A stretch of DNA of 64,000 bases, taken from Halanaerobium saccharolyticum (GTDB taxonomy: Bacteria > Bacillota > Halanaerobiia > Halanaerobiales > Halanaerobiaceae). Position numbers and translations under genes: made by a program. The notes under the pieces are model-generated. The model made no database searches and was not told the DNA's origin. It worked only from the letters and a program-made list of their open reading frames with translations. Where the stretch lies: assembly GCF_004362045.1 (NCBI RefSeq), contig NZ_SNWX01000001.1, positions 205,637 to 269,636 of the forward strand, written 5' to 3'. Shown here in pieces: positions 1 to 64,000 of this stretch (its first letter is position 1; each line of letters begins with the position of its first letter).

Positions 1-1
1 T

Positions 2-196
2 GATATTCCAGCTCGCAAACTGAATATTATCGGTATCAATGGAGTAGAAAAATCTGCAGCTGAAATAGATAAAATTCTGGCTGCAAGAAAAGAAAAATGG
101 GTTAAACCAGAACCTAAATTTAACAGTGGGACTTTAGGACTTTATGTGCGCCATGCTGTCCCGGCTGCTAAGGGCGCTTATATCGGTATGGATTAG
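2..196 (+). CDS. IlvD/Edd family dehydratase, C-terminal fragment
   Basis: Only the last 64 codons are in the window, ending at TAG 194-196. The tail has a KW-x-PEP block followed by SGTLGLYVRHAVPAAKGAYI, matching the usual C-terminal pattern of dihydroxy-acid dehydratases (W-x-PEP, then G-Y-L-x-R-Y, then S-x-G-A). The family dehydrates dihydroxy acids or aldonic/sugar acids using an Fe-S cluster; all cluster ligands lie upstream of the window. Which substrate is used cannot be told from this piece. A GldA-like dehydrogenase follows about 70 bp downstream, so a sugar-acid pathway is as possible as branched-chain amino-acid synthesis. Confidence 0.7.
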   Translation, partial: DIPARKLNIIGINGVEKSAAEIDKILAARKEKWVKPEPKFNSGTLGLYVRHAVPAAKGAYIGMD

Positions 197-264
197 TTGT
201 TCAAATTTTTAATGAAGACAGCAGTAATATTTTTGCTATATAATTTTGATATGAGGTGAAAAAA

Positions 265-1374
265 ATGGATAAAAAAGTATATTTAGATCCTCAGACAGCT
301 TATCTGCAGGTAGCTCCGGCGCAGTATATCAATGAAAAAGATATTTTAAAAAAGGCCGGTGCCTATGTGAGTGAATGGGGAGAAAGAGTTTTGATCAGCG
401 GTGGTGTGCGAGCACTTAAAGCGGCAGAAAAAGATTTGACTGAGTCTTTAGATGAATACGGAATTTACTGGGAGAAAAATGTTTTTAAAGGTGAAGTCTG
501 TCAGTCAAATATTGACCTTATAAAGGAAAAAGCAGTGGCCATGAAAGCTGATTTAATAATCGGTGTTGGCGGGGGAAAGGCAATTGATACAGCCAAGGCA
601 GCTGCAGAAGATATGCGGCTTCCAGTTGCCGCAGTTCCTACAATTGCTGCTACCTGTGCCGCCGGCTCAGCTTTTGCTGTGGTATATACAGAAGCTGGCC
701 AGTTTGAGAGAGATTATTTTATGACTCAAAACCCACGGCTGGTAATGGTGGATCCCCAGATTATTGCAGAAGCACCTGCTAAATATTTAAAGTCCGGTAT
801 TTTAGACTCTCTTGCCAAATGGTATGAGGGTCAGGCAGTTGCCAGTGGAATTGATGATCCCAGTTTAGAAACTGTAGTGGCTATGAATTTAGCTGAAATT
901 TTATATGATAAGATGCGAGCAGAAGCGATTACAGCAGTTGAACAGTGTGAAAACAATGAGCTGGGCCAGGAACTCATGGAAGTTATCGACTTAAATATCT
1001 ATCTGACAACAATTATTCAGAGTCTGGGTCAAAATACTTCCCGGGGAGCAGCAGCTCACGGAATCCATAATGGAATGACCGCAATTGAAGAATCACATGA
1101 GCTGTTACACGGTTTAAAAGTTGGCTATGGAATTATTGTTCAGCTCTATCTGGAAGAAAAACCGCAGGACTATATAAATGATGTGATTGACTTTTTCAAT
1201 CAGCTTGGATTAGTACCTTCATTTAAGGGACTGGGACTTACTTTTAATGAAGAAAATCTCAAAAAAACGGCAGCTAAATCTGTTAATGATACAGTAATGC
1301 TCAAAATGCCAATGAAAGTAACAGAGGAAATGATAATTGAGGCTATGCAGAAAGTAGAAGCAGAGGTCAATTAG
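265..1374 (+). CDS. Iron-containing alcohol/glycerol dehydrogenase-like protein
   Basis: A cytosolic NAD-dependent dehydrogenase of the GldA branch of the iron-containing alcohol dehydrogenase superfamily. A GTG at 256 opens the same frame, but the Shine-Dalgarno GAGGTG (254-259) overlaps it, so ATG 265 is preferred. Numbering from the GTG, the nucleotide-binding GVGGGKAIDTAK lies near residue 103. The metal ligands are predicted as Asp184 (GILDSLAKWYE), His268 (AAAHGIHNGM) and His285 (HELLHG). Their spacing of 84 and 17 residues matches the Asp/His/His ligand spacing of glycerol dehydrogenase. The length is close to the family norm. The substrate is not determinable; hydroxycarboxylate and glycerol oxidation are both known in this group. 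It follows an IlvD/Edd dehydratase. Confidence 0.8.
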   Translation: MDKKVYLDPQTAYLQVAPAQYINEKDILKKAGAYVSEWGERVLISGGVRALKAAEKDLTESLDEYGIYWEKNVFKGEVCQSNIDLIKEKAVAMKADLIIGVGGGKAIDTAKAAAEDMRLPVAAVPTIAATCAAGSAFAVVYTEAGQFERDYFMTQNPRLVMVDPQIIAEAPAKYLKSGILDSLAKWYEGQAVASGIDDPSLETVVAMNLAEILYDKMRAEAITAVEQCENNELGQELMEVIDLNIYLTTIIQSLGQNTSRGAAAHGIHNGMTAIEESHELLHGLKVGYGIIVQLYLEEKPQDYINDVIDFFNQLGLVPSFKGLGLTFNEENLKKTAAKSVNDTVMLKMPMKVTEEMIIEAMQKVEAEVN

Positions 1375-1422
1375 TCTAAATTTAAAAGTTAATAAAATTT
1401 CTCCCTCCGAGGAATTAATATT

Positions 1423-1462
1423 AAAGCCAGCCCGCTAACTTTGGGGACTGGCTTTGCTTTTT
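1423..1462 (+). terminator. Rho-independent terminator after the GldA-like gene
   Basis: AAAGCCAG (1423-1430) pairs with CTGGCTTT (1448-1455), and the hairpin is followed by a T-rich tract (GCTTTTTC). It lies about 50 bp after the stop codon. Confidence 0.75.
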
Positions 1463-1516
1463 CAGGGTATTATAAATCCAGCTGCTGCAAAATGGTTATC
1501 TAAACTTAAAGCATAT

Positions 1517-1765
1517 TTAAGCTGTAGTATATAAATATTGATCATGGTTTTTTGCAATATTATTATCCTCAAACTCTTGATCTATCAAGCCGATAAGTTC
1601 ATAAGCAGTATCTTTTTCTAAAGGCAGCTTTTCTTTTAGTATTTTATTGACTCCCTCTCGCACCAGAGAGGCTTTGGAAACCCCAAGCTTTTCAGAAATG
1701 ATTCCCAGTTTCTCATTTGCATCTTGATCAATATAAAATTGCAGGCGTTCTTTTTTTTCACTCAT
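1517..1765 (-). CDS. Ribbon-helix-helix DNA-binding protein, orphan
   Basis: An 82-residue protein starting at the ATG ending at 1765, preceded on the minus strand by GAGGTGG. A longer in-frame ORF reaches back to 1828, but that extension covers the probable operator and lacks a ribosome-binding site. Residues 6-45 (ERLQFYIDQD, then a helix, SKASLVREGV) fit a CopG/Arc-type fold: one beta strand followed by two helices. Such proteins are usually antitoxins or small repressors that bind repeated operators as dimers. No toxin gene lies next to it, since cheR follows upstream in coordinates on the same strand. Autoregulation through the repeats at 1801-1842 is inferred. Confidence 0.65.
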   Translation of the reverse strand: MSEKKERLQFYIDQDANEKLGIISEKLGVSKASLVREGVNKILKEKLPLEKDTAYELIGLIDQEFEDNNIAKNHDQYLYTTA

Positions 1766-1800
1766 GCTTAACCACCTCAGATAATTTTTATAATATACAT

Positions 1801-1842
1801 ATACATCTATTTCAATATAATTATACATCTATCTGTAGATAG
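1801..1842. promoter_or_regulatory. Candidate operator repeats upstream of the ribbon-helix-helix gene
   Basis: ATACATCTAT occurs at 1801-1810 and again at 1823-1832, a 22-bp step or about two helical turns. The second copy runs into an inverted repeat, CTATC (1829-1833) and GATAG (1838-1842). Ribbon-helix-helix regulators commonly bind such phased short repeats; the assignment to this gene is inference. Confidence 0.4.
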
Positions 1843-1850
1843 TGACAAGT

Positions 1851-1880
1851 TAAAAAGAAAAATCGCCCCTGAGGGCGATT
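1851..1880 (-). terminator. Terminator of the cheB-cheR operon
   Basis: AATCGCCC and GGGCGATT (1861-1880) form a hairpin. On the minus strand it is followed by a T-rich tract (1851-1860), 23 bp past the cheR stop. Confidence 0.85.
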
Positions 1881-1903
1881 AAAAGTTGAGCCGGAATATT
1901 AAA

Positions 1904-2689
1904 CTAGCCCTGATATTTATAAAACGACTGGAAAATTTTATCCAGTCCATATTTTTCAGGTGAAAAAATATATTCGGTATTACCGAGAAAAAAGTAGCCA
2001 CCTGGATTTAAAACAGAGGTGAATTTATTAATCAGCTGATCTTTCATATCTTTGGTTAAATAGATAAAGAAGTTGCGGCTTAAAATGAGATCCCAGTCGG
2101 CTTTGAAACGAGCATTAATTAAATCTTTCTGCTCAAATGTTACCATCCTCTTAATTTCGGAGTTCAGGGCATAAGTTTTGCCGTCAGAACTTTCTTTAAA
2201 GTATTTATTTAAGATTTTATCCGAAACATTTTTTAAAGAATTTTCCTTATATTCTGCCTGGCGGGCGGTATCTAAAATTGTATGATCCAGGTCTGTAGCA
2301 TAGATTTCGAATTTGCCGGGGCTGATTCCCATTTCTTTTAAAATAATTGCCATAGTATAGGGTTCTGAACCGTTGGAACAGGGTGCACTCCAGATTTTAA
2401 CCTTTTTCTTTTCCGCAAAGAGTTTTGGAAAAACATCTGACTGTAAAAACTCAAAATTCTCCGGATTACGGAAAAATTCCGAAGTGTTGATAGTAAAATG
2501 GTTTAGATAAGCATCTTTAAATTCGGTGTCATGTTTAATTAAATCAATACATTTGTCAAAATCATCCACCTGATACCTGCGCATTAAACTTTTAGTTCTT
2601 CTCTCTACTCGGTCTAACTTATAGCCGTCTAAATCAATATTTAAAATTTCCTTTGCTCGATCTTTAAATTCTGTAAAAGTAATTCCCAT
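1904..2689 (-). CDS. cheR: Chemotaxis protein methyltransferase CheR
   Basis: A 261-residue S-adenosylmethionine-dependent methyltransferase that methylates glutamates on chemoreceptors in the cytoplasm. The N-terminal helical domain carries the YKLDRVERRTKSLMRR block that contacts receptors. The catalytic domain has NTSEFFRNPENFEFL, then WSAPCSNGSEPYTMAI for cofactor binding, then YATDLDHTIL and the late DLILSRNFFIYL block. The length is normal for stand-alone CheR. It begins 5 bp after the cheB stop, and its ribosome-binding site GGAGGGA lies inside the cheB end, so translation is probably coupled. The partner receptor may include the chemoreceptor at 29359-31065. Confidence 0.95.
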   Translation of the reverse strand: MGITFTEFKDRAKEILNIDLDGYKLDRVERRTKSLMRRYQVDDFDKCIDLIKHDTEFKDAYLNHFTINTSEFFRNPENFEFLQSDVFPKLFAEKKKVKIWSAPCSNGSEPYTMAIILKEMGISPGKFEIYATDLDHTILDTARQAEYKENSLKNVSDKILNKYFKESSDGKTYALNSEIKRMVTFEQKDLINARFKADWDLILSRNFFIYLTKDMKDQLINKFTSVLNPGGYFFLGNTEYIFSPEKYGLDKIFQSFYKYQG

Positions 2690-2694
2690 TAAAT

Positions 2695-3705
2695 TTATCC
2701 CTCCACAATTTCTGTAATTCTTTTGCCGATTTCATCTATTCTTTTAATTTCATGATAGGCTCCAGCCTTTACTGCTGAAGAAGGCATACCATAAACCAGT
2801 GCTGTCTCTTTAGATTCTATTATACCATATCCACCTTTATTTACAATGGCAGACATTCCCTCGGCTCCATCATGGCCCATTCCGGTTAAAATAACTCCCA
2901 GAAGTCTGTCGCCATCAAAATGCTCGGCAAGACTCTGCATCATGTAATCAACACAGGGGCGGACACCGTGCAGCCTGTCTTTTTTATTTAACTTAACCTT
3001 ACCCTGGCTGTCAATTTCTAAATGAAAATCACCAGGAGCAAGAAGACCATGACCCGATCTTAAGCGGTCACCTTCCTCAGCCTCTTTAATCTTTAAACCA
3101 GAAATGTTGTTTAATCTTTCTGCCAGAGTTTCTGTAAAACCGGCCGGCATGTGCTGGACAATTACAAAGGCTGCTGGAGAATTTTCACCAATAGCTTCGA
3201 ATAATGTATTTAAGGCCCGGGGGCCGCCAGATGATGCACCAACCGCTACAATTGGAAAAGAGCTGCTGTTTTTAATTACTCTTTTTTTAACCTTTTTAGC
3301 TTTAAAAGTGTCATTAGAATCTGCAGCTGCTTTCAACTTGAGCAGCAGTTCCTCTTTAATTGAATCAATATTTAAAGAAATAGAGCCGGAAGGTTTAGGA
3401 ATGAAATCAAAGGCTCCCAGCTCCAGGGCTTTAATTACAGTTTCCCGGTTATCCAGAGCACTGACCATAATCACAGGTATTTTTGGGTATTTATCTTTAA
3501 CAATTTCCAATGTTTCAAGGCCATTTAATTTTGGCATTTCTACATCTAACATTAAAAGATCAACATCTATTTTTTTAAGTTTGCGGAGGGCGTCCTGACC
3601 GTTATATGCAGTTGCTGCAACTTCGAGGTCTGGATCCTTTTCGATAGTATCTGAGTAGATTTTTCTCATAAAAGCAGAATCATCACAGATTAAAACTTTA
3701 AGCAT
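2695..3705 (-). CDS. cheB: Chemotaxis response regulator / protein-glutamate methylesterase CheB
   Basis: A 336-residue two-domain protein that demethylates and deamidates chemoreceptors. The receiver domain (about 1-120) has the acidic pair in CDDS, the phosphoacceptor Asp54 in LMLDVEMP and a KP loop near residue 104. After a lysine-rich linker, the methylesterase domain (about 150-335) shows the catalytic Ser159 in GASSGG, His185 in VQHMP and an Asp near 279 in TGMGHDG. The Ser-His spacing of 26 residues equals that of enteric CheB. It is the first gene of a cheB-cheR operon divergent from the YvyF-like gene. All key residues are present. Confidence 0.95.
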   Translation of the reverse strand: MLKVLICDDSAFMRKIYSDTIEKDPDLEVAATAYNGQDALRKLKKIDVDLLMLDVEMPKLNGLETLEIVKDKYPKIPVIMVSALDNRETVIKALELGAFDFIPKPSGSISLNIDSIKEELLLKLKAAADSNDTFKAKKVKKRVIKNSSSFPIVAVGASSGGPRALNTLFEAIGENSPAAFVIVQHMPAGFTETLAERLNNISGLKIKEAEEGDRLRSGHGLLAPGDFHLEIDSQGKVKLNKKDRLHGVRPCVDYMMQSLAEHFDGDRLLGVILTGMGHDGAEGMSAIVNKGGYGIIESKETALVYGMPSSAVKAGAYHEIKRIDEIGKRITEIVEG

Positions 3706-3864
3706 TTTTTAACCTCCTAAATTTTCTTCATCACTAATTTATATATTCTTTGTTTGCTCGCAAAAACCTCTTTCAATATTCGATTATCTAGATAAAGATT
3801 ATATGATTTCAGGCTGAATTTGTCAAAAAATGTCTTGAAAACTCTGGAGCCTTAAATAACTCTG

Positions 3865-3873
3865 TGTTATAAT
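3865..3873 (+). promoter_or_regulatory. Extended -10 promoter for the YvyF-like gene
   Basis: TGTTATAAT fits an extended -10 (TGn-TATAAT). No good -35 is found at 17 bp. The predicted start lies about 65 bp before the ATG at 3944. Confidence 0.5.
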
Positions 3874-3943
3874 GTAATTGTGGAAACAATATAGTCTGTA
3901 TTTTATTATTTTAAATAAAGTAACTATCAGGGAGTTGAGTATA

Positions 3944-4357
3944 ATGGAGTTAATAAATTGTAAGGAATGCGGCAGATTATTTTCTTCGGCAGGACAGAAG
4001 GTCTGTCCTGATTGTCGAGAAAGCGAGGAAGAAAAATTTGAGTTAGTTAAAGAGTATCTGTGGGAGCATCCTAATTCCACAGTCAAAAAAGTATCGGAGG
4101 ATACCGGTGTAGAAGAAGATCTAATTATTAAGTTTATGCGGGAGGAAAGACTGGCTGCTGAGGGGCTGCTGATAGACTTCACTTTAAAATGTAAACGCTG
4201 CGGCTGTGAAATTAAATCCGGATTATTCTGTGACAGCTGCCGTTCCAAAATGATTAATGATTTTAGTCAGGGAGATGAACCGGCTGAAAAAGAAAAAGAA
4301 AGACAAAAAGATAGTAAAGGGATGTTTTTAAAGAATCGTTTTAAAAATAATAATTAA
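3944..4357 (+). CDS. YvyF-like flagellar-operon zinc-ribbon protein (long form)
   Basis: A 137-residue cytosolic protein starting at ATG 3944 after GGGAG. The N-terminus has CKECGRLF and CPDCRE, a CxxC pair likely to bind zinc. It is followed by a helix-turn-helix-like segment (KEYLWEHPNSTVKKVSEDTG, then LIIKFMREE). This is the layout of the YvyF/TIGR03826 family, which in Bacillus precedes flgM. Unlike the short paralog at 56546, it carries a second ribbon (CKRCGC and CDSC) and a charged Lys/Glu-rich tail. It lies 30 kb from flgM here. Its role is not established; a regulatory function in flagellar late-gene expression is the usual guess. Confidence 0.75.
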   Translation: MELINCKECGRLFSSAGQKVCPDCRESEEEKFELVKEYLWEHPNSTVKKVSEDTGVEEDLIIKFMREERLAAEGLLIDFTLKCKRCGCEIKSGLFCDSCRSKMINDFSQGDEPAEKEKERQKDSKGMFLKNRFKNNN

Positions 4358-4494
4358 CTAAATGATAGGGCCGGGACCAGAAGCTGGATCTCTGTTATTT
4401 TATTAATTATTTTAAATTGAGTCAGTCTGAAATTATTGACTGACTTTATTTAAGCAATAAATTTTCAAAATAATCTTTTAATTTGCTCTAATTA

Positions 4495-4503
4495 TGATAT
4501 AAT
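4495..4503 (+). promoter_or_regulatory. Extended -10 promoter for the sugar transporter; rest of the 4358-4655 gap
   Basis: TGATATAAT is an extended -10 about 150 bp upstream of the binding-protein gene. The 298-bp gap also holds a weak hairpin, AGTCAGTC/GACTGACT (4420-4445), followed by TTATTT, which may terminate the preceding gene. A small stem near 4610-4632 precedes the Shine-Dalgarno sequence. I see no gene in the gap; an SD-like GGAGGTGG near 4577 leads to no convincing reading frame. Confidence 0.5.
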
Positions 4504-4655
4504 AAAAATTGGAACGGAGATGCATCTTTAGAAATTGATTTAGTAAAGCTTTAAAAATCTGAATATTTGTTCATCGGAGGTGGTAATTAGATTAGGAGCT
4601 TCTATTCTGTTTAGACATTTCTTAAGTCTGAATAAAAAAATAAGGAGGACAAAAA

Positions 4656-5918
4656 ATGTTGTTAAAAAAGAGTGCATTACTGAGTGTTATATTGATGGTT
4701 ACTTTGATGTTTGTCTTCAGTTTTTCAGCGCTGGCTCAGAATGAAAATGAAGTTGAAATCTTCAGCTGGTGGACCGGTGGAGGAGAAGAAGAAGGGCTAA
4801 ATGCTTTAATTGATGTTTTTAACGAAAATTATCCCAACATAGAAGTTATTAATGCTACTGTTGCTGGTGGAGCAGGAGCTAATGCAAAAGCTGTCTTAAA
4901 AACCAGAATGGTTGGCGGTAATCCTCCGGACTCATTTCAGGTTCACGGTGGGGCAGAATTAATTAACACCTATGTTGAAACCGGTATGATGGAGCCAATT
5001 ACTGGCCTGCTGGAAGAATGGGGAGTAAAAGATAAATTCAATCAGCAGATACTGGAACTGTCCAGTTATGAGGGAGAAATTTATTCAATTCCGCTCAACG
5101 TCCATCGTGGTAATGTAATGTTTTCTAATAAGCAGGTACTCGCAGAGCACAATATTGAACCTCCAACAGATATGGAAAGTTTTCTCACAGTATTAGAAGA
5201 ATTATCCCAGACTGATGTTGTTCCACTTGCTCTGGGAGACACCAATAAATGGACTGCAACTCATATTTTCGAAACTATTCTGGTAGCTAAACTTGGTGCT
5301 GAAGGTTATAATGGACTCTGGAATGGAGAAACTGCTGCTGATGATCCCAGAATTAGGGAAGCGTTTGTTTATTTTGATAAGCTAATGCAGTATGTTAATG
5401 AAGATCACTCTGCTCTTACCTGGCAGGACGCTACTCAGATGGTGCGTGATGGAGAAGCCGCCTTTAACATTATGGGTGACTGGGCTGAAGGTTATTTAAA
5501 AACATTAGGCTGGACACCCGGCAAACAGTTTGGCTGGCTTACAGTTCCCGGCACTAAAGGTACCTTTATGGTAATTACAGATACCTTTGGTCTTCCTAAA
5601 GGTGCACCACATCCAGAAAATGCTAAAAAATGGTTAAAAACCGTTGCCTCTCTGGAAGGTCAGGATACCTTTAATCCGATTAAAGGTTCAATCCCGGCTC
5701 GCCTGGATGCAGATAAAAGCAAATATGATGTCTATCTAACAGATTCTATGAATGATTTTGCTAAAAATACACTGACACCTTCTATTGCTCATGGTTCTGC
5801 AGCTCCAGAAGGATTTATCACTGCTCTAAATGACAATATCAATGGTTTAGTTACTACCGGTGATATTGAGGGTTCTTTTGAGGAGTTCCAGAAAGATATG
5901 GCAGAATATGTGCGGTAA
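4656..5918 (+). CDS. ABC transporter sugar-binding protein (family 1)
   Basis: A 420-residue extracellular solute-binding protein. Start ATG 4656 follows AAGGAGG. Residues 1-27 form a classical signal peptide (KK, hydrophobic core, then SALA before QNENE) with no lipobox cysteine, so the mature protein should be soluble. That suits a periplasm and hence a diderm envelope; in monoderm Firmicutes such proteins are normally lipoproteins. The mature start EVEIFSWWTGGGEEEGLNAL and the later block PDSFQVHGG are typical of glucose/mannose-type binding proteins. Two permeases follow in the same direction after a hairpin. The neighbouring GalT suggests a hexose or galactoside ligand, but the ligand is not shown by sequence. 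Confidence 0.9.
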   Translation: MLLKKSALLSVILMVTLMFVFSFSALAQNENEVEIFSWWTGGGEEEGLNALIDVFNENYPNIEVINATVAGGAGANAKAVLKTRMVGGNPPDSFQVHGGAELINTYVETGMMEPITGLLEEWGVKDKFNQQILELSSYEGEIYSIPLNVHRGNVMFSNKQVLAEHNIEPPTDMESFLTVLEELSQTDVVPLALGDTNKWTATHIFETILVAKLGAEGYNGLWNGETAADDPRIREAFVYFDKLMQYVNEDHSALTWQDATQMVRDGEAAFNIMGDWAEGYLKTLGWTPGKQFGWLTVPGTKGTFMVITDTFGLPKGAPHPENAKKWLKTVASLEGQDTFNPIKGSIPARLDADKSKYDVYLTDSMNDFAKNTLTPSIAHGSAAPEGFITALNDNINGLVTTGDIEGSFEEFQKDMAEYVR

Positions 5919-5976
5919 GATAATTTAAAACCTGGTTAAGAAAATATATTAATCAACCAGAAATTGTTAAAATACC

Positions 5977-6010
5977 TCCCCTCCTTAAGTAATTGAGGAG
6001 GGGAAGATTT
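5977..6010 (+). promoter_or_regulatory. Intercistronic hairpin that includes a Shine-Dalgarno sequence
   Basis: TCCCCTCCT (5977-5985) pairs with AGGAGGGGA (5996-6004) around a 10-nt loop, followed by AGATTTTT. It can act as a partial terminator or a 3'-end stabiliser, which would make the binding protein more abundant than the permeases. The 3' arm is itself a near-perfect Shine-Dalgarno sequence. Confidence 0.7.
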
Positions 6011-6027
6011 TTATGGAGGGATTTTAT

Positions 6028-6948
6028 ATGAAAAGAAAACATAAAGAATCACTTACTTCCCTTGCTATTTTATCTCCATCGATTATTACACTGGCTATCT
6101 TTGTTTATGGTTTTATAGGGCGCAGTGTTCAGATTTCACTTCTGGATTGGGATACTTTTACTAAATTTATCATGGGAGCAAAAGATTATGTGGGTTTAGA
6201 AAATTATATTGGACTTTTTCAGGAAGAAAGATTTCAGACTGATCTCTGGAATACGCTTTATTTTACCCTCTTTTTTATTCTGGGCTGTCTGGCAATCGGG
6301 ATTTTATTATCTCTCATTTTAAATAATAAACCTAAAGGCAGTTATTTTCTTCAAAACCTTTATCTTTTTCCGATGGCCATTTCTTTTGTTGTGACTGGTA
6401 CTGTCTGGCGCTGGATTTTTTCTCCGGGCCGTCTTCCTAATGATCCCAGAGGAATTAACCTCTTATTTGAGCGGCTGGGTCTGGGAAGTCTGCAGTGGGG
6501 CTGGTTTACCAGCACCTTCAGCTTTCTTAATTTTAATGTAGCCCTGATAGCCGTAATTATTGCTGCTGTCTGGCAGTTTTCCGGGTATACAATGGCTATG
6601 TGGCTGGCCGGACTGCGGGGAATTGACCAGCAGTTGATCGAAGCAGCCAGAATTGATGGTGCCAGCAAATGGCAAATTTTTACTCAAATATTATTTCCAA
6701 TTCAAAAACCGATTACTCTTTCGGCAATCATTGTGCTGGCTCATGTTTCCCTTAAAGCCTTTGCTTTAATTTATTCGATGACAGGTAGTGGACCCAATAA
6801 TGTAACAGATATACCTGCAGTTTATATGTTTGAGGCAACTTTTAGATCCAATCGTTATTCAACTGGTTCTGCTATTGCGATTGTACTATTAGCTATGGTA
6901 GGATTGCTCATAATCCCATACCTGGTTAATAGCTTTAAGGAGGAATAG
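6028..6948 (+). CDS. ABC sugar transporter permease (MalF/UgpA type)
   Basis: An integral membrane permease of the carbohydrate ABC family with about six transmembrane segments. An ATG at 6013 is in frame, but GGAGGG at 6015-6020 sits seven bases before ATG 6028, which gives MKRKHKESLT and is preferred. The conserved cytoplasmic EAA loop that docks the ATPase is seen as LIEAARIDGASKWQIFTQIL, followed by FPIQKP. It is paired with the permease at 6952, three bases downstream. No ATPase gene is in the cluster, so a shared MsmX/MalK-like ATPase encoded elsewhere is inferred. Confidence 0.9.
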   Translation: MKRKHKESLTSLAILSPSIITLAIFVYGFIGRSVQISLLDWDTFTKFIMGAKDYVGLENYIGLFQEERFQTDLWNTLYFTLFFILGCLAIGILLSLILNNKPKGSYFLQNLYLFPMAISFVVTGTVWRWIFSPGRLPNDPRGINLLFERLGLGSLQWGWFTSTFSFLNFNVALIAVIIAAVWQFSGYTMAMWLAGLRGIDQQLIEAARIDGASKWQIFTQILFPIQKPITLSAIIVLAHVSLKAFALIYSMTGSGPNNVTDIPAVYMFEATFRSNRYSTGSAIAIVLLAMVGLLIIPYLVNSFKEE

Positions 6949-6951
6949 CCC

Positions 6952-7776
6952 ATGAATAGAAAAACACCAAAAGAAAAGCTAATGACTTATCTTATTTTAT
7001 TTGTATTTGCTGTATTTTTTATAGTACCAATGTATGTGCTTTTATCTACCAGTTTAAAAACTTTCGCCAATGTTTCGATCCAGACTATGTGGCAGCTGCC
7101 CTCTGAGTATTCTTTTGCTGGTTTTGTAGAGGCTTTTAAAGAGCTGGCACCCAATGTTTTTAACAGTTTTTATCTGGTGATTCCGGCTACTCTTATTTCT
7201 GCAATGCTGGGATCTTTAAACGGCTATGTTTTATCTCACTGGAAATTTAAAGGATCAGATACCCTGTTTGCACTAATTTTATTTGGAATGTTTATCCCCT
7301 ATCAGAGTGTTTTATTCCCCCTGGTGCAGTTTATGCAGACTATCGGGCTTTATGGTTCTATACCCGGGCTGATTCTGGTTCATGTGGTTTATGGATTACC
7401 GATTACTACTTTAATGTTTAGAAATTATTATAAAGATGTGCCCAAGGCGCTGACTGAGGCAGCCAAGGTGGATGGAGCTAATATTTTCAGTATTTATCGC
7501 TATATCTTTTTTCCTATTTCCATTCCCTCTTTTGTAGTTGTCTTTATCTGGCAGTTTACAAATATCTGGAACGAATTTCTCTTTGCTGTAACTCTGACTA
7601 AAACTCAAAGTCAGCCGATTACAGTGGCCTTAGTCAATCTGGCCGGAAGTCAGGTTGTCCAGTGGAATGTACAGATGGCCGGTGCTCTGCTAACTGCTCT
7701 ACCGCCACTTATAGTCTATATTCTCTTTGGTAAATACTTTATTAAGGGAATGCTGGCTGGTTCAGTTAAGGGTTAA
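6952..7776 (+). CDS. ABC sugar transporter permease (MalG type)
   Basis: A 274-residue inner-membrane permease with about six transmembrane helices, partner of the preceding MalF-type subunit. The N-terminal helix (LILFVFAVFFIVPMYVLLST) is followed by the periplasmic loop and the EAA motif ALTEAAKVDGANIFSIYRYI, then FFPISIP. It starts three bases after the preceding stop, with AAGGAGG just upstream, and is clearly cotranscribed. A probable terminator follows at 7875-7904. Confidence 0.9.
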   Translation: MNRKTPKEKLMTYLILFVFAVFFIVPMYVLLSTSLKTFANVSIQTMWQLPSEYSFAGFVEAFKELAPNVFNSFYLVIPATLISAMLGSLNGYVLSHWKFKGSDTLFALILFGMFIPYQSVLFPLVQFMQTIGLYGSIPGLILVHVVYGLPITTLMFRNYYKDVPKALTEAAKVDGANIFSIYRYIFFPISIPSFVVVFIWQFTNIWNEFLFAVTLTKTQSQPITVALVNLAGSQVVQWNVQMAGALLTALPPLIVYILFGKYFIKGMLAGSVKG

Positions 7777-7874
7777 ATTTAAAATAAAATTAGCCAACTT
7801 AATTAAACAATCATTTAAATAAACTTCAAACTTCGATGATTTCAGTATCTAAAAAAAATATTAAATTTAGATAT

Positions 7875-7904
7875 ACTCAGTCTTAATTCAGGCTGAGTTT
7901 TATC
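7875..7904 (+). terminator. Terminator after the transporter genes
   Basis: ACTCAGTCT (7875-7883) pairs with AGGCTGAGT (7890-7898), with one G-T wobble and a 6-nt loop, followed by TTTATCTT. Confidence 0.7.
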
Positions 7905-7984
7905 TTCTTATTTCAAAAGACTTATTTAAAAAAGGAATTATCTTATCTTTCAAGAAATAATTATAGAGAAGGAGTGAGATGATA

Positions 7985-8977
7985 ATGAAAAAACTTAAAT
8001 GGGGAATTTTAGGGTGTGCCAATATTGCCCGCAAAGCAGTTATACCTGGTATTTTGGGAGCTGATAATTCAGAATTATATGCGGTTGCCAGTCGAACTAA
8101 AGAAAAAGCAGCAGATTTTGCTGAAGAATTTGATGCTGATAAATATTATGATGACTATCAAAGTCTGCTTGACGACGAAGAAGTGGAGGCAGTTTATATT
8201 CCTTTACCCAATGGTCTGCACAAAGAGTGGACAATCAAGGCGGCAGAAGCAGGCAAACATATTTTATGTGAAAAACCTCTCTCCGGCAAAAGCAAAAAAG
8301 AAGCAGAGGCGATGTCTGCAGCAGCTCAGGAGAATAAGGTTAAGCTGATGGAAGCATTTATGTATAGATTTCAACCTTTTGTGATCAAGCTTAAAGAAAT
8401 GCTCGAAAAAGGGGTCATCGGTGAGATTAAAGAAATCAAAAGTAATTTTGCCTTTGATATTAGTGATCGCCCTGATGATATCCGCTTTAATGCTGAACTG
8501 GATGGTGGAGCTTTAAACGACATCGGCTGTTATACAGTAAATATTGCCCGTTATTTAATGGGGGAACTGCCCACAAAAGTTGCTAATTTCTTTGAAAAAG
8601 AAAATGAAGCTGGAGTTGATTTAAGCGGCAGTGCAGCTCTCTATTTTGAAGGTGGAACATTTGCCAGTCTTTATTACAGTCTAACTTCCTATAATGAACA
8701 GGATTTAGAGGTTATAGGGACTGAAGGAATTATTCGAGTTCCAGGTTTTTTCTCCTGGCTGGAAGATAATTATTTTCTGCTTGATAAAAATGGAGAAGTG
8801 GAAAGAATTCCGGTGAAAACAGGTCCCCAGTATCTGCTGGAAGTTGAAGCTTTTGCTGAGGCAGTGCTCAATGATACGGAAGTACCTCTTAAAGTAGATC
8901 AGGAGACTTACGCCAATCTCAGAGTGATGGATGCGATGCGTAAATCGGCTGCCGAAGAGACTGTTGTTAAGCTATAA
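7985..8977 (+). CDS. Gfo/Idh/MocA family oxidoreductase
   Basis: A cytosolic NAD(P)-dependent sugar or inositol dehydrogenase of about 330 residues. ATG 7979 and ATG 7985 are both in frame; AAGGAG at 7969-7974 favours 7985, giving MKKLKWGILG. The Rossmann fingerprint is GILGCANIARKAV. The family EKPL motif (HILCEKPLSGKSKKEAE) carries the catalytic-region lysine, and the C-terminal domain has MEAFMYRFQPF and LDGGALNDIGCYTVN. These blocks are shared with glucose-fructose oxidoreductase-like and 1,5-anhydrofructose reductase-like enzymes. The location between a sugar transporter and GalT suggests a sugar substrate; identity is open. Confidence 0.85.
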   Translation: MKKLKWGILGCANIARKAVIPGILGADNSELYAVASRTKEKAADFAEEFDADKYYDDYQSLLDDEEVEAVYIPLPNGLHKEWTIKAAEAGKHILCEKPLSGKSKKEAEAMSAAAQENKVKLMEAFMYRFQPFVIKLKEMLEKGVIGEIKEIKSNFAFDISDRPDDIRFNAELDGGALNDIGCYTVNIARYLMGELPTKVANFFEKENEAGVDLSGSAALYFEGGTFASLYYSLTSYNEQDLEVIGTEGIIRVPGFFSWLEDNYFLLDKNGEVERIPVKTGPQYLLEVEAFAEAVLNDTEVPLKVDQETYANLRVMDAMRKSAAEETVVKL

Positions 8978-9149
8978 ATCGGGTTTTTCGATAAAATTTT
9001 TACTGATAACTGGATTTTTTGCCTGAAATCAAATACAATAATAAGCAATAAGATTTTATAAATCAGTTTAAGATACCGTAATTTTAGTAAATTGTTTTTT
9101 GAAAAGTAATTTAATTTTTCACAGTTAGTATTTGACAGGAGGTTGAATT

Positions 9150-10712
9150 GTGGAAATAGAAAAAATTAATCAGATTATAGAAAAATTATTAGTATATGGT
9201 GAGACTAAGGCTCTCCTGGGCGACTGGGATAAGGTTGCTGCCCGGAATCAGATTAGAGATATTCTGGATATCAAAGCCAGCCCTGCCCGGAAACTAACAG
9301 CAGATGATTTTGAAGTACCGTCTGAGCCCCAGGCTTTACTGGATCAGCTTTTAGATTTTGCTGTAGAAAAGGGATTAATCAATGACCGGGTAACAGAAAG
9401 AGATCTCCTGGATACTGAGATTATGGGAGCAATGACACCCCGCCAGTCTGAGATTGGTAGTCGTTTTTACAGAACTGCTGATATAGAGGGGATAAAAAGG
9501 GCTACTGATGAATACTATAATTTTGCCAAGGCAAGTAATTATATCCGTCAGACCAGAGTTGCCAGGGATTTAAACTGGAAGGCCGAAAGTGATTACGGTC
9601 AGATTGAGATTACTATCAATCTTTCTAAACCGGAAAAGGATCCAGATGAGATTGCTAAAGCTAAAGAAGAGCCGCAGAGTAATTATCCTAAATGTTATCT
9701 CTGTCTGGAGAATGTTGGATTTACAGGGACTTTAAGCCATCCAGCCCGTCAAAATCACAGAGTTGTACCTTTAAAACTGCAGAATGAAGACTGGTTTTTA
9801 CAGTATTCTCCTTATGTTTATTACAATGAACACTGTATAGTTTTTCATAAAGAACATATTCCGATGCAGATTGATAAAAATACTTTTGCAGTGCTGCTGG
9901 ACTTTATTGATCAGATTCCACATTATTTTATCGGTTCCAATGCTGATTTGCCGCTGGTCGGTGGTTCGATTTTAAATCATGATCACTATCAGGGTGGGCG
10001 CCATATTTTTCCGATGGAAGAGGCTGAAGCAGAAGCATTTTATCAGCATCCAGCTTTTCCGGAGGTTGAAATTAGCAGAGTTAAGTGGCCGATGTCAGTT
10101 ATTAGATTAAGGGCTGAAGTCAGAGAAGATATTATCAATCTGGCTGCTAAAATCCTGGAGAACTGGCGTCAGTATTCTGATCCAGACCTTGATATCTTAG
10201 CATTTTCTCAGGTTGATGGTAAACAGAAAGCCCATAATACCATTACCCCTATTGCCCGCAAAAAAAATGATGTTTATGAGCTGGACTTAGTACTGCGCAA
10301 CAATCGCAAGAGCCAGGAATATCCGGCCGGAATTTTTCATCCTCATGCAGATTTGCATCATATTAAGCAGGAAAATATTGGTCTGATTGAGGTTATGGGT
10401 AGAGCAATTCTTCCCGGCCGTCTGAAAAAGGAATTAAACCTGATTTCCAGTTATCTGGGTGGAGTCCTCAAGCTGGAAGAACTGGAGCAGAAAGAAGGAT
10501 TGAAAAAACACCTTGATTGGGTAGCTGAACTGAAAAATGAATACGGTATTAATTTAAGTGAGGAAGAAGCCGAAAGAATTGTAGAAGTTGAGGTTGCCGC
10601 CAAATTCAGCCGGGTTCTGGAAGATGCGGGAGTCTATAAGAATAATTCAATAGGATATAAGGGCTTTGAGCGTTTTTTAGAAAGTGTGGGAATCGAGACC
10701 TCAGAGCTATAA
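9150..10712 (+). CDS. galT: UDP-glucose--hexose-1-phosphate uridylyltransferase, class II GalT
   Basis: A 520-residue cytosolic enzyme of the Leloir pathway that exchanges UMP between UDP-glucose and galactose-1-phosphate. It starts at GTG 9150, seven bases after AGGAGG. The length and motifs fit the Firmicutes class II enzyme: YPKCYLCLENVGFTG, then PYVYYNEHCIVFHKEH, then SILNHDHYQGGRHIFPM as the histidine-rich active-site block. GalK and GalE are not in the window. Upstream are a sugar transporter and a Gfo/Idh oxidoreductase, and a GntR regulator follows after 25 bp, so it probably belongs to one catabolic locus. Confidence 0.92.
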   Translation: MEIEKINQIIEKLLVYGETKALLGDWDKVAARNQIRDILDIKASPARKLTADDFEVPSEPQALLDQLLDFAVEKGLINDRVTERDLLDTEIMGAMTPRQSEIGSRFYRTADIEGIKRATDEYYNFAKASNYIRQTRVARDLNWKAESDYGQIEITINLSKPEKDPDEIAKAKEEPQSNYPKCYLCLENVGFTGTLSHPARQNHRVVPLKLQNEDWFLQYSPYVYYNEHCIVFHKEHIPMQIDKNTFAVLLDFIDQIPHYFIGSNADLPLVGGSILNHDHYQGGRHIFPMEEAEAEAFYQHPAFPEVEISRVKWPMSVIRLRAEVREDIINLAAKILENWRQYSDPDLDILAFSQVDGKQKAHNTITPIARKKNDVYELDLVLRNNRKSQEYPAGIFHPHADLHHIKQENIGLIEVMGRAILPGRLKKELNLISSYLGGVLKLEELEQKEGLKKHLDWVAELKNEYGINLSEEEAERIVEVEVAAKFSRVLEDAGVYKNNSIGYKGFERFLESVGIETSEL

Positions 10713-10737
10713 TAATTTGAGAAGGAAGTGATAGAGG

Positions 10738-11424
10738 ATGAGTAAATTTAATTTAAATGCGATTGATTCTTATAGTTATGAACCACTACGCAAGCAGGTT
10801 TACAATGTTTTGCGGGAGGCGATTTTAAAAGGTGAGCTGATGATTGGAGAAAAAATCACTGAGATGGAGATAGCAGATGAGCTCAGTGTTAGCAGAACTC
10901 CGGTTCGGGAAGCATTTAGAATGCTGGAACAGGAGGAGCTGATTAACATAATTCCCCAGCAGGGAGTTTTTGTGGCTGGGATAGAAACAAAAAAAGAAAT
11001 TGATGATATTTTTCAGTTAAGAACTGAACTGGAAGGGCTGGCTGCCTATCTGGCTGCTCAAAATATTGACGAAAAGCAGAAGGGGCTGCTCAAAGAATAT
11101 ACAGAAGAACTGGAAGAGTGTATTGAGCATAATGATCAGCGGGGCTGTATCCGGGTTGATGTTGCCTTTCACCGGATAATCAAGGAAGCCTCCAATAATA
11201 AGTGGCTGGAGAAGTTTTTGGATACTCTTTTCGAACAGGCTACCCGTTTTCGCCGCAGCAGTTTTTCGCGTGAGGGCCGAATGCAGGAATTTCTGGCTGA
11301 ACACAAGGAACTGGCTGAGGCAATCAGCAGTGGAGAGGCCGACCGGGCCCGAAACTGTGCCGAAGATCATATCAGAGCCGCCTGGCAGAGTATAATTACT
11401 GTTTTCGAAAAAGAACAGAAGTAA
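10738..11424 (+). CDS. GntR family regulator, FadR/FCD subgroup
   Basis: A 228-residue transcription regulator. The winged helix (about 15-80) contains REAILKGELMIGEKI, then ADELSVSRTPVREAFRMLEQE, a textbook GntR recognition helix. The C-terminal FCD ligand domain (about 90-220) has the family pattern FQLRTELEGLAAYLAA, then DVAFHRIIKEASNN and EHKELAEAI. Such regulators usually sense small organic acids or sugar acids, often with a bound metal. It sits 25 bp after galT and is followed by a strong terminator, so it is probably the local regulator of the 4656-11424 locus. Confidence 0.88.
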   Translation: MSKFNLNAIDSYSYEPLRKQVYNVLREAILKGELMIGEKITEMEIADELSVSRTPVREAFRMLEQEELINIIPQQGVFVAGIETKKEIDDIFQLRTELEGLAAYLAAQNIDEKQKGLLKEYTEELEECIEHNDQRGCIRVDVAFHRIIKEASNNKWLEKFLDTLFEQATRFRRSSFSREGRMQEFLAEHKELAEAISSGEADRARNCAEDHIRAAWQSIITVFEKEQK

Positions 11425-11498
11425 GGTTATAAATGTTATAAAAGAGAATTAAAAATATCAGGATCTATAAAACAAAATTCAATTAAATAGAGTAAATT

Positions 11499-11545
11499 AA
11501 AACCGCTTCCCAATTTAAAATTTAAAAGGAAGCGGTTTTTTATGT
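11499..11545. terminator. Bidirectional terminator between the GntR and EAL genes
   Basis: AAAACCGCTTCC (11499-11510) and GGAAGCGGTTTT (11528-11539) form a perfect 12-bp stem. There is a T run on the plus side and an A run on the other, so it serves both convergent genes. Confidence 0.9.
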
Positions 11546-11576
11546 TTTTATTTAACTATTTACTCATCAATTATTT

Positions 11577-13913
11577 TCAGCTGCTTTTTAATTCCGAAAT
11601 AATTTTCTCAAGTGGGGCCGGATGGCTGTAGTAATAACCCTGAATAATATCACAGCCTGATTTTTTGAGCTGTTCAGCCTGTTCCCTGCTTTCTACACCT
11701 TCGGCAACAACACTTAGGTTCAGATTATGGGCCAGGGTAATAATTGTGTTGACGATAGCCCGATTGTTGAGATTGTCCAGAAAGTCATCAATAAATGATT
11801 TGTCAATTTTTAAAGTATTGATTGCAAACTCTTTAATATAATTTAAAGAAGAATAACCGGTTCCAAAATCATCGATAGCTGTTTTAACTCCCATTTGATT
11901 TAGTCGGTCCAGAACCTCGATTGTATAATCAATGTTTTCCACAGTTGTTCTTTCGGTAATTTCTAATTCCAGATGCTGAGGTTCGAGACCAGTTTTGTTA
12001 AGCACATTTTCTACAGTTGTGATAAAATCTTTAGCTATAAACTGCTCCGGGCTGACATTAACCGAAAGATAATAATTGCTTTCAAGTCTGTCATTTAGCA
12101 GCTTAATCTCCCGACAGGCTTTTTCTAAAACCCAGTTACCAATTTCCTTGATAAAACCATTTTCTTCTGCCAGCGGGATAAAAACTCCGGGGGGAATTAA
12201 GCCTTTAGTTGGATGCTGCCACCTGATCAGAGCTTCAAACCCCACTTCTTTTTCACTTTCACCGGCATTAAAGCATTGATAGTGCAGAATAAATTCTTCC
12301 TTTTCGAGAGCAGCAGCCAGATTATTCTCGAGTTTCTTTTTTTCAGAAATACTCTTATCAACATTGATTGAATAAAAAGCCATTTTGTCTGAACTGTTTC
12401 TTTTGACCGAATGCATGGCCAGACTGGCATTTTTAAGCAGTTTATCTATTTTTTTGCTGTCAGCTGGATAGATCGAAATCCCCAGACTCGATTTGAGATA
12501 AATGATATTTTCATTTATAAAATAATCACTATTTATATGGGCCAAAATATCTTCTAGCCGTTCTTCTATATTTTGTTTATCTTTTAGATCATTTTCTGTT
12601 AAATAAAAGTAGAATTCATCTCCTACCCGGCTGATTAAATGAGCTGACTGCAGCTGATCTGATAGTCTACTGGCTAATTTTTTTAAAATTTGATCACCTG
12701 TGTTGTGGCCAAAACTATCATTAATAGATTTAAAATCATCAATACCAACAGCACATAAATATAATTTTTTGTTTTGGAGTTCAGCTAAATAGCTTTCTAA
12801 TTCATTTTTAAAATAATTAATATTGGGCAGGCCGGTCAGCGCGTCATTATAGCTTAAGTCTTTAATTACATCCATCATCTGATTAAAACTTTCTGCCGCC
12901 TCGCCAATTTCATCATCACTATTTATCTCTGAGCGAACATTTAAATTCCCAGAAGCTCCTTTTTGAAAGGTGTTTTTAAGCTGAATTATTGGCCTGGCAA
13001 TATTATGTGAAAGAAAAATACTTAAAATTATCGCTATAATAATAGTGATCATAGAGATCAGAATAATAATTTTATTGACCTGGTCCACTGACTGCTGCAG
13101 GTAGCTCTGAGGCAGAACACTGACTATCTTCCAGTTTTCAGTCCCCGGTATTGTCTGATAAAAGGCGTGCTTCTGGATCCTGTTTTCTTTAAAAGTTAAA
13201 TTTCCCTGCTCATTATTTTTTATATTTTCAATAAAATTATATTGATAATCAAAGAAACTGCTGAAATTATAAAAATGATGGTTATTTAAGTCCTTCTGAT
13301 CTGGATGAGCGACAATATTTCCTTCTCCATTAATAATAAAGGAATAGAGCCCCTCATTTTTAATTGTATATCTATTAATATAATCTGATAAATCATTTAT
13401 TCTAATTGTTGCTCCCAGTAAAGAGAGACTATTTCCTGTGATTGGAGAAGCAATGACAATTATTGGTTTACCTGTAGATTTAGAAATTATCGGATCTGAA
13501 ATTACTGTTTTGCCGTTTAAGACTTTTTTAAAATAAGTTCTGCTGCTTATATTACCTGCATTTTGCTCAAGGGTAGTGCTGTAATCTCCATTGTGATCGG
13601 CTATAAAAAAGAAAAAGTAATTATCATTTCTTTTATGTAATTCAGTCTGCAGATAATTTAATTTTTCCTGCCAGCTCCCAAATTGTACTACCTGAGTATT
13701 GGCATAAATCTCTAAGTCAGATTTCTTTTCTTCAAACCAGTTGGCGGTCAGTTCTGACTTCTGAGCCACATTATTTATTTCATTTTGAAAGATAATATCT
13801 TCCAGAATCCAGTTAAAACTGTTGGTAATTGCAACAATGACAGTCAGTGTAAAAACTACGATGATTGTAAGGATTAAAGCGAGAATCTTATTGCGGAAAC
13901 TAATACTTTTCAT
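11577..13913 (-). CDS. Membrane Cache-HAMP-GGDEF-EAL c-di-GMP phosphodiesterase
   Basis: A 778-residue membrane sensor. Transmembrane segments lie near residues 8-30 and 277-300, flanking an extracytoplasmic Cache sensor (FIADHNGDYSTT, then SSRTYFKKVLNGK). A HAMP domain, a GGDEF domain (about 355-510) and an EAL domain (about 525-775) follow. The cyclase signature reads RVGDEF rather than R-x-GGDEF, so cyclase activity is doubtful and GTP sensing is possible. The EAL domain keeps FEALIRW, ELEITERT, AIDDFGTGYSS, KIDKSF and AEGVE, so hydrolysis of c-di-GMP is expected. It is transcribed alone and ends at the bidirectional terminator at 11499. It probably lowers c-di-GMP to favour motility, which is inference. 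Confidence 0.9.
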   Translation of the reverse strand: MKSISFRNKILALILTIIVVFTLTVIVAITNSFNWILEDIIFQNEINNVAQKSELTANWFEEKKSDLEIYANTQVVQFGSWQEKLNYLQTELHKRNDNYFFFFIADHNGDYSTTLEQNAGNISSRTYFKKVLNGKTVISDPIISKSTGKPIIVIASPITGNSLSLLGATIRINDLSDYINRYTIKNEGLYSFIINGEGNIVAHPDQKDLNNHHFYNFSSFFDYQYNFIENIKNNEQGNLTFKENRIQKHAFYQTIPGTENWKIVSVLPQSYLQQSVDQVNKIIILISMITIIIAIILSIFLSHNIARPIIQLKNTFQKGASGNLNVRSEINSDDEIGEAAESFNQMMDVIKDLSYNDALTGLPNINYFKNELESYLAELQNKKLYLCAVGIDDFKSINDSFGHNTGDQILKKLASRLSDQLQSAHLISRVGDEFYFYLTENDLKDKQNIEERLEDILAHINSDYFINENIIYLKSSLGISIYPADSKKIDKLLKNASLAMHSVKRNSSDKMAFYSINVDKSISEKKKLENNLAAALEKEEFILHYQCFNAGESEKEVGFEALIRWQHPTKGLIPPGVFIPLAEENGFIKEIGNWVLEKACREIKLLNDRLESNYYLSVNVSPEQFIAKDFITTVENVLNKTGLEPQHLELEITERTTVENIDYTIEVLDRLNQMGVKTAIDDFGTGYSSLNYIKEFAINTLKIDKSFIDDFLDNLNNRAIVNTIITLAHNLNLSVVAEGVESREQAEQLKKSGCDIIQGYYYSHPAPLEKIISELKSS

Positions 13914-14118
13914 ATTTTATAGATGCACCTGCTTTGATTGAATTATATTTTAGTTTATAGATTGGAATAATTATATAGTATAATTTAAACCTTCTTTAAT
14001 TATATTTCGCTATAAATGTCGAAAATCCTGTTTTGTTTAGTTAATTTTAATATTATCTCTGAATGTGCAGCATTTAATTAAAAGTTGATAAGTGTAAAAC
14101 ATAGTGTAAAATCAAAAC

Positions 14119-14147
14119 TTGCTAAAAAGTCAGAAAGTTTGTATAAT
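14119..14147 (+). promoter_or_regulatory. Sigma-A type promoter for the FliD-tail-like gene
   Basis: TTGCTA (14119-14124), a 17-bp spacer and TATAAT (14142-14147), ending 23 bp before the ATG at 14171, so the leader is very short. Confidence 0.6.
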
Positions 14148-14170
14148 AAGAGTAAGTCAGGAGGGATATT

Positions 14171-14881
14171 ATGATCAATGGCTTAAATTCAACCTCTTTT
14201 TACAATACATTAAATAATTATTCCCTTTATAATACTACTGATGAAAATCTATTTACCAATCCTTACACTAATCTTCAAAGTGAAATTAGCAATCCTGTGG
14301 AAACAGGAGATCTATTTTCTGAAGACCAATCATTATTTAATATTACAGATTTTGAAGCTGCTTCTGTTCTGGAAATGCAGGAATCACTGGAAAGTTTCGA
14401 AACTTCTATTACTAATTTAGAAGCAGATATTACGGGTTTACGGAATGCAGTCGGTGGTGGTTCTGGCGAAGAGATTGTTGAGAATACTGAAAACTTTATA
14501 GTATCATATAATAAGACTCTTGAAAATTTGAGAGAAAATGGTAACTACAACAGTCTTGAAGCTGCTGAAGATCTGGTAGATAAGGCAGAAGTGTACGAAA
14601 ATCAATTGAACAGTATCGGAATTGAGGTTGGTAGTTCTGGTGAATTATCTTTAAATCAGGAAGAACTTGCGGAGACTCTGGCAAATAAACCTACAGATAT
14701 TAATTCAGTTTTAAATTCAGAAACAGGATTTTTAGATCAGGTAGCGGAAGAGGTTAATGATCTGGAAAGTGAAGCTCCAGCTTCCTATCTTAATTTTGGA
14801 TCCGGGCTGGGACTCTATACAGCAAATGACACTGCAGAAAATATGCTGGAAAACGGTTTGATTGTTGATCTTTATACTTAA
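14171..14881 (+). CDS. Orphan protein resembling the FliD C-terminal domain
   Basis: A 236-residue acidic protein starting at ATG 14171 after AGGAGGG, with no signal peptide or membrane segment. The N-terminal 60 residues are Asn/Ser/Thr/Tyr-rich. The middle is predicted coiled coil (EMQESLESFETSITNLEADI). The segment SIGIEVGSSGELSLNQEELA with ETLANKPTDINSVL parallels FliD of this window (VGIEIDRDGVMSLDSAKLTE, ALENNPEETMNLF), including the preceding F-x-x-x-Y-N pattern. FliD caps the filament; a stand-alone tail domain could be a secreted or flagellum-associated protein. I do not recognise a named family. It has its own promoter and terminator. Confidence 0.6.
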   Translation: MINGLNSTSFYNTLNNYSLYNTTDENLFTNPYTNLQSEISNPVETGDLFSEDQSLFNITDFEAASVLEMQESLESFETSITNLEADITGLRNAVGGGSGEEIVENTENFIVSYNKTLENLRENGNYNSLEAAEDLVDKAEVYENQLNSIGIEVGSSGELSLNQEELAETLANKPTDINSVLNSETGFLDQVAEEVNDLESEAPASYLNFGSGLGLYTANDTAENMLENGLIVDLYT

Positions 14882-14927
14882 AATAGACAATTGTTAATAA
14901 ATGCTAAGCAAAGCAAGTAATTATTTA

Positions 14928-14960
14928 AGCACTGTCCTTCCGGGATGGTGCTTTTTTTGT
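14928..14960 (+). terminator. Terminator of the FliD-tail-like gene
   Basis: AGCACTGTCC pairs with GGATGGTGCT (two wobble pairs), followed by a run of seven T. Confidence 0.85.
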
Positions 14961-15009
14961 TTTGTTTGAAAATAATCCCTGTATACAAGGATAGAAATCA
15001 TTTAATCTA

Positions 15010-15038
15010 TTTACACTCTGCAGCTTTGGCTCTATACT
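15010..15038 (+). promoter_or_regulatory. Promoter of gltBD
   Basis: TTTACA (15010-15015), a 17-bp spacer and TATACT (15033-15038), five of six matches in each hexamer. The predicted leader of about 130 nt contains the long inverted repeat at 15063-15137. Confidence 0.7.
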
Positions 15039-15062
15039 AAATAGTACACCTTTTAAAACATT

Positions 15063-15137
15063 GGTACCGGGTACCTGGGAAAATTTTCCATAAAATATGA
15101 AAATAAATTTAGAAAATTTATCCAGGTACCCGGTACC
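15063..15137. repeat. Long GGTACC inverted repeat in the gltB leader
   Basis: GGTACCGGGTACCTGG (15063-15078) and its exact complement CCAGGTACCCGGTACC (15122-15137) are separated by 43 AT-rich bases, which begin with a perfect palindrome GGAAAATTTTCC (15078-15089). It could be a palindromic repeat element or a regulatory stem in the mRNA leader. Confidence 0.8.
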
Positions 15138-15174
15138 CTTTTAAACTAATCCAAGAGAGAAGGAATGATTTACT

Positions 15175-18100
15175 ATGACTTTTACAAAAATGCCTGAGAA
15201 ACAGGGATTGTACAGTCCGGAATTTGAACATGATGCCTGTGGTATGGGATTTGTGAGCCAGATTAAAGGTCAGAAGTCACATCAGATAGTTGAGCAGGCT
15301 TTAGAAGTACTTGTCAATTTAAGCCACAGAGGAGCAAGTGGTAGTGAAGAGAATACTGGTGATGGAGCCGGGATACTTCTTCAGCTTCCTGATGGTTTTT
15401 TGAGGCAGAAGCTGCAAGCAAACGGTGTAACTCTCCCGGAACAGGGAAATTATGGAGCAGGAATGGTCTTTCTGCCCCGGGAGCACGAGAAGAGAAAAGG
15501 AGTTAAGGAAATTGTAGAAGCTGCTGTAGAGGCTGAAGGTCAGCAGGTTATAGCCTGGCGGGATGTTCCCGTTAGTTCAGAAGGTCTTGGCAGGTCAGCT
15601 TTAGAGGTCATGCCCCATTTTTCGCAAATTTTTATTGAAAAGTCTAAAGAAGTAGAGCAGGGAATAGATTTTGAACGCAAATTGTATTTGATCCGCAAAA
15701 AAATTGAAAATAAGATTCGTAATTCTGAATATCAGGGAGAGCTGTATTTTGCTTCCCTTTCCAGCCGTACTTTAGTCTATAAGGGAATGCTGACTCCGGA
15801 ACAGCTGGAAGGATTTTTTCCGGATTTAAGTGAGCCGGAGCTGGAGACAGCAATTGCTCTTGTTCATTCTCGTTTCAGTACCAATACTTTTCCCAGCTGG
15901 GAAAGAGCCCATCCAAACCGCTATTTGATTCACAATGGTGAGATCAATACTATGCTCGGCAATCAGAACTGGATGCGGGCCCGGGAAGGGATTTTTGAGA
16001 GTGATATTTTTGGAGATGAATTAAAGGAGCTGCTGCCTGTTATTGCCCGGGAAGGCAGTGACTCGGCTCGGTTTGACAATGTGCTGGAATTTTTAACTTT
16101 AAATGGTCGTTCACTGGCCCATTCGATGATGATGATGATTCCAGAACCCTGGGAGCACAACGAGCAGATGGAAAAAAAGAAGCGGGACTTTTATCATTAC
16201 CACAGTACTCTAATGGAAGCCTGGGATGGCCCGGCTGCTATGGCCTTTACAGATGGGACTCAGGTGGGGGCAGTGCTGGATCGTAATGGTCTGCGGCCTT
16301 CGAGATATTATATTACAGATGATGATTTACTGATCCTATCTTCTGAGGTTGGAGTTCTGGAACTGCCGGAAGAAAAAGTTGTCAGCAAACAGCGGCTGGA
16401 ACCAGGTAAGATGCTGCTTTTAGATACAGAAAAAGGCAGGATCATCAATGATCAGGAGTTGAAGGCAGATATTGCCTCAGCTGAGCCTTACGGTCAGTGG
16501 CTTGAGGAAGAGCTGATAGAGTTAAAAGAATTAAAAGAAAAGGATGGAGAAAAAGGTTCCAGCGGTAATTTGGAGCCAGAAAATAAGAGTTCAGACAAGG
16601 CGACAGATTCAAAATCTACTGAGCTGGTTAAGCTGCAGAAGAGTTTTGGCTACAGTTATGAGGAATTACAGAAGCTTGTAATCCCGATGGCCAGAGATGG
16701 AGTTGATCCAATTGGTTCAATGGGTAATGATGCTTCACTGGCAGTGTTATCTGATCAGCCACAGCTTTTATATAACTATTTTAAGCAGCGCTTTGCCCAG
16801 GTAACCAATCCGCCAATTGATTCAATTAGAGAAAAGCTGATTACAGCAACTAATACATTTTTAGGTTCAGAAGGTAATTTGCTGCAGCCTGATTCCAGAA
16901 GCTGCCGCCAGCTGGAGTTAGAACACCCCCTTTTAAGAAATCAAGAACTGGAGCAAATTAAAAATTTAGATCAAGAAGGATTTAAAACAGCAGTTCTGGA
17001 TATTACCTTTAATAAAGAAGATAAAAACAGCAGTCTGGCTGCCAGAATGGAAGAATTATGTTCTGAGGCAGAAGAATTAATAGCTGAGGATATAAATATC
17101 ATCATCCTTTCTGACCGAGAAGTTGATAAGCAAAAAGTTGCCGTACCTGCACTTCTCGCAGTCAGCGGCCTGCACCATTATTTAATTGAAAAAGGTTTGA
17201 GAACAGAGCTCAGCCTGGTCTTAGAATCAGGTGAACCAAAAGAAGTTCATCATTTTTCAGTTTTAATTGGTTATGGAGCCGATGCAGTCAATCCTTATCT
17301 GGCCTATGCAACTTTAGAAGACCTGGCAGAAGAGGGGCATCTAGAAATGCCAGCAGAAAAGGCTGTTCAGAGATATATTAAGGCAGCTGTTAAGGGTGTA
17401 GTCAAAGTTATGGCCAAGATGGGAATCTCTACAGTTCAGAGCTATAGAGGTGCTCAAATTTTTGAAGCAATTGGAATTTCGGAAGCAGTTATTGATAAAT
17501 ATTTCTGCCGGACAGCTTCGAGAATCGGTGGAATTGGAATAGAAGAAATTGAAAAAGAAAGTATAATGCGTCATGACAGTGCTTTTAAAGGGGTTAAAGT
17601 AGAAAAAGAAACCCTTGACTCCGGCGGCAGTTTCAGCTGGCGTCAGGATGGAGAAGAACATCTTTATGATCCGGAGACAATTTATCTGCTGCAGCGGGCA
17701 GTAAGAGAAAATGATTATGATTTATTTAAAGAATATAGAAATAAGCTGAATGATCAGAGTTCCCGGATGCTGACTCTGCGGGGGCTTCTGGAGCCGCAAT
17801 ATCAGCCGGAACCTATTCCTTTAGAGGAAGTTGAACCAGCTGAGGAGATAATGAAACGCTTTAAAACCGGAGCCATGTCCTATGGTTCTATCAGCCAGGA
17901 AGCACACGAGGCACTGGCAGTTGCCATGAACAGAATCGGAGGCAAGAGCAACACCGGAGAGGGTGGAGAAAATCCGGAACGCTTTACCCGGGATCCAAAT
18001 GGAGATCTGCGCAGCAGTGCAATTAAACAGGTTGCATCAGGCCGTTTTGGAGTTAATTCCAATTATCTGGTTAATGCTCAAGAAATTCAAATTAAGATGG

Positions 18101-19815
18101 CCCAGGGAGCTAAACCGGGTGAAGGTGGACAGCTGCCCGGGAAAAAAGTATATCCCTGGATTGCAGAAACCAGAGGTACAACTCCGGGAGTTGGTCTGAT
18201 TTCACCTCCACCACACCACGACATTTATTCGATTGAAGATCTGGCCCAGCTGATTCATGATCTAAAAAATGCAAACCGGGAAGCCCGGATCAATGTTAAG
18301 CTGGTTTCTGAGGTTGGAGTTGGGACTGTAGCTGCCGGAGTAGCCAAAGGTAAAGCAGATGTGATTTTGATCAGCGGTTATGATGGTGGTACCGGTGCTT
18401 CTCCCCGGACCAGTATTCAGCACGCAGGACTTCCCTGGGAACTTGGGCTTTCCGAGACTCACCAGACACTTGTCCTGAATGATCTGCGGGATCGGGTTAC
18501 ACTGGAGACTGATGGTAAAATTATGACCGGAAAAGATTTAGCAGTGGCAGCAATGCTGGGAGCAGAAGAATATGGTTTTGCAACAACTCCCTTAGTTGCT
18601 TTAGGCTGTATCATGATGAGAGTCTGCAGTAAGAATACCTGTCCGGTGGGAGTTGCCACCCAGGATCCGGAACTGCGGAAAAAATTCACTGGTAAACCGG
18701 AACATGTGGTTAACTTTATGCGCTTTATGGCTGAAGATTTCCGACGGGAACTGGCAGCTTTAGGATTCCGCTCGGTTAATGAACTGGTAGGTAGAGTTGA
18801 TAAATTGAGACAGGATAAGCGAGATGAACACTGGAAAGCAAAAGGTCTTGACTATTCTTCTATTCTATATCAGCCGGAAAAAGCAAAAGAAAAAGCAGTT
18901 TACTGTCAGCAGAAACAGGACCACGGCCTGGACAAAAGTCTGGATCTGAGAGAACTGCTTCAGCTGACAAAAGAAGCAGTAGAACATGGAGTTCAGCTGG
19001 AAAAAGACTTAAAGATTAAAAATACAGATCGAGTTGTGGGAACAATTCTGGGCAGTGAGATAACTAAACGCCATGGTGCTGAAGGGCTGCCGGAAGATAC
19101 AATTCAGCTTAACTTTACTGGTTCTGCCGGACAGAGTTTTGCTGCCTATCTGCCTCAGGGAGTTACTTTTAGACTTACAGGAGACAGCAATGATTATCTG
19201 GGTAAAGGACTTTCTGGAGCCAAGGTGATTGTTGAGAAATCAGAGGAGTCGAAGTTTGAGGCTGAAGATAATATTATTATCGGAAATGTTGCCTTTTTTG
19301 GAGCAACTGACGGTGAAGCCTATATAGAAGGTAAAGCAGGAGAGCGTTTCTGTGTTCGCAATAGTGGTGTCAGTGCTGTTGTCGAAGGCCTGGGAGACCA
19401 CGGATGTGAATACATGACCGGTGGTAGAGTTGTAGTTCTGGGTCAGGTTGGGCGCAATTTTGCTGCCGGAATGACCGGTGGAACTGCCTATGTATTTGAT
19501 CTGGAAGCTGATTTTAGAGAAAAAGTTAATGGAGATATGGTTGAACTTGAGTATTTAACAGAAACTGAAGATGAAATAATGGTTAAAGAAATGATTGAGG
19601 AACATTTAAAATATACTGGAAGTGATCGAGCAGCTGAGATTTTAAATAACTGGGAAAAATATAAATCGAAGTTCATCCGGGTAATGCCCTGTGATTATAA
19701 GCGGATGATTACTGCTATTGATAATTTTAAAGCTCAGGGATTAAGCAGAGATGATGCCCTGATGAAAGCATTTGAAGAAAATGCTCACGACAAAGCTCGA
19801 GTCAGCGGCAATTAG
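15175..19815 (+). CDS. gltB: Glutamate synthase large subunit
   Basis: A 1546-residue glutamine amidotransferase/glutamate synthase (GOGAT) that makes two glutamates from glutamine and 2-oxoglutarate. After a short propeptide the catalytic nucleophile is Cys22 (HDACGMGF). The class II amidotransferase domain spans roughly 22-430. The central domain, FMN-binding synthase domain ([18 protein letters not shown], then [11 protein letters not shown]) and C-terminal beta-helix (GxxG repeats such as GADGE-like and [10 protein letters not shown]) follow. The 3Fe-4S ligands are Cys1145, Cys1151 and Cys1156 (C-x5-C-x4-C). A Lys/Glu/Ser-rich low-complexity insert lies near 445-485 in the first linker. 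gltD starts 18 bp later. The leader carries a large inverted repeat. Confidence 0.97.
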
Positions 19816-19833
19816 GACAGAGGAGGAGATAAA

Positions 19834-21303
19834 ATGGGTAAAGCAACTGGATTTATGGAATATCAGCGGGAAGTTCCCAGAGAACGCCCGCCAGAAGAGA
19901 GAGTCAAGGACTGGAAAGAATTTAAAAATAAATTTAGCGAGGAAGCTGCTAAAATTCAGGGAGCCCGCTGTATGGAATGTGGTATCCCCTTCTGTTACAG
20001 CGGACTGGAGATTGGTGGTATGGTCTCCGGCTGTCCGGTTAACAATTTGATTCCGGAGTGGAATGATTTAATCTATAAGGGTAAATGGAAAGAGGCGGTT
20101 AAAAGACTGCTTAAAACCAATAATTTCCCTGAGTTTACGGGCCGAGTCTGCCCTGCACCCTGTGAGGGATCATGTACACTGGGAATCACTGATCCGGCAG
20201 TTACAATTAAAGCTAATGAATATCAGATTATCGAAAAAGCATTTGCAGAAGGCTGGATTCAGCCTGAACCGCCGGAAGTTAGAACCGGAAAGTCAGCAGC
20301 TGTAGTTGGTTCTGGCCCGGCTGGACTGGCAGCAGCAGATCAGCTAAATAAGCTGGGACATCAAGTAACTGTTTATGAACGTCAGGATAGAATCGGTGGG
20401 CTTTTAGTCTACGGTATCCCCAATATGAAGCTGGATAAAGAAAAAGTGCTGCAGCGGCGTCTGGATATTATGGAGACTGAAGGAGTAGAATTTATTACCG
20501 AAACCGAAATTGGTAAAGATCTAAGTCTGGAAGAACTGAAGCAGAAATTTGATGCAGTTGTTCTGACAGGTGGTGCAACAAAACCGAGGGATCTTGAAGT
20601 TCCGGGTCGAGACGCAGCCGGAGTTCACTTTGCAGTTGATTATCTGAAGGCCAATACAAAGCATATCCTGGGAGATCAAAATGAGGACTATATATCTGCT
20701 GAAGATAAGGATGTAATTGTGATTGGTGGTGGTGATACCGGAACTGACTGTGTGGCAACTGCCATCAGACAGGGTGCCAGAACTGTTAATCAGTTTGAGA
20801 TTATGCCTAAATCACCGGATGAGCGTCAGCCCGATAATCCGTGGCCGGAATGGCCCAAAACTCTAAAAGTCGATTATGGCCAGGAAGAAGCAATTGAAGT
20901 TTTTGGCTCTGATCCGAGAGAGTTTTTAATCATGACCGAGGAAATAATAACTGAAGAGATTGACGGTCAAAAAGTTATTGATGGAGTCAAAACAGTTAAA
21001 ATCAACTGGGAAAGAAATGAAGATAACCGTTTTGTTCCAATCGAACAGCCGGGTACCGAAAAAATATGGCCTGCAGATCTGATCCTGATTGCAATGGGCT
21101 TTCTGGGACCGGAAGAAAATATCATTGAAGCTGCCGGTCTTGAACAGGATCAGCGCTCTAATGTCAAAGCAGATTACGGTGATTTTAAAACTAATGTTGA
21201 AGGAGTTTTCGCTGCTGGTGATATGAGAAGCGGCCAGAGCCTGATTGTTAATGCCATTGATGAAGGTAGAAAAGCGGCCCGAGAAGTGGATCTTTATCTC
21301 TAA
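19834..21303 (+). CDS. gltD: Glutamate synthase small subunit
   Basis: A 489-residue NAD(P)H-oxidising FAD subunit that feeds electrons to GltB through Fe-S clusters. The N-terminal cysteine-rich region has CMECGIPFC, GCPVNN and CPAPCEGSCTLGI, the usual ligand set. It is followed by the FAD fingerprint VVGSGPAGLAAADQL and a NAD(P) fingerprint VIGGGDTGTDCVATAIRQGA. The end has AAGDMRSGQSLIVNAI and EGR, conserved in the family. GGAGG precedes ATG 19834. It forms an operon with gltB. Confidence 0.97.
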   Translation: MGKATGFMEYQREVPRERPPEERVKDWKEFKNKFSEEAAKIQGARCMECGIPFCYSGLEIGGMVSGCPVNNLIPEWNDLIYKGKWKEAVKRLLKTNNFPEFTGRVCPAPCEGSCTLGITDPAVTIKANEYQIIEKAFAEGWIQPEPPEVRTGKSAAVVGSGPAGLAAADQLNKLGHQVTVYERQDRIGGLLVYGIPNMKLDKEKVLQRRLDIMETEGVEFITETEIGKDLSLEELKQKFDAVVLTGGATKPRDLEVPGRDAAGVHFAVDYLKANTKHILGDQNEDYISAEDKDVIVIGGGDTGTDCVATAIRQGARTVNQFEIMPKSPDERQPDNPWPEWPKTLKVDYGQEEAIEVFGSDPREFLIMTEEIITEEIDGQKVIDGVKTVKINWERNEDNRFVPIEQPGTEKIWPADLILIAMGFLGPEENIIEAAGLEQDQRSNVKADYGDFKTNVEGVFAAGDMRSGQSLIVNAIDEGRKAAREVDLYL

Positions 21304-21366
21304 AATGTGCACCTACCGTTTACTTGTCGATATATGTCGAAAAATAACGCTGGGAAATTAAACTAT

Positions 21367-21430
21367 TAGTACCTGACACAAAATCGTGTTTTAGTACCTG
21401 GTACAGGTTCATTATGGTACAGGTTCATTA
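21367..21430. repeat. TAGTACCTG / TGGTACAGG repeat cluster after gltD
   Basis: TAGTACCTG occurs at 21367-21375 and 21392-21400. TGGTACAGGTTCATTA is repeated exactly and without a gap at 21399-21414 and 21415-21430. The core resembles the TACCTGG/CCAGGTA arms before gltB. The rest of the 277-bp gap after gltD is AT-rich and ends in the promoter at 21471. Confidence 0.7.
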
Positions 21431-21470
21431 ATTCACAAAGTTAAAATTTCTTTATTATCATCAGCTGCTG

Positions 21471-21479
21471 TGATATAAT
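21471..21479 (+). promoter_or_regulatory. Extended -10 promoter (TGATATAAT)
   Basis: TGATATAAT lies about 100 bp before the predicted TTG start at 21581, with no good -35. The same nonamer occurs at 4495 and 21962. Confidence 0.5.
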
Positions 21480-21580
21480 TTATTTAATAATTAAATTCGT
21501 TACAGCTTATTTATACAGCTAATAGATGGAGAAATCAAATGCCGCTCATGGAAACGATTAAGAGATAGGTGGTGTTAACT

Positions 21581-21907
21581 TTGGATCAGGAGCTTTTAGA
21601 TGGTATCAGACAGATTGTAAGAGAAGAGATTTCTGGAGTTAAAGATGATGTGTCTTCTTTAAAGGCGGATATTTCAGAATTAAAATCTGATGTGGCAGAA
21701 ATAGAAAGATTATTAGGCAAAAATAATCATTTGCTAAGAGTATTGCGCATTGAAACTGATACTAACGAAATAAAAATGAGCATTATAGACGGCAAAATAG
21801 ATAATCTCATTGATAATCTGGAAAAACAGACTAAGCTTAAAGATGCGCTTAGAGATCATCACCACCAGATAGTTATTGAGACCGGAGAACCAGTATTTAA
21901 TGACTAA
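21581..21907 (+). CDS. Small coiled-coil protein of unknown function
   Basis: About 108 residues. The reading frame opens at GTG 21569, but AGGTGG at 21567-21572 overlaps that codon and sits 8 bp before TTG 21581, which gives (M)DQELLDGIRQIVREEISGVK. The first 60 residues are a regular heptad coiled coil with Val/Ile/Leu core positions (DVSSLKADISELKSDVAEIE). A second amphipathic helix follows and then a histidine-rich stretch (DHHHQIVIE). There is no signal peptide or membrane segment. It has its own promoter and terminator. I do not recognise a named family; it could be a small oligomeric scaffold. Confidence 0.6.
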   Translation: MDQELLDGIRQIVREEISGVKDDVSSLKADISELKSDVAEIERLLGKNNHLLRVLRIETDTNEIKMSIIDGKIDNLIDNLEKQTKLKDALRDHHHQIVIETGEPVFND

Positions 21908-21920
21908 TCTAGACTTATTA

Positions 21921-21953
21921 AGCCACTATCCACCGCGGGTAGTGGCTTTTTGT
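21921..21953 (+). terminator. Terminator after the coiled-coil gene
   Basis: AGCCACTA (21921-21928) pairs with TAGTGGCT (21940-21947), followed by TTTTGTT. Confidence 0.85.
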
Positions 21954-21961
21954 TAGCTATA

Positions 21962-21970
21962 TGATATAAT
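21962..21970 (+). promoter_or_regulatory. Extended -10 promoter for the HEAT/SEC-C gene
   Basis: TGATATAAT again, about 44 bp before ATG 22014, directly after the preceding terminator. Confidence 0.55.
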
Positions 21971-22013
21971 AAAAATGAGATAAAAAAATACTAGATAACA
22001 GGGTGAATTGATA

Positions 22014-23882
22014 ATGAAAGAATTTTTATTTACAAAAGAAGATTATGCAGGATTCTGTGAGAATAAGGAAAGCCTGGTTCAGCAGTGGGCCTACAAACAG
22101 CTGATTAAATTTTATCCAAATTCTGAGACTACATATAAGTACACCAAAAAATTTATTCAGCCAAAAATGATCAAAAAAATTGAGCGGATGAAATATCTTA
22201 TCATGACTTACTTGCGAGAAAACTGGAAGCTAATCGATTCTGATTTCTTATTTGGACTGGTAGAAGGAAAAACTGAGATCAGTTTTGAGATGCAGGCACA
22301 TATACTCAGAGCGCTGGCCCAGAAAGGAAAGCAGAAGAATAAAATTGTCAACCTTCTTTTGCAGATAGATGGACGGCAAACTAATGTTAACACTTTTTTA
22401 GTAGTAATTGAAGCTCTGGAAATTTTGCAGACAGATGAGGCATATGCTATGCTGAGATATTTTGATAAAGATTTAAGCTCCCCGTTTCCCTTTATGGAAA
22501 GCTATATGAACGCCCTCATTTCCTATAAAGATGAAAAAGATATTAATCTTATTTTAGAAACTCTGACGAAAAAACAGGAAAAATTTGATCAGGAAAAAGT
22601 AATATCTGAATTCAACACCTTATTTAAAGCAGAAGAGTTCAGCAATTTATTTATGAATTTCTGGCAGCAGCAGCCGCTGGAAGATTCGCTGGAAACTTTA
22701 AAATATTACTATCCTCAAAACAAGGGAGTAGAGCGGCTGAATTCCTTTTTGGGAGCAGAACTCTGCAGTTTACATCAGAATAATCAATATTTTGATTTTA
22801 TTTTTCGACTGGCAGAAAAGATTATGGCAGAGTTAAATCAGCGCTATAATTTTTCAGAAAAACTGGAACTGGATAATTTTGACCTAGAATTTTTAAATAA
22901 AGAAAAAGAAAAGCTGCGGGAAGAGGATTACTGGCTGCTTTATCTTTTAAACTTTATTCTGGATAATAAAAAAACAATTCAGCAGCATTTTTCAGTCAGA
23001 TTTTTTAGTTTAGAACTGGTGGTAATGTTATTAGTTGTTTTAGAGGATAATAATTATCAAAAAATGATTCGTAAATCAAAAGAGGATCAGGATTATCTCT
23101 GGCAGCAGATAACTCTGGACAGAGAAAATCTGCCAGCTGCTTTAGTTGAGCTATTTCTTGAGAGCGGAGATGTTTTTGAAGACAGGATAATCAAGCATTT
23201 AAAAAATAATAGATATGCAGCTTCAATAAGCCGGATGCTTGAATATTTGATTGAAATTAATTCAGTTAAGGCTGTGCCGACAATTATAGAGTTGGTAGAC
23301 GAAAAACAGAGTGATCTTGTCTGTGAAGATGCTGTCAAAGCCCTGGAAAAGATTGATGGTTATTCTTTTGAAACTTTAACAGCAGGACTGGAAGCCGGTG
23401 ATTCAACTACTCATATTTTTGTCAGCAGTGGTTTAGAACAGTTTGCTACCAATCAGGCAGCGGGAAAAACAATAGAATACTGGGAAAATGGAATTCTTGA
23501 TTTTCATGAAATGTTTGTTTTGACTCTGCAGGAAATTGGAAGTAAGGTTGGTTATGATTATCTGGTCGTGGAAGAGATTCAAAATCTACCTGAATATTTA
23601 TTAGAGACTCTAATAATTCTGGGCACAATCCACGGGGAAGAAAAAGATCGACTTGAAGTTTATAAAGCTGAATTAACAGACCAGAAAGCTGCCAGAAAAG
23701 ATAATGGCCTGTTTGATTTTTTTAATCAGTCTGCAGGCGGAGATTTTAACTCAGCCGATGAAAATGACGAATATTCCCGCAATAATGAGGGGACAATCAT
23801 CAGAACAGAGGAAAAAGTCGGGCGCAATGATCCCTGTCCCTGTGGTAGTGGTAAAAAGTATAAAAAATGTTGTGGAAGATAA
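22014..23882 (+). CDS. HEAT-like repeat protein with C-terminal SEC-C zinc motif
   Basis: About 622 residues, starting at ATG 22014 after AGGGTGA; a TTG at 22008 is also in frame. The body is almost entirely helical with irregular repeat-like helices ([48 protein letters not shown]) resembling HEAT repeats. The last 20 residues, [20 protein letters not shown], are a complete SEC-C motif, the zinc-binding tail seen on SecA and many stand-alone proteins. Its cellular role is unknown. The mntA-hepT toxin-antitoxin pair starts 20 bp downstream and may share the transcript. Confidence 0.75.
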
Positions 23883-23902
23883 AATAGAAGGCAGGTGAGA
23901 TC

Positions 23903-24244
23903 ATGAGTAAAAAATATCCACTTTTATTTAAGGACAGCAAAAAAGAGGAAAAGGCAGAGCGGAGACAGGAAGCCCTAAATAAGGCAAAAAAAGCAGCTAA
24001 AGTACTAAAAGAAAAATATAAGGCAGAAAAGGTAATACTCTTTGGCTCTGTTTTAGATGAAGATAGGTTTTACCTGCGTTCAGATGTAGATCTGGCTGTT
24101 TTTGGACTTAAAGATGAGCTGTTTTATAAAGCATATGCAGAAGTAATGAATATTATAAGTGGATTTGAAGTTGATCTCCTTGATTATAAAGAATGTAGAG
24201 AGTCCTTCAAAAAAGAAATTAAAGAGCGGGGTGTAGAATTATGA
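23903..24244 (+). CDS. mntA: MntA-type antitoxin, minimal nucleotidyltransferase
   Basis: A 113-residue protein of the minimal nucleotidyltransferase family. In type VII toxin-antitoxin pairs MntA adds AMP groups to a tyrosine of HepT and silences it. The motif is FGS (Gly48-Ser49) followed after 11 residues by Asp61-Val-Asp63 and a third acidic residue at Asp91 in FEVDLLDY. The known motif has 10 intervening residues, so there is one extra here. The start ATG 23903 follows AGGTGAG. It overlaps hepT by 4 bp (ATGA), which implies translational coupling. The N-terminal 40 residues are highly charged and Lys-rich. Confidence 0.85.
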   Translation: MSKKYPLLFKDSKKEEKAERRQEALNKAKKAAKVLKEKYKAEKVILFGSVLDEDRFYLRSDVDLAVFGLKDELFYKAYAEVMNIISGFEVDLLDYKECRESFKKEIKERGVEL

Positions 24245-24720
24245 CTAAAAAAGGTATTTTAACTTTTATTGCCAAGGTTGAAGATGAGCTGAATGAATTG
24301 GACCAGCTAAAAGATAGGATTCAAACAGTCTGGAAAGAATATAAAACAAATGGTGATGAATTTTACCTGGATAGTGTGGCTCTAAATTTACACGGTCTTT
24401 ATTCAGGTTTTGAGAAAATATTTTTAGAAGTGGCAAGAGAAATAGATGAAAATATACCAGAAGGTTCGTCCTGGCACAAAGAACTCCTGGATCAAATGGC
24501 TTTAAATATCAAAAATTTAAGACCAGCTGTCATTTCTAAAGAGAGTAGAAACATACTTGATGAATACAGAGCATTTAGACATGTAGTTAGAAATGTTTAT
24601 GCACACAAATATTCAGCTAAAAAAATTGCTATCTTACTGGAAAATTTTCCTGCTGACTACAAAAAGGTCAGAAGAGAAATTGTGAGTTTCCTTCAGTTTC
24701 TGGAAGCGGATGTAGAATAA
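24241..24720 (+). CDS. hepT: HepT-family ribonuclease toxin
   Basis: A 159-residue all-helical protein of the HEPN superfamily. The active-site motif R-x4-H-x-Y is present as Arg117, His122 and Tyr124 (RNVYAHKY); the tyrosine is the residue modified by MntA. HepT toxins are RNases that cleave tRNA or other RNA until modified. The protein is somewhat longer than short HepT variants, with an N-terminal KVEDELNELDQLKDRI helix. Coupled to mntA by a 4-bp overlap. The pair is intact and probably functional. Confidence 0.85.
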   Translation: MTKKGILTFIAKVEDELNELDQLKDRIQTVWKEYKTNGDEFYLDSVALNLHGLYSGFEKIFLEVAREIDENIPEGSSWHKELLDQMALNIKNLRPAVISKESRNILDEYRAFRHVVRNVYAHKYSAKKIAILLENFPADYKKVRREIVSFLQFLEADVE

Positions 24721-24813
24721 ACTTTATTTTTTAAGACAAAGACTGTTAAAATCAGTTAAATTATTATATACTAGGAATAATAACTAAAAAGAGAGAGTTT
24801 GAGGGGGCAAATG

Positions 24814-25758
24814 ATGAAACAAAAACAGGATATCTTACTGGAAAGTGGGACCGGAGAATTAGAAATATTAAAATTTATTGTTGATGATAGTTCATATGCT
24901 ATAAATGTCTTAAAGGTAAGAGAGATTTTACGAATTAAAAAAGGAGATATTAAAAAACTTCCCGAAAAGTCTGATGTGATACTGGGAATGACCAATATTC
25001 GCGGTGATGTAATAATGATCGTTAACTTAAGTTCCTATTTGAATTCAGAACTGATAGAAAACGATGGCGTAATCATGGCTATTCTGGCCGAGTTTAATGC
25101 TACCAAGATCCTATTTGCGGTTGACAATGTGGTTGGTATTGACCGTATTGGCTGGGATGATATTCAGCCACCTGATCGGATGATGGGAGAACTGGTTAAT
25201 GGTGTTATCAGATCAGATGATAAAGATTTAATCAACTTTTTAAACTTTGAAAAGATTTTAGAAGACTTACAGCCCAAGCTGGGTAATAATGTAGATGTTA
25301 AACCGGAGGCTTCTGCTGATTTGAGAGCAAGAAGAAAGAATAAGACTCTGGCTTTAGCAGATGATTCGCCAACAACTAGAAATATGATTAAGGATACCTT
25401 GGTGGAAGCAGGTTATCAGGATTTTAAAATTTTCAGTGATGGCAGACAGCTTTTAGATCATCTTTTAGAAATCAAGGAAAAATATCCAGAGGACAGTGTT
25501 TTAGACCATGTCCAGGGTATTATTACTGATATTGAGATGCCCAATATGGATGGTCATACTCTAATAAGAAAGATTCATGAGGACCGCTATTTGAGAAAGC
25601 TGCCGACAGTTATCTTTTCTTCTTTAATTAGTGAAGATCTGCTGCACAAAGGTAAGGAAGTTGGAGCAGATGCTCAGATAACTAAACCAGAACTGGATAA
25701 ACTTGTAGGAGTAGTTGATCAGCTGGTTAAGGCTGTGAAGCCGATAGCCGATTATTAA
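24814..25758 (+). CDS. cheV: Chemotaxis coupling protein CheV
   Basis: About 314 residues with an N-terminal CheW domain (1-165) and a C-terminal receiver domain (about 180-314). GAGGGGG at 24801-24807 favours ATG 24814 over the upstream in-frame TTG and ATG. The CheW part shows EILKFIVDDSSYAINVLKVR, then ILGMTNIRGDVIMIVNLSSYL, the coupling surface for receptors and CheA. The receiver has LADDSPTTRNM, the phosphoacceptor in TDIEMPNMDGHTLI, a serine in VIFSS and a lysine in ITKPE. It is monocistronic, unlinked to cheBR, with a large hairpin downstream. It probably adapts receptor-CheA signalling. Confidence 0.93.
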   Translation: MKQKQDILLESGTGELEILKFIVDDSSYAINVLKVREILRIKKGDIKKLPEKSDVILGMTNIRGDVIMIVNLSSYLNSELIENDGVIMAILAEFNATKILFAVDNVVGIDRIGWDDIQPPDRMMGELVNGVIRSDDKDLINFLNFEKILEDLQPKLGNNVDVKPEASADLRARRKNKTLALADDSPTTRNMIKDTLVEAGYQDFKIFSDGRQLLDHLLEIKEKYPEDSVLDHVQGIITDIEMPNMDGHTLIRKIHEDRYLRKLPTVIFSSLISEDLLHKGKEVGADAQITKPELDKLVGVVDQLVKAVKPIADY

Positions 25759-25810
25759 TAAAAGCTATAAAATTAAACTTCAAATAAAACTATAGAAATA
25801 ACTAAAATTC

Positions 25811-25905
25811 AAAAAAGGCTTAAATCAGGCTACCTGTTGTATGAGACTTCCTTTCTCGTCGGCAGTTCAGAACATCGTGTTCTTCAGCCTGGTTTAAGCC
25901 TTTTT
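25811..25905. terminator. Large bidirectional hairpin after cheV; contents of the 25759-26155 gap
   Basis: AAAAAGGCTTAAATCAGGCT (25812-25831) pairs with AGCCTGGTTTAAGCCTTTTT (25886-25905), with one G-T wobble. The 54-nt loop contains a second hairpin, GAACA-TCG-TGTTC. The A and T runs at the stem foot make it a plausible terminator in both directions, but the loop is unusually long and ordered. The rest of this 397-bp gap is AT-rich with no gene; it ends with the promoter at 26111. Confidence 0.65.
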
Positions 25906-26110
25906 CTCATTAAGTTATTTTAGCTAACTTTTCTAAGGCGTTTAACTTTATAGCTTTTATTTGGTGGATGACACTAATTTAGCTTTTATCTTTATCAAGT
26001 TATTTTAACAAAAAATATTAAGTCACTCTATTTCTTATTCTTTTATTATGGGTAGTTTATATTTTTTTATTCACTAAATAATTATTTTACTTTATTTCCA
26101 AATTATTCTA

Positions 26111-26119
26111 TGATATACT
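26111..26119 (+). promoter_or_regulatory. Extended -10 promoter for the Rpn-like nuclease gene
   Basis: TGATATACT (extended -10) lies 36 bp before ATG 26156; AAAGGAGG precedes the start. Confidence 0.5.
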
Positions 26120-26155
26120 TTTAATAGTATAAATATTAGAAAAGGAGGAAATTTA

Positions 26156-27019
26156 ATGCAGGAGTTTGATGTGACGGCTCACAACTATGATTTTGTGTTT
26201 AAAGACTCTTTTAATCTCTTTAAGAATGACATTGCTGATTTTTTAAAGGTCGAGTTGCCTGGAATTGCCTCTTATCTGGAAACTGAATTTGCTGAGATCG
26301 AAACCAGTGCAGAACGAATGGATTTGAATTTTAAACTGGAAGATGGTTCAATTTTGCATTTAGAAGAAGAGGTAGAGGTTTCTGTTGATGATCTGATTCG
26401 TTTTGCTTCCTATGACTTAAAGTTGTATAATAGATATAGAGATAATATTCGGACTATAATTTTATGTATTAAGGGTTATCCAGCTTCAGAGGCAACTTTT
26501 GATGCCGGGAGCTTAGGTTACAATACAATTGTTGTTAATATGTCTGATAAAGATGGAAAAGCAAAGATGAAAGAATTAAAAGAAAAAATAGAAAAGAAGG
26601 AAAAGATAAATTATCTTGACTTAATATTTCTTCCGCTGATGAATAGTGATCAGGATCTGGTAAAAAGGGTTAAAGAAACTATTGAGCTGGAAGATAAGCT
26701 GGATGCCGATCAAAATTTTAAGAATAATTTGGCTGCATTAACTATAGTGCTATGTGACAAATTTTTAAGCAGTGAAAATATGATAGAACTATGGAGGGAT
26801 CGCAAAATGGTTAAATTTTTTAAATATGTAGAAGAGCAGGGTAAGAATGACGAAGCAAGAATGCTTATGATCAGACAAATTAAGGCAAAATTTGGTAACC
26901 CCGATAATGAAATTATTGATTTGATTAATAAGGCTGAGCTGAGTAAAATTGAAGATTTAAGCGAAAAAATTATAACTGCAGATTCAAAAGAAGAAATAAT
27001 AGATTTTTTGAAGCACTAA
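26156..27019 (+). CDS. Rpn-like PD-(D/E)XK nuclease family protein
   Basis: A 287-residue protein related to recombination-promoting nucleases and PD-(D/E)XK family transposase-like proteins. The N-terminal domain begins DVTAHNYDFVFKDSFNLFKN. The putative catalytic region lies in ASYLETEFAEIETSAERMDL followed by a strand with HLEEEVEVSVDDLIRF, where the usual E-x-Q/K is written E-x-E, so activity is uncertain. The C-terminus (DEARMLMIRQIKAKFGN, then DLINKAELSKIEDLSEKI) resembles the DUF4351-type tail of this group. The family is associated with RecA-independent recombination and mobile DNA. A frameshifted fragment of a relative lies 130 bp downstream. Confidence 0.65.
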   Translation: MQEFDVTAHNYDFVFKDSFNLFKNDIADFLKVELPGIASYLETEFAEIETSAERMDLNFKLEDGSILHLEEEVEVSVDDLIRFASYDLKLYNRYRDNIRTIILCIKGYPASEATFDAGSLGYNTIVVNMSDKDGKAKMKELKEKIEKKEKINYLDLIFLPLMNSDQDLVKRVKETIELEDKLDADQNFKNNLAALTIVLCDKFLSSENMIELWRDRKMVKFFKYVEEQGKNDEARMLMIRQIKAKFGNPDNEIIDLINKAELSKIEDLSEKIITADSKEEIIDFLKH

Positions 27020-27041
27020 TTGAAAGCTGTATAGAATAAAC

Positions 27042-27076
27042 AAAACCGGCCGGGCTAAATCTCAGCCGGTTTTTGA
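27042..27076 (+). terminator. Terminator after the Rpn-like gene
   Basis: AAAACCGGC (27042-27050) pairs with GCCGGTTTT (27065-27073), followed by a T. Confidence 0.85.
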
Positions 27077-27148
27077 GCTTTGTCCGACATTAATTGTTAT
27101 TTATCAAATTGATAAATATATTTCTTTATTTCTAAGTTATTTGTAGAT

Positions 27149-27333
27149 ATGTCTAAAAAAGACGGTAAAAAGAAACTGGAAGAAATAAAAAAAATAACTT
27201 TTGTATTGAGTGATAAATTTTTAAATGATCAGAAATCTCAGAAATATGGAGGAATTACAAGATGGTTAGAATATTTAAGTATGCAGAAAGCAAGGAGAGA
27301 AAAAGCTTTTATTATATTAAGTTATTTAATTTC
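27149..27333 (+). pseudogene. Frameshifted C-terminal remnant of an Rpn-like gene
   Basis: The frame from 27149 encodes ITFVLSDKFL, matching LTIVLCDKFL of the intact gene upstream. The similarity then continues in another frame from about 27241 (EIWRNYKMVRIFKYAESKER), matching ELWRDRKMVKFFKYVEEQG. The two parts sit in the right order and spacing, so this is a decayed copy with a frameshift near 27240 and no N-terminal domain. Its 3' end overlaps the convergent ATPase-nuclease gene by a few bases. Confidence 0.7.
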
Positions 27334-29076
27334 CTCAACATAAACAGCCTCATTACAGGCAAAAATAACAATCCATTTCTTTAAGTTTTTAATTTCATTA
27401 AATTCTTCTGCAGTTGAATATTTAAGTAATTGAGTTCTGGCTGCAGCTGCTGATTTTTTAAGTAGTTTATCGCCGCTTTTTTTATAATCATTATTTTTAA
27501 TATATTTCAGTTCTATAAGTGCTTCGTATTTTACCTCATCCATTCTTTTAAAAAGTGCTATATCTAAATAGCCATTTTCTACTTCATACTCACTTTTTAC
27601 ATTATATATTTCAGGCAGCATCAGATAGGAAAGCATCAATATCTTGATATATTTTTCATCGAATTTAATAAAATCTCGATTAGAAAGTTTGCTTAGAATT
27701 GTTTCTATGATTTCAATAAATGCTTTAATTTCTCCTTTTTTAGCAATCTGGATGATGCTCTTTTTAATTTTTAAGTTGTCTACTTCAAAATTGCTGGCTC
27801 GAGAAACAATTTCCGCAAAATAATCAAAATAGATTTCCTTAACTGCATAATTTGGAATTTCAAACTGGGTTAAATTAAATTCATGATTGCTGATTGTTAA
27901 AAAGCCGAGATAGAAGAGCAGTGAAATGAAATCTTCTCTATTAAATCTGGAATTCAAGTTAAACTCCCTGCTAATTTTTGCTTCCTGGATTTCTTCTTTT
28001 AAAATACTCTTTAAGACTTCAAAATTATTTTCCTTATTTTTAAGTAAAAATAGATGTTCCAGTTTAAAATAGTCGCTGGATATATTTTTATCAACTAATT
28101 CCAGGGGTTCTTTAGAATTACGAAGAAAAGAATTGAAGTAATAGAGAATCATGTCACTATTAAATACTTTATTTTCTGCTTCAGGACTAAAAGAATATCC
28201 ATTATAATAATCTTTTAATTTTTTAATTATTTCCTTCTTGTTGAAAGTTGTATACCTGGCATGACTTTCTTTAAACTTCTGCTTGAAGCTGATAACTTTT
28301 TCATCTGAACTTTCAGTAGTGATTTGGTCAATAATTGCACATACTTCTTTAATTGTGAATCCTAAAAGCTGGTTTAAATTAGGATCTGTAGTTAAATCAG
28401 AGGCAATATTAAAGCCGCTGGTCATACTATCTAAAGCAATAGGGGTCACACCGGTGGCAAAAATACGCTCAATAATTCCAGATGTTGTTTTTTTCTTCAA
28501 CACCTCGAAAAATTTACGGACAAAATCACCTTTGCTAAAAACATTATTGAATTCATTAGTTTCAAAACTCAAAAGTTCATTGGCAAAGTGATCATATTCA
28601 TCAATGAGAACATAAACATTATTGTTGCTCTGGTCTTCCAATTTAGTTAAAAAGTTCTGTAGATAGCTTTGAGCTGTATTAGTTTCTCTAAATTTAAAAT
28701 CCAAATTATATTTATCCATAAAACTGTTGATAGTAACTTTAATTTCATTGAAAAAATCTTCTTCCAGATTATTCTTTCTTTCAATTCCGGAAAAATCAAA
28801 TTTTAAAATATAATAGCTGCTGGCAAGGTTAGTTTTGTTTTTACCGATATATAAATCAGAAAAGAGATCATTAAACTGATCCTTATAAGCAAGATCATAA
28901 TAGTGTTCCAGCGTTGAAAGCCAGAGGGTTTTGCCAAAACGGCGGGGGCGGAGAAAAAAGATATATCTTTCACCATAGCTTTCTAAAAGCTCTATATACT
29001 GAGTTTTATCGACATACAGATAGTTATTTTTTCTAATTTCAGCAAAGTTACTGAGACCGTAAGGGAGTTTAAGCAT
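27322..29076 (-). CDS. AAA-ATPase-like / PD-(D/E)XK nuclease protein (DUF1703 type)
   Basis: A 584-residue protein. The N-terminus LPYGLSNFAEIRKNNYLYVD and FLRPRRFGKTLWLSTLEHYY, containing a degenerate P-loop (RPRRFGKT), is the hallmark of the AAA-ATPase-like family often annotated DUF1703. A Walker-B-like VYVLIDEYDHFAN lies near residue 155. The C-terminus carries a PD-(D/E)XK-like core: YLDIALFKR followed by EALIELKYIK. The family is abundant in anaerobes and often multicopy; a role in defence or mobile-element biology is suspected but unproven. It starts at the ATG ending at 29076 after GGAAGGAG. The promoter carries a 29-bp element nearly identical to the one before the cassette at 33433. 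Confidence 0.85.
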   Translation of the reverse strand: MLKLPYGLSNFAEIRKNNYLYVDKTQYIELLESYGERYIFFLRPRRFGKTLWLSTLEHYYDLAYKDQFNDLFSDLYIGKNKTNLASSYYILKFDFSGIERKNNLEEDFFNEIKVTINSFMDKYNLDFKFRETNTAQSYLQNFLTKLEDQSNNNVYVLIDEYDHFANELLSFETNEFNNVFSKGDFVRKFFEVLKKKTTSGIIERIFATGVTPIALDSMTSGFNIASDLTTDPNLNQLLGFTIKEVCAIIDQITTESSDEKVISFKQKFKESHARYTTFNKKEIIKKLKDYYNGYSFSPEAENKVFNSDMILYYFNSFLRNSKEPLELVDKNISSDYFKLEHLFLLKNKENNFEVLKSILKEEIQEAKISREFNLNSRFNREDFISLLFYLGFLTISNHEFNLTQFEIPNYAVKEIYFDYFAEIVSRASNFEVDNLKIKKSIIQIAKKGEIKAFIEIIETILSKLSNRDFIKFDEKYIKILMLSYLMLPEIYNVKSEYEVENGYLDIALFKRMDEVKYEALIELKYIKNNDYKKSGDKLLKKSAAAARTQLLKYSTAEEFNEIKNLKKWIVIFACNEAVYVEEIK

Positions 29077-29110
29077 GATATTGCTCCTTCCTGATTAATT
29101 ACTAATTATA

Positions 29111-29139
29111 TTATAATACATTTGTTTGTTTAAAACAAC
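29111..29139 (-). promoter_or_regulatory. Shared 29-bp promoter element, copy A
   Basis: On the plus strand it reads TTATAATACATTTGTTTG and then TTTAAAACAAC. Read on the minus strand it supplies a TATAA-type -10 and an upstream TTGTTT near -35. It matches 33467-33495 at 28 of 29 positions. Confidence 0.65.
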
Positions 29140-29358
29140 AAATTCAATCATTTATTTTCTATTATTTGTATATTTATAAGTTTGATCAATTCTAAGTAAA
29201 GACATCAACTTTGAATGCGAATAGAAGCAAATTTCTTTTTAATGTCAATTTTAGCCCATTTCGAGCTTATCCAGCACTTTACTTTTTTCCTAATTATACG
29301 ATAATTGTTATCAATAAGAAAATAAGAATATAAATTAGATTATAAGGAGAAAAAGAAA

Positions 29359-31065
29359 ATGAAAATTAATAAAATATCAATCAAGTATAAAATTTTACTG
29401 CTGGTAAGTATCGGGATTATTCTGCTGACAGGTGGAATAATCTATAGAATTCAGGGAGTTGCTTCCAAAGAAGCAAATGAGGCGGCAGTTGTTAAAGCAG
29501 TTTCGGATTTAGAGCTGGGATATGAGATTATCGATTCCAAATTTCCTGGACAGTGGAGGTTGAGGGGAGAGCAATTGTATAAGGGAGAGACTCTGATTAA
29601 TAATAACAATCAAATTGTTGATTTGATTGGAAAACTTTCTCAGGGAAATATTGTGACAATCTTTGCTGGCGAAAAGAGAGTTGCCACTAATGTGCAGGAA
29701 AATGGAAATAGAGCAGTAGGCACTCCAGTTTCAGCTGAGGTTAAAGAAAAAGTTTTTAAAGGACAACGCTTTACTGGAGCCGCAAATGTACTGGGGAAAA
29801 GTTATCAGACAGCATATATGCCTTTAAGAAATGATAACGATCAAATTGTCGGAATCTGGTCTTTAGGAACCTCGACAGACTTTGTGGAATCAATGAAGTC
29901 CGGAATTACTTATTCTACAGGAATCTTTGCTTTGATAGCTGGTTTTATATTTCTGGCGGTGGTTTTTGTTTTTGTCCTTAAAATGACAGAGCCGCTAAAA
30001 GATCTAAGCATTTATGCTGAGGAAATTGCAGCAGGAAATTTAACTTTTGAAATTAAAAGCGATTACCTTAAAAAAGAAGATGAAATTGGAGTTTTAGCTA
30101 CTTCATTTAAAAAGATGAGAGACAACTTAAAAAGTCTGATTGGAAATATTGATGACAGTATTGATGAACTGAGTGAGTCAAGTCAGGAGTTAACTGCTAC
30201 CGGAGAAGAATTATCAGCGTCTGCAGAGGAAGTGGGTAATTCTATTCAGCAGATTGCATCAGGTGCAGAAGAACAGTCGGCTCAGGTGGAGGAAGTCTAT
30301 TCTATTTTTGAAAGGCTGGTAGAAAATATTGGTCAGGTCAGCCATAATTCTGATTTGATGGCCGGACAGTCAAAAGAGGTTATGGAGAATATTAAAAAAG
30401 GAGATAGTTCTTTAAAGAGCTCGGAAAATAGTTTTAAAGAAGTAAATGACAATATTAGAGAGACCTCTGAGCTGATTAATTCACTGGGAGAGTCTTCGGA
30501 AGAAATTGGAGAGATTATTAATCTAATTGACAATATAGCAGCTCAGACAAATTTGCTGGCTTTAAATGCAGCAATTGAAGCAGCCCGAGCCGGTGATGCA
30601 GGAAGAGGATTTTCAGTTGTTGCTGATGAAATTAGGGAGCTGGCAGAACAGTCGGCAGCTTCTACAAAAAGTATTGCTAATTTGATTGCCTCTATTCAAA
30701 AAGGAATTAATCAGACTGTAAATAAAATGAAGGAAAATGAACTAAAAGTAGAAGAAAGTGTAGTTAACATTAATAATACTGCTGATTTATTTGCCGAAAT
30801 TACTGAGACTTCTAAAAATCTGGATCAGCTGGTCCATGAGATTGATCAGATGACCAGAGAAATGAATACTGACAGCAAAGGAGCAAAAAATTCTGTTAAA
30901 GAAATTGCTGTAGTCAGTGAAGAAGCTGCCTATAATGCAGAAGGTGTTGCTTCTGCAAGTGAGGAGCAGTCTAAGTCAACCAAAATAATTGCCGGAGCCT
31001 CAGAGGATTTAACTGAACTGGCAAAGAATCTTGCGACATTAATTAAGAAGTTTAGAGTTAAATAA
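29359..31065 (+). CDS. Methyl-accepting chemotaxis protein
   Basis: A 568-residue chemoreceptor. Transmembrane helix 1 is near 11-29 and helix 2 near 188-210, enclosing a compact extracytoplasmic sensor of the single-Cache type ([20 protein letters not shown], then [18 protein letters not shown] and GIWSLGTS). This layout is common for small organic ligands. HAMP (about 210-262) and a long cytoplasmic coiled coil follow. The conserved tip is [21 protein letters not shown] near residue 390. Glutamate-rich methylation stretches suit CheR/CheB. It is transcribed alone, with a terminator right after. The ligand is not determinable. Confidence 0.93.
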
Positions 31066-31078
31066 GTGAGAAGAATTA

Positions 31079-31124
31079 AAGTATCAGGATTCTTAATCAG
31101 CTTAAGTTTCCTGATACTTCTTTA
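31079..31124 (+). terminator. Terminator of the chemoreceptor gene
   Basis: AAGTATCAGGA (31079-31089) pairs with TCCTGATACTT (31109-31119), followed by CTTT. Confidence 0.75.
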
Positions 31125-31160
31125 GTGTAAAAGATTAAAAAAGTGAGAAGGATGAGGTTT

Positions 31161-32228
31161 TTACTGATTATTGAGATTTAAACTTAATTGATGTTTTTTA
31201 ACAGCTTCATCTTCTCTTTTTATTTCTACTTTTAGAAATTCTTTTCTAAGATCGGTAATAGTATTTCTATCTTTTATATCTAAACTATATCCGTCATTAA
31301 TACTTTTATAATTGAAATTTTCAATATTTTGATCTAAAATAGAAATTATTTTGTTGAGATAAATTCTAGCTTTATTCCGGATAAATCTTTTAGTTTCAGC
31401 ATTGTTCCAGTTGTTCCAGATTTTAATCACATTTTCAAGAATATCTGTTTCTATATCTAAAATCACTTCTTCATTATTATCCGAATAATCAAGCTGTCCA
31501 AGGAAAACACCAAAATTGCTTTTTAGTCTTTTATAAAATACAATTTCCCCATATTCATCAGTTTCACCGGAACTATCAAGAGGTATTAAATAAAGTGGGG
31601 TAAGAGTGGTATTTTTTTCTAGGTTCATTACTCTAACTTTGTCTTTAAAATTCATATCAGATAATGAATTGTCTGGATCTATAAAATTAAGGAAAAGGTT
31701 ATTATCTTCTTCCGAAAAATATGATGTTGAAGGCAGATTTGTTTTTTCATTAAACAATGAACCTAAATCTTTGCTTAATTCTATTATTGTCTCAGAGAAT
31801 TCAGAAAGATAATCACTTTTAACAAAATTATAATTTAAGAGACCATAAAAATTTTCAGCCTCAATACCAAAACTTTCTGAAATTAAATCTGCATTGTATA
31901 TTAAAAAAGAAGTGGCCTGTTTTGTAGATCTAGTATTATTATTATCAAGATTAAAACACTGATTTTTACATTCGATAATAAGAAAATTTTTCTTATTTTT
32001 ATTTATAAATATTACTTCAGGTTTTGGGTTATCTATAAATTGAATATTATTTTGATTTAAAACATTTATATGACGGGGAGGTAAGGTCATTTCTGGTTCA
32101 ATAACAAGTATATCATACCCTTTATTATTAAAATATGGGTTTATCCAGCTTTCTCTCCCTTTTAAAGACATCCAGATTAATAAATTTAACTGCATCAAAG
32201 GATTTTTTTCTAAAGAAATATTGATCAT
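31161..32228 (-). CDS. Unrecognised protein with a PD-(D/E)XK-like motif (second gene of cassette)
   Basis: A 355-residue soluble protein that I cannot place in a named family. Residues 62-90 read as a nuclease core: Pro70-Glu71 at the start of a strand (PEVIFI), then a short turn, then FLIIECKNQ with Glu86-x-Lys88. About 10 residues later comes a helix with TKQATSFLIYNA, where restriction-like nucleases often have a Gln. The rest is mixed alpha/beta with a Lys/Asp/Asn-rich end (HQLSLNLNNQ). It overlaps the upstream 402-residue gene by 4 bp (ATGA), so the two are translationally coupled. DNA is very AT-rich. A role as the nuclease of a two-gene defence cassette is inference. Confidence 0.6.
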   Translation of the reverse strand: MINISLEKNPLMQLNLLIWMSLKGRESWINPYFNNKGYDILVIEPEMTLPPRHINVLNQNNIQFIDNPKPEVIFINKNKKNFLIIECKNQCFNLDNNNTRSTKQATSFLIYNADLISESFGIEAENFYGLLNYNFVKSDYLSEFSETIIELSKDLGSLFNEKTNLPSTSYFSEEDNNLFLNFIDPDNSLSDMNFKDKVRVMNLEKNTTLTPLYLIPLDSSGETDEYGEIVFYKRLKSNFGVFLGQLDYSDNNEEVILDIETDILENVIKIWNNWNNAETKRFIRNKARIYLNKIISILDQNIENFNYKSINDGYSLDIKDRNTITDLRKEFLKVEIKREDEAVKKHQLSLNLNNQ

Positions 32229-33433
32229 GACTTTAAGCCTCCTTCAAGAAAGCTCTTTTCGAGAAATTTATCATAAGATTCATCCCCAATATATACGTCA
32301 AAGTTAGGTTCTAAAAAGGTTTGAATATTGGTGATAAACCTATTTATTGTATTGCCACAGACTCCTTCTGGTAAAATCAAAACAAATAAATCGGGAGTTA
32401 GTTCCAGAAAAACTTCTTTCCAGAGGTGAAGATCTAAACCATAAACATGATATTTTTTCTCAGAAATTTTTAGCGGTTCACCCCAGAGTCTAAAATTTTT
32501 ATTTCTTTGCTGGAAGATTTTATAAATAAAGTTTTTGAAGATAGTTAAATCCAGACTTTTTTCAAATTCAATAATTACTGGACTGCCTTTTATTGTATAA
32601 CCACTGCTTTGGAAGTTGTGTTTTTCCTGTTTTAACCATGATTTTTCTTCTAATAATTTATTTAAATAACTGTAATTATCGAGAAGGAATTTTATATTGT
32701 GGTGTAAATCAATAAAGCTCCTGCTGCGGTTAGTTATCTTTCCATTATTATATAAGTCAATTCCTCCACCACTTTTTGCAGGAATTCTGAGCATAGATAT
32801 TGAATTTGCTGCCGGCCAATATTTCATTTTTCTCAATTCAGGTAGTATTTTATTTAGATTATTTATACTTTCACTTAAATTAAAATCTTTATGAGTTTCA
32901 ATATTTTTTAAATCCTCAATTAGTTCTTCGGGCGTATCTTCGCTTATGAAATTTTTGTTTATATTTGTTTTTAATTCACTGTCATATTTCATTTTTAGTT
33001 TGACATAGCGATAATCATTAAAATTATTTTTGATATAAGTATAGAAATTATAATAGAATGAATCCGCCAGCCATAAAGTATCAAGAAGAGGAGAATTTTG
33101 AATAACTTTCATCAATTTATTTTCAATAATTTCGGTAGTTCTTGTTGAGTAAAAAATAAAATATCTATCACTAAAGCTTTCAATCCAGGCTGCTGGTTTA
33201 TCATCTTCCTGATCGTCATCAATTTCTATAATATCACCTTGTAATTCAGATGAGTTATAATGATTATTGATTTCGTCAAAAAAATCTTTCTTCTTATTAA
33301 CACAGGAAGTTTCTACAATGTATGATTTAAGCAGAGGAGATCTAGTTTTATGACAGTCTAATTCGTCTTTTTTTTCGGCAGAATGCTTATTAAAATAACT
33401 GAATAATTCTTCTCTGGATTTATAGTAACTCAT
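32225..33433 (-). CDS. Unrecognised 402-residue protein (first gene of cassette)
   Basis: I do not recognise this family. It has no signal peptide or membrane segment. An acidic loop EIDDDQEDDKPAAW lies near residues 96-109. A central block SMLRIPAKSGGGIDLYNNGK is followed by SFIDLHHNIKFLLDNYSYL. The C-terminal third looks alpha/beta: GSPVIIEFEKSLDLTIFKNF, then KYHVYGLDLHLWKEVFLE and DLFVLILPEGVCGNTINRF. The start ATG ends at 33433 and follows GGGGAGA. It shares a 29-bp promoter element with the ATPase-nuclease gene, and the PD-(D/E)XK-like gene is co-translated after it. It may be a recognition or sensor partner, which is inferred from position only. Confidence 0.55.
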   Translation of the reverse strand: MSYYKSREELFSYFNKHSAEKKDELDCHKTRSPLLKSYIVETSCVNKKKDFFDEINNHYNSSELQGDIIEIDDDQEDDKPAAWIESFSDRYFIFYSTRTTEIIENKLMKVIQNSPLLDTLWLADSFYYNFYTYIKNNFNDYRYVKLKMKYDSELKTNINKNFISEDTPEELIEDLKNIETHKDFNLSESINNLNKILPELRKMKYWPAANSISMLRIPAKSGGGIDLYNNGKITNRSRSFIDLHHNIKFLLDNYSYLNKLLEEKSWLKQEKHNFQSSGYTIKGSPVIIEFEKSLDLTIFKNFIYKIFQQRNKNFRLWGEPLKISEKKYHVYGLDLHLWKEVFLELTPDLFVLILPEGVCGNTINRFITNIQTFLEPNFDVYIGDESYDKFLEKSFLEGGLKS

Positions 33434-33466
33434 GTTTATCTCCCCTTTCGTAAATTGCTACTTTAA

Positions 33467-33495
33467 TTATAATACATTTGTTTGTTAAAAACAAC
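33467..33495 (-). promoter_or_regulatory. Shared 29-bp promoter element, copy B
   Basis: On the minus strand it gives TTGTTT, a 17-bp spacer and TATAAT, about 35 bp before the start of the 402-residue gene. It differs from 29111-29139 at a single position. Confidence 0.65.
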
Positions 33496-33589
33496 TATTA
33501 AGATGAAAAAATTTCCAAATTAATTTACAAAAAAATAATTATATGATAAACTATTAATAGTAAAAGAAATTATGAAGGGAGAGATTTTT

Positions 33590-33757
33590 ATGGCTACCTC
33601 ATCTATATTCTCTCATCTAGAGATAAACTCTGATGAAAAGATGGATATTTTGATTAATGAACTCTCTAAAGAGGAAAGAAATATCAAGAAACCCCAAAAA
33701 AGAAATATTGACCAATATCTAGAAAAGGGTAAAGAAATATTAGAAGAAATCCATTAG
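33590..33757 (+). CDS. Orphan antitoxin-like small protein
   Basis: A 55-residue protein starting at ATG 33590 (GGGAGAG at 33577-33583, 8 bp spacing); an in-frame ATG at 33572 lacks a ribosome-binding site. The sequence begins MATSSIFSHLEINSDEKMDI, a pattern I associate with small antitoxin-like proteins of anaerobes that begin M-x-T-S-S and carry a short acidic helix. The C-terminus (RNIDQYLEKGKEILEEIH) is helical. No toxin follows; a terminator comes directly after the stop. It may be a relic or a solitary antitoxin. It is divergent from the cassette at 31161-33433. Confidence 0.5.
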   Translation: MATSSIFSHLEINSDEKMDILINELSKEERNIKKPQKRNIDQYLEKGKEILEEIH

Positions 33758-33796
33758 GGTAATGATATTATTGCAATAATATCATTATCCTTTTTT
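33758..33796 (+). terminator. Terminator of the small orphan gene
   Basis: GGTAATGATATTATT pairs with AATAATATCATTATCC (one bulge), starting at the stop codon and followed by six T. Confidence 0.85.
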
Positions 33797-33925
33797 AATT
33801 AGCCATCAAAATTTTTCTAATTCAAAATAAAATGCAAAAAGTTAAATTAAGCTAAAAACAAGAGTAAAAATTACATAATCATTTCTAATCACTGTAGAAC
33901 ACCTAAAATGCCCTTAAATCAAGTT

Positions 33926-33951
33926 TAAGAATTCCACCACTCTGACGATAT
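33926..33951 (+). promoter_or_regulatory. Sigma-D (FliA-type) promoter of flgM
   Basis: TAAG (33926-33929), a 14-bp spacer and GACGATAT (33944-33951) closely match the flagellar sigma consensus TAAA-N15-GCCGATAT. It lies 46 bp before the flgM ATG. Confidence 0.65.
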
Positions 33952-33997
33952 TAGTAGCAGAAGATAAAAATGAATTACCTTTTAGGAGGGAGCAGCC

Positions 33998-34273
33998 ATG
34001 AAAATTGATAACATTCAAGCAGGAAAAATAAATCAATATTATAAACAGATGCAGCAGAAGCAGACTGAGAAAAAGCAGACTAAAGATGACACTACCCAAA
34101 TTTCTGCTAAAGCTAAAGAAATCATGACTGCTAGAGCTGAACTCAAAAAGATACCTCAGATTAGAGAAGAAAAAGTTGCAGAACTTAAAGAAAAAGTTCA
34201 ATCCGGTAACTACCAGGTTGACAGTAAAAAGTTAGCTGCAAAAATTCTAAATAATGTTGAGCAGGTGTATTAA
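33998..34273 (+). CDS. flgM: Anti-sigma-28 factor FlgM
   Basis: A 91-residue protein that holds the flagellar sigma factor inactive until the hook is complete and FlgM is exported. The N-terminal half is disordered and Gln/Lys-rich (YKQMQQKQTEKKQTKDD). The C-terminal half has the sigma-binding pattern DTTQISAKAKEIMTARAELK, then IREEKVAELKEKVQSGNYQV and KLAAKILNNV. AGGAGGGAG precedes the ATG. A sigma-D-like promoter at 33926 suggests feedback control by its own target. flgN begins at the very next base. Confidence 0.92.
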   Translation: MKIDNIQAGKINQYYKQMQQKQTEKKQTKDDTTQISAKAKEIMTARAELKKIPQIREEKVAELKEKVQSGNYQVDSKKLAAKILNNVEQVY

Positions 34274-34774
34274 ATGTCAGAGAAGCTAAAAAAGGATTTA
34301 GTAAGTATTTTAAAGGAAGAGAAGGCTCTCTATCAAAAACTTTTTGAGATTGCAGAAGAGAAAAATGAAGCTTTAGTAAATAACGATACAGATAGATTAA
34401 TGGAAATAGTAGAAAATGATAGAGAAGTAATTGCAGATATAGAAACAAAAGATAAAGAAAGAAATGATAAAATTCAGGAGATCAAAGAAGAATTTGAAAT
34501 TGAATTGGAAAAAGATTCTTACAGCAGCTTAATCGAAAAACTGCCTGAAGGCTGGGGAGAAGATTTGAATCCCATTCGAGAAGAACTGATAGAATTGACT
34601 GATGAATCTCATGAGTTAAATGAACAGAATCAAAAACTTCTCGAGCAGGCCATAGAGTTAAATCAAATTTCATTTGAAACAATAGTAAAGAGCATTAAAG
34701 AACAGGATACTACTTATTCTAAAGATGCAAAATTGAAGAAAGAACAGCCGAGAATTATAAATAAACAGGGCTAA
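34274..34774 (+). CDS. flgN: Flagellar export chaperone FlgN
   Basis: A 166-residue helical cytoplasmic protein. In the family it binds the C-termini of the hook-filament junction proteins FlgK and FlgL and delivers them to the export gate. The sequence is a long acidic coiled coil (KDLVSILKEEKALYQKLFEI, then ENDREVIADIETKDKERNDK). It directly follows flgM and precedes flgK by 13 bp, the same order as in Bacillus, which is the main support for the name. The C-terminal 30 residues are charged and probably flexible. Confidence 0.85.
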   Translation: MSEKLKKDLVSILKEEKALYQKLFEIAEEKNEALVNNDTDRLMEIVENDREVIADIETKDKERNDKIQEIKEEFEIELEKDSYSSLIEKLPEGWGEDLNPIREELIELTDESHELNEQNQKLLEQAIELNQISFETIVKSIKEQDTTYSKDAKLKKEQPRIINKQG

Positions 34775-34787
34775 AGGTGGGAAGATA

Positions 34788-36509
34788 ATGAATATATTCA
34801 GCGGCCTGCATGTCGGGTTAAGAGCACTGGAAACACAGCGCAAATCACTCGATGTAACAGGACATAACATAGCAAATGCAAATAATGAAGATTATAATAA
34901 ACAGCGAGCAGTACATAAGGCTTCTTACCCTTATACAGCTCCCGGGCTTTCCAATCATGGAGGAGCCGGACAGTTTGGTACAGGTGTTGAAATTGCAGAG
35001 GTTGAGAGGGTTAAGGATCAGTTTATAAACTCTCAGATTTTTAATGAAACTCAGACTTCCGGGTACTGGGAAGAAATGCAGCGGGGATTAGAGAAGGTAG
35101 AATATATTCTAAATGAACCTTCTGATTCGGGAATTGACAGTGCTATCAATCAATTCTGGAACTCACTTCAGGATTTAAGTAATAACCCCAGTGATGATGC
35201 AGCCCGGAATATGGTAAGAGAAAATGCCAGAAATGTAATTGACTCTTTCCAGAGTGTAAATAATCAGCTGACAGATTATAAGAAGAGTATTAATGAGAAT
35301 CTTTCTAATGCAGCAGCAGATATTAATAACATTACTAAAAAAATGGCTGATTTAAATAAACAGATTGTTTCTATTAAGGGCAGTGGACAGAATCCCAATG
35401 ATTTACTGGATCAGAGAGATGCCCTTTATAAAGATTTAAGTAAATTGATTAATGTACAGTCCAGACAGGATGCTCAGGGTAACCTGATTGTTTCAACTCA
35501 GGGGATGCAGCTGGTTAATGGATCAGATGCTTATGAGCTAGCAGCTAAGGGTAATACTGATGATAACAGTATTCCGAGGATGGAAGATAAGCTAATCCAC
35601 ACCCGGACTGGAACTGAAATCAAACCTACAAATGGTAAAATAGCAGCCTGGATGGATATGCGAGATGAGAAGTTAGACTTTTATGCAGGCAGGCTTAATG
35701 AGATGGCCAAAACTATGGTGACTGAGTTTAATAAGCAGCATCAGGCTGGTTATGACGCTAATGGTGTTGATGGTGAAAATTTCTTTAAGCCAATTGACAG
35801 TTCCAGTGAACAGAGCGCAATTGCTCAGTTAGATCTGACAGCGGCTATCAAGGATTTAGAAAATGGACTCAGTAAAATAGCAGCTGGAAATAAAAATATT
35901 GATACTTTTGTTGAACTTGATACTCTTGGAAATAACTTAAGCGGTAATTATCAGGTTGAAGTAACCGATGCTGGTGGGGGCCAATTTGACTTAACTATTA
36001 ATGATTCTGATGGAAATAAGGCTTATCCTCCAGATCCTGATTCATCAGTAACAGTTAATCCTGGTGACAATGTTGAATTAAATGTTGACGTAAATGGTGA
36101 TATAACAGCAGATATTACAGCTGGGATTAATACTGGTGACTTTACCTTAACAGTTAATGATACAGGCAAAAGAAATATCAGTCTGGATAAAGCAATTGGT
36201 AATGGTGAAAATGCAAATGCACTTGCTAATTTATTTAATAGTGATGAAGTTATAGAAGGTGCTTCTCTTGAAGGCTATTTTAGAACAATTGTAACTTCTG
36301 TTGGGGCTGAATCATCAAGATCTCAGCAGATGAAAAATAATCAGGATGTAGTTTTAAAACAACTGCAGACTCTTGATCGAAGTATTTCTGGAGTTTCGCT
36401 TGATGAAGAAATGGCTAAATTAATTAAATATCAGCAGTCATATGCAGCAGCAGCAAAATATATTAATAAAATTGAAGAATTACTTGACAGCTTAATGACA
36501 ATAGTATAA
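34788..36509 (+). CDS. flgK: Flagellar hook-associated protein 1 FlgK
   Basis: A 573-residue exported protein that joins hook and filament. The N-terminus FSGLHVGLRALETQRKSLDV, then GHNIANANNEDYNKQRAV, is the standard rod/hook/HAP motif. The C-terminus LDEEMAKLIKYQQSYAAAAK, then YINKIEELLDSLM, is the matching D0 helix. The middle has DLLDQRDALYKDLSKLI and a variable Asp/Asn/Gly-rich domain (about 380-470). It has no cleavable signal because it is exported by the flagellar type III system. It lies in the operon flgM-flgN-flgK-flgL. Confidence 0.95.
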   Translation: MNIFSGLHVGLRALETQRKSLDVTGHNIANANNEDYNKQRAVHKASYPYTAPGLSNHGGAGQFGTGVEIAEVERVKDQFINSQIFNETQTSGYWEEMQRGLEKVEYILNEPSDSGIDSAINQFWNSLQDLSNNPSDDAARNMVRENARNVIDSFQSVNNQLTDYKKSINENLSNAAADINNITKKMADLNKQIVSIKGSGQNPNDLLDQRDALYKDLSKLINVQSRQDAQGNLIVSTQGMQLVNGSDAYELAAKGNTDDNSIPRMEDKLIHTRTGTEIKPTNGKIAAWMDMRDEKLDFYAGRLNEMAKTMVTEFNKQHQAGYDANGVDGENFFKPIDSSSEQSAIAQLDLTAAIKDLENGLSKIAAGNKNIDTFVELDTLGNNLSGNYQVEVTDAGGGQFDLTINDSDGNKAYPPDPDSSVTVNPGDNVELNVDVNGDITADITAGINTGDFTLTVNDTGKRNISLDKAIGNGENANALANLFNSDEVIEGASLEGYFRTIVTSVGAESSRSQQMKNNQDVVLKQLQTLDRSISGVSLDEEMAKLIKYQQSYAAAAKYINKIEELLDSLMTIV

Positions 36510-36528
36510 ATAACAGGAGTTGACAGCA

Positions 36529-37425
36529 ATGAGAGTTACAAATTCAATGATGGTTCGAAATATGTTAGATCATCTTCAGAATAATATGGGAGACTTAAAT
36601 GATTTAAATGAGCAGCTGAGTTCGGGTAAGTTATTCCAGATGCCCTCTGATGCACCAATCAAAGTCTCAGATAGTATGAATTATAAATCTCAAATAAATC
36701 GGAATGACCAGTTTCAGCGTAATCTTAATCAGGCAGAAAACTGGTTGAAGACAACTGAAAGTTCACTTAAAAGTGCAACTAAAGTCATTCAGCGAGCCAG
36801 GGAATTAACTATTTATACTGCTAATGATACTATGACACCAGAAGATAGAGAAACAGTTGCCAATGAGATGAAGCAGCTCAGGGACGAATTAATTGATATT
36901 TCTAATGCTAAACTTGGCGATAATTATATTTTTTCTGGCCAAAAAACAGATCAGAAACCATTTGATGTCAATACAGCTGGAGGGATTGGCAGCTTTGTAG
37001 ATTATAAAGGTGATATCAGTTCAATTGAGAGAAGATTAAATGAAAATGTGCAGATGGGTGTTAATCTAAATGGTCGAGAAGTTTTTAAAGATGAAATTGA
37101 AGCTTTAAATAAAATTTATAATGATTTATCTGATCCGACAATGACTGGTGAAGACATTGGAGATAATCTATCAGGTATGGATGATGCAATTAATAAATAT
37201 GCTGAACTAAGATCTGAAATTGGTGGTAAACTACAGCGGACCGGCAATATAGCCGATCGTTTAGAAGCAAATAAAGTTCATCTGAGAAGTTTAAAATCTA
37301 AAAATGAAGATGCTGATCTGGCAAAGACTATTACAGAATTAAAAATGGAAGAAACAGTTTACAGAGCTTCGCTAGCCTCTGGTTCAAGGATTATGCAGCA
37401 GTCTTTAGTAGATTTTATTAGATAA
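36529..37425 (+). CDS. flgL: Flagellar hook-associated protein 3 FlgL
   Basis: A 298-residue flagellin-like junction protein. The reading frame extends to a TTG at 36520, but ATG 36529 gives the canonical MRVTNSMMVRNMLDHLQNNM start. The N-terminal flagellin domain continues with LNEQLSSGKLFQMPSDAPI, and the C-terminal helix ends with SRIMQQSLVDFIR. It forms the second ring of the hook-filament junction. AGGAG precedes the start by about 11 bases. A hairpin lies just after the stop, in front of the flagellin leader. Confidence 0.92.
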   Translation: MRVTNSMMVRNMLDHLQNNMGDLNDLNEQLSSGKLFQMPSDAPIKVSDSMNYKSQINRNDQFQRNLNQAENWLKTTESSLKSATKVIQRARELTIYTANDTMTPEDRETVANEMKQLRDELIDISNAKLGDNYIFSGQKTDQKPFDVNTAGGIGSFVDYKGDISSIERRLNENVQMGVNLNGREVFKDEIEALNKIYNDLSDPTMTGEDIGDNLSGMDDAINKYAELRSEIGGKLQRTGNIADRLEANKVHLRSLKSKNEDADLAKTITELKMEETVYRASLASGSRIMQQSLVDFIR

Positions 37426-37443
37426 ATTTTTAGTGGCTTTTAT

Positions 37444-37607
37444 AACTATGGTTCAATAAAAACTCACCATAGTTGTAATGGTTACTAAAACACCGCTGCT
37501 GGCAGCACTATCGGCCGAAGTGCTGCTGCGGAGGTGCTCATATAACCAAAACAAATTAGAACTACTGGCAAGGATGCCAGGAACAACACAAAATTTCAAG
37601 GAGGAAT
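37444..37607 (+). promoter_or_regulatory. Structured flagellin leader with CsrA-type sites
   Basis: Three stems in a row. First, AACTATGG/CCATAGTT (37444-37451 with 37467-37474). Second, a GC-rich stem GCAGCACT/AGTGCTGC (37502-37509 with 37519-37526) with flanking CCGC/GCGG. Third, CTGGCA-AGGA-TGCCAG (37565-37580). The AGGA in the last loop and the Shine-Dalgarno AAGGAGG just before the ATG resemble the two CsrA sites of the Bacillus hag leader. I found no sigma-D promoter here. Confidence 0.6.
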
Positions 37608-37612
37608 AAATA

Positions 37613-38755
37613 ATGAGAATTAACACAAATATAGCTGCGTTGAATTCATACAACCAGCTAAAAAACACACAGAATAACTTAAGTAAGTCCTTACAGAGAT
37701 TATCTTCAGGTAAGAGAATTAATGGTGCTGCTGATGATGCTGCAGGTCTGGCAATCAGTGAGAAGATGAAAGCTCAGACTAGTGGTCTTGCTATGGCTCA
37801 AAGAAATGCTCAGGATGGTATTTCAATGATTCAGACTGCTGAGGGTGCCCTTAAAGAATCTCACTCAATCTTGCAGAGAATGAGAGAATTAGCTGTTCAG
37901 TCAGCTAACGATACTAATACTAATGCTGATAGATTTGAGATCCAAAAAGAGGTTAATCAGTTAACAGAAGAATTAACTAGAATAGGAGACAATACTGAGT
38001 TTAATACTCAGAAACTATTAGATGGTAGTCTAAAAGATGCTAAATTTCAAATTGGGGCTAATGAAGGACAAAATATTGCTTTAGATGTTAATGATATGAG
38101 AGCAGAAACTCTTAATGTGACTGCTGATAGTGCTGTTACCACTTTTGATGCTGGCTCTACTAACGCAACAAGTGGAAATTCGACAACTAATTTACAGGCA
38201 GGGTCATACAGTGTATCTGTAACAGCTAGTGGTGCTGCTGAATTAAAAGCTGCTGATGGTACTGTTATTGCCAGTGGAACTTTAGGAAATGGTAGTGGTT
38301 CTGTTACTTTTTCAACTATAAACAATGATGCTTATACTGCAGATGATAGTACAAGTGGATCAGTAACTATAGGAATTTCTGATACAGATACAACCTCTGG
38401 TGTAGCTACCGATGCTGGTCAGGTATCAATTAATGTATTAGAAAAAGGTCAGGGAATTAGTGTTATGAACCAAGCTGATGCTGATGATGCAATTACAACA
38501 ATTGATAATGCGATAGCTAGAGTTTCTTCAGAACGTTCTAAATTGGGTGCTTATCAAAATAGATTAGATCACACAATTAATAACTTGAATACAGCTGAAG
38601 AAAACTTAACAGCTGCTGAATCCAGAATCTCTGATGTGGATATGGCTAAAGAAATGATGAGCTTTACTAAGAATCAGATCTTAAGTCAGGCTGGTACAGC
38701 AATGTTAGCTCAGGCTAATCAGTTACCACAGGGAGTACTTCAGTTACTCGGTTAA
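37613..38755 (+). CDS. Flagellin, long form
   Basis: A 380-residue filament protein. The conserved D0/D1 N-terminus [20 protein letters not shown] runs through [20 protein letters not shown]. The C-terminal D1/D0 runs from [20 protein letters not shown] to [14 protein letters not shown]. Between about residues 175 and 285 there is a Thr/Ser/Gly/Ala-rich surface domain ([20 protein letters not shown]), absent from the second flagellin; it supplies many possible O-glycosylation sites for the Maf/pseudaminate pathway downstream. AAGGAGG precedes the ATG and is probably a CsrA target. It is exported by the flagellar type III system with no cleaved signal. Confidence 0.95.
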
Positions 38756-38792
38756 TTTCTTGAAGAGAATAATATAAATATATAAAACAATT

Positions 38793-38824
38793 AAGCCGGC
38801 CGGTTTTCCGGCTGGCTTGTTTAT
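38793..38824 (+). terminator. Terminator of the long flagellin gene
   Basis: AAGCCGGCCGG (38793-38803) pairs with CCGGCTGGCTT (38808-38818), with one G-T wobble and a TTTT loop; the downstream T tract is short (GTTTATT), so some read-through to flaG is likely. Confidence 0.75.
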
Positions 38825-38846
38825 TAAGAAAGGGTGAAAAGCTATT

Positions 38847-39212
38847 ATGAAAGTAGAACAAGTAGATTCTCTACCAAAGCAGCAAGTAAATAGCATACAG
38901 AAAGATCAAACTAATAAAAGAAGTAATAATAGCAGTAATAATAAACCCGACTCTCTTCAGGAAGAAAGAAAATACAATCAAAAAGAGCTTGAAGAAGATG
39001 TCAAAAAGTCAGTAAGTGATATCAACGAAATAGTAAAAAAAGTAAAAGAGGAGCTAGCATTTAAAATACATGATAAAACAGATAAACTTATGGTACAGAT
39101 AGTCGATTTAAAAACACAGGAAGTTATAAAAGAACTGCCGCCGGAAGAAATGCTTGATTTAGAAGCAAAGATACATGAGATGGTGGGACTTTTAATTGAT
39201 GAGAAAGTTTAG
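38847..39212 (+). CDS. flaG: FlaG family protein
   Basis: A 121-residue protein with a polar, Asn/Ser/Gln-rich N-terminus and a conserved C-terminal domain: EELAFKIHDKTDKLMVQIVD, then TQEVIKELPPEEMLDLEAKI. This is the FlaG pattern. FlaG is found between flagellin and fliD in many bacteria and affects filament length; its mechanism is unclear. The order here is flagellin-flaG-fliD, with 15 bp between flaG and fliD. AAGGGTG precedes the ATG. Confidence 0.9.
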   Translation: MKVEQVDSLPKQQVNSIQKDQTNKRSNNSSNNKPDSLQEERKYNQKELEEDVKKSVSDINEIVKKVKEELAFKIHDKTDKLMVQIVDLKTQEVIKELPPEEMLDLEAKIHEMVGLLIDEKV

Positions 39213-39227
39213 AAAGAAGGTGTTAAG

Positions 39228-40616
39228 ATGGCTGATCTTAGTTTAGGTGGTTTAGCCACTGGTATGGATACAGACTCAATAATTAATCAGTTGGTTCAAT
39301 TAGAACAGCGTCCAATCTATAATTATCAGCAGGAAATATCAGAACTGGAGCAGACTAAAGGTGCCTGGAGAGATATTAACACCAGGTTAGATAATTTAGA
39401 GAGTAAGATAACTGATCTCAAATTAGCTTCAACCTATAATTCCAGAACTGCAAGCAGCACTAATAAGGATGTAGTTACAGCAACTGCAGCTAATAGTGCT
39501 AATGAAGCTAATTATGATATTACAGTAAATCAGGTGGCTACAGCCCAAAGGTTGATTGGAGAAAGAAAAACTGGTTTTAGTGCTGCTGATGATGTAATCA
39601 CCCTAAATGGCACAGATGTAAACATCAGTGCAGGAGACTCTTTAAGTGATATTAGCTCCAAGATTAATGATGCAGATTCAGGATATTCAGCTTCTGTTAT
39701 TGATGATGTATTGGTCATAGAAGCAGAGAAAACAGGTGTTGAAAATGCACTCCTGGATGGCAGTGATGGTTCTACTCCTACAATCTCTGATAATAATGGT
39801 ATTCTGGAAGATTTAGGTATACTGGATGGTACTGGTAATTTCACTGATGAAAAAGCAGCTACTGATGCAAAAGTGGAAATCAATGGTATTACAGGTATTA
39901 CAAGTTCCAGCAATGAAATTACTGAGGCTGTAGATGGTATGACCTTTAATATTAATCCAGAAGCTGCTGCAGGTAGTACAGCAACTATCTCAGTTACTAA
40001 AGATACCGGTAAAGCTACTAAAGCTGTACAGGCTTTTGTAGATCAGTACAATAGTGTAATGGGTTTTATGGACAGCAAAAGTGGTTATGATGCTGAAACT
40101 GAAGAAGGTGGAATTCTGCAGGGTGATGGTACAGTAATGAGATTGCAGATGAGATTGAGAGAACTTGTAACTTCTAAAGTTAAAGAGACAGGTGATTATC
40201 AAACTTTAAGCTCTGTTGGTATTGAGATAGATAGGGATGGAGTAATGAGTTTAGATAGTGCTAAGTTAACTGAAGCTCTAGAGAACAACCCAGAAGAGAC
40301 TATGAATTTATTTCAGGCAGAGTCTGGTACTGAAAGTTATGATGGTATGGCTGTTCGCATGGACAGCTATCTTGACCAGGTTCTTCAATCTAATACTGGT
40401 TTGATTCCCAGAAGACTTGACTTTTATGATACCCGGATAGATGGATTGAATGATGATATAGCAGATGTACAGAGAAGGGTAGAAATGACTCGTGAACGCT
40501 ATGTTCAGCAGTTTGCTGCCATGGAAAAAGCTATTTCCGAAATGCAGAGTCAGCAGAGCTGGATGATGAGTCAGCTCCAGAGTATGGGAGGATCTACTGT
40601 AACAAGTATGATGTAG
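39228..40616 (+). CDS. fliD: Flagellar filament cap protein FliD
   Basis: A 462-residue cap protein (HAP2) that helps flagellin fold at the filament tip. The N-terminal FliD domain is seen as LGGLATGMDTDSIINQLVQL, then EQRPIYNYQQEISELEQTKG. The central variable domains hold Asp/Thr-rich strands. The C-terminal FliD domain has AFVDQYNSVMGFMD, then LSSVGIEIDRDGVMSLDSAK, and a terminal coiled coil ending MQSQQSWMMSQLQSMG. It follows flaG. A terminator-like hairpin comes directly after the stop. No fliS/fliT chaperone genes are in the window. Confidence 0.95.
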   Translation: MADLSLGGLATGMDTDSIINQLVQLEQRPIYNYQQEISELEQTKGAWRDINTRLDNLESKITDLKLASTYNSRTASSTNKDVVTATAANSANEANYDITVNQVATAQRLIGERKTGFSAADDVITLNGTDVNISAGDSLSDISSKINDADSGYSASVIDDVLVIEAEKTGVENALLDGSDGSTPTISDNNGILEDLGILDGTGNFTDEKAATDAKVEINGITGITSSSNEITEAVDGMTFNINPEAAAGSTATISVTKDTGKATKAVQAFVDQYNSVMGFMDSKSGYDAETEEGGILQGDGTVMRLQMRLRELVTSKVKETGDYQTLSSVGIEIDRDGVMSLDSAKLTEALENNPEETMNLFQAESGTESYDGMAVRMDSYLDQVLQSNTGLIPRRLDFYDTRIDGLNDDIADVQRRVEMTRERYVQQFAAMEKAISEMQSQQSWMMSQLQSMGGSTVTSMM

Positions 40617-40621
40617 AATAT

Positions 40622-40656
40622 AAAGAGGAGTTTTCTGTTTTAACTCCTCTTTATAT
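40622..40656 (+). terminator. Hairpin after fliD
   Basis: AAAGAGGAGTT (40622-40632) pairs perfectly with AACTCCTCTTT (40642-40652). There is only a weak T tract, so termination may be partial before the glycosylation genes. Confidence 0.65.
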
Positions 40657-40691
40657 AATGGATTTAATATATTTATTGGGATGTGTTTTAA

Positions 40692-42605
40692 TTGGATTTT
40701 TATAAAAAGAATATGCGTATTTTAAAGTCTAAAAATAGGAAATTATATAATAAAATATTGGAGTTTGAAGAAAGTGAGAGTTTAAGTATTAATGATTCTG
40801 ATGAAGACCAAATAACAATAATTGATAAGAAACATGATATAGAAATATATTTAGAAAAGTCGCGTTCTGGCAATTATACTATTAGAATTAATTTTGAAAA
40901 TAAGGAGATATATTTACACAGTAAATATTATCCTATTAAAGAAGCTGAAAGGCAAATTAAAGATTTAAAGGTAAAAGAACAGAAGCAAATATTTTCTCTT
41001 GGATTTGGCCTTGGATATCATTTAAGTGAGCTTGCAAAAAGAAATAAGTTCGATAAAGTTATAATAATTGAACCTCATATGTCTATTTTCTATACAGCAT
41101 TAAAATATGTTGATTTAAGTGATTTATTAAAAAGCAATAATATAATTTATTTAATTGAAGAAGATATTTCATCTTTATTTGATATTATTGCGGCTTATTA
41201 TTCAATGAGTTTGGAAAAGGATATAGAATTTTTGGAACAAAAAGCTGAAATTAAATTATTTAAGGGTAAATTTAAAGAAATATATCAAAAAATAAAAGAA
41301 GGAATAAATTATAAAAAATCTTCATTAGTTACCGATATTAATAGTGCAAAAAAGTGGAGACGAAATATAATATATAATATTCCAGATATAATTAATCATC
41401 CTAAAGTCAATGTTTTTTTTAATTCTTTTAAAGATATACCGGCTATTTGTGTTGCTGCAGGACCCTCTTTAGATAAGAATATTGATCAATTAAAAAGAGT
41501 GAAAAATAATGCCCTGGTCATGTGTGTAGGAACTTCTCTAAAGCCTTTATTGGAAAGAGGAATAGAACCAGATATTGTGGTTTCGGTCGATGGTAATTTA
41601 GCTAATTATAAACATTTTGAAGATATTAAAAATATTCCAGACTCATATCTCTTTGCTGAGTTGGCAAATCATTATAATATACAAGAAAAATGGAATGAAA
41701 AACAAGTTTTTTTGACAATGAAAAGAAATTTTAGTGGTTGGGTAGAAGAGATAAAAGGTGAATATACTTCTATTAATACTGGAGGGACTGTAGCTCATAC
41801 AATGGTTGATCTTTCCTATAAATTTGGCGCAGATCCAATTGTGTTAATGGGTCAAGATTTAGCTTTTTCCGAAAATAGAACTCATGCAAGTGGTACTACT
41901 TATGAAGATAACAAAAGAAGTGAAGAAAATTTAATTGAGGTTGACGGTATTAATGGAGAAAAAGTGTTAACAAATAAAGTTTATTTATCAATGTTAAGTT
42001 ATTTTAATAACTATTTTGCTAAAAGACCAGACCGGACCTATATTGATGCTACTGAAGGTGGAGCTAAGATTGATCATACTTTAGTGATGAAATTTAGTGA
42101 AGTTATTGATAAATATTTGAGTGATAGTAAGAATAATATTAATGTACGAAAAGTTTTGGATCAATATTATAAAAAAAATCAAGATTGTGATAATAAAAAT
42201 CTTGATAAAAAAACTATTCAACAGTTTGATTTGACATTAAAGGAACTTAATAAAGCTATTTCACTTTCCACAAGTCAATTATCATTTATAGTTTCTATTG
42301 AAAGACAACTATCTAAAATTAATTCGATTACTGATGAAGAGGTAAAAAAAATAGAAAAAAAATTACTTTCATTTGAAAAGAGCTTAAATAAATTAGATTA
42401 TATAGAATATTTTATTGAAAGAATTTTGATTATAGAATCCATGAGATACAAGGAAGTCATTTCGAAATTTTACCTGGATAAAAAACAGGAAATTAAAGAA
42501 AAAATGAAATATTATAGGAGTTATAGGGTTATGTATTTAAAAGAATTAAAGAATAGTAAAAAGCTTTTCGAAAAAGCATATCAAAATTATATTGAAAATC
42601 AATGA
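40692..42605 (+). CDS. Motility accessory factor (Maf), flagellin glycosyltransferase, DUF115 type
   Basis: A 637-residue protein with probable TTG start at 40692 (MDFYKKNMRIL); a later ATG at 40710 is an alternative. The central DUF115 domain has SFKDIPAICVAAGPSLDKNI, then ALVMCVGTSLKPLLERGIEP and DIVVSVDG, and a later SINTGGTVAHTMVDL and MGQDLAFS. These blocks define Maf proteins, which transfer nonulosonic acids such as pseudaminic acid to Ser/Thr of flagellin. The N-terminal part includes a separate nucleotide-fold segment (IFSLGFGLGYHLSELAKR). It stands at the head of the pse genes in very AT-rich DNA, which supports the assignment. Confidence 0.88.
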   Translation: MDFYKKNMRILKSKNRKLYNKILEFEESESLSINDSDEDQITIIDKKHDIEIYLEKSRSGNYTIRINFENKEIYLHSKYYPIKEAERQIKDLKVKEQKQIFSLGFGLGYHLSELAKRNKFDKVIIIEPHMSIFYTALKYVDLSDLLKSNNIIYLIEEDISSLFDIIAAYYSMSLEKDIEFLEQKAEIKLFKGKFKEIYQKIKEGINYKKSSLVTDINSAKKWRRNIIYNIPDIINHPKVNVFFNSFKDIPAICVAAGPSLDKNIDQLKRVKNNALVMCVGTSLKPLLERGIEPDIVVSVDGNLANYKHFEDIKNIPDSYLFAELANHYNIQEKWNEKQVFLTMKRNFSGWVEEIKGEYTSINTGGTVAHTMVDLSYKFGADPIVLMGQDLAFSENRTHASGTTYEDNKRSEENLIEVDGINGEKVLTNKVYLSMLSYFNNYFAKRPDRTYIDATEGGAKIDHTLVMKFSEVIDKYLSDSKNNINVRKVLDQYYKKNQDCDNKNLDKKTIQQFDLTLKELNKAISLSTSQLSFIVSIERQLSKINSITDEEVKKIEKKLLSFEKSLNKLDYIEYFIERILIIESMRYKEVISKFYLDKKQEIKEKMKYYRSYRVMYLKELKNSKKLFEKAYQNYIENQ

Positions 42606-42626
42606 TTTTTATTGGGAGGTTATATA

Positions 42627-44199
<1,573 letters not shown>

Positions 44200-44200
<1 letters not shown>

Positions 44201-45360
44201 TGACTGAGGGATTTATACCTTACGGTAGTCAGTGGATAGATGAGCAGGATATAGAGGCTGTTATCAAAACTCTAAAAAGTGATTATCTAACTACAGGACC
44301 CAAGATAAAAGAATTTGAAGATAAATTTGCAGATTATGTTGATGCTAAATATGCTGTTGCTATTGCAAATGGAACAGCGGCACTACATGCTGCAACTTAT
44401 GCTGCAGGTATTAAAGAAGGCGATGAAGTAATAACTACACCACTTACCTTTGCTGCTACAGCGAATTCTGTTCTTTATCAAGATGCTAGACCTGTTTTTG
44501 CAGATATTGATCCTAAAACATATAACATTGATCCTGAATCAATTAAAGATAAGATTACAGATAAAACTAAAGCTATTATACCTGTTCACTATGCAGGTCA
44601 GCCCTGTGATATGGATAAAATAAAAGAAATAGCTGCTGAAAATGACTTAATTATCCTAGAAGATGGAGCTCACGCAGTTGGAGCTACTTATAAAGATCAA
44701 AAGATCGGTTGCATTGGAGATATGACTACCTTTAGTTTTCATCCAGTTAAAAATATGACTACAGGTGAAGGTGGAATGATAACTACGGATTCCAAAGAGC
44801 TATATGATAAATCACTTAAATTTAGAACTCACGGGATAACTAAAGATGAATCAGAATATATAAATAAATCTGATGGACCCTGGTATCATGAACAGCAGGA
44901 ACTGGGATATAATTATCGGATCACAGATATTCAGGCTGCTTTAGGTATCACTCAGCTTGAAAAAATAGATAAATTTTTAGCAAGAAGAAGAGAAATAGTT
45001 AATAAATATAACAATGAATTTAAAGATATAGACGGATTAATAATTCCTGAACAGTTAGAAAACACTAATGCAGCCTGGCATATTTATGTCTTACAGCTTG
45101 AATTAGAAAAACTAACTGTAGATAGAAAAGAAATATTTGAAGATTTAAAAGAAAAGAACTTAGGTGTTAATGTTCATTACATACCTGTTTATTTTCATCC
45201 CTATTATCAGAGTCTAGGCTATGATAAAGGGATATGTCCGAAAGCAGAAAGGTTATATGAAAGAATAATTACTATTCCTTTATATCCTAAAATGACTGAT
45301 CAACAGGTTGAAGAAGTAATTACTAGAATTAAAAGCACATTTGAAAAATTTATAAAATAG
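44200..45360 (+). CDS. pseC: UDP-4-amino-4,6-dideoxy-N-acetyl-beta-L-altrosamine transaminase, PseC
   Basis: A 386-residue PLP-dependent aminotransferase of the DegT/DnrJ/EryC1 family, second enzyme of the pseudaminate pathway. The PLP lysine is Lys184 in HPVKNMTTGEGG. SDYLTTGPKIKEFEDKFADY and LILEDGAHAVGATYK-like blocks match PseC. The C-terminus has the usual VNVHYIPVYFHPYYQ. The start ATG overlaps the pseB stop (TAATG), indicating coupling. The neighbours pseB, pseI and pseG leave little doubt about the pathway. Confidence 0.93.
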
Positions 45361-45375
45361 AGGAGTTTTCATAAA

Positions 45376-47124
45376 ATGGATACTAAAGTTATTGCTGAAA
45401 TAGCTAACTCACATCAAGGTGAAGTGGATAATTTATTTAAACTAATTGATATAGTGTCAAAATCAGATGCCCAGGCTATAAAATTTCAATGGTTTAAATA
45501 TGATCATTTAGCAACACCTGATTATAAATATTATGAAGATTATAAAAAATTATATATAACTCAAAGTGATTGGGATAAAATAATAAAGTATGCGGATGAA
45601 CACTCTTTAGAAATATGGGTTGATGTATTTGATGAATGGGGATTAGAACTTTTAAAAAAACATCAAGATAAAATTTATGGAGTGAAATTGCATTCAACAA
45701 TTATACAATCTGAATTTATGATAAATAATATTTTAGATTTAAATAAGCCTTTAATTATAGGTATTGGTGGTTGGCACGATAAAGAGATCAAAAACATTAT
45801 AAATAAAATTTCTAAAAATAATAATGATATTACTTTAATGCATGGTTTTCAGGGGTATCCAACTGAAATAACAGATGCCAATTTAAAAAGAATTAAGTGT
45901 TTAAAAGACAATTATGATTTCCCAATTGGTTTTGCTGATCACACAGACGCTTCCATTGATCTGGCTAAAGAAATACCTGTGTATGCATACTTTTCAGGAG
46001 CAAAAGTTATAGAAAAACATTTAATTTTAGAAAGAAAAAAAGAATTTTATGATTACTATTCTTCCTTGGAACCTGATGAATTTGAAACAATGATTGCAAA
46101 GTTAAAAGAGGCTGAAAAAATTAATGGTACTTGTAAAATTAACAAAGCTGAAAGACAATATTTAGATGCTTCACTAAAAGCTGTTGCCTCTAGGGATATT
46201 GAAAAAGGAGAGATTATTTCTTTCGATAAAGTTGATTTTAAAAGAACTTCTAGTTCATCAGCTTTTTCAATTCAAGAATTAAATAAAGCATTACCTCTAG
46301 TAAGCAATGATTTTATTAAATCAAACTCTTCGATTGATAAAGAATCAACCTATACTCCAAATATTACTATTGCAGTTGTTTGTAGATTAAAGTCTACTAG
46401 GCTTCCTAAGAAAGCTATTAAACCTATTAATGGTGTTGCTTCTGTTGAAAGAGTTTTATTAAATACGCTAGAAGTAAAAAACACTGAAACAGTTTTAGCT
46501 ACCTCTACCATGAAAGAAGATAAGCCTTTAGAAAATTATAATCTAGATGGAAAAGTGGATGTTGTTAAAGGAGATCCAGATAATGTAATTAAAAGATTAT
46601 TAAAGGTTGCTGAGGAAAAAGAAAGTGATATTATAGTTAGAGTAACAGGCGATTGCCCTTCTGTATCACCAAAAGCTTTAGAATTTTTAATTAATTCTCA
46701 TTTAAATAGTGGTGCTGATTTTACAATGGCTAAGCAAAACTTCCCTGTCGGCTTATTAGGAGATATTTATAATGTTAATGCATTAAAAAGATTATTAGAA
46801 GAACATGAGGATTTAGAATATACAGAGTACCTTCTGTTTTACTTTAAAAATAATCCTGATTATTTTAATGTTAACATTGTTGAACTTCCTGAAGAATATC
46901 AATATCCTGAATGGAGATTAACGTTAGATGAACCAAAAGATTTAGAGATGTTCGAAGAATTATATAGTGGTATGGGTGCTAAAGAAAGAGCTGTATCTTT
47001 TTTTGAAATTAAAGATTATATAAAGAGTAATCCTGATGTAATTAAAATAAATGAAAATGTTGGATTGAAGTGGAGAGATGTTAAAGAAAAGGTAGATGAA
47101 ATAAATGAAGCTACTACATTTTAA
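45376..47124 (+). CDS. NeuB-like synthase fused to an SpsF-like cytidylyltransferase
   Basis: A 582-residue two-part enzyme. Residues 1-260 form a NeuB-like TIM barrel: VIAEIANSHQGEVDNLFKLI, KFQWFKY, LMHGFQGYPTEI and FADHTDAS, ending at KVIEKHL. A short SAF-like segment follows (ASRDIEKGEIISFDKVDFKR). From about residue 330 an SpsF/CMP-sugar transferase-like domain begins: IAVVCRLKSTRLPKKAI, then VVKGDPDNVIKRLLKVA and VRVTGDCP. Separate NeuB and SpsF proteins are known in spore-coat and sialic-acid-like gene sets. Here the fusion may replace PseF, the CMP-pseudaminate synthetase, absent from the window as a separate gene. A complete PseI follows, so the NeuB half may make another nonulosonate or be structural. 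Confidence 0.8.
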   Translation: MDTKVIAEIANSHQGEVDNLFKLIDIVSKSDAQAIKFQWFKYDHLATPDYKYYEDYKKLYITQSDWDKIIKYADEHSLEIWVDVFDEWGLELLKKHQDKIYGVKLHSTIIQSEFMINNILDLNKPLIIGIGGWHDKEIKNIINKISKNNNDITLMHGFQGYPTEITDANLKRIKCLKDNYDFPIGFADHTDASIDLAKEIPVYAYFSGAKVIEKHLILERKKEFYDYYSSLEPDEFETMIAKLKEAEKINGTCKINKAERQYLDASLKAVASRDIEKGEIISFDKVDFKRTSSSSAFSIQELNKALPLVSNDFIKSNSSIDKESTYTPNITIAVVCRLKSTRLPKKAIKPINGVASVERVLLNTLEVKNTETVLATSTMKEDKPLENYNLDGKVDVVKGDPDNVIKRLLKVAEEKESDIIVRVTGDCPSVSPKALEFLINSHLNSGADFTMAKQNFPVGLLGDIYNVNALKRLLEEHEDLEYTEYLLFYFKNNPDYFNVNIVELPEEYQYPEWRLTLDEPKDLEMFEELYSGMGAKERAVSFFEIKDYIKSNPDVIKINENVGLKWRDVKEKVDEINEATTF

Positions 47125-47164
47125 TTTTTAAACTTATCACTATTTAAATAAGGAAGTTGGTAAA

Positions 47165-48217
47165 ATGGGAAGAAATAATAAATTTAAAAATATTTTTTCG
47201 AGTGAGAATAAATCAACCTATATAATAGCAGAAATGTCTGCCAATCACGCCGGTAGCAAAGAAAGAGCCTTAGAAATAATTAGAGCAGCCAAAGATGCTG
47301 GAGCTGATTGCGTAAAAGTTCAAACTTACACACCTGAAACAATGACTCTAGATTCAGATAAAAAATGGTTTAAAATAGATAAAGGAACCTGGGAAGGTGA
47401 AAATCTATACAGCCTCTACCAGAAGGCATATACTCCCTGGGAATGGCAGGAGGAGCTAAAAAATGAGTCTGAAAGAATAGGTATTGATTTCTTTTCTACT
47501 CCTTATGATAATACAGCTGTTGATTTTTTAGAAGATTTAGGAGTTGAGTTCTATAAGGTTGCTTCTTTCAGCATAACTAACCTTCCATTTTTAAAATATC
47601 TCGCACAAAAAGGTAAACCCATAATTATGTCAACTGGTATGGCGACTTTAGCAGAAATAGATGAGGCAGTCAGAACTATCAAAGAAATTGGTAATGATCA
47701 ACTGGCTCTTTTAAACTGCTCCAGTGCCTACCCCTCTATAGCAGATGATATGAATTTGAAGAATATAAAGAATTTAGAAGAAACATTTGATGTGCCTGTT
47801 GGATTATCTGATCATTCTTTAGGTTCTGTTGCAGCTGTAACTTCTGTAGCAATGGGAGCTAAGATAATAGAAAAACATTTTTGTATGAGCAGAGAGATAG
47901 AAAATCCTGATGCATCTTTTTCTATGGAACCGGATGAATTTAAAAAAATGGTTGATGACATAAGAGCTGCAGAAAGAGCAATCGGTAAGATTGATTATTC
48001 TATTTCCGAAAAAGAAAAAAACAGCAGAATTTTTAGAAGATCAATTTTTGCAGTTAAAGATATAAAAGCTGGAGAAGAACTAACTGAAGAGAATATTAAA
48101 ATTATACGTCCTGGATATGGTTTAAAACCAAAACACTGGGATAATGTTTTGAAAACTAAAGCTATTAAAGATATTAAAAAAGGAACACCTTTAAGTTTTG
48201 ATTTAATAAAGGGGTAA
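47165..48217 (+). CDS. pseI: Pseudaminic acid synthase PseI
   Basis: A 350-residue NeuB-family enzyme that condenses the 2,4-diacetamido-altrose product of PseG with phosphoenolpyruvate. The barrel shows TYIIAEMSANHAGSKERALE, KVQTYTPETMTLD, DFFSTPYDNTAVDFL, STGMATLAEID and LSDHSLG, and the metal-site region ends at KIIEKHF. The C-terminal SAF/antifreeze-like domain (RRSIFAVKDIKAGEELTEEN, then RPGYGLKP) is complete. The length is normal. The family split from sialic acid synthases is clear from the SANHAGS block. Confidence 0.93.
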   Translation: MGRNNKFKNIFSSENKSTYIIAEMSANHAGSKERALEIIRAAKDAGADCVKVQTYTPETMTLDSDKKWFKIDKGTWEGENLYSLYQKAYTPWEWQEELKNESERIGIDFFSTPYDNTAVDFLEDLGVEFYKVASFSITNLPFLKYLAQKGKPIIMSTGMATLAEIDEAVRTIKEIGNDQLALLNCSSAYPSIADDMNLKNIKNLEETFDVPVGLSDHSLGSVAAVTSVAMGAKIIEKHFCMSREIENPDASFSMEPDEFKKMVDDIRAAERAIGKIDYSISEKEKNSRIFRRSIFAVKDIKAGEELTEENIKIIRPGYGLKPKHWDNVLKTKAIKDIKKGTPLSFDLIKG

Positions 48218-48221
48218 TCAG

Positions 48222-49109
48222 ATGAGAATATTATTTTTTGGTGGTCATGATCTAGGTAAAATAACTTTAGAGCATTTACTAGAACAAGATAAAGATGTTT
48301 TAGCAGCAGTAATGACTGAGACCGATAATGAGTGGTACCATGGTTTAGAAGAAGTTACTGATAAATATAATCTAAAATTATTTAAAGAAAAAAATATTAA
48401 TGATAATCAATTCGTAAAAAAAACAAGAAATGACTTAAAACCTGATTTAATAATTTCAGTCAATTTTGATCAGATATTTAAAAAAGAAATCATCAATATT
48501 CCTGAAAATGGATGTATTAATATCCATGCTTCTTTATTGCCTAAATATAGGGGTAGAGCTCCTCTGAATTGGGCAATATTAAAAGGTGAAAAAGAAACAG
48601 GAGTAACAGTACATTATATTAACGAAGGTATAGATACAGGCAAAATAATACTGCAGGAAAAAATAAATATCAAAAAAACAGATTATATTGCTGACATCTT
48701 AGAAAAGGTAAAAGAAAAATATCCTGAGATGATAAATAAGGCAGTTGATTTAATAAAAAATGATAAAGTTGAGCCTGTAGAACAGAAGAAAGAAAATGGT
48801 TCGTATTATGGTAAAAGAACTCCGGCAGATGGTTTGATTGACTGGAGTCAATCAGCAAAAGATATTTATAATTTAATTAGAGCTGTTTCCCATCCCTATC
48901 CAGGAGCTTTTACTTATTTGGATGATGAGAAATTATTTATCTGGAGAGCTGAAGTTGAAGATGAAACGGCTAATAATGAACAACCGGGTAAAATCATTGA
49001 AAAAGCTGATGAAGTATTTTCAGTTCAATGTGGTAGAGGTCAGTTATTAGTAACTGATTATGAAACAGAAACTGAGATAAGTACAGGAGATATTTTTGAT
49101 GAAAAATAA
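48222..49109 (+). CDS. Sugar N-formyltransferase-like protein (methionyl-tRNA formyltransferase family)
   Basis: A 295-residue enzyme of the 10-formyltetrahydrofolate-dependent formyltransferase fold. The catalytic triad Asn100, His102 and Asp138 (INIHASLLP, then EGIDTG) has the same spacing as methionyl-tRNA formyltransferase. The substrate loop KYRGRAPLNWAI is typical. A C-terminal OB-like domain follows (WRAEVEDE). It sits exactly where the PseH acetyltransferase would be expected, and its end overlaps pseG by 11 bp. N-formylation of the 4-amino-altrose intermediate is the inferred role. A true initiator-tRNA enzyme is unlikely in this context. Confidence 0.8.
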   Translation: MRILFFGGHDLGKITLEHLLEQDKDVLAAVMTETDNEWYHGLEEVTDKYNLKLFKEKNINDNQFVKKTRNDLKPDLIISVNFDQIFKKEIINIPENGCINIHASLLPKYRGRAPLNWAILKGEKETGVTVHYINEGIDTGKIILQEKINIKKTDYIADILEKVKEKYPEMINKAVDLIKNDKVEPVEQKKENGSYYGKRTPADGLIDWSQSAKDIYNLIRAVSHPYPGAFTYLDDEKLFIWRAEVEDETANNEQPGKIIEKADEVFSVQCGRGQLLVTDYETETEISTGDIFDEK

Positions 49110-50070
49110 AATTGTGGCTTTAAGAGTAGATGGTGGTAAAGATGTTGGTATGGGTCATATTATGCGGACTATGGCTTTAGTCAATGATTTAAAAAAAGAT
49201 GAAGAAATTGAAAGATTTTTTTATATTACTAAAAATGAACCATCTGCAGTCAAGAAGTTAAAAGAAAATAATTTTGAAGTAATAACTATAGAAAAAAATT
49301 TAACTTATGAAAAAGAGATAGAAAAAGTTAAAGAAATTATAAAAAAAGAAGAAGTTAATAAGTTGATTACTGATTCTTATGAAATAGATCAGAATTATTT
49401 AATTGAAATGAGAAAAGTTGTTGATAAACTTGTTACTATCCATGATTATGCACCTTTTGCCTTTCCTTCTCATGTAGTTATCAATGGAAATACTTATGCT
49501 GAAGATTTAGATTATGAATCTTATTATGGAGATACTAAGTTTCAGCTGGGGACTGATTATTTACTTTTAAGAGAAGAGTTCAGAAATTTACCTGAAAAAG
49601 AAATTAGAGATAAAGTGCAAAATATTTTAGTTACTGTTGGTGGTTATGATTTAAGAAACTTAACACCAAAAATTATAAAAATTTTAAACTCTATTAATTT
49701 TGATAAAATAGATGATCAATACATCAATAAAGAAAACTTGCATGTTGATATAGTTATTGGTCCTTCTTTTGATAATATAGATCCGATATTAGCAGAAGTC
49801 GAAAAAAGCAGTTTGGATATTTCTTTAAACTTTAATGTTAAAAATATGAGTAAGTTGATGCTAAAAAGTGATATAGCTATTTCTTCAGGAGGAAGTACTC
49901 TTTATGAATTAGCAGTAACTAAGACTCCGGCTTTAGTTTTATTGCAAGCTGGGAACCAGGTTAGGATTGCTGAAAAAATGGATGGAAAGAGTGTTATTAA
50001 TTTGGGGTATGAACAGGATGAATTTATTATTAGAGAGAAAATCAATTACTTAATATATAATCGAAAATAA
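49099..50070 (+). CDS. pseG: UDP-sugar hydrolase PseG
   Basis: A 323-residue GT-B-fold nucleotide-sugar hydrolase that removes UDP from the diamino-trideoxy-altrose intermediate before PseI. Start ATG 49099 follows AGGAGA inside the end of the formyltransferase gene; a TTG just before it is in frame. Motifs are VDGGKDVGMGHIMRTMALVN, the family N-terminal loop with the catalytic-region His, and SSGGSTLYELAVTKTPALVL near the C-terminus for UDP binding. The pathway context strongly supports it. DNA is AT-rich. Confidence 0.9.
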   Translation: MKNKIVALRVDGGKDVGMGHIMRTMALVNDLKKDEEIERFFYITKNEPSAVKKLKENNFEVITIEKNLTYEKEIEKVKEIIKKEEVNKLITDSYEIDQNYLIEMRKVVDKLVTIHDYAPFAFPSHVVINGNTYAEDLDYESYYGDTKFQLGTDYLLLREEFRNLPEKEIRDKVQNILVTVGGYDLRNLTPKIIKILNSINFDKIDDQYINKENLHVDIVIGPSFDNIDPILAEVEKSSLDISLNFNVKNMSKLMLKSDIAISSGGSTLYELAVTKTPALVLLQAGNQVRIAEKMDGKSVINLGYEQDEFIIREKINYLIYNRK

Positions 50071-50175
50071 TTCCATACAATATCAAAATTTAATATATTA
50101 TATTTAGGATATATATTCTAAATCTAAAGACTTTAATAGTTTGAAAAATAAATTAAAAGTAGGTGTTTTATATTA

Positions 50176-51066
50176 ATGTTAACAATAGGTATACCAACTT
50201 ATAATAGAGCTCAAATAGTTGAAGAGCATTTGAGATATTATATAAAAAATGATCTACCAGACTGGGTAAAAATTTTAATTATAGATAATAATTCAAGTGA
50301 TGAGACATACAAAAATCTACTTGAAATATCAAAAATTTTTAAAAATATTGAAGTATACAAGAATAAAAGCAATTTAGGATTTCAGGGTAATTATTTAGAA
50401 TTATTTAAAAAATGTGATACTGACTATTTATTACTTACATCTGATGAAGATCCTGTTATCATTAGAAAATTATCTAAGTTAAAAAATTTCTTAGATAAAA
50501 ATCAACCAACACTTATATCGTCTCAATTTTATTTGAAGGGTGAAGCCGAAAATGAAAATTTATATAGAGGTAGTATTGAAACCAGAGAAATAAGACCTAA
50601 TGAGTTTCATAATAGTAGTTTTTATATATCAGGTCTAGTTTATAATATTAATAATAGTTTAAAAATAATAAAAAAGATTGAGAATTATCTTAAAAACCCT
50701 AATCAAATATATCCTCAGATTTTGTTAGCTTCTCAGCTTATAGCTAAATATAAATGTTTTTGGTGGAGTGAGACTTTAGTAGAAAAGGCATATCAATTAG
50801 ATAGCGAAATAAAAGGTGAAACAGGTGAGATGTATTATCATATATCTGAAAGATGGAAACAACATAAATTATTCGTAGATTTTTTAAAAGATATGATTGC
50901 TTTAGCTAAAGATAAAAATCAGAAGAAAAGAATAGAAATGATGCTTAAAATCCAAGAAGAAATGTTTATTTATAGATTGAGACACGCAATAAATCAAGAA
51001 AGACCTGATTTATTATCCGGCTTTGATAGAGGTGCTGTTAAATTATACTCTAAACATCTTAAATAA
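50176..51066 (+). CDS. Family 2 glycosyltransferase
   Basis: A 296-residue cytosolic GT-A glycosyltransferase. The N-terminus LTIGIPTYNRAQIVEEHLRY, then ILIIDNNSSDETYKNLL, is the standard GT2 nucleotide-binding start. A DED triplet in LLTSDEDPVI is the likely metal-binding DxD equivalent. The C-terminal half is helical and Lys/Glu-rich (KDMIALAKDKNQKKRIEMML) and acceptor specificity cannot be read. It lies between the pse genes and the CDP-dideoxyhexose genes, so it probably extends the flagellar glycan. It is strongly AT-rich. AGGTG precedes the ATG. Confidence 0.8.
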   Translation: MLTIGIPTYNRAQIVEEHLRYYIKNDLPDWVKILIIDNNSSDETYKNLLEISKIFKNIEVYKNKSNLGFQGNYLELFKKCDTDYLLLTSDEDPVIIRKLSKLKNFLDKNQPTLISSQFYLKGEAENENLYRGSIETREIRPNEFHNSSFYISGLVYNINNSLKIIKKIENYLKNPNQIYPQILLASQLIAKYKCFWWSETLVEKAYQLDSEIKGETGEMYYHISERWKQHKLFVDFLKDMIALAKDKNQKKRIEMMLKIQEEMFIYRLRHAINQERPDLLSGFDRGAVKLYSKHLK

Positions 51067-51124
51067 TATTTATGGTTTTCAAATTTAGAGTTAAAATTCA
51101 TTAGATAATTCTGGAGTGATTTAG

Positions 51125-52444
51125 TTGATCAAAAAAACTGATAAATTACGAAAAGAAATACTTGAAAAAGTAAAAGAGTTGCATAGAGAAGAACAAAAAG
51201 AAGAAAGCTTTGAACTGGGTAAAGATACTATACCATTTGCTGCTAGAGTTTTTGATGAAAAAGAAAAAGTATCTTTAGTTGATTCCAGTCTTGATTTCTG
51301 GCTAACAACTGGCAGATATGCCGAAGAATTTGAAGCAGAATTTGCAGATTTTATGGATCAGAGATATTGTTCTCTGGTTAATTCTGGTTCTTCTGCTAAT
51401 TTAGTTGCTTTATCAGCTTTAACTTCAGATAAATTGGAGGATAGAAAATTAAAAGCTGGAGATGAAGTAATCACAGTAGCTGCTGGTTTTCCAACTACAG
51501 TTAATCCAATTGTTCAAAATAAACTTGTGCCTGTATTTGTAGATGTGGAACTTGGCACCTATAATATAAAAGTTTCAGAATTAGAAAAAGCATTGTCTGA
51601 TAAAACTAAAGCTATTATGCTTGCTCATACTCTGGGTAATCCATTTAATTTAGAAGCTGTAACTGAATTTGCTAAAGAACATGATTTATACTTAATTGAA
51701 GATTGCTGTGACGCAGTTGGAACTACTTATGATGGTGAAATGGTCGGAACTTTTGGGGATTTTGCTACTGTTAGTTTTTATCCTGCTCACCATATGACAA
51801 TGGGAGAAGGTGGAGCAGTTTTAACTAATAACCCGGTATATAAAAAGCTGGCAGTTTCATTTAGAGATTGGGGTCGAGACTGCTACTGTGAACCAGGTGC
51901 GAATAATACCTGTGGACGCAGATTTTCCATGCAGTTTGGAGATCTTCCCTATGGCTATGATCATAAATATGTTTACAGTCATGTTGGTTATAACTTGAAA
52001 GTTACTGATATGCAGGCAGCAGTTGGAGTAGAACAGTTAAAAAAGCTTCCTGACTTTATAACGGCAAGAAAAGAAAACTTCAAAAAATTATATAAAGGTA
52101 TTAAGGAATTTGAAGAATATTTAATCTTACCTGAAGCAGAAGAGAATTCTGATCCTTCCTGGTTTGCTTTTCCGTTGTCTGTTAGAGAAAATGATGAGTT
52201 TACTAAAAATGAACTTGTTAATTACTTAGAAGAACACAAAGTGATGACCAGACAATTATTTGCTGGCAACTTAACCAGACAACCCGCCTATCAGAATGTT
52301 GAATCCAGAGTTGTTGGAGATCTTGCCAATACTGATTATATAATGAACAACACTTTCTTTATTGGAGTTTATCCAGGACTTGATGACCAGAAGATTGAAT
52401 ATATTATTCAGCAGTTTGCTGATTTTTTTGATGAAAGGATATAA
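51125..52444 (+). CDS. rfbH: CDP-4-dehydro-6-deoxyglucose 3-dehydratase (RfbH/AscC/E1)
   Basis: A 439-residue PMP-dependent iron-sulfur enzyme that removes the 3-hydroxyl in the route to 3,6-dideoxyhexoses. It starts at TTG 51125, six bases after GGAGTGA. The PLP lysine of aminotransferases is replaced by His222 in [12 protein letters not shown], the hallmark of this enzyme. Cluster ligands Cys195, Cys253, Cys255 and Cys263 have spacing C-x57-C-x-C-x7-C, identical to the family motif. The neighbours are the reductase, rfbF and rfbG of the same pathway. Confidence 0.95.
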
Positions 52445-52446
52445 AA

Positions 52447-53145
52447 ATGGCAGTTGTAACCCAGGCAGAGGTCCTGTCTGTAATTGAACATACAGCAGAG
52501 ATTAGAGAATATATCTTAAAACCTGATAAATATAGAAGATTTGAAGCTGGAATGTTTTTGCAGCTTTCTTTAGAAGAGTTTAATTCTTCTGATTACTGGC
52601 CCGAATCGAGAACTTTTAGCTTAGCTTCTTATTATAATAAAGAAAAAGTAATTAGGCTGGTAATAAAAAAAGCTGGGAGATATACTACAAGAATTTTTAA
52701 TGAAGTCGATAAAGGTAGTGAAGTTACAATTAAATATGCTTATGGAGATTTCATTTTACCAGTCTTTGATCAAAAAAATGATATTGTTTGTCTGGCTGGT
52801 GGAACTGGAGTAACTCCATTTTTTAGTTTTATAGAGGCTCTGGAAGAACAAAATGAGCTAGAGCGATTAAAACTTCTTTACTCAGCAAAAAAATATGAAG
52901 ATTTTATAAGACTCGACTATTTAAAAGAAAAATTAAATGATGATCAACTATTATTGTTTACAACTCAAGAAAAAAATAAAGAGACCATAAATAGAAGAAT
53001 ATCTAAAGAAGATGTAATAAACTCAGCTTCTAATTATCAAAAGGCGCATTACTATATCTGTGGTACAACTGAGTTTAATTTAGATTTAAAAGAAAAACTT
53101 GAAGCTGAAAACTTAAAAAATATTTATTTAGATCAGTGGGAATAA
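52447..53145 (+). CDS. FAD/NAD reductase for the RfbH dehydratase, lacking a 2Fe-2S domain
   Basis: A 232-residue ferredoxin-reductase-like protein starting 2 bases after rfbH. The FAD-binding part has ESRTFSLASYYN (R-x-F/Y-S), and the NAD part has LAGGTGVTPFFSFIEAL and YICGTTEF. Its partner AscD/RfbI enzymes carry an extra N-terminal plant-type 2Fe-2S domain; here the protein begins directly with the FAD domain and no C-x4-C-x2-C ligand set is seen. It probably supplies electrons to the rfbH product, perhaps through a separate ferredoxin. Confidence 0.82.
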   Translation: MAVVTQAEVLSVIEHTAEIREYILKPDKYRRFEAGMFLQLSLEEFNSSDYWPESRTFSLASYYNKEKVIRLVIKKAGRYTTRIFNEVDKGSEVTIKYAYGDFILPVFDQKNDIVCLAGGTGVTPFFSFIEALEEQNELERLKLLYSAKKYEDFIRLDYLKEKLNDDQLLLFTTQEKNKETINRRISKEDVINSASNYQKAHYYICGTTEFNLDLKEKLEAENLKNIYLDQWE

Positions 53146-53165
53146 AAACAGGGGGTTGAATTTTT

Positions 53166-53942
53166 ATGAAAGCAGTAATACTTGCAGGAGGGTTTGGAAC
53201 CAGACTTGGTAACAGAACTAATTTAATTCCAAAACCCATGGTTAAGATTGGCCAGAAACCTGTTCTCTGGCATATCATGAAAACTTATGCTCATTATGGA
53301 GTAACTGATTTTATTATCTGTCTTGGTTATAAAGGTGATGTAATTAAGGATTATTTTCTCCATTATGAGGCTAAAAATAATGATTTCACTATAGATTTAA
53401 GTAACTCTGATATAATATTCCATAATAATCACAACGAAACTGATTGGAATGTTACTCTGGTAGATACTGGTTTAAATACTCTTAAAGGTGGTAGAATAAA
53501 AAGAATTGAGAAGTATTTAGATGATGGTATAAACTTACTTACATATGGAGACGGAGTAGCTAATATAGATATTAATGATCTAGTTAGATTTCATAAAAAA
53601 CATAATAAGATGGTAACAATCTCGGGTGTACATCCTCCAGCTAGATTTGGAGAACTTCTGGAAGAAGGTAATGTAGTTCAATCTTTTGAAGAAAAACCAC
53701 AGACTTCTAAAGGTTTGATTAATGGTGGTTATATGGTTTTTGAAAGAAAGATGCTTGATCATTTATCTCCTGCAGAAGACTGTGATTTTGAGGTTGGTCC
53801 TTTAGAAAAATTATCTAAGCAGGGAAAAGTCATGGTTTATAAGCATGATGGTAACTGGGAATGTATGGATCATGAACGCGATGTTAAACATTTAAATAAA
53901 CTCTGGAATGAAGATAAAGCTTTCTGGAAGGTCTGGGAATAA
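53166..53942 (+). CDS. rfbF: Glucose-1-phosphate cytidylyltransferase
   Basis: A 258-residue nucleotidyltransferase that makes CDP-glucose, the first step of the CDP-dideoxyhexose pathway. The signature AVILAGGFGTRLGNRTN with PKPMVKIGQKPVLWHIMK is the RfbF/AscA pattern. YGDGVANIDINDLVRFH carries the metal-binding aspartates, and FEEKPQTSKGLINGGYMVFE and GNWECMDHERDVKHLNKLW complete the family set. Its stop overlaps the rfbG start by one base. Confidence 0.95.
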   Translation: MKAVILAGGFGTRLGNRTNLIPKPMVKIGQKPVLWHIMKTYAHYGVTDFIICLGYKGDVIKDYFLHYEAKNNDFTIDLSNSDIIFHNNHNETDWNVTLVDTGLNTLKGGRIKRIEKYLDDGINLLTYGDGVANIDINDLVRFHKKHNKMVTISGVHPPARFGELLEEGNVVQSFEEKPQTSKGLINGGYMVFERKMLDHLSPAEDCDFEVGPLEKLSKQGKVMVYKHDGNWECMDHERDVKHLNKLWNEDKAFWKVWE

Positions 53943-55009
53943 TGGAAGAATTATTTGATGGAATTTATAAAGATAAAAATGTATTAGTAACCGGTCACAC
54001 AGGCTTTAAAGGCTCCTGGTTATCGATCTGGTTAAATGAAATGGGGGCTAATGTGATCGGTTATGCCTTAGATCCTTATACTGATCGGGATAATTTTGTG
54101 GTTGCTAACTTAAGTGAAAAGCTCACTGATTTCAGAGGAGAAATAAGAGATTATGATAATCTTCTAAGAACTTTTAAAGAAGAAAAACCAGTGATTGTCT
54201 TCCATCTGGCAGCTCAGCCGCTGGTTAGATTATCATATAAAGAACCAAGAGAAACCTATGAAGTAAATGTAATGGGAACTGTAAATGTTCTAGAAGCAGC
54301 CAGGCAGAGTGACAGTGTTAAAACTGTAATTATAATAACCAGTGACAAATGTTATGAAAATAATGAGTGGATCTGGGGTTACAGAGAAAATGATCCGATG
54401 GGAGGATATGATCCTTATAGTTCCAGTAAAGGCTGTGCAGAATTGGTTACCTCTGCTTATACAAGATCATTTTTTGAGAATGAAGATTCTGATATAGCTG
54501 TGGCTTCGGTTAGAGCCGGGAATGTTATTGGTGGTGGAGACTGGGCAGAGGATAGATTAATAACTGATTGTATTAGTTATCTAAAAGAAGGTAAGGCTAT
54601 TGAGATTAGAAGTCCAAAAGCTATTAGACCCTGGCAGCATGTGTTAGAACCTTTGCGGGGATACTTATTATTAGCTTCAAAGCTCTATCAAAACCCTGAA
54701 AAATATACAGGTGCCTGGAATTTTGGTCCTGATGAAGCATCAATTGTGACAGTTGGAGAACTTGTTGACAAACTGGTTAATAAATGGGGATCAGGTGAAT
54801 GGATTGATACTTCTAATAACAATGAACCACACGAAGCAAAACTATTGAAACTAGATATCAGTAAAGCAAGACATCATTTGAACTGGGAACCAAAACTTAG
54901 TTTTGAACAGACAATTGATTTGGTTGTTGACTGGTATCAGAATGATAATGTTGATTATGATTTTGATGTAGAGCAAATTAAAGAATATTTAAGTATAGGT
55001 GAAAAATAA
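53942..55009 (+). CDS. rfbG: CDP-glucose 4,6-dehydratase
   Basis: A 355-residue SDR enzyme that converts CDP-glucose to CDP-4-dehydro-6-deoxyglucose, the substrate of RfbH. NAD fingerprint VLVTGHTGFKGSWLSIWL. Catalytic region IIITSDKCYENNEWIWGYRE (Ser/Asp-Lys) and PYSSSKGCAELV (Tyr-x3-Lys). RAGNVIGGGDWAEDRLI is also characteristic. Coupled to rfbF by TAATG. All pathway enzymes to the 3-deoxy intermediate are thus present in the window. Confidence 0.95.
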   Translation: MEELFDGIYKDKNVLVTGHTGFKGSWLSIWLNEMGANVIGYALDPYTDRDNFVVANLSEKLTDFRGEIRDYDNLLRTFKEEKPVIVFHLAAQPLVRLSYKEPRETYEVNVMGTVNVLEAARQSDSVKTVIIITSDKCYENNEWIWGYRENDPMGGYDPYSSSKGCAELVTSAYTRSFFENEDSDIAVASVRAGNVIGGGDWAEDRLITDCISYLKEGKAIEIRSPKAIRPWQHVLEPLRGYLLLASKLYQNPEKYTGAWNFGPDEASIVTVGELVDKLVNKWGSGEWIDTSNNNEPHEAKLLKLDISKARHHLNWEPKLSFEQTIDLVVDWYQNDNVDYDFDVEQIKEYLSIGEK

Positions 55010-55013
55010 AATC

Positions 55014-55958
55014 ATGAAAAATAAAAAGTTTCTTGTTACAGGTGGTACTGGTTTTATAGGATCTCATTTAGTTAATAGGTTAGTAAAAATGGGAGAAGAA
55101 GTACATGTTATTACTCATTCTGAGAAAAATTTCTGGCGTTTGGAAAATATTGATAAAATTAATATAGAAATTATTGATATAAAAGATTTTGATAAACTAA
55201 ATAAATTTATCTCAAAATTAAATCCAGATATTATTGTTCATTTAGCTGCTTATGTGAATGCTGAAAGAGATTTAAATGGTATTGATATGGCAATTGATAA
55301 TAATTTTAATGGTACTTTAAATTTATTAAAATCTTTAAATAATATTGATTATGATTTATTTATTAATACAGGTACCTGTGAAGAATACGGTGATGGTGAA
55401 GCTCCATTTCAAGAGAGTCAGAGAGAACATCCAGTTTCTCCTTATTCTTTATCAAAAACTTGTTCTACATATTTATGTGATTTTTTCTCAAAAATTTATG
55501 ATAAACCAATTATAACAGTAAGGCCTTTTTTAACTTATGGACCAAAACAGACTTCAAAAATGTTGATACCAGAACTTATTAGAAGAGGTATTAAGGGAGA
55601 AAAGATGAATCTTACTGCAGGGGAACAAAGCAGAGATTTTATATATATTGACGATTTAATTGATGCATTCATCGTTTTAATTAATGAATATAATGAGTTT
55701 AATGATTATGAAATAATCAATATTGGTACGGGTAGACAAATATTAATAAAAGATATCGTTAAACTGATTGGAGAGTTTTTACCAAAAAGTGAGTTTGAAT
55801 TAGGTGTTTTATCTTATAGAAAAGGTGAAACTATGGAATTTTATTCAGATAATAGTCGTCTTAAAAAATTAGGATGGGTTTCAAATATTAAAATTAAAAT
55901 CGGATTAAGAAATACGATTAATTGGTGGATTAAAAAAAGTTCTAGAATAAATAGGTAA
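55014..55958 (+). CDS. NAD-dependent epimerase/dehydratase, probable CDP-3,6-dideoxyhexose synthase
   Basis: About 314 residues. GTG 54999 is in frame inside the rfbG end, but ATG 55014 gives the clean start MKNKKFLVTGGTGFIGSHLV. The SDR motifs are complete: TGGTGFIG and INTGTCEEYGDGEAPF, then SPYSLSKTC (Tyr-x3-Lys). It is the last gene of the CDP-sugar set, where a 4-ketoreductase (abequose, paratose or ascarylose synthase) is expected. Which isomer is made cannot be read from sequence. DNA becomes more AT-rich than in rfbFG. Confidence 0.75.
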   Translation: MKNKKFLVTGGTGFIGSHLVNRLVKMGEEVHVITHSEKNFWRLENIDKINIEIIDIKDFDKLNKFISKLNPDIIVHLAAYVNAERDLNGIDMAIDNNFNGTLNLLKSLNNIDYDLFINTGTCEEYGDGEAPFQESQREHPVSPYSLSKTCSTYLCDFFSKIYDKPIITVRPFLTYGPKQTSKMLIPELIRRGIKGEKMNLTAGEQSRDFIYIDDLIDAFIVLINEYNEFNDYEIINIGTGRQILIKDIVKLIGEFLPKSEFELGVLSYRKGETMEFYSDNSRLKKLGWVSNIKIKIGLRNTINWWIKKSSRINR

Positions 55959-56042
55959 ATTAATTCAATATATTTTGATAATTAATTTGGGTAGTTATTA
56001 AATAATAGCATAATTTCAAAATCAAAAAAGAGGTGACCAAAA

Positions 56043-56468
56043 ATGTCTGCTGTAGAAAAAACAAACTCTGTCCTAACCCAAATCAAAAATCTCCTTGTCC
56101 AGAAATTAAACCAAACTAAAAAAACTGAAGCTCAACCAGAAAAAGGTGACATATTTACCAAATCACAGCAGCCAGCCAAAGTCACCTATGACTTAGAAGA
56201 TATTGCAGTGCATGATGCGGTTAAAAGACCGATTAAAATTAATGATAGCAATAATATCTTTTTTATTAACCACAATAACCGCAATAGAGCTGTAAAAATA
56301 GATCCAGGAGAATATAATTTAACTGAGATTCAGTCTGCTATTCAGCAGCAGGTTAACGAAGAATTTGGAATCGGTAAAGTTAGCCTTAAAATAACAGCCT
56401 CCGGTAGAGATCGTTTTATCTATGCCGAAGACAGCAGCAGTCAGAAATTGCTGGATGAGAAGGTGTAA
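56043..56468 (+). CDS. Small protein of unknown function in the flagellar cluster
   Basis: A 141-residue protein starting at ATG 56043 after GAGGTGA. The first 55 residues are polar and probably disordered, a style often seen in flagellar export substrates (NSVLTQIKNLLVQKLNQTKK). The C-terminal 80 residues form a compact beta/alpha domain: NIFFINHNNRNRAVKIDPGE, then YNLTEIQSAIQQQVNEEFGI and KVSLKITASGRDRFIYAED. No signal peptide. I do not recognise a named family. It sits between the glycan genes and the second flagellin and may be exported or filament-associated; this is inference. Confidence 0.6.
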   Translation: MSAVEKTNSVLTQIKNLLVQKLNQTKKTEAQPEKGDIFTKSQQPAKVTYDLEDIAVHDAVKRPIKINDSNNIFFINHNNRNRAVKIDPGEYNLTEIQSAIQQQVNEEFGIGKVSLKITASGRDRFIYAEDSSSQKLLDEKV

Positions 56469-56545
56469 ATTCATAGTGGATTTTTAACCTCAGATTTGTT
56501 AAAATAAATATATAATCCAATAAAAAGACAATGGAGGACATAAAT

Positions 56546-56785
56546 ATGGTTAAGAATTGCTATATCTGCGGTGATTTAACTAAAAATGACTCCGGACTCT
56601 GTGATTATTGTCAGGAAGAAAATCAGTATAAACTCCGCCAGATTAAAGATTTTCTCTGGGACCATCCTAATTCTACAGTCAAAAAAATTCACAAAGAGAC
56701 CGGTGTTGATGAAAAGTTAATCCGCAAGTACATTCGCGAAGATAAATTTGTTATCAGCAACACAATAGAATATGATCAGGACTAA
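56546..56785 (+). CDS. YvyF-like flagellar zinc-ribbon protein (short form)
   Basis: A 79-residue protein starting at ATG 56546; GGAGG at 56533-56537 excludes the upstream in-frame ATG 56531. The N-terminus has CYICGDL and CDYCQEE, a CxxC pair. The helix-turn-helix-like part (KDFLWDHPNSTVKKIHKETG, then LIRKYIRED) is nearly the same as in the long paralog at 3944. The C-terminal second ribbon of that paralog is missing. It lies before the second flagellin with a terminator between. Function unknown; probably a flagellar late-gene regulator. Confidence 0.75.
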   Translation: MVKNCYICGDLTKNDSGLCDYCQEENQYKLRQIKDFLWDHPNSTVKKIHKETGVDEKLIRKYIREDKFVISNTIEYDQD

Positions 56786-56787
56786 AC

Positions 56788-56820
56788 AGCTACCTTGCAG
56801 AGGGTGGCTTTATTTTTTTG
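56788..56820 (+). terminator. Terminator after the short YvyF-like gene
   Basis: AGCTACC (56788-56794) pairs with GGTGGCT (56803-56809), with one wobble, followed by TTATTTTTTT. Confidence 0.8.
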
Positions 56821-56909
56821 TGTAAGTTCAATCTGTACATTATACTCTGAAAATAAAGATTTAACCTGAATCTACAAGTTAAACCTATCTAACCACCTCT
56901 AATCAGATT

Positions 56910-56935
56910 TAATTTTAATTATTATATCCCGATAC
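56910..56935 (+). promoter_or_regulatory. Sigma-D (FliA-type) promoter of the short flagellin
   Basis: TAAT (56910-56913), a 14-bp spacer and CCCGATAC (56928-56935) resemble the flagellar sigma consensus, 44 bp before the ATG. The core CCGATA is intact. Confidence 0.5.
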
Positions 56936-56978
56936 TTATATTATTAAAAGAAATTCTGAAGGGAGGTGAGGTGTTAAA

Positions 56979-57803
56979 ATGATTATCAATACAAATATCG
57001 CAGCACTTAAGGCTTATAATAACTTAACTCATAACTACAGCAGTTTAATTAAATCATTTGAACGCCTTTCTTCAGGTAAAAGAATCAACAGTGCAGCTGA
57101 TGATGCAGCCGGGCTGGCAATTAGCGAAAAAATGAAGGCTCAAATCAATGGACTCAGCCAGGCTCAGAGGAATGCTCAGGATGCTGTTTCTTTAGTCCAG
57201 ACAGCAGAAGGTGGACTCAAAGAAAGCCATTCCATACTGCAGCGGATGCGGGAATTGGCCGTTCAATCTGCAAATGATACTTATAGTGAATCTGATCGCG
57301 AAGAAATTCAGAAAGAGATTGCAGAGTTAGCTGAGGAATTAAGCTCAATTGGGGAATACACTCAATTTAACACCAAAAGCCTGCTGGATGGAAGCTTCGA
57401 TGGGATTTTTCAAATTGGAGCCAACCAGGGACAGACTCTGGGGCTTCAAATTTCTGATATGCGAGCTCAGGCTCTGGGAGTAGTCGATGGCAGTGGAGAG
57501 GTTATTAAATTGACCGATCACGAGTCAGCAGCTGATGCTATTTCCATTTTTGATGAGGCTATCTCAAAAGTCTCCTCTGAGAGAGCAAAATTGGGGGCGG
57601 TTCAAAATAGACTGGGCCACACAATTAATAATTTAAGTACCACAGAAACCAATCTAATTGCTGCTGAATCAAGAATTTCTGATGTTGATATGGCCAAAGA
57701 GATAATGAATATGGTCCGCTATCAGATTCTATTGCAGGCAGGTATTGCAGTTTTGGCCCAGGCCAATCAGCTTCCTCAGGGAATTTTGCAGCTTCTGGGT
57801 TAA
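56979..57803 (+). CDS. Flagellin, short form
   Basis: A 274-residue filament protein starting at ATG 56979 after GAAGGGAGGTGAGG. The conserved ends are full: [20 protein letters not shown] with [20 protein letters not shown], and [20 protein letters not shown] with [14 protein letters not shown]. There is almost no variable domain between DMRAQALGVVDGSGEVI and the C-terminal helices, unlike the long flagellin, so it offers fewer glycosylation sites. Its own sigma-D-like promoter and separate terminator suggest independent expression, perhaps in a different filament zone. Confidence 0.93.
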   Translation: MIINTNIAALKAYNNLTHNYSSLIKSFERLSSGKRINSAADDAAGLAISEKMKAQINGLSQAQRNAQDAVSLVQTAEGGLKESHSILQRMRELAVQSANDTYSESDREEIQKEIAELAEELSSIGEYTQFNTKSLLDGSFDGIFQIGANQGQTLGLQISDMRAQALGVVDGSGEVIKLTDHESAADAISIFDEAISKVSSERAKLGAVQNRLGHTINNLSTTETNLIAAESRISDVDMAKEIMNMVRYQILLQAGIAVLAQANQLPQGILQLLG

Positions 57804-57833
57804 AATAGTTTAATCAAATACTTAATTCATTAC

Positions 57834-57883
57834 CCGCCTTCTTTGGAAGTATCATACCATTCCTCTGGCGGTTTTCTTTTTAT
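57834..57883 (+). terminator. Terminator of the short flagellin gene
   Basis: CCGCC (57834-57838) pairs with GGCGG (57867-57871), with inner GGAA/TTCC pairing, followed by TTTTCTTTTTAT. Confidence 0.55.
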
Positions 57884-57898
57884 ATAAGCAGTTTTATA

Positions 57899-57924
57899 TG
57901 GTATAATAAACTTAATATTAAGTT
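57899..57924 (+). promoter_or_regulatory. Extended -10 promoter with a 16-bp palindromic operator
   Basis: TGGTATAAT (57899-57907) is followed one base later by the perfect palindrome AACTTAATATTAAGTT (57909-57924), which would cover the transcription start. This is where a repressor would block initiation of the 58019 operon. Confidence 0.6.
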
Positions 57925-57939
57925 AAAAGTGGGGGATTA

Positions 57940-57963
57940 ATGAAAAAGATAATTAAACAATGA
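57940..57963 (+). CDS. Possible seven-codon leader peptide
   Basis: ATG AAA AAG ATA ATT AAA CAA TGA after a good Shine-Dalgarno (GGGGGA, 57931-57936). It lies in the leader of the 58019 gene, in a different frame. It may be a translated upstream ORF or a chance match. Confidence 0.3.
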   Translation: MKKIIKQ

Positions 57964-58018
57964 AGTTTGCGGCAGGATAATAATAATATTCGCGGGAGAG
58001 AAAGAGGAGGCTGTTCTA

Positions 58019-59275
58019 ATGAATAGGACTTTACGAGTCTGGCTGATTATTACTTCAAGAGAACATGATGTACTTAAATTTTTAAATAAGCGATTCAGTC
58101 AATTTGAAGAACAGCATAACATAAATATAGAATTGAAACTTATAACCTGGAACAGAGCCTTTGAAACTTTAATTGAAGCTTACAAAAACAATAATTCACC
58201 TGATATAATTCAGATTGGAACTACCTGGGTCAGAACACTGGCCTATATGGGCTACATAGAAAAGATCCCTCAGGACTTTGAGACCAGAACTTCGTTTGTT
58301 GAAAATATGAATCAGATATGTATCTATCGGGGAGATCAGTATGCAGTTCCCTGGAATGTTGATACTATTGTTCTGGCAACTCGAACTGATTATTTGAAAA
58401 CACTGGGTATTAAAAAAAGAGATCTTGATAGCTGGGAAAAGTTTTATCAGGTATGTGAAACTATAACAGAAAAAAGGAGATCTGATCCAGATCTGCCAGA
58501 AGCCCTGGCATTTTCACTGAGGGCAGAGGCTGATTTATTACACAGGTTTGCTGCTATTCTCTGGTCAAAGGGTGGAGAATTTGCTGATTTTTATCAAATA
58601 CCAGAGAAAATTTTAACCGAAGAAAAAGTAATGGAAAATATTAGTTATCTAGCAGATTTAATGCAGACTTCTGATATTAAAGCTTCAGATTTAGACAAAC
58701 ACCCCTATCAACTAAATAATGAATTTTATCGCCAGGGTTCCTATGTTTTTTATATAGGAAGCTGGTATGGAATAATTGAAGATATTTCCCATAATTCATT
58801 TGAATCAGAAAATGGTAATTATAATTATACAATCCTACCTTTCCCTTCTGCAGATGGAACTAAATCTCAGACTTATGGAGGTGGCTCTGTTCTGGCAGTT
58901 TCTTCAAGATCAGAACATAAGCAAAAGGCCTGGAAATTAATAGAACTTTTCCTTCAGGATGATTTTATAAATGAATGGATCAGGGTTACCGGCAAAGTAC
59001 CAGCTTTTGAGGTTGACTTCTGGCAGAAAAGAGATGTTGACCAGAGAATAAATACAATGTATCAGCAGTCAATTAATTCCAAAACATATCCAGCCCATCC
59101 GGCCTGGGCAACTATTGAAAAGATTTTAAGTACAGCCGTTGCTCACAGCATCTGGGAATTAATAGACAATAACAATACCGAAATAAATGAGGAAACATTC
59201 AAACTTTTAAAGAAAGCGGATCAGAATATAAGAGATTTACTAAAACTGTCCTGGGAGATGAAAAATTATGAATAA
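58019..59275 (+). CDS. Solute-binding-protein fold without signal peptide
   Basis: A 418-residue protein with the family 1 extracellular solute-binding fold: TLRVWLIITSREHDVLKFLN, SPDIIQIGTTWVRTLAYMGY, YAVPWNVDTIVLATRTDYLK, and QGSYVFYIGSWYGIIEDISH. It begins directly at the fold, with no signal sequence and no missed upstream exporting start; the ATG at 58019 follows GAGGAGG. It is therefore expected in the cytosol. The end overlaps the GAF-GGDEF-HD-GYP gene by 8 bp, so the two are co-translated. A role as an intracellular sugar sensor coupled to c-di-GMP turnover is inferred. Confidence 0.82.
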   Translation: MNRTLRVWLIITSREHDVLKFLNKRFSQFEEQHNINIELKLITWNRAFETLIEAYKNNNSPDIIQIGTTWVRTLAYMGYIEKIPQDFETRTSFVENMNQICIYRGDQYAVPWNVDTIVLATRTDYLKTLGIKKRDLDSWEKFYQVCETITEKRRSDPDLPEALAFSLRAEADLLHRFAAILWSKGGEFADFYQIPEKILTEEKVMENISYLADLMQTSDIKASDLDKHPYQLNNEFYRQGSYVFYIGSWYGIIEDISHNSFESENGNYNYTILPFPSADGTKSQTYGGGSVLAVSSRSEHKQKAWKLIELFLQDDFINEWIRVTGKVPAFEVDFWQKRDVDQRINTMYQQSINSKTYPAHPAWATIEKILSTAVAHSIWELIDNNNTEINEETFKLLKKADQNIRDLLKLSWEMKNYE

Positions 59276-61223
59276 GGAAAAACAGTTGAATAACCTGACT
59301 GCCTTAGGTCTGGAAACCGCGGTTTTTCTGACAGATAATTCTACTGATCCTTTGATATATGATAAGACAGCTCGACTCTTATATAATGGCTTAGAGGATT
59401 TAATTGATCAGCTTCGATTTTATGTAATAGATGGACAGAGGAAAAATTTTAAAGAAAAAGTTATCTACAGTGAGATTGGATGGAGACCGGGTTATGATTT
59501 GATACCATTTTATCAGCTGCCGGAAGAGATAAAAGAGGACAAAGATATATTGAAATTTGAAGATAATAATCAACCATTTCTATTAATACCGCTAGTTAGT
59601 GGTCAACACCTCCTGGGATTAATGGAATTTAGGCTTCAAAAAGATTTAGGATCTGAACTGCTCCTTGAGATAAAGGAGATGGCATTGGCTATTTCTCTTG
59701 GCTTAAGCAGTATGATATTTAAGTTGGATACAATTAGATCTAAAGAGAAGGTAGATATTTCTATTGAAATTAATAGTCAATTACAGGTTATTGATGATTT
59801 AGATACTCTAATTACTACTTTTATGGAAATGATTATTAAAAAGTTTAGATTTGATCGTGTTACCACTTTTATTTTTAATGAAGACCAAAAAATAATTCAC
59901 GGAGAGGGAATCAACGAAAAGGAAGAAAAATATTTGCTTACTGATTATCCAGAATTACCGGATTTATCAAATGATTTTACTCCTTTAGAAAATGGACTGG
60001 GCTACTGGTTTCCTTTAAAGACAAATACTGCTGTGGTAGGAGTTGTACTTTTTGATAATATATATACCTTACATCCGTTTTCAGATTTAATTTTAGATAG
60101 TCTGCGCATCTTATGCAGTCAATTTGCAAATTCTATTAATAATATTCGTCTTTTTTCTGATCTGCAAAAATCTGCATTTTACGACAGTTTAACCGGATTA
60201 CATAACCGTGCTTATTTAGATAAGGTGCTTCCGAGCTATTCTGAGGAAGAGTATCTGCCATTAGCGGTGATCGTTGGTGATGTTAATGGTTTAAAAATAA
60301 CCAATGATGTTTTTGGACATGATGCCGGAGACCAAATCTTAAAGAGTATTGCTAATATTTTAAGTGAGGCAGTTACCAGTGAGGACCTTATTATTCGCTG
60401 GGGTGGTGATGAATTTTTTCTTTTTTTACCGGGCAGGAATAAAACTTATGCAGAAAATATGTGTAAAACTATTAAAGAAGCCTGTCGCCGGGAAAATAAT
60501 TCGAAAATTAAATTAAGTATTTCTCTCGGAACAGCTGTCAGAAAAAGCCTGGAGGATGATCTGGAGACAGTTATGCAGAAGGCTGAAGATAGAATGTATC
60601 GGCACAAATTATTGGAGACTAAAGAATTTCGACGTTCTTTGATCAAATCTTTAAAAGAAACTCTGGAAGAAAGATGTCAGGAAGATGAAGGTCATGGAGA
60701 AAGGATGAGCAAACTGGCCCTAGTTTTAGGGGAAGAGATGGGATTAAGAGGGACTGAATTAGATGATTTAAAGGCTCTGGCTGTGCTGCACGATATTGGT
60801 AAGGTTGCAGTTGATAATAGTATCTTAAATAAAGCCGGACCTTTAACTGAAGAAGAATGGAGACAAGTAAAAAAACATTCGGAGGCAGGATATAGGATAG
60901 CCAAAGCTTCCTTTGAACTCTCTCAAATAGCAGTCTATATTCTATCACATCACGAAAATTGGGATGGAAGTGGTTATCCTCTGGGTAAAAAAGGCACTGA
61001 AATACCACTGCTTTCCAGAATTATTTCTGTTGTTGATGCTTATGATGTCATGACCCACCACAGATCCTATAAAAAAACTTTAAGTCATCAGGAAGCAGTT
61101 GAGGAACTCAAGCACTGTGCAGGCCAACAATTTGATCCAGAAATTGTAGATATTTTTACTGCAATCATTGATGATTTTCAAGCTGCAGCAGAAAATGCTC
61201 CTCTTAAAGATTCTTTCATATAG
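59268..61223 (+). CDS. GAF-GAF-GGDEF-HD-GYP c-di-GMP enzyme
   Basis: A 651-residue soluble protein. Two GAF-like segments are likely (about 10-150, with FLLIPLVSGQHLLGLMEF, and about 170-295). The diguanylate cyclase domain (about 305-455) has DSLTGLHNRAYLDK, DVNGLKITNDVFGHDAGDQ and an intact WGGDEF near residue 377. The HD-GYP phosphodiesterase domain (about 460-640) has LHDIGK near 507 and SHHENWDGSGYP near 560. Both opposing activities are apparently retained. It is co-translated with the signal-less binding protein upstream, whose ligand state may set which activity dominates; that link is inference. Confidence 0.92.
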   Translation: MNKEKQLNNLTALGLETAVFLTDNSTDPLIYDKTARLLYNGLEDLIDQLRFYVIDGQRKNFKEKVIYSEIGWRPGYDLIPFYQLPEEIKEDKDILKFEDNNQPFLLIPLVSGQHLLGLMEFRLQKDLGSELLLEIKEMALAISLGLSSMIFKLDTIRSKEKVDISIEINSQLQVIDDLDTLITTFMEMIIKKFRFDRVTTFIFNEDQKIIHGEGINEKEEKYLLTDYPELPDLSNDFTPLENGLGYWFPLKTNTAVVGVVLFDNIYTLHPFSDLILDSLRILCSQFANSINNIRLFSDLQKSAFYDSLTGLHNRAYLDKVLPSYSEEEYLPLAVIVGDVNGLKITNDVFGHDAGDQILKSIANILSEAVTSEDLIIRWGGDEFFLFLPGRNKTYAENMCKTIKEACRRENNSKIKLSISLGTAVRKSLEDDLETVMQKAEDRMYRHKLLETKEFRRSLIKSLKETLEERCQEDEGHGERMSKLALVLGEEMGLRGTELDDLKALAVLHDIGKVAVDNSILNKAGPLTEEEWRQVKKHSEAGYRIAKASFELSQIAVYILSHHENWDGSGYPLGKKGTEIPLLSRIISVVDAYDVMTHHRSYKKTLSHQEAVEELKHCAGQQFDPEIVDIFTAIIDDFQAAAENAPLKDSFI

Positions 61224-61302
61224 CTCATTTTCTGTGGGATAATAGTTTTTATAAAAAATATTTAGATAATATAGACTTCTATAAAGACAAGGAGGAAAGA
61301 TT

Positions 61303-62727
61303 TTGGCTGAGCAGCAATTAATAATCGATCGTTTTTATAAAACAATAATTGACAGTGTTTATGATATGATATTTCTGCATGATTTAGAAGGCAATATTTT
61401 GGATGTTAATCAGAAAGCATTTAGAAGTATGTCCTATTCCAAAGAGGAATTATGTCAGATGAGAGTTTTTGATCTTCATCCTCAAGATTCTAATAAAGAT
61501 GTTTACGACCGCAAAAAGGTAAAAAAGCAGTGGCAGGATTGTCCGGTAGGTGATTCTGTTCAATTTGAACTTGAACATGTTGATAAAAATGGTGGTAGAA
61601 TTCCAGTTGAAATTAGTGCTGGCAAAGTAAAAGAAAATGGAAGGGAATATTTTTTAGCTTTTGTTAGAGATATTTCGATTCGTAAAGAAAAAGAAGAAAA
61701 GATTAAATATATAAGTTATCATGATCATTTGACCGGTTTATACAACCGCCGCTATTTTGAAAAAGAATTAGCCAGAATTGACAGCTCAATGCTTCCTTTA
61801 AGTGTCATTATGGGGGATTTAAATGGTTTGAAAATTGTTAACAACAGCCATGGACATACAACAGGCGATAAAATTCTGGTTAAGGCAGCTGAAATTTTAG
61901 AAGCCTCTGTGCCTGAACAGGGAATGGTAGCTCGCTATGGTGGGGATGAATTTATTATGATGCTTCCCAATCTGAATAATCGAGAATCTCATCAGATATT
62001 ATATCAGATTAAAGAAAGATGCAGCAGAATTAAAGCCGGTAATTTTCCTATTTCAATTGGAATGGGAATAGCTACCATGAATAATTTGCAGGAAAATATT
62101 AATGATATAATTAAAATTGCTGATAAAGAAATGAATCATAATAAGCTTTTAGAAACAAATAGTGCTAATAATAAAATGGTAAAAGGCCTGCTTAGTGCTC
62201 TCGGTGCTAAAAGTGATGAAACGGTTGATCATACAGAGCGAATGACAGTTTTGGCGCGCAAAATGGGTAAGCAGTTGGGAATACATAACTCAGAATTAAA
62301 TAGGTTATCTTTACTGGCAACTCTCCATGATATTGGTAAAACCTCAATTCCTGCCAGTACTTTAAATAAGCCGGGAAAACTTAATGATAAAGAATGGGAA
62401 ATGATTAAAGGACATCCTTCACGCGGCTATAAAATTGCATCTGCTACCAGTGAATTTGCCGTGGTTGCAGAAGAAATACTCTCACATCACGAAAGATGGA
62501 ATGGTAGTGGTTATCCCAGAGGTTTAAGAGCTAAAGAGATTCCGTAGTTAGCCAGGATAATCTCTATTGTAGATGCCTATGACGTTATGATTTCTGGTCG
62601 TCCTTACCAAAAGGGAATTTCTATTCAAGAAGCTCTGACTGAAATCGAAATCTGTGCCGGAAGACAGTTTGATCCTCAACTTGCCAGAGAATTTATAAAA
62701 ATGATAAGAAATGAATCAACAAAATGA
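61303..62727 (+). pseudogene. PAS-GGDEF-HD-GYP gene interrupted by an in-frame TAG
   Basis: Starts at TTG 61303, seven bases after GGAGG. PAS domain 1-130 (TIIDSVYDMIFLHDLEGNIL), GGDEF domain about 140-295 (HLTGLYNRRYFEK, then RYGGDEF near 211), HD-GYP domain from about 300 (LHDIGK near 340, then SHHERWNGSGYP). A TAG at codon 415 (62545-62547) stops it inside HD-GYP, after KEIP. The same frame continues for 59 codons with family sequence (ARIISIVDAYDVM, then EIEICAGRQFDPQLAREF) to TGA at 62725-62727. In the sister gene at 59268 the same place reads EIPLLSRII, so TAG replaces a Leu codon, probably by one base (TTG to TAG). The truncated protein could still act as a cyclase. Confidence 0.85.
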
Positions 62728-62776
62728 AAAAAATTCTGGAATTAGTAACACAACTCTTAAAACAGGAGGAAATACT

Positions 62777-64000
62777 TTGAGTAGAAAAAGTTTAACTTTT
62801 ATTTTCTTAATTTTCATTATTTTTTTAATGTATTCAATTTCCACTTCTGCTCAATCAGAACCTGTGGCACTGGATCTGCGTAATTCCAATCTTTCCGAAA
62901 ATATAATTAATCTTGATGGAAACTGGGAATTTTACTGGCAGGAACTTTTGCAGCCTGGCGAATTTAACCAGCAGTCCGAAACAGAATTTGTGGAACTTCC
63001 GGCTGCCTGGAATGGCTATAATTTAGATGGAGAAAGCCTGTCCGGAAATGGATATGCAACTTATCGAAAAACACTTAACTTAAAAGCAGGTGAGCAGTAT
63101 GGACTTAAAATTCCAAGAATTTTTACCTCCTATAAACTCTGGCTTAATGGCCAGCAGCTTGCTTCAGCGGGGATGGTAGCAGAAAGCAGAGCTGAATCAG
63201 CTCCTCAATATTTACCTCAGACAGTATTTTTTGAAGCAGCTGCAGAAACAGAATTAGTAATTCAGGTTTCTAATTTTAGCCACCGGAGCGGGGGTATTTT
63301 AGAATCAATTAAAATTTCTGATAAAGATAATATTCTGGCTCTAAATAATAAGAATCTGGCCTATGATATATTTCTTTTTGGCAGTATACTAATTATGGGA
63401 GTTTATCATCTAATTTTATTTTTAAAACGAAGAAACGAATATTCTCTGCTTTATTTTGGACTTTTTTGTGTCCTGGTTAGTTTTAGAACAATTTTAGTGG
63501 GGGAAATCTATTTTATTCAGGTTTTATCTGATTTCAGCTGGGAAATTGCCCACAAGCTGCAGACTCTCTCTTTTTATCTGGGGGTTCTGGTAATTACAGG
63601 ATTTTTTTATGAGGTATTTAATTCATTTTTTAGTGAGAAACTGCTTAAAGTATTTACTTTAGCAATTATTCCTTTTATCCTGGTTGTACTTTTTACACCG
63701 GCCAGAATTTTTACTTTAGTAAATCCTGCTTTTCAACTTTTAACATTAATTATTATCTGCTATCTATTATTCATTTTTTATAAGGTATTTAAAACCGATA
63801 TAATTCAAAAAAAGAATCTGACTTCCCTGTATATAATGATTGGGGCGCTGGCACTTTTTATAACTGTACTTAATGACATTGGTTTTTTGAGTATTTTGCG
63901 GGCTGACCAAAAATTATTTAACGATTTATTTGTAGTGGGTAATTTATCTTCTTTAGGATTTTTAATTTTCATTTTTACTGATTCTTTAGCTCTGGCGGTA
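62777..64000 (+). CDS. 7TMR-DISM membrane receptor, 3'-truncated by the window
   Basis: TTG 62777 follows AGGAGG, and 408 codons are open to the window end. Residues 1-29 are a signal peptide (SLTFIFLIFIIFLMYSIS, then TSAQ). The extracytoplasmic jelly-roll domain follows (INLDGNWEFYWQELLQPGEF, FTSYKLWLNGQQLASAG), matching 7TMR-DISM sensor domains that resemble carbohydrate-binding folds. Then come several transmembrane helices from about residue 195 (LFGSILIMGVYHLILFLKRR), the 7TM region. The output domain, probably GGDEF, kinase or HD-GYP, lies beyond the window. It starts 49 bp after the interrupted c-di-GMP gene. Confidence 0.88.
   Translation, partial: MSRKSLTFIFLIFIIFLMYSISTSAQSEPVALDLRNSNLSENIINLDGNWEFYWQELLQPGEFNQQSETEFVELPAAWNGYNLDGESLSGNGYATYRKTLNLKAGEQYGLKIPRIFTSYKLWLNGQQLASAGMVAESRAESAPQYLPQTVFFEAAAETELVIQVSNFSHRSGGILESIKISDKDNILALNNKNLAYDIFLFGSILIMGVYHLILFLKRRNEYSLLYFGLFCVLVSFRTILVGEIYFIQVLSDFSWEIAHKLQTLSFYLGVLVITGFFYEVFNSFFSEKLLKVFTLAIIPFILVVLFTPARIFTLVNPAFQLLTLIIICYLLFIFYKVFKTDIIQKKNLTSLYIMIGALALFITVLNDIGFLSILRADQKLFNDLFVVGNLSSLGFLIFIFTDSLALAV

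Follow-up and report, generated by a model that had tools for sequence, protein, structure and literature searches.

Several described systems come close to the gene pair analysed here, each in a different respect. EndoMS/NucS is a PD-(D/E)XK-type endonuclease with a C-terminal motif for the sliding clamp (PCNA or beta) that boosts its activity, and is thus a precedent for a nuclease activated via such a motif (PMC8228993). In the toxin-antitoxin system SocAB the effector SocB acts via the hydrophobic cleft of the beta clamp; it is described as blocking replication elongation, while no nuclease is described (PMC9690074). RNase HIII uses TBP-like domains to bind RNA-DNA hybrids, and domains of this kind are also fused to relatives of RNase LS (PMC3710099). 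A further system to be considered is type I restriction, with the N-terminal nuclease of HsdR (HSDR_N_2, PF13588).

The pair, whose genes we call A and B, was found in a 64,000-nucleotide stretch of Halanaerobium saccharolyticum DNA (hereafter, the window), flanked by a methyl-accepting chemotaxis gene on one side and by the flagellar genes on the other. Compared with EndoMS/NucS, B is larger, has its nuclease core N-terminal to a winged helix, is accompanied by the conserved partner A and is often located in defence islands. Homology of B to NucS, with its C-terminal catalytic domain, was not supported, as no PDB chain was matched by phmmer or by profile and the core is N-terminal. HSDR_N_2 was the only recurrent family match among the 11 B members scanned (4 of them, best E 0.0034, below the Pfam cut-off); however, A-B includes no helicase, methyltransferase or specificity subunit. 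The N-terminal region of A resembles the RnlA repeat and TBP, weakly and only at the level of the fold, but no HEPN or RNase H domain match was found in A. Our main reading, to which we assign a probability of about one half, is that the two genes make up a mobile defence system, B being a clamp-tethered PD-(D/E)XK nuclease and A its recognition or licensing partner.

Neither window protein gave a convincing match in Pfam, NCBIfam or PADLOC 2023, and searches of PDB sequences with single proteins and with profiles returned nothing for either of them. No convincing family match was obtained for the relatives of A, including the 12 members scanned with the PADLOC 2023 HMMs; matches of A to FokI_D3 and DHR-2 were discarded as noise. 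As for B, the same HMMs gave two stray single-member matches (E 0.016 and 0.038), which do not make it a member of a known defence family. Open-access papers on MJECL, Upx, TBP-like sensors and defence nucleases that bind the clamp yielded no description of the pair. The view that both families are unrecognised and the system undescribed, taken in an earlier reading of the sequence alone (hereafter, the sequence-only reading), therefore holds against Pfam, NCBIfam, PADLOC 2023, PDB sequences and open-access papers. The pair is probably uncatalogued and is filed neither as NucS (no homology) nor as any PADLOC system (no match); a later description cannot be excluded, because the defence-model library dates from 2023 and only open-access papers were covered.

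Organization, distribution and co-divergence of the gene pair

The two open reading frames of 402 and 355 residues, which the sequence-only reading had reported to overlap by four bases, were found exactly so on the minus strand, with ATGA in common (Table 1). They do lie in AT-rich DNA, the G+C content being 28.6% for A and 25.4% for B versus 34.5% for the window. The single promoter that had been proposed for both genes could not be substantiated, since promoter-like matches did not exceed those in shuffled sequences (17 vs 15.7 +/- 3.6).

Table 1. Positions of the genes, domains and motifs discussed (window coordinates unless a locus of a relative is named)
Feature	Position	Strand	Description	Evidence
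Gene A	32225-33433	minus	402 aa; leads the pair; putative sensor or adaptor subunit	ORF; homologues 5' of B in all 19 pairs; no known family
Gene B	31161-32228	minus	355 aa; putative PD-(D/E)XK nuclease subunit	ORF; alignments including the 19-member one
Overlap of A and B	32225-32228		ATGA
A, about residues 33-260 (5-260 at widest)	32654-33337	minus	two sheet-rich domains	weak TBP/CENP-L/RnlA-repeat resemblance
A, residues 283-385	32279-32587	minus	conserved C-terminal domain	weakly AdoMetDC/spermine-synthase-N/YwmB-like
A, residues 359-362	32348-32359	minus	C-G-N-T motif	C, N, T in 19/20; lost in G457
B, residues 11-20	32169-32198		N-terminal QLNLL	fits clamp-motif pattern
B, residues 70-104	31917-32021	minus	putative nuclease core, P70-E71 ... 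E86-C87-K88 ... Q104	P70, E86, C87, K88, Q104 invariant in 11 B proteins
B, residues 225-335	31224-31556	minus	predicted winged-helix-like domain	VIA-align p45C Z 5.6, condensin Brn1 5.2, MukE 4.7
B, residues 347-352	31173-31190	minus	QLSLNL, sliding-clamp-binding-like motif	disordered C-terminal tail; Q347 invariant in 11 proteins
ATPase-nuclease gene	27322-29076	minus	AAA-ATPase_like + PDDEXK_9
Isolated gene	33572-33757		61 aa
PemK/MazF-like gene upstream of A	L030:8113-8841, L029:9039-9767, L027:9032-9769, L031:449-1159, L007:14054-14770
Gene B of H. saccharolyticum WC1 (G025)	L011:9398-10464		B frameshifted
Pair of G457	L050:1372-3694		A and B degenerate
A-like genes without B	L053:1949-4119, L054:3976-6162, L055:4530-6472		adjoin endonuclease/exonuclease/phosphatase-like gene
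Natronosalvus plasmid gene	L035:7959-8399		146 aa, resembles C-terminal domain of A

The neighbourhood survey for conserved pairing that the sequence-only reading had recommended was run over the class, the phylum, GTDB genome contigs and a plasmid collection. It yielded 19 A-B pairs in the sampled genomes and plasmids (the window's included), along with A alone or shortened copies, and A was directly upstream of B in all 19. The hosts belong to Bacillota (Halanaerobiales; Bacillales, namely Anoxybacillus, Oceanobacillus, Bacillus, Planococcus, Metabacillus and Lysinibacillus; and others in the phylum), Chloroflexota (Anaerolineae), Actinomycetota (Rubrobacter) and, among archaea, Euryarchaeota (Halobacterium hubeiense and Methanocaldococcus jannaschii). 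Archaeal sampling is restricted to these two full pairs, because an alignment covering both domains proved too heterogeneous as a seed for scanning the collection. The preservation of gene order between bacteria and archaea indicates that the pair is more than a chance association. Pairwise distances of A and of B are congruent (r=0.957, Mantel p=0.0001); of 171 comparisons, all but one show A to be the more conserved of the two. The Lysinibacillus pair and the two archaeal pairs form one branch, its exact placing being unsure due to long branches.

The presence of the pair is patchy: it was found in 5 of 59 genomes of the class and in 6 of 398 in the phylum sample. In Halanaerobium the flagellar marker could be located in 9 genomes, and 3 of these have the pair at the chemotaxis-flagellar site; in two others (G022 and G026) the chemotaxis receptor adjoins the flagellar genes without the pair, and G024 lacks both. 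Several copies are plasmid-borne, including those of M. jannaschii and Halobacterium. This patchy, mobile presence led us to reject a housekeeping role as the main reading. Viral origin was rejected as well, no relatives of A-B having been found in phage records or in scans of viral contigs.

The main rival to defence is an addiction (toxin-antitoxin) pair, in which B would be a nuclease toxic at the host replication fork, A its proteic antitoxin, and any defence a matter of abortive infection. The overlap of the genes with A in the first place, the plasmid carriage, the higher conservation of A and the example of SocB, a known toxin acting through the sliding clamp (PMC9690074), all agree with it. 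An indirect hint is provided by H. saccharolyticum WC1, in which an early frameshift disrupts B but A remains intact; a harmful B would be expected to be lost first. On the other hand, A is large and multidomain, with many invariant polar residues, unlike typical antitoxins, and in G457, where B is devoid of the (D/E)xK residues, A has lost its CGNT motif (the QLELDF tail of B being kept). This joint loss links the CGNT motif with the nuclease of B and speaks for a function common to both proteins, beyond mere neutralisation. We consider an addiction pair unlikely on balance, though by no means negligible.

Defence genes and mobile elements around the pair

Within about 10 kb of the A-B pairs of relatives, PADLOC detected type I restriction-modification (L030 and L031), an AriA/GajA-like (AriA/Gabija-like) ATPase, to which the annotation adds HsdR (L009), a CBASS cyclase with a 4TM effector (L033), Lamassu LmuB (L014/L026) and type III CRISPR Cas10-Cas5-Cas7 (L059). 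Altogether six loci lie beside known defence genes, which amounts to an association with defence and mobile elements, although without a random-gene control; no defence neighbour was evident at L032, L056 and L058. In L030, A-B is located just behind TnsB-, TnsC- and TniQ/TnsD-like genes and is cargo of a Tn7-like transposon.

A PemK/MazF-like gene of about 240 aa precedes A immediately at five Bacillales loci and on one probably contaminant contig, and is a possible third component. A contig from a Planctomycetaceae MAG (L034) has the same gene order and spacing as a region of the Metabacillus plasmid pB218 and therefore probably represents contamination or a shared plasmid.

As to the window itself, the sequence-only reading had placed the pair among an MntA-HepT pair, an ATPase-nuclease gene, an Rpn-like nuclease and an orphan antitoxin-like gene. 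MntA and HepT match PF18765 and PF20797, and the ATPase-nuclease gene (G+C 29.4%) contains both domains, without a PADLOC match; the Rpn-like gene could be retained with a sub-threshold DUF4351 match only. The label "antitoxin-like" has no support, as the gene in question, which is isolated and without a partner, gave no convincing family match. The inferred defence setting is borne out by the six loci of relatives better than by the window, and the choice between defence and addiction remains undecided.

The surroundings bear also on the possibility that A-B is an accessory nuclease of DNA repair or replication quality control, resembling NucS, which the clamp would bring to the fork for A to recognise a lesion or mismatch, with no role in defence. 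A nuclease with a clamp-type tail has the architecture of EndoMS/NucS (PMC8228993), and the binding of RNA-DNA hybrids by the TBP-like domains of RNase HIII (PMC3710099) would be in line with such recognition. Nonetheless, patchy presence, carriage by plasmids and a Tn7-like element, defence-gene neighbours and low G+C content are ill-suited to a repair gene, and we regard this role as improbable.

Putative nuclease core and C-terminal tail of protein B

Almost all of the 19 B proteins share the elements P-(D/E), (D/E)-x-K and a subsequent Q, the (D/E)-x-K pattern being present in all of the alignment but G457. In the window protein, P70-E71 and E86-x-K88 lie in, or directly beside, a pair of adjacent predicted strands (residues 72-76 and 81-88), as the sequence-only reading had inferred, and this mark of the PD-(D/E)XK superfamily, a conserved motif on adjacent strands, is shown by every B member except G457. 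The predicted structure is of limited confidence (pLDDT 66.9, pTM 0.63). For its core (about residues 30-200) the best VIA-align rows include Upx, SdaI, BsmI, AF1548, Bax1, N.BspD6I, Card1 and Can2, with many PD-(D/E)XK enzymes among the matches but Z of only about 4-5.7, values of 5-6 being within the chance range for models without clear kin; Foldseek found no structural match to the model with E <0.001. Taken together, the conserved core residues, the weak HSDR_N_2 matches and the low-Z structural ones agree with the restriction-like nuclease core proposed earlier, and the designation of B as a putative PD-(D/E)XK nuclease is supported by its sequence, its activity being inferred.

The clamp-binding-like tail of B was missed by the sequence-only reading and is new here. 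The tail peptide carrying Q347 and L350 is KKHQLSLNLNNQ; residues 337-355 have pLDDT <50 (about 30), i.e., are predicted to be disordered. The published consensus for beta-clamp binding is Q-phi-x-[L/M]-[F/L] or Q-phi-x-[L/M]-x-[F/L] (PMC13254535). QLSLNL of the window matches it exactly, so that B presents an exposed consensus peptide, as a sliding-clamp client should. In the same genome, taken as a control, QLNLF occurs in two DinB-type polymerases and QLPLF in a protein of the MutS family. Other B proteins end with QLNFNF, QISFEF, QLSLF (Lysinibacillus), QIPLF (G314), QLELDF (G457), QLTIDEF or QMTIDEF (Bacilli), as well as QLSFDD, QLNFSS and QMPLSD, while the motif is absent from the tails of B in Halobacterium and in G284. 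A looser form, Q[LMI]x[LIFMV], is present in 16 of the 19 tails (10 of 13 once related members were thinned out). Among the C-termini of the remaining ORFs at these loci it occurs in only 20 of 320 (6%), and shuffling gave a mean of 0.75 of 13; since the sequences are related, the counts cannot be treated as independent. B of M. jannaschii ends with QTTLD, which reads as a PIP-like tail in a host using PCNA.

The strict consensus is fulfilled by only four of the 19 tails (the window, Lysinibacillus, G314 and G457), and most tails of Bacilli are QMTIDEF-like variants outside it. The conserved tail could dock on A instead of the clamp. In a corresponding alternative, an otherwise ordinary two-subunit restriction-like system would use the tail to dock B on A or some other partner, without any involvement of the clamp; the strong co-divergence of A and B would also be expected in this case. 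Nevertheless, QLSLF, QIPLF, QLELDF and QLSLNL are separate exact matches to the consensus in four divergent lineages, and the tail is kept in G457, whose A and B are both degenerate, which leaves this alternative with little likelihood. A second consensus-like stretch, QLNLL, near the N-terminus of B is common to most bacterial members and is probably a helix of the fold; its existence shows that motif matching alone is not specific. The clamp-binding-like tail is well supported as a feature of the sequence, while binding to the clamp is inferred from it.

Protein A and the proposed mode of action

The AlphaFold model of A is of good quality (pLDDT 79, pTM 0.82). For the N-terminal region, VIA-align gave CENP-L as the longest match (Z 8.0, 191 residues, 4.9 A, 8% identity), along with KA1 (Z 8.4) and the RnlA repeat domain (Z 6.9), and Foldseek listed TBP repeatedly, with no E <0.001. 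Residues 283-385 match the spermine-synthase N-domain, AdoMetDC and YwmB with Z of 5.9-7.2. Such values are typical of the best matches for models without clear kin, for which reason the structural matches to A are used as a hint only, and the TBP-like domains of A are to be understood as no more than a hint from the model. The likeness to the kinetochore fold of CENP-L/CENP-N/Iml3, being at chance level, implies no functional link, and A as a kinetochore-like protein was rejected. The most conserved part of A is its C-terminal domain with D-x-H and C-G-N-T, the near-invariant residues being D334, H336, C359, G360, N361, T362, R365, N369 and Q371.

Three genomes of a single family in the same phylum as the window encode divergent A-like proteins that have no B but adjoin an endonuclease/exonuclease/phosphatase-like gene, which hints that A is a module able to serve other enzymes. 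A Natronosalvus plasmid encodes, within an operon of small unknown genes, a free-standing protein that is similar to the C-terminal domain of A but lacks CGNT; it had no match in phage records.

According to the main reading, B would be a PD-(D/E)XK DNA endonuclease with a winged-helix domain, and its disordered C-terminal tail would dock on the replicative sliding clamp of the host, so that the nuclease reaches replicating DNA. A, weakly TBP- and CENP-L-like, would serve for recognition or licensing. Probably in complex with B, it would restrain the nuclease and let it cut on meeting DNA (or an RNA-DNA hybrid) whose structure is typical of invading replicons. The computation shows the gene pair with its conservation and congruent divergence, the core residues of B, the tail motif, the patchy and mobile presence and the defence neighbours, whereas the complex, its trigger and the protection of the host are inferred, as are clamp binding and cleavage. 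The broader proposal, an uncatalogued immune system of bacteria and archaea in which a clamp-delivered nuclease has a TBP-like partner telling foreign from host replication, and in which the clamp peptide was retuned from the beta-clamp type to the PIP type in archaea, is tentative, and we hold it to be possible rather than probable.

If the main reading is true, A-B would be an uncatalogued two-gene defence system spread across bacteria and archaea, one copy of which is represented by "hypothetical proteins" on a plasmid of M. jannaschii. A defence nuclease recruited by the clamp would find actively replicating foreign DNA without reading its sequence or modification.
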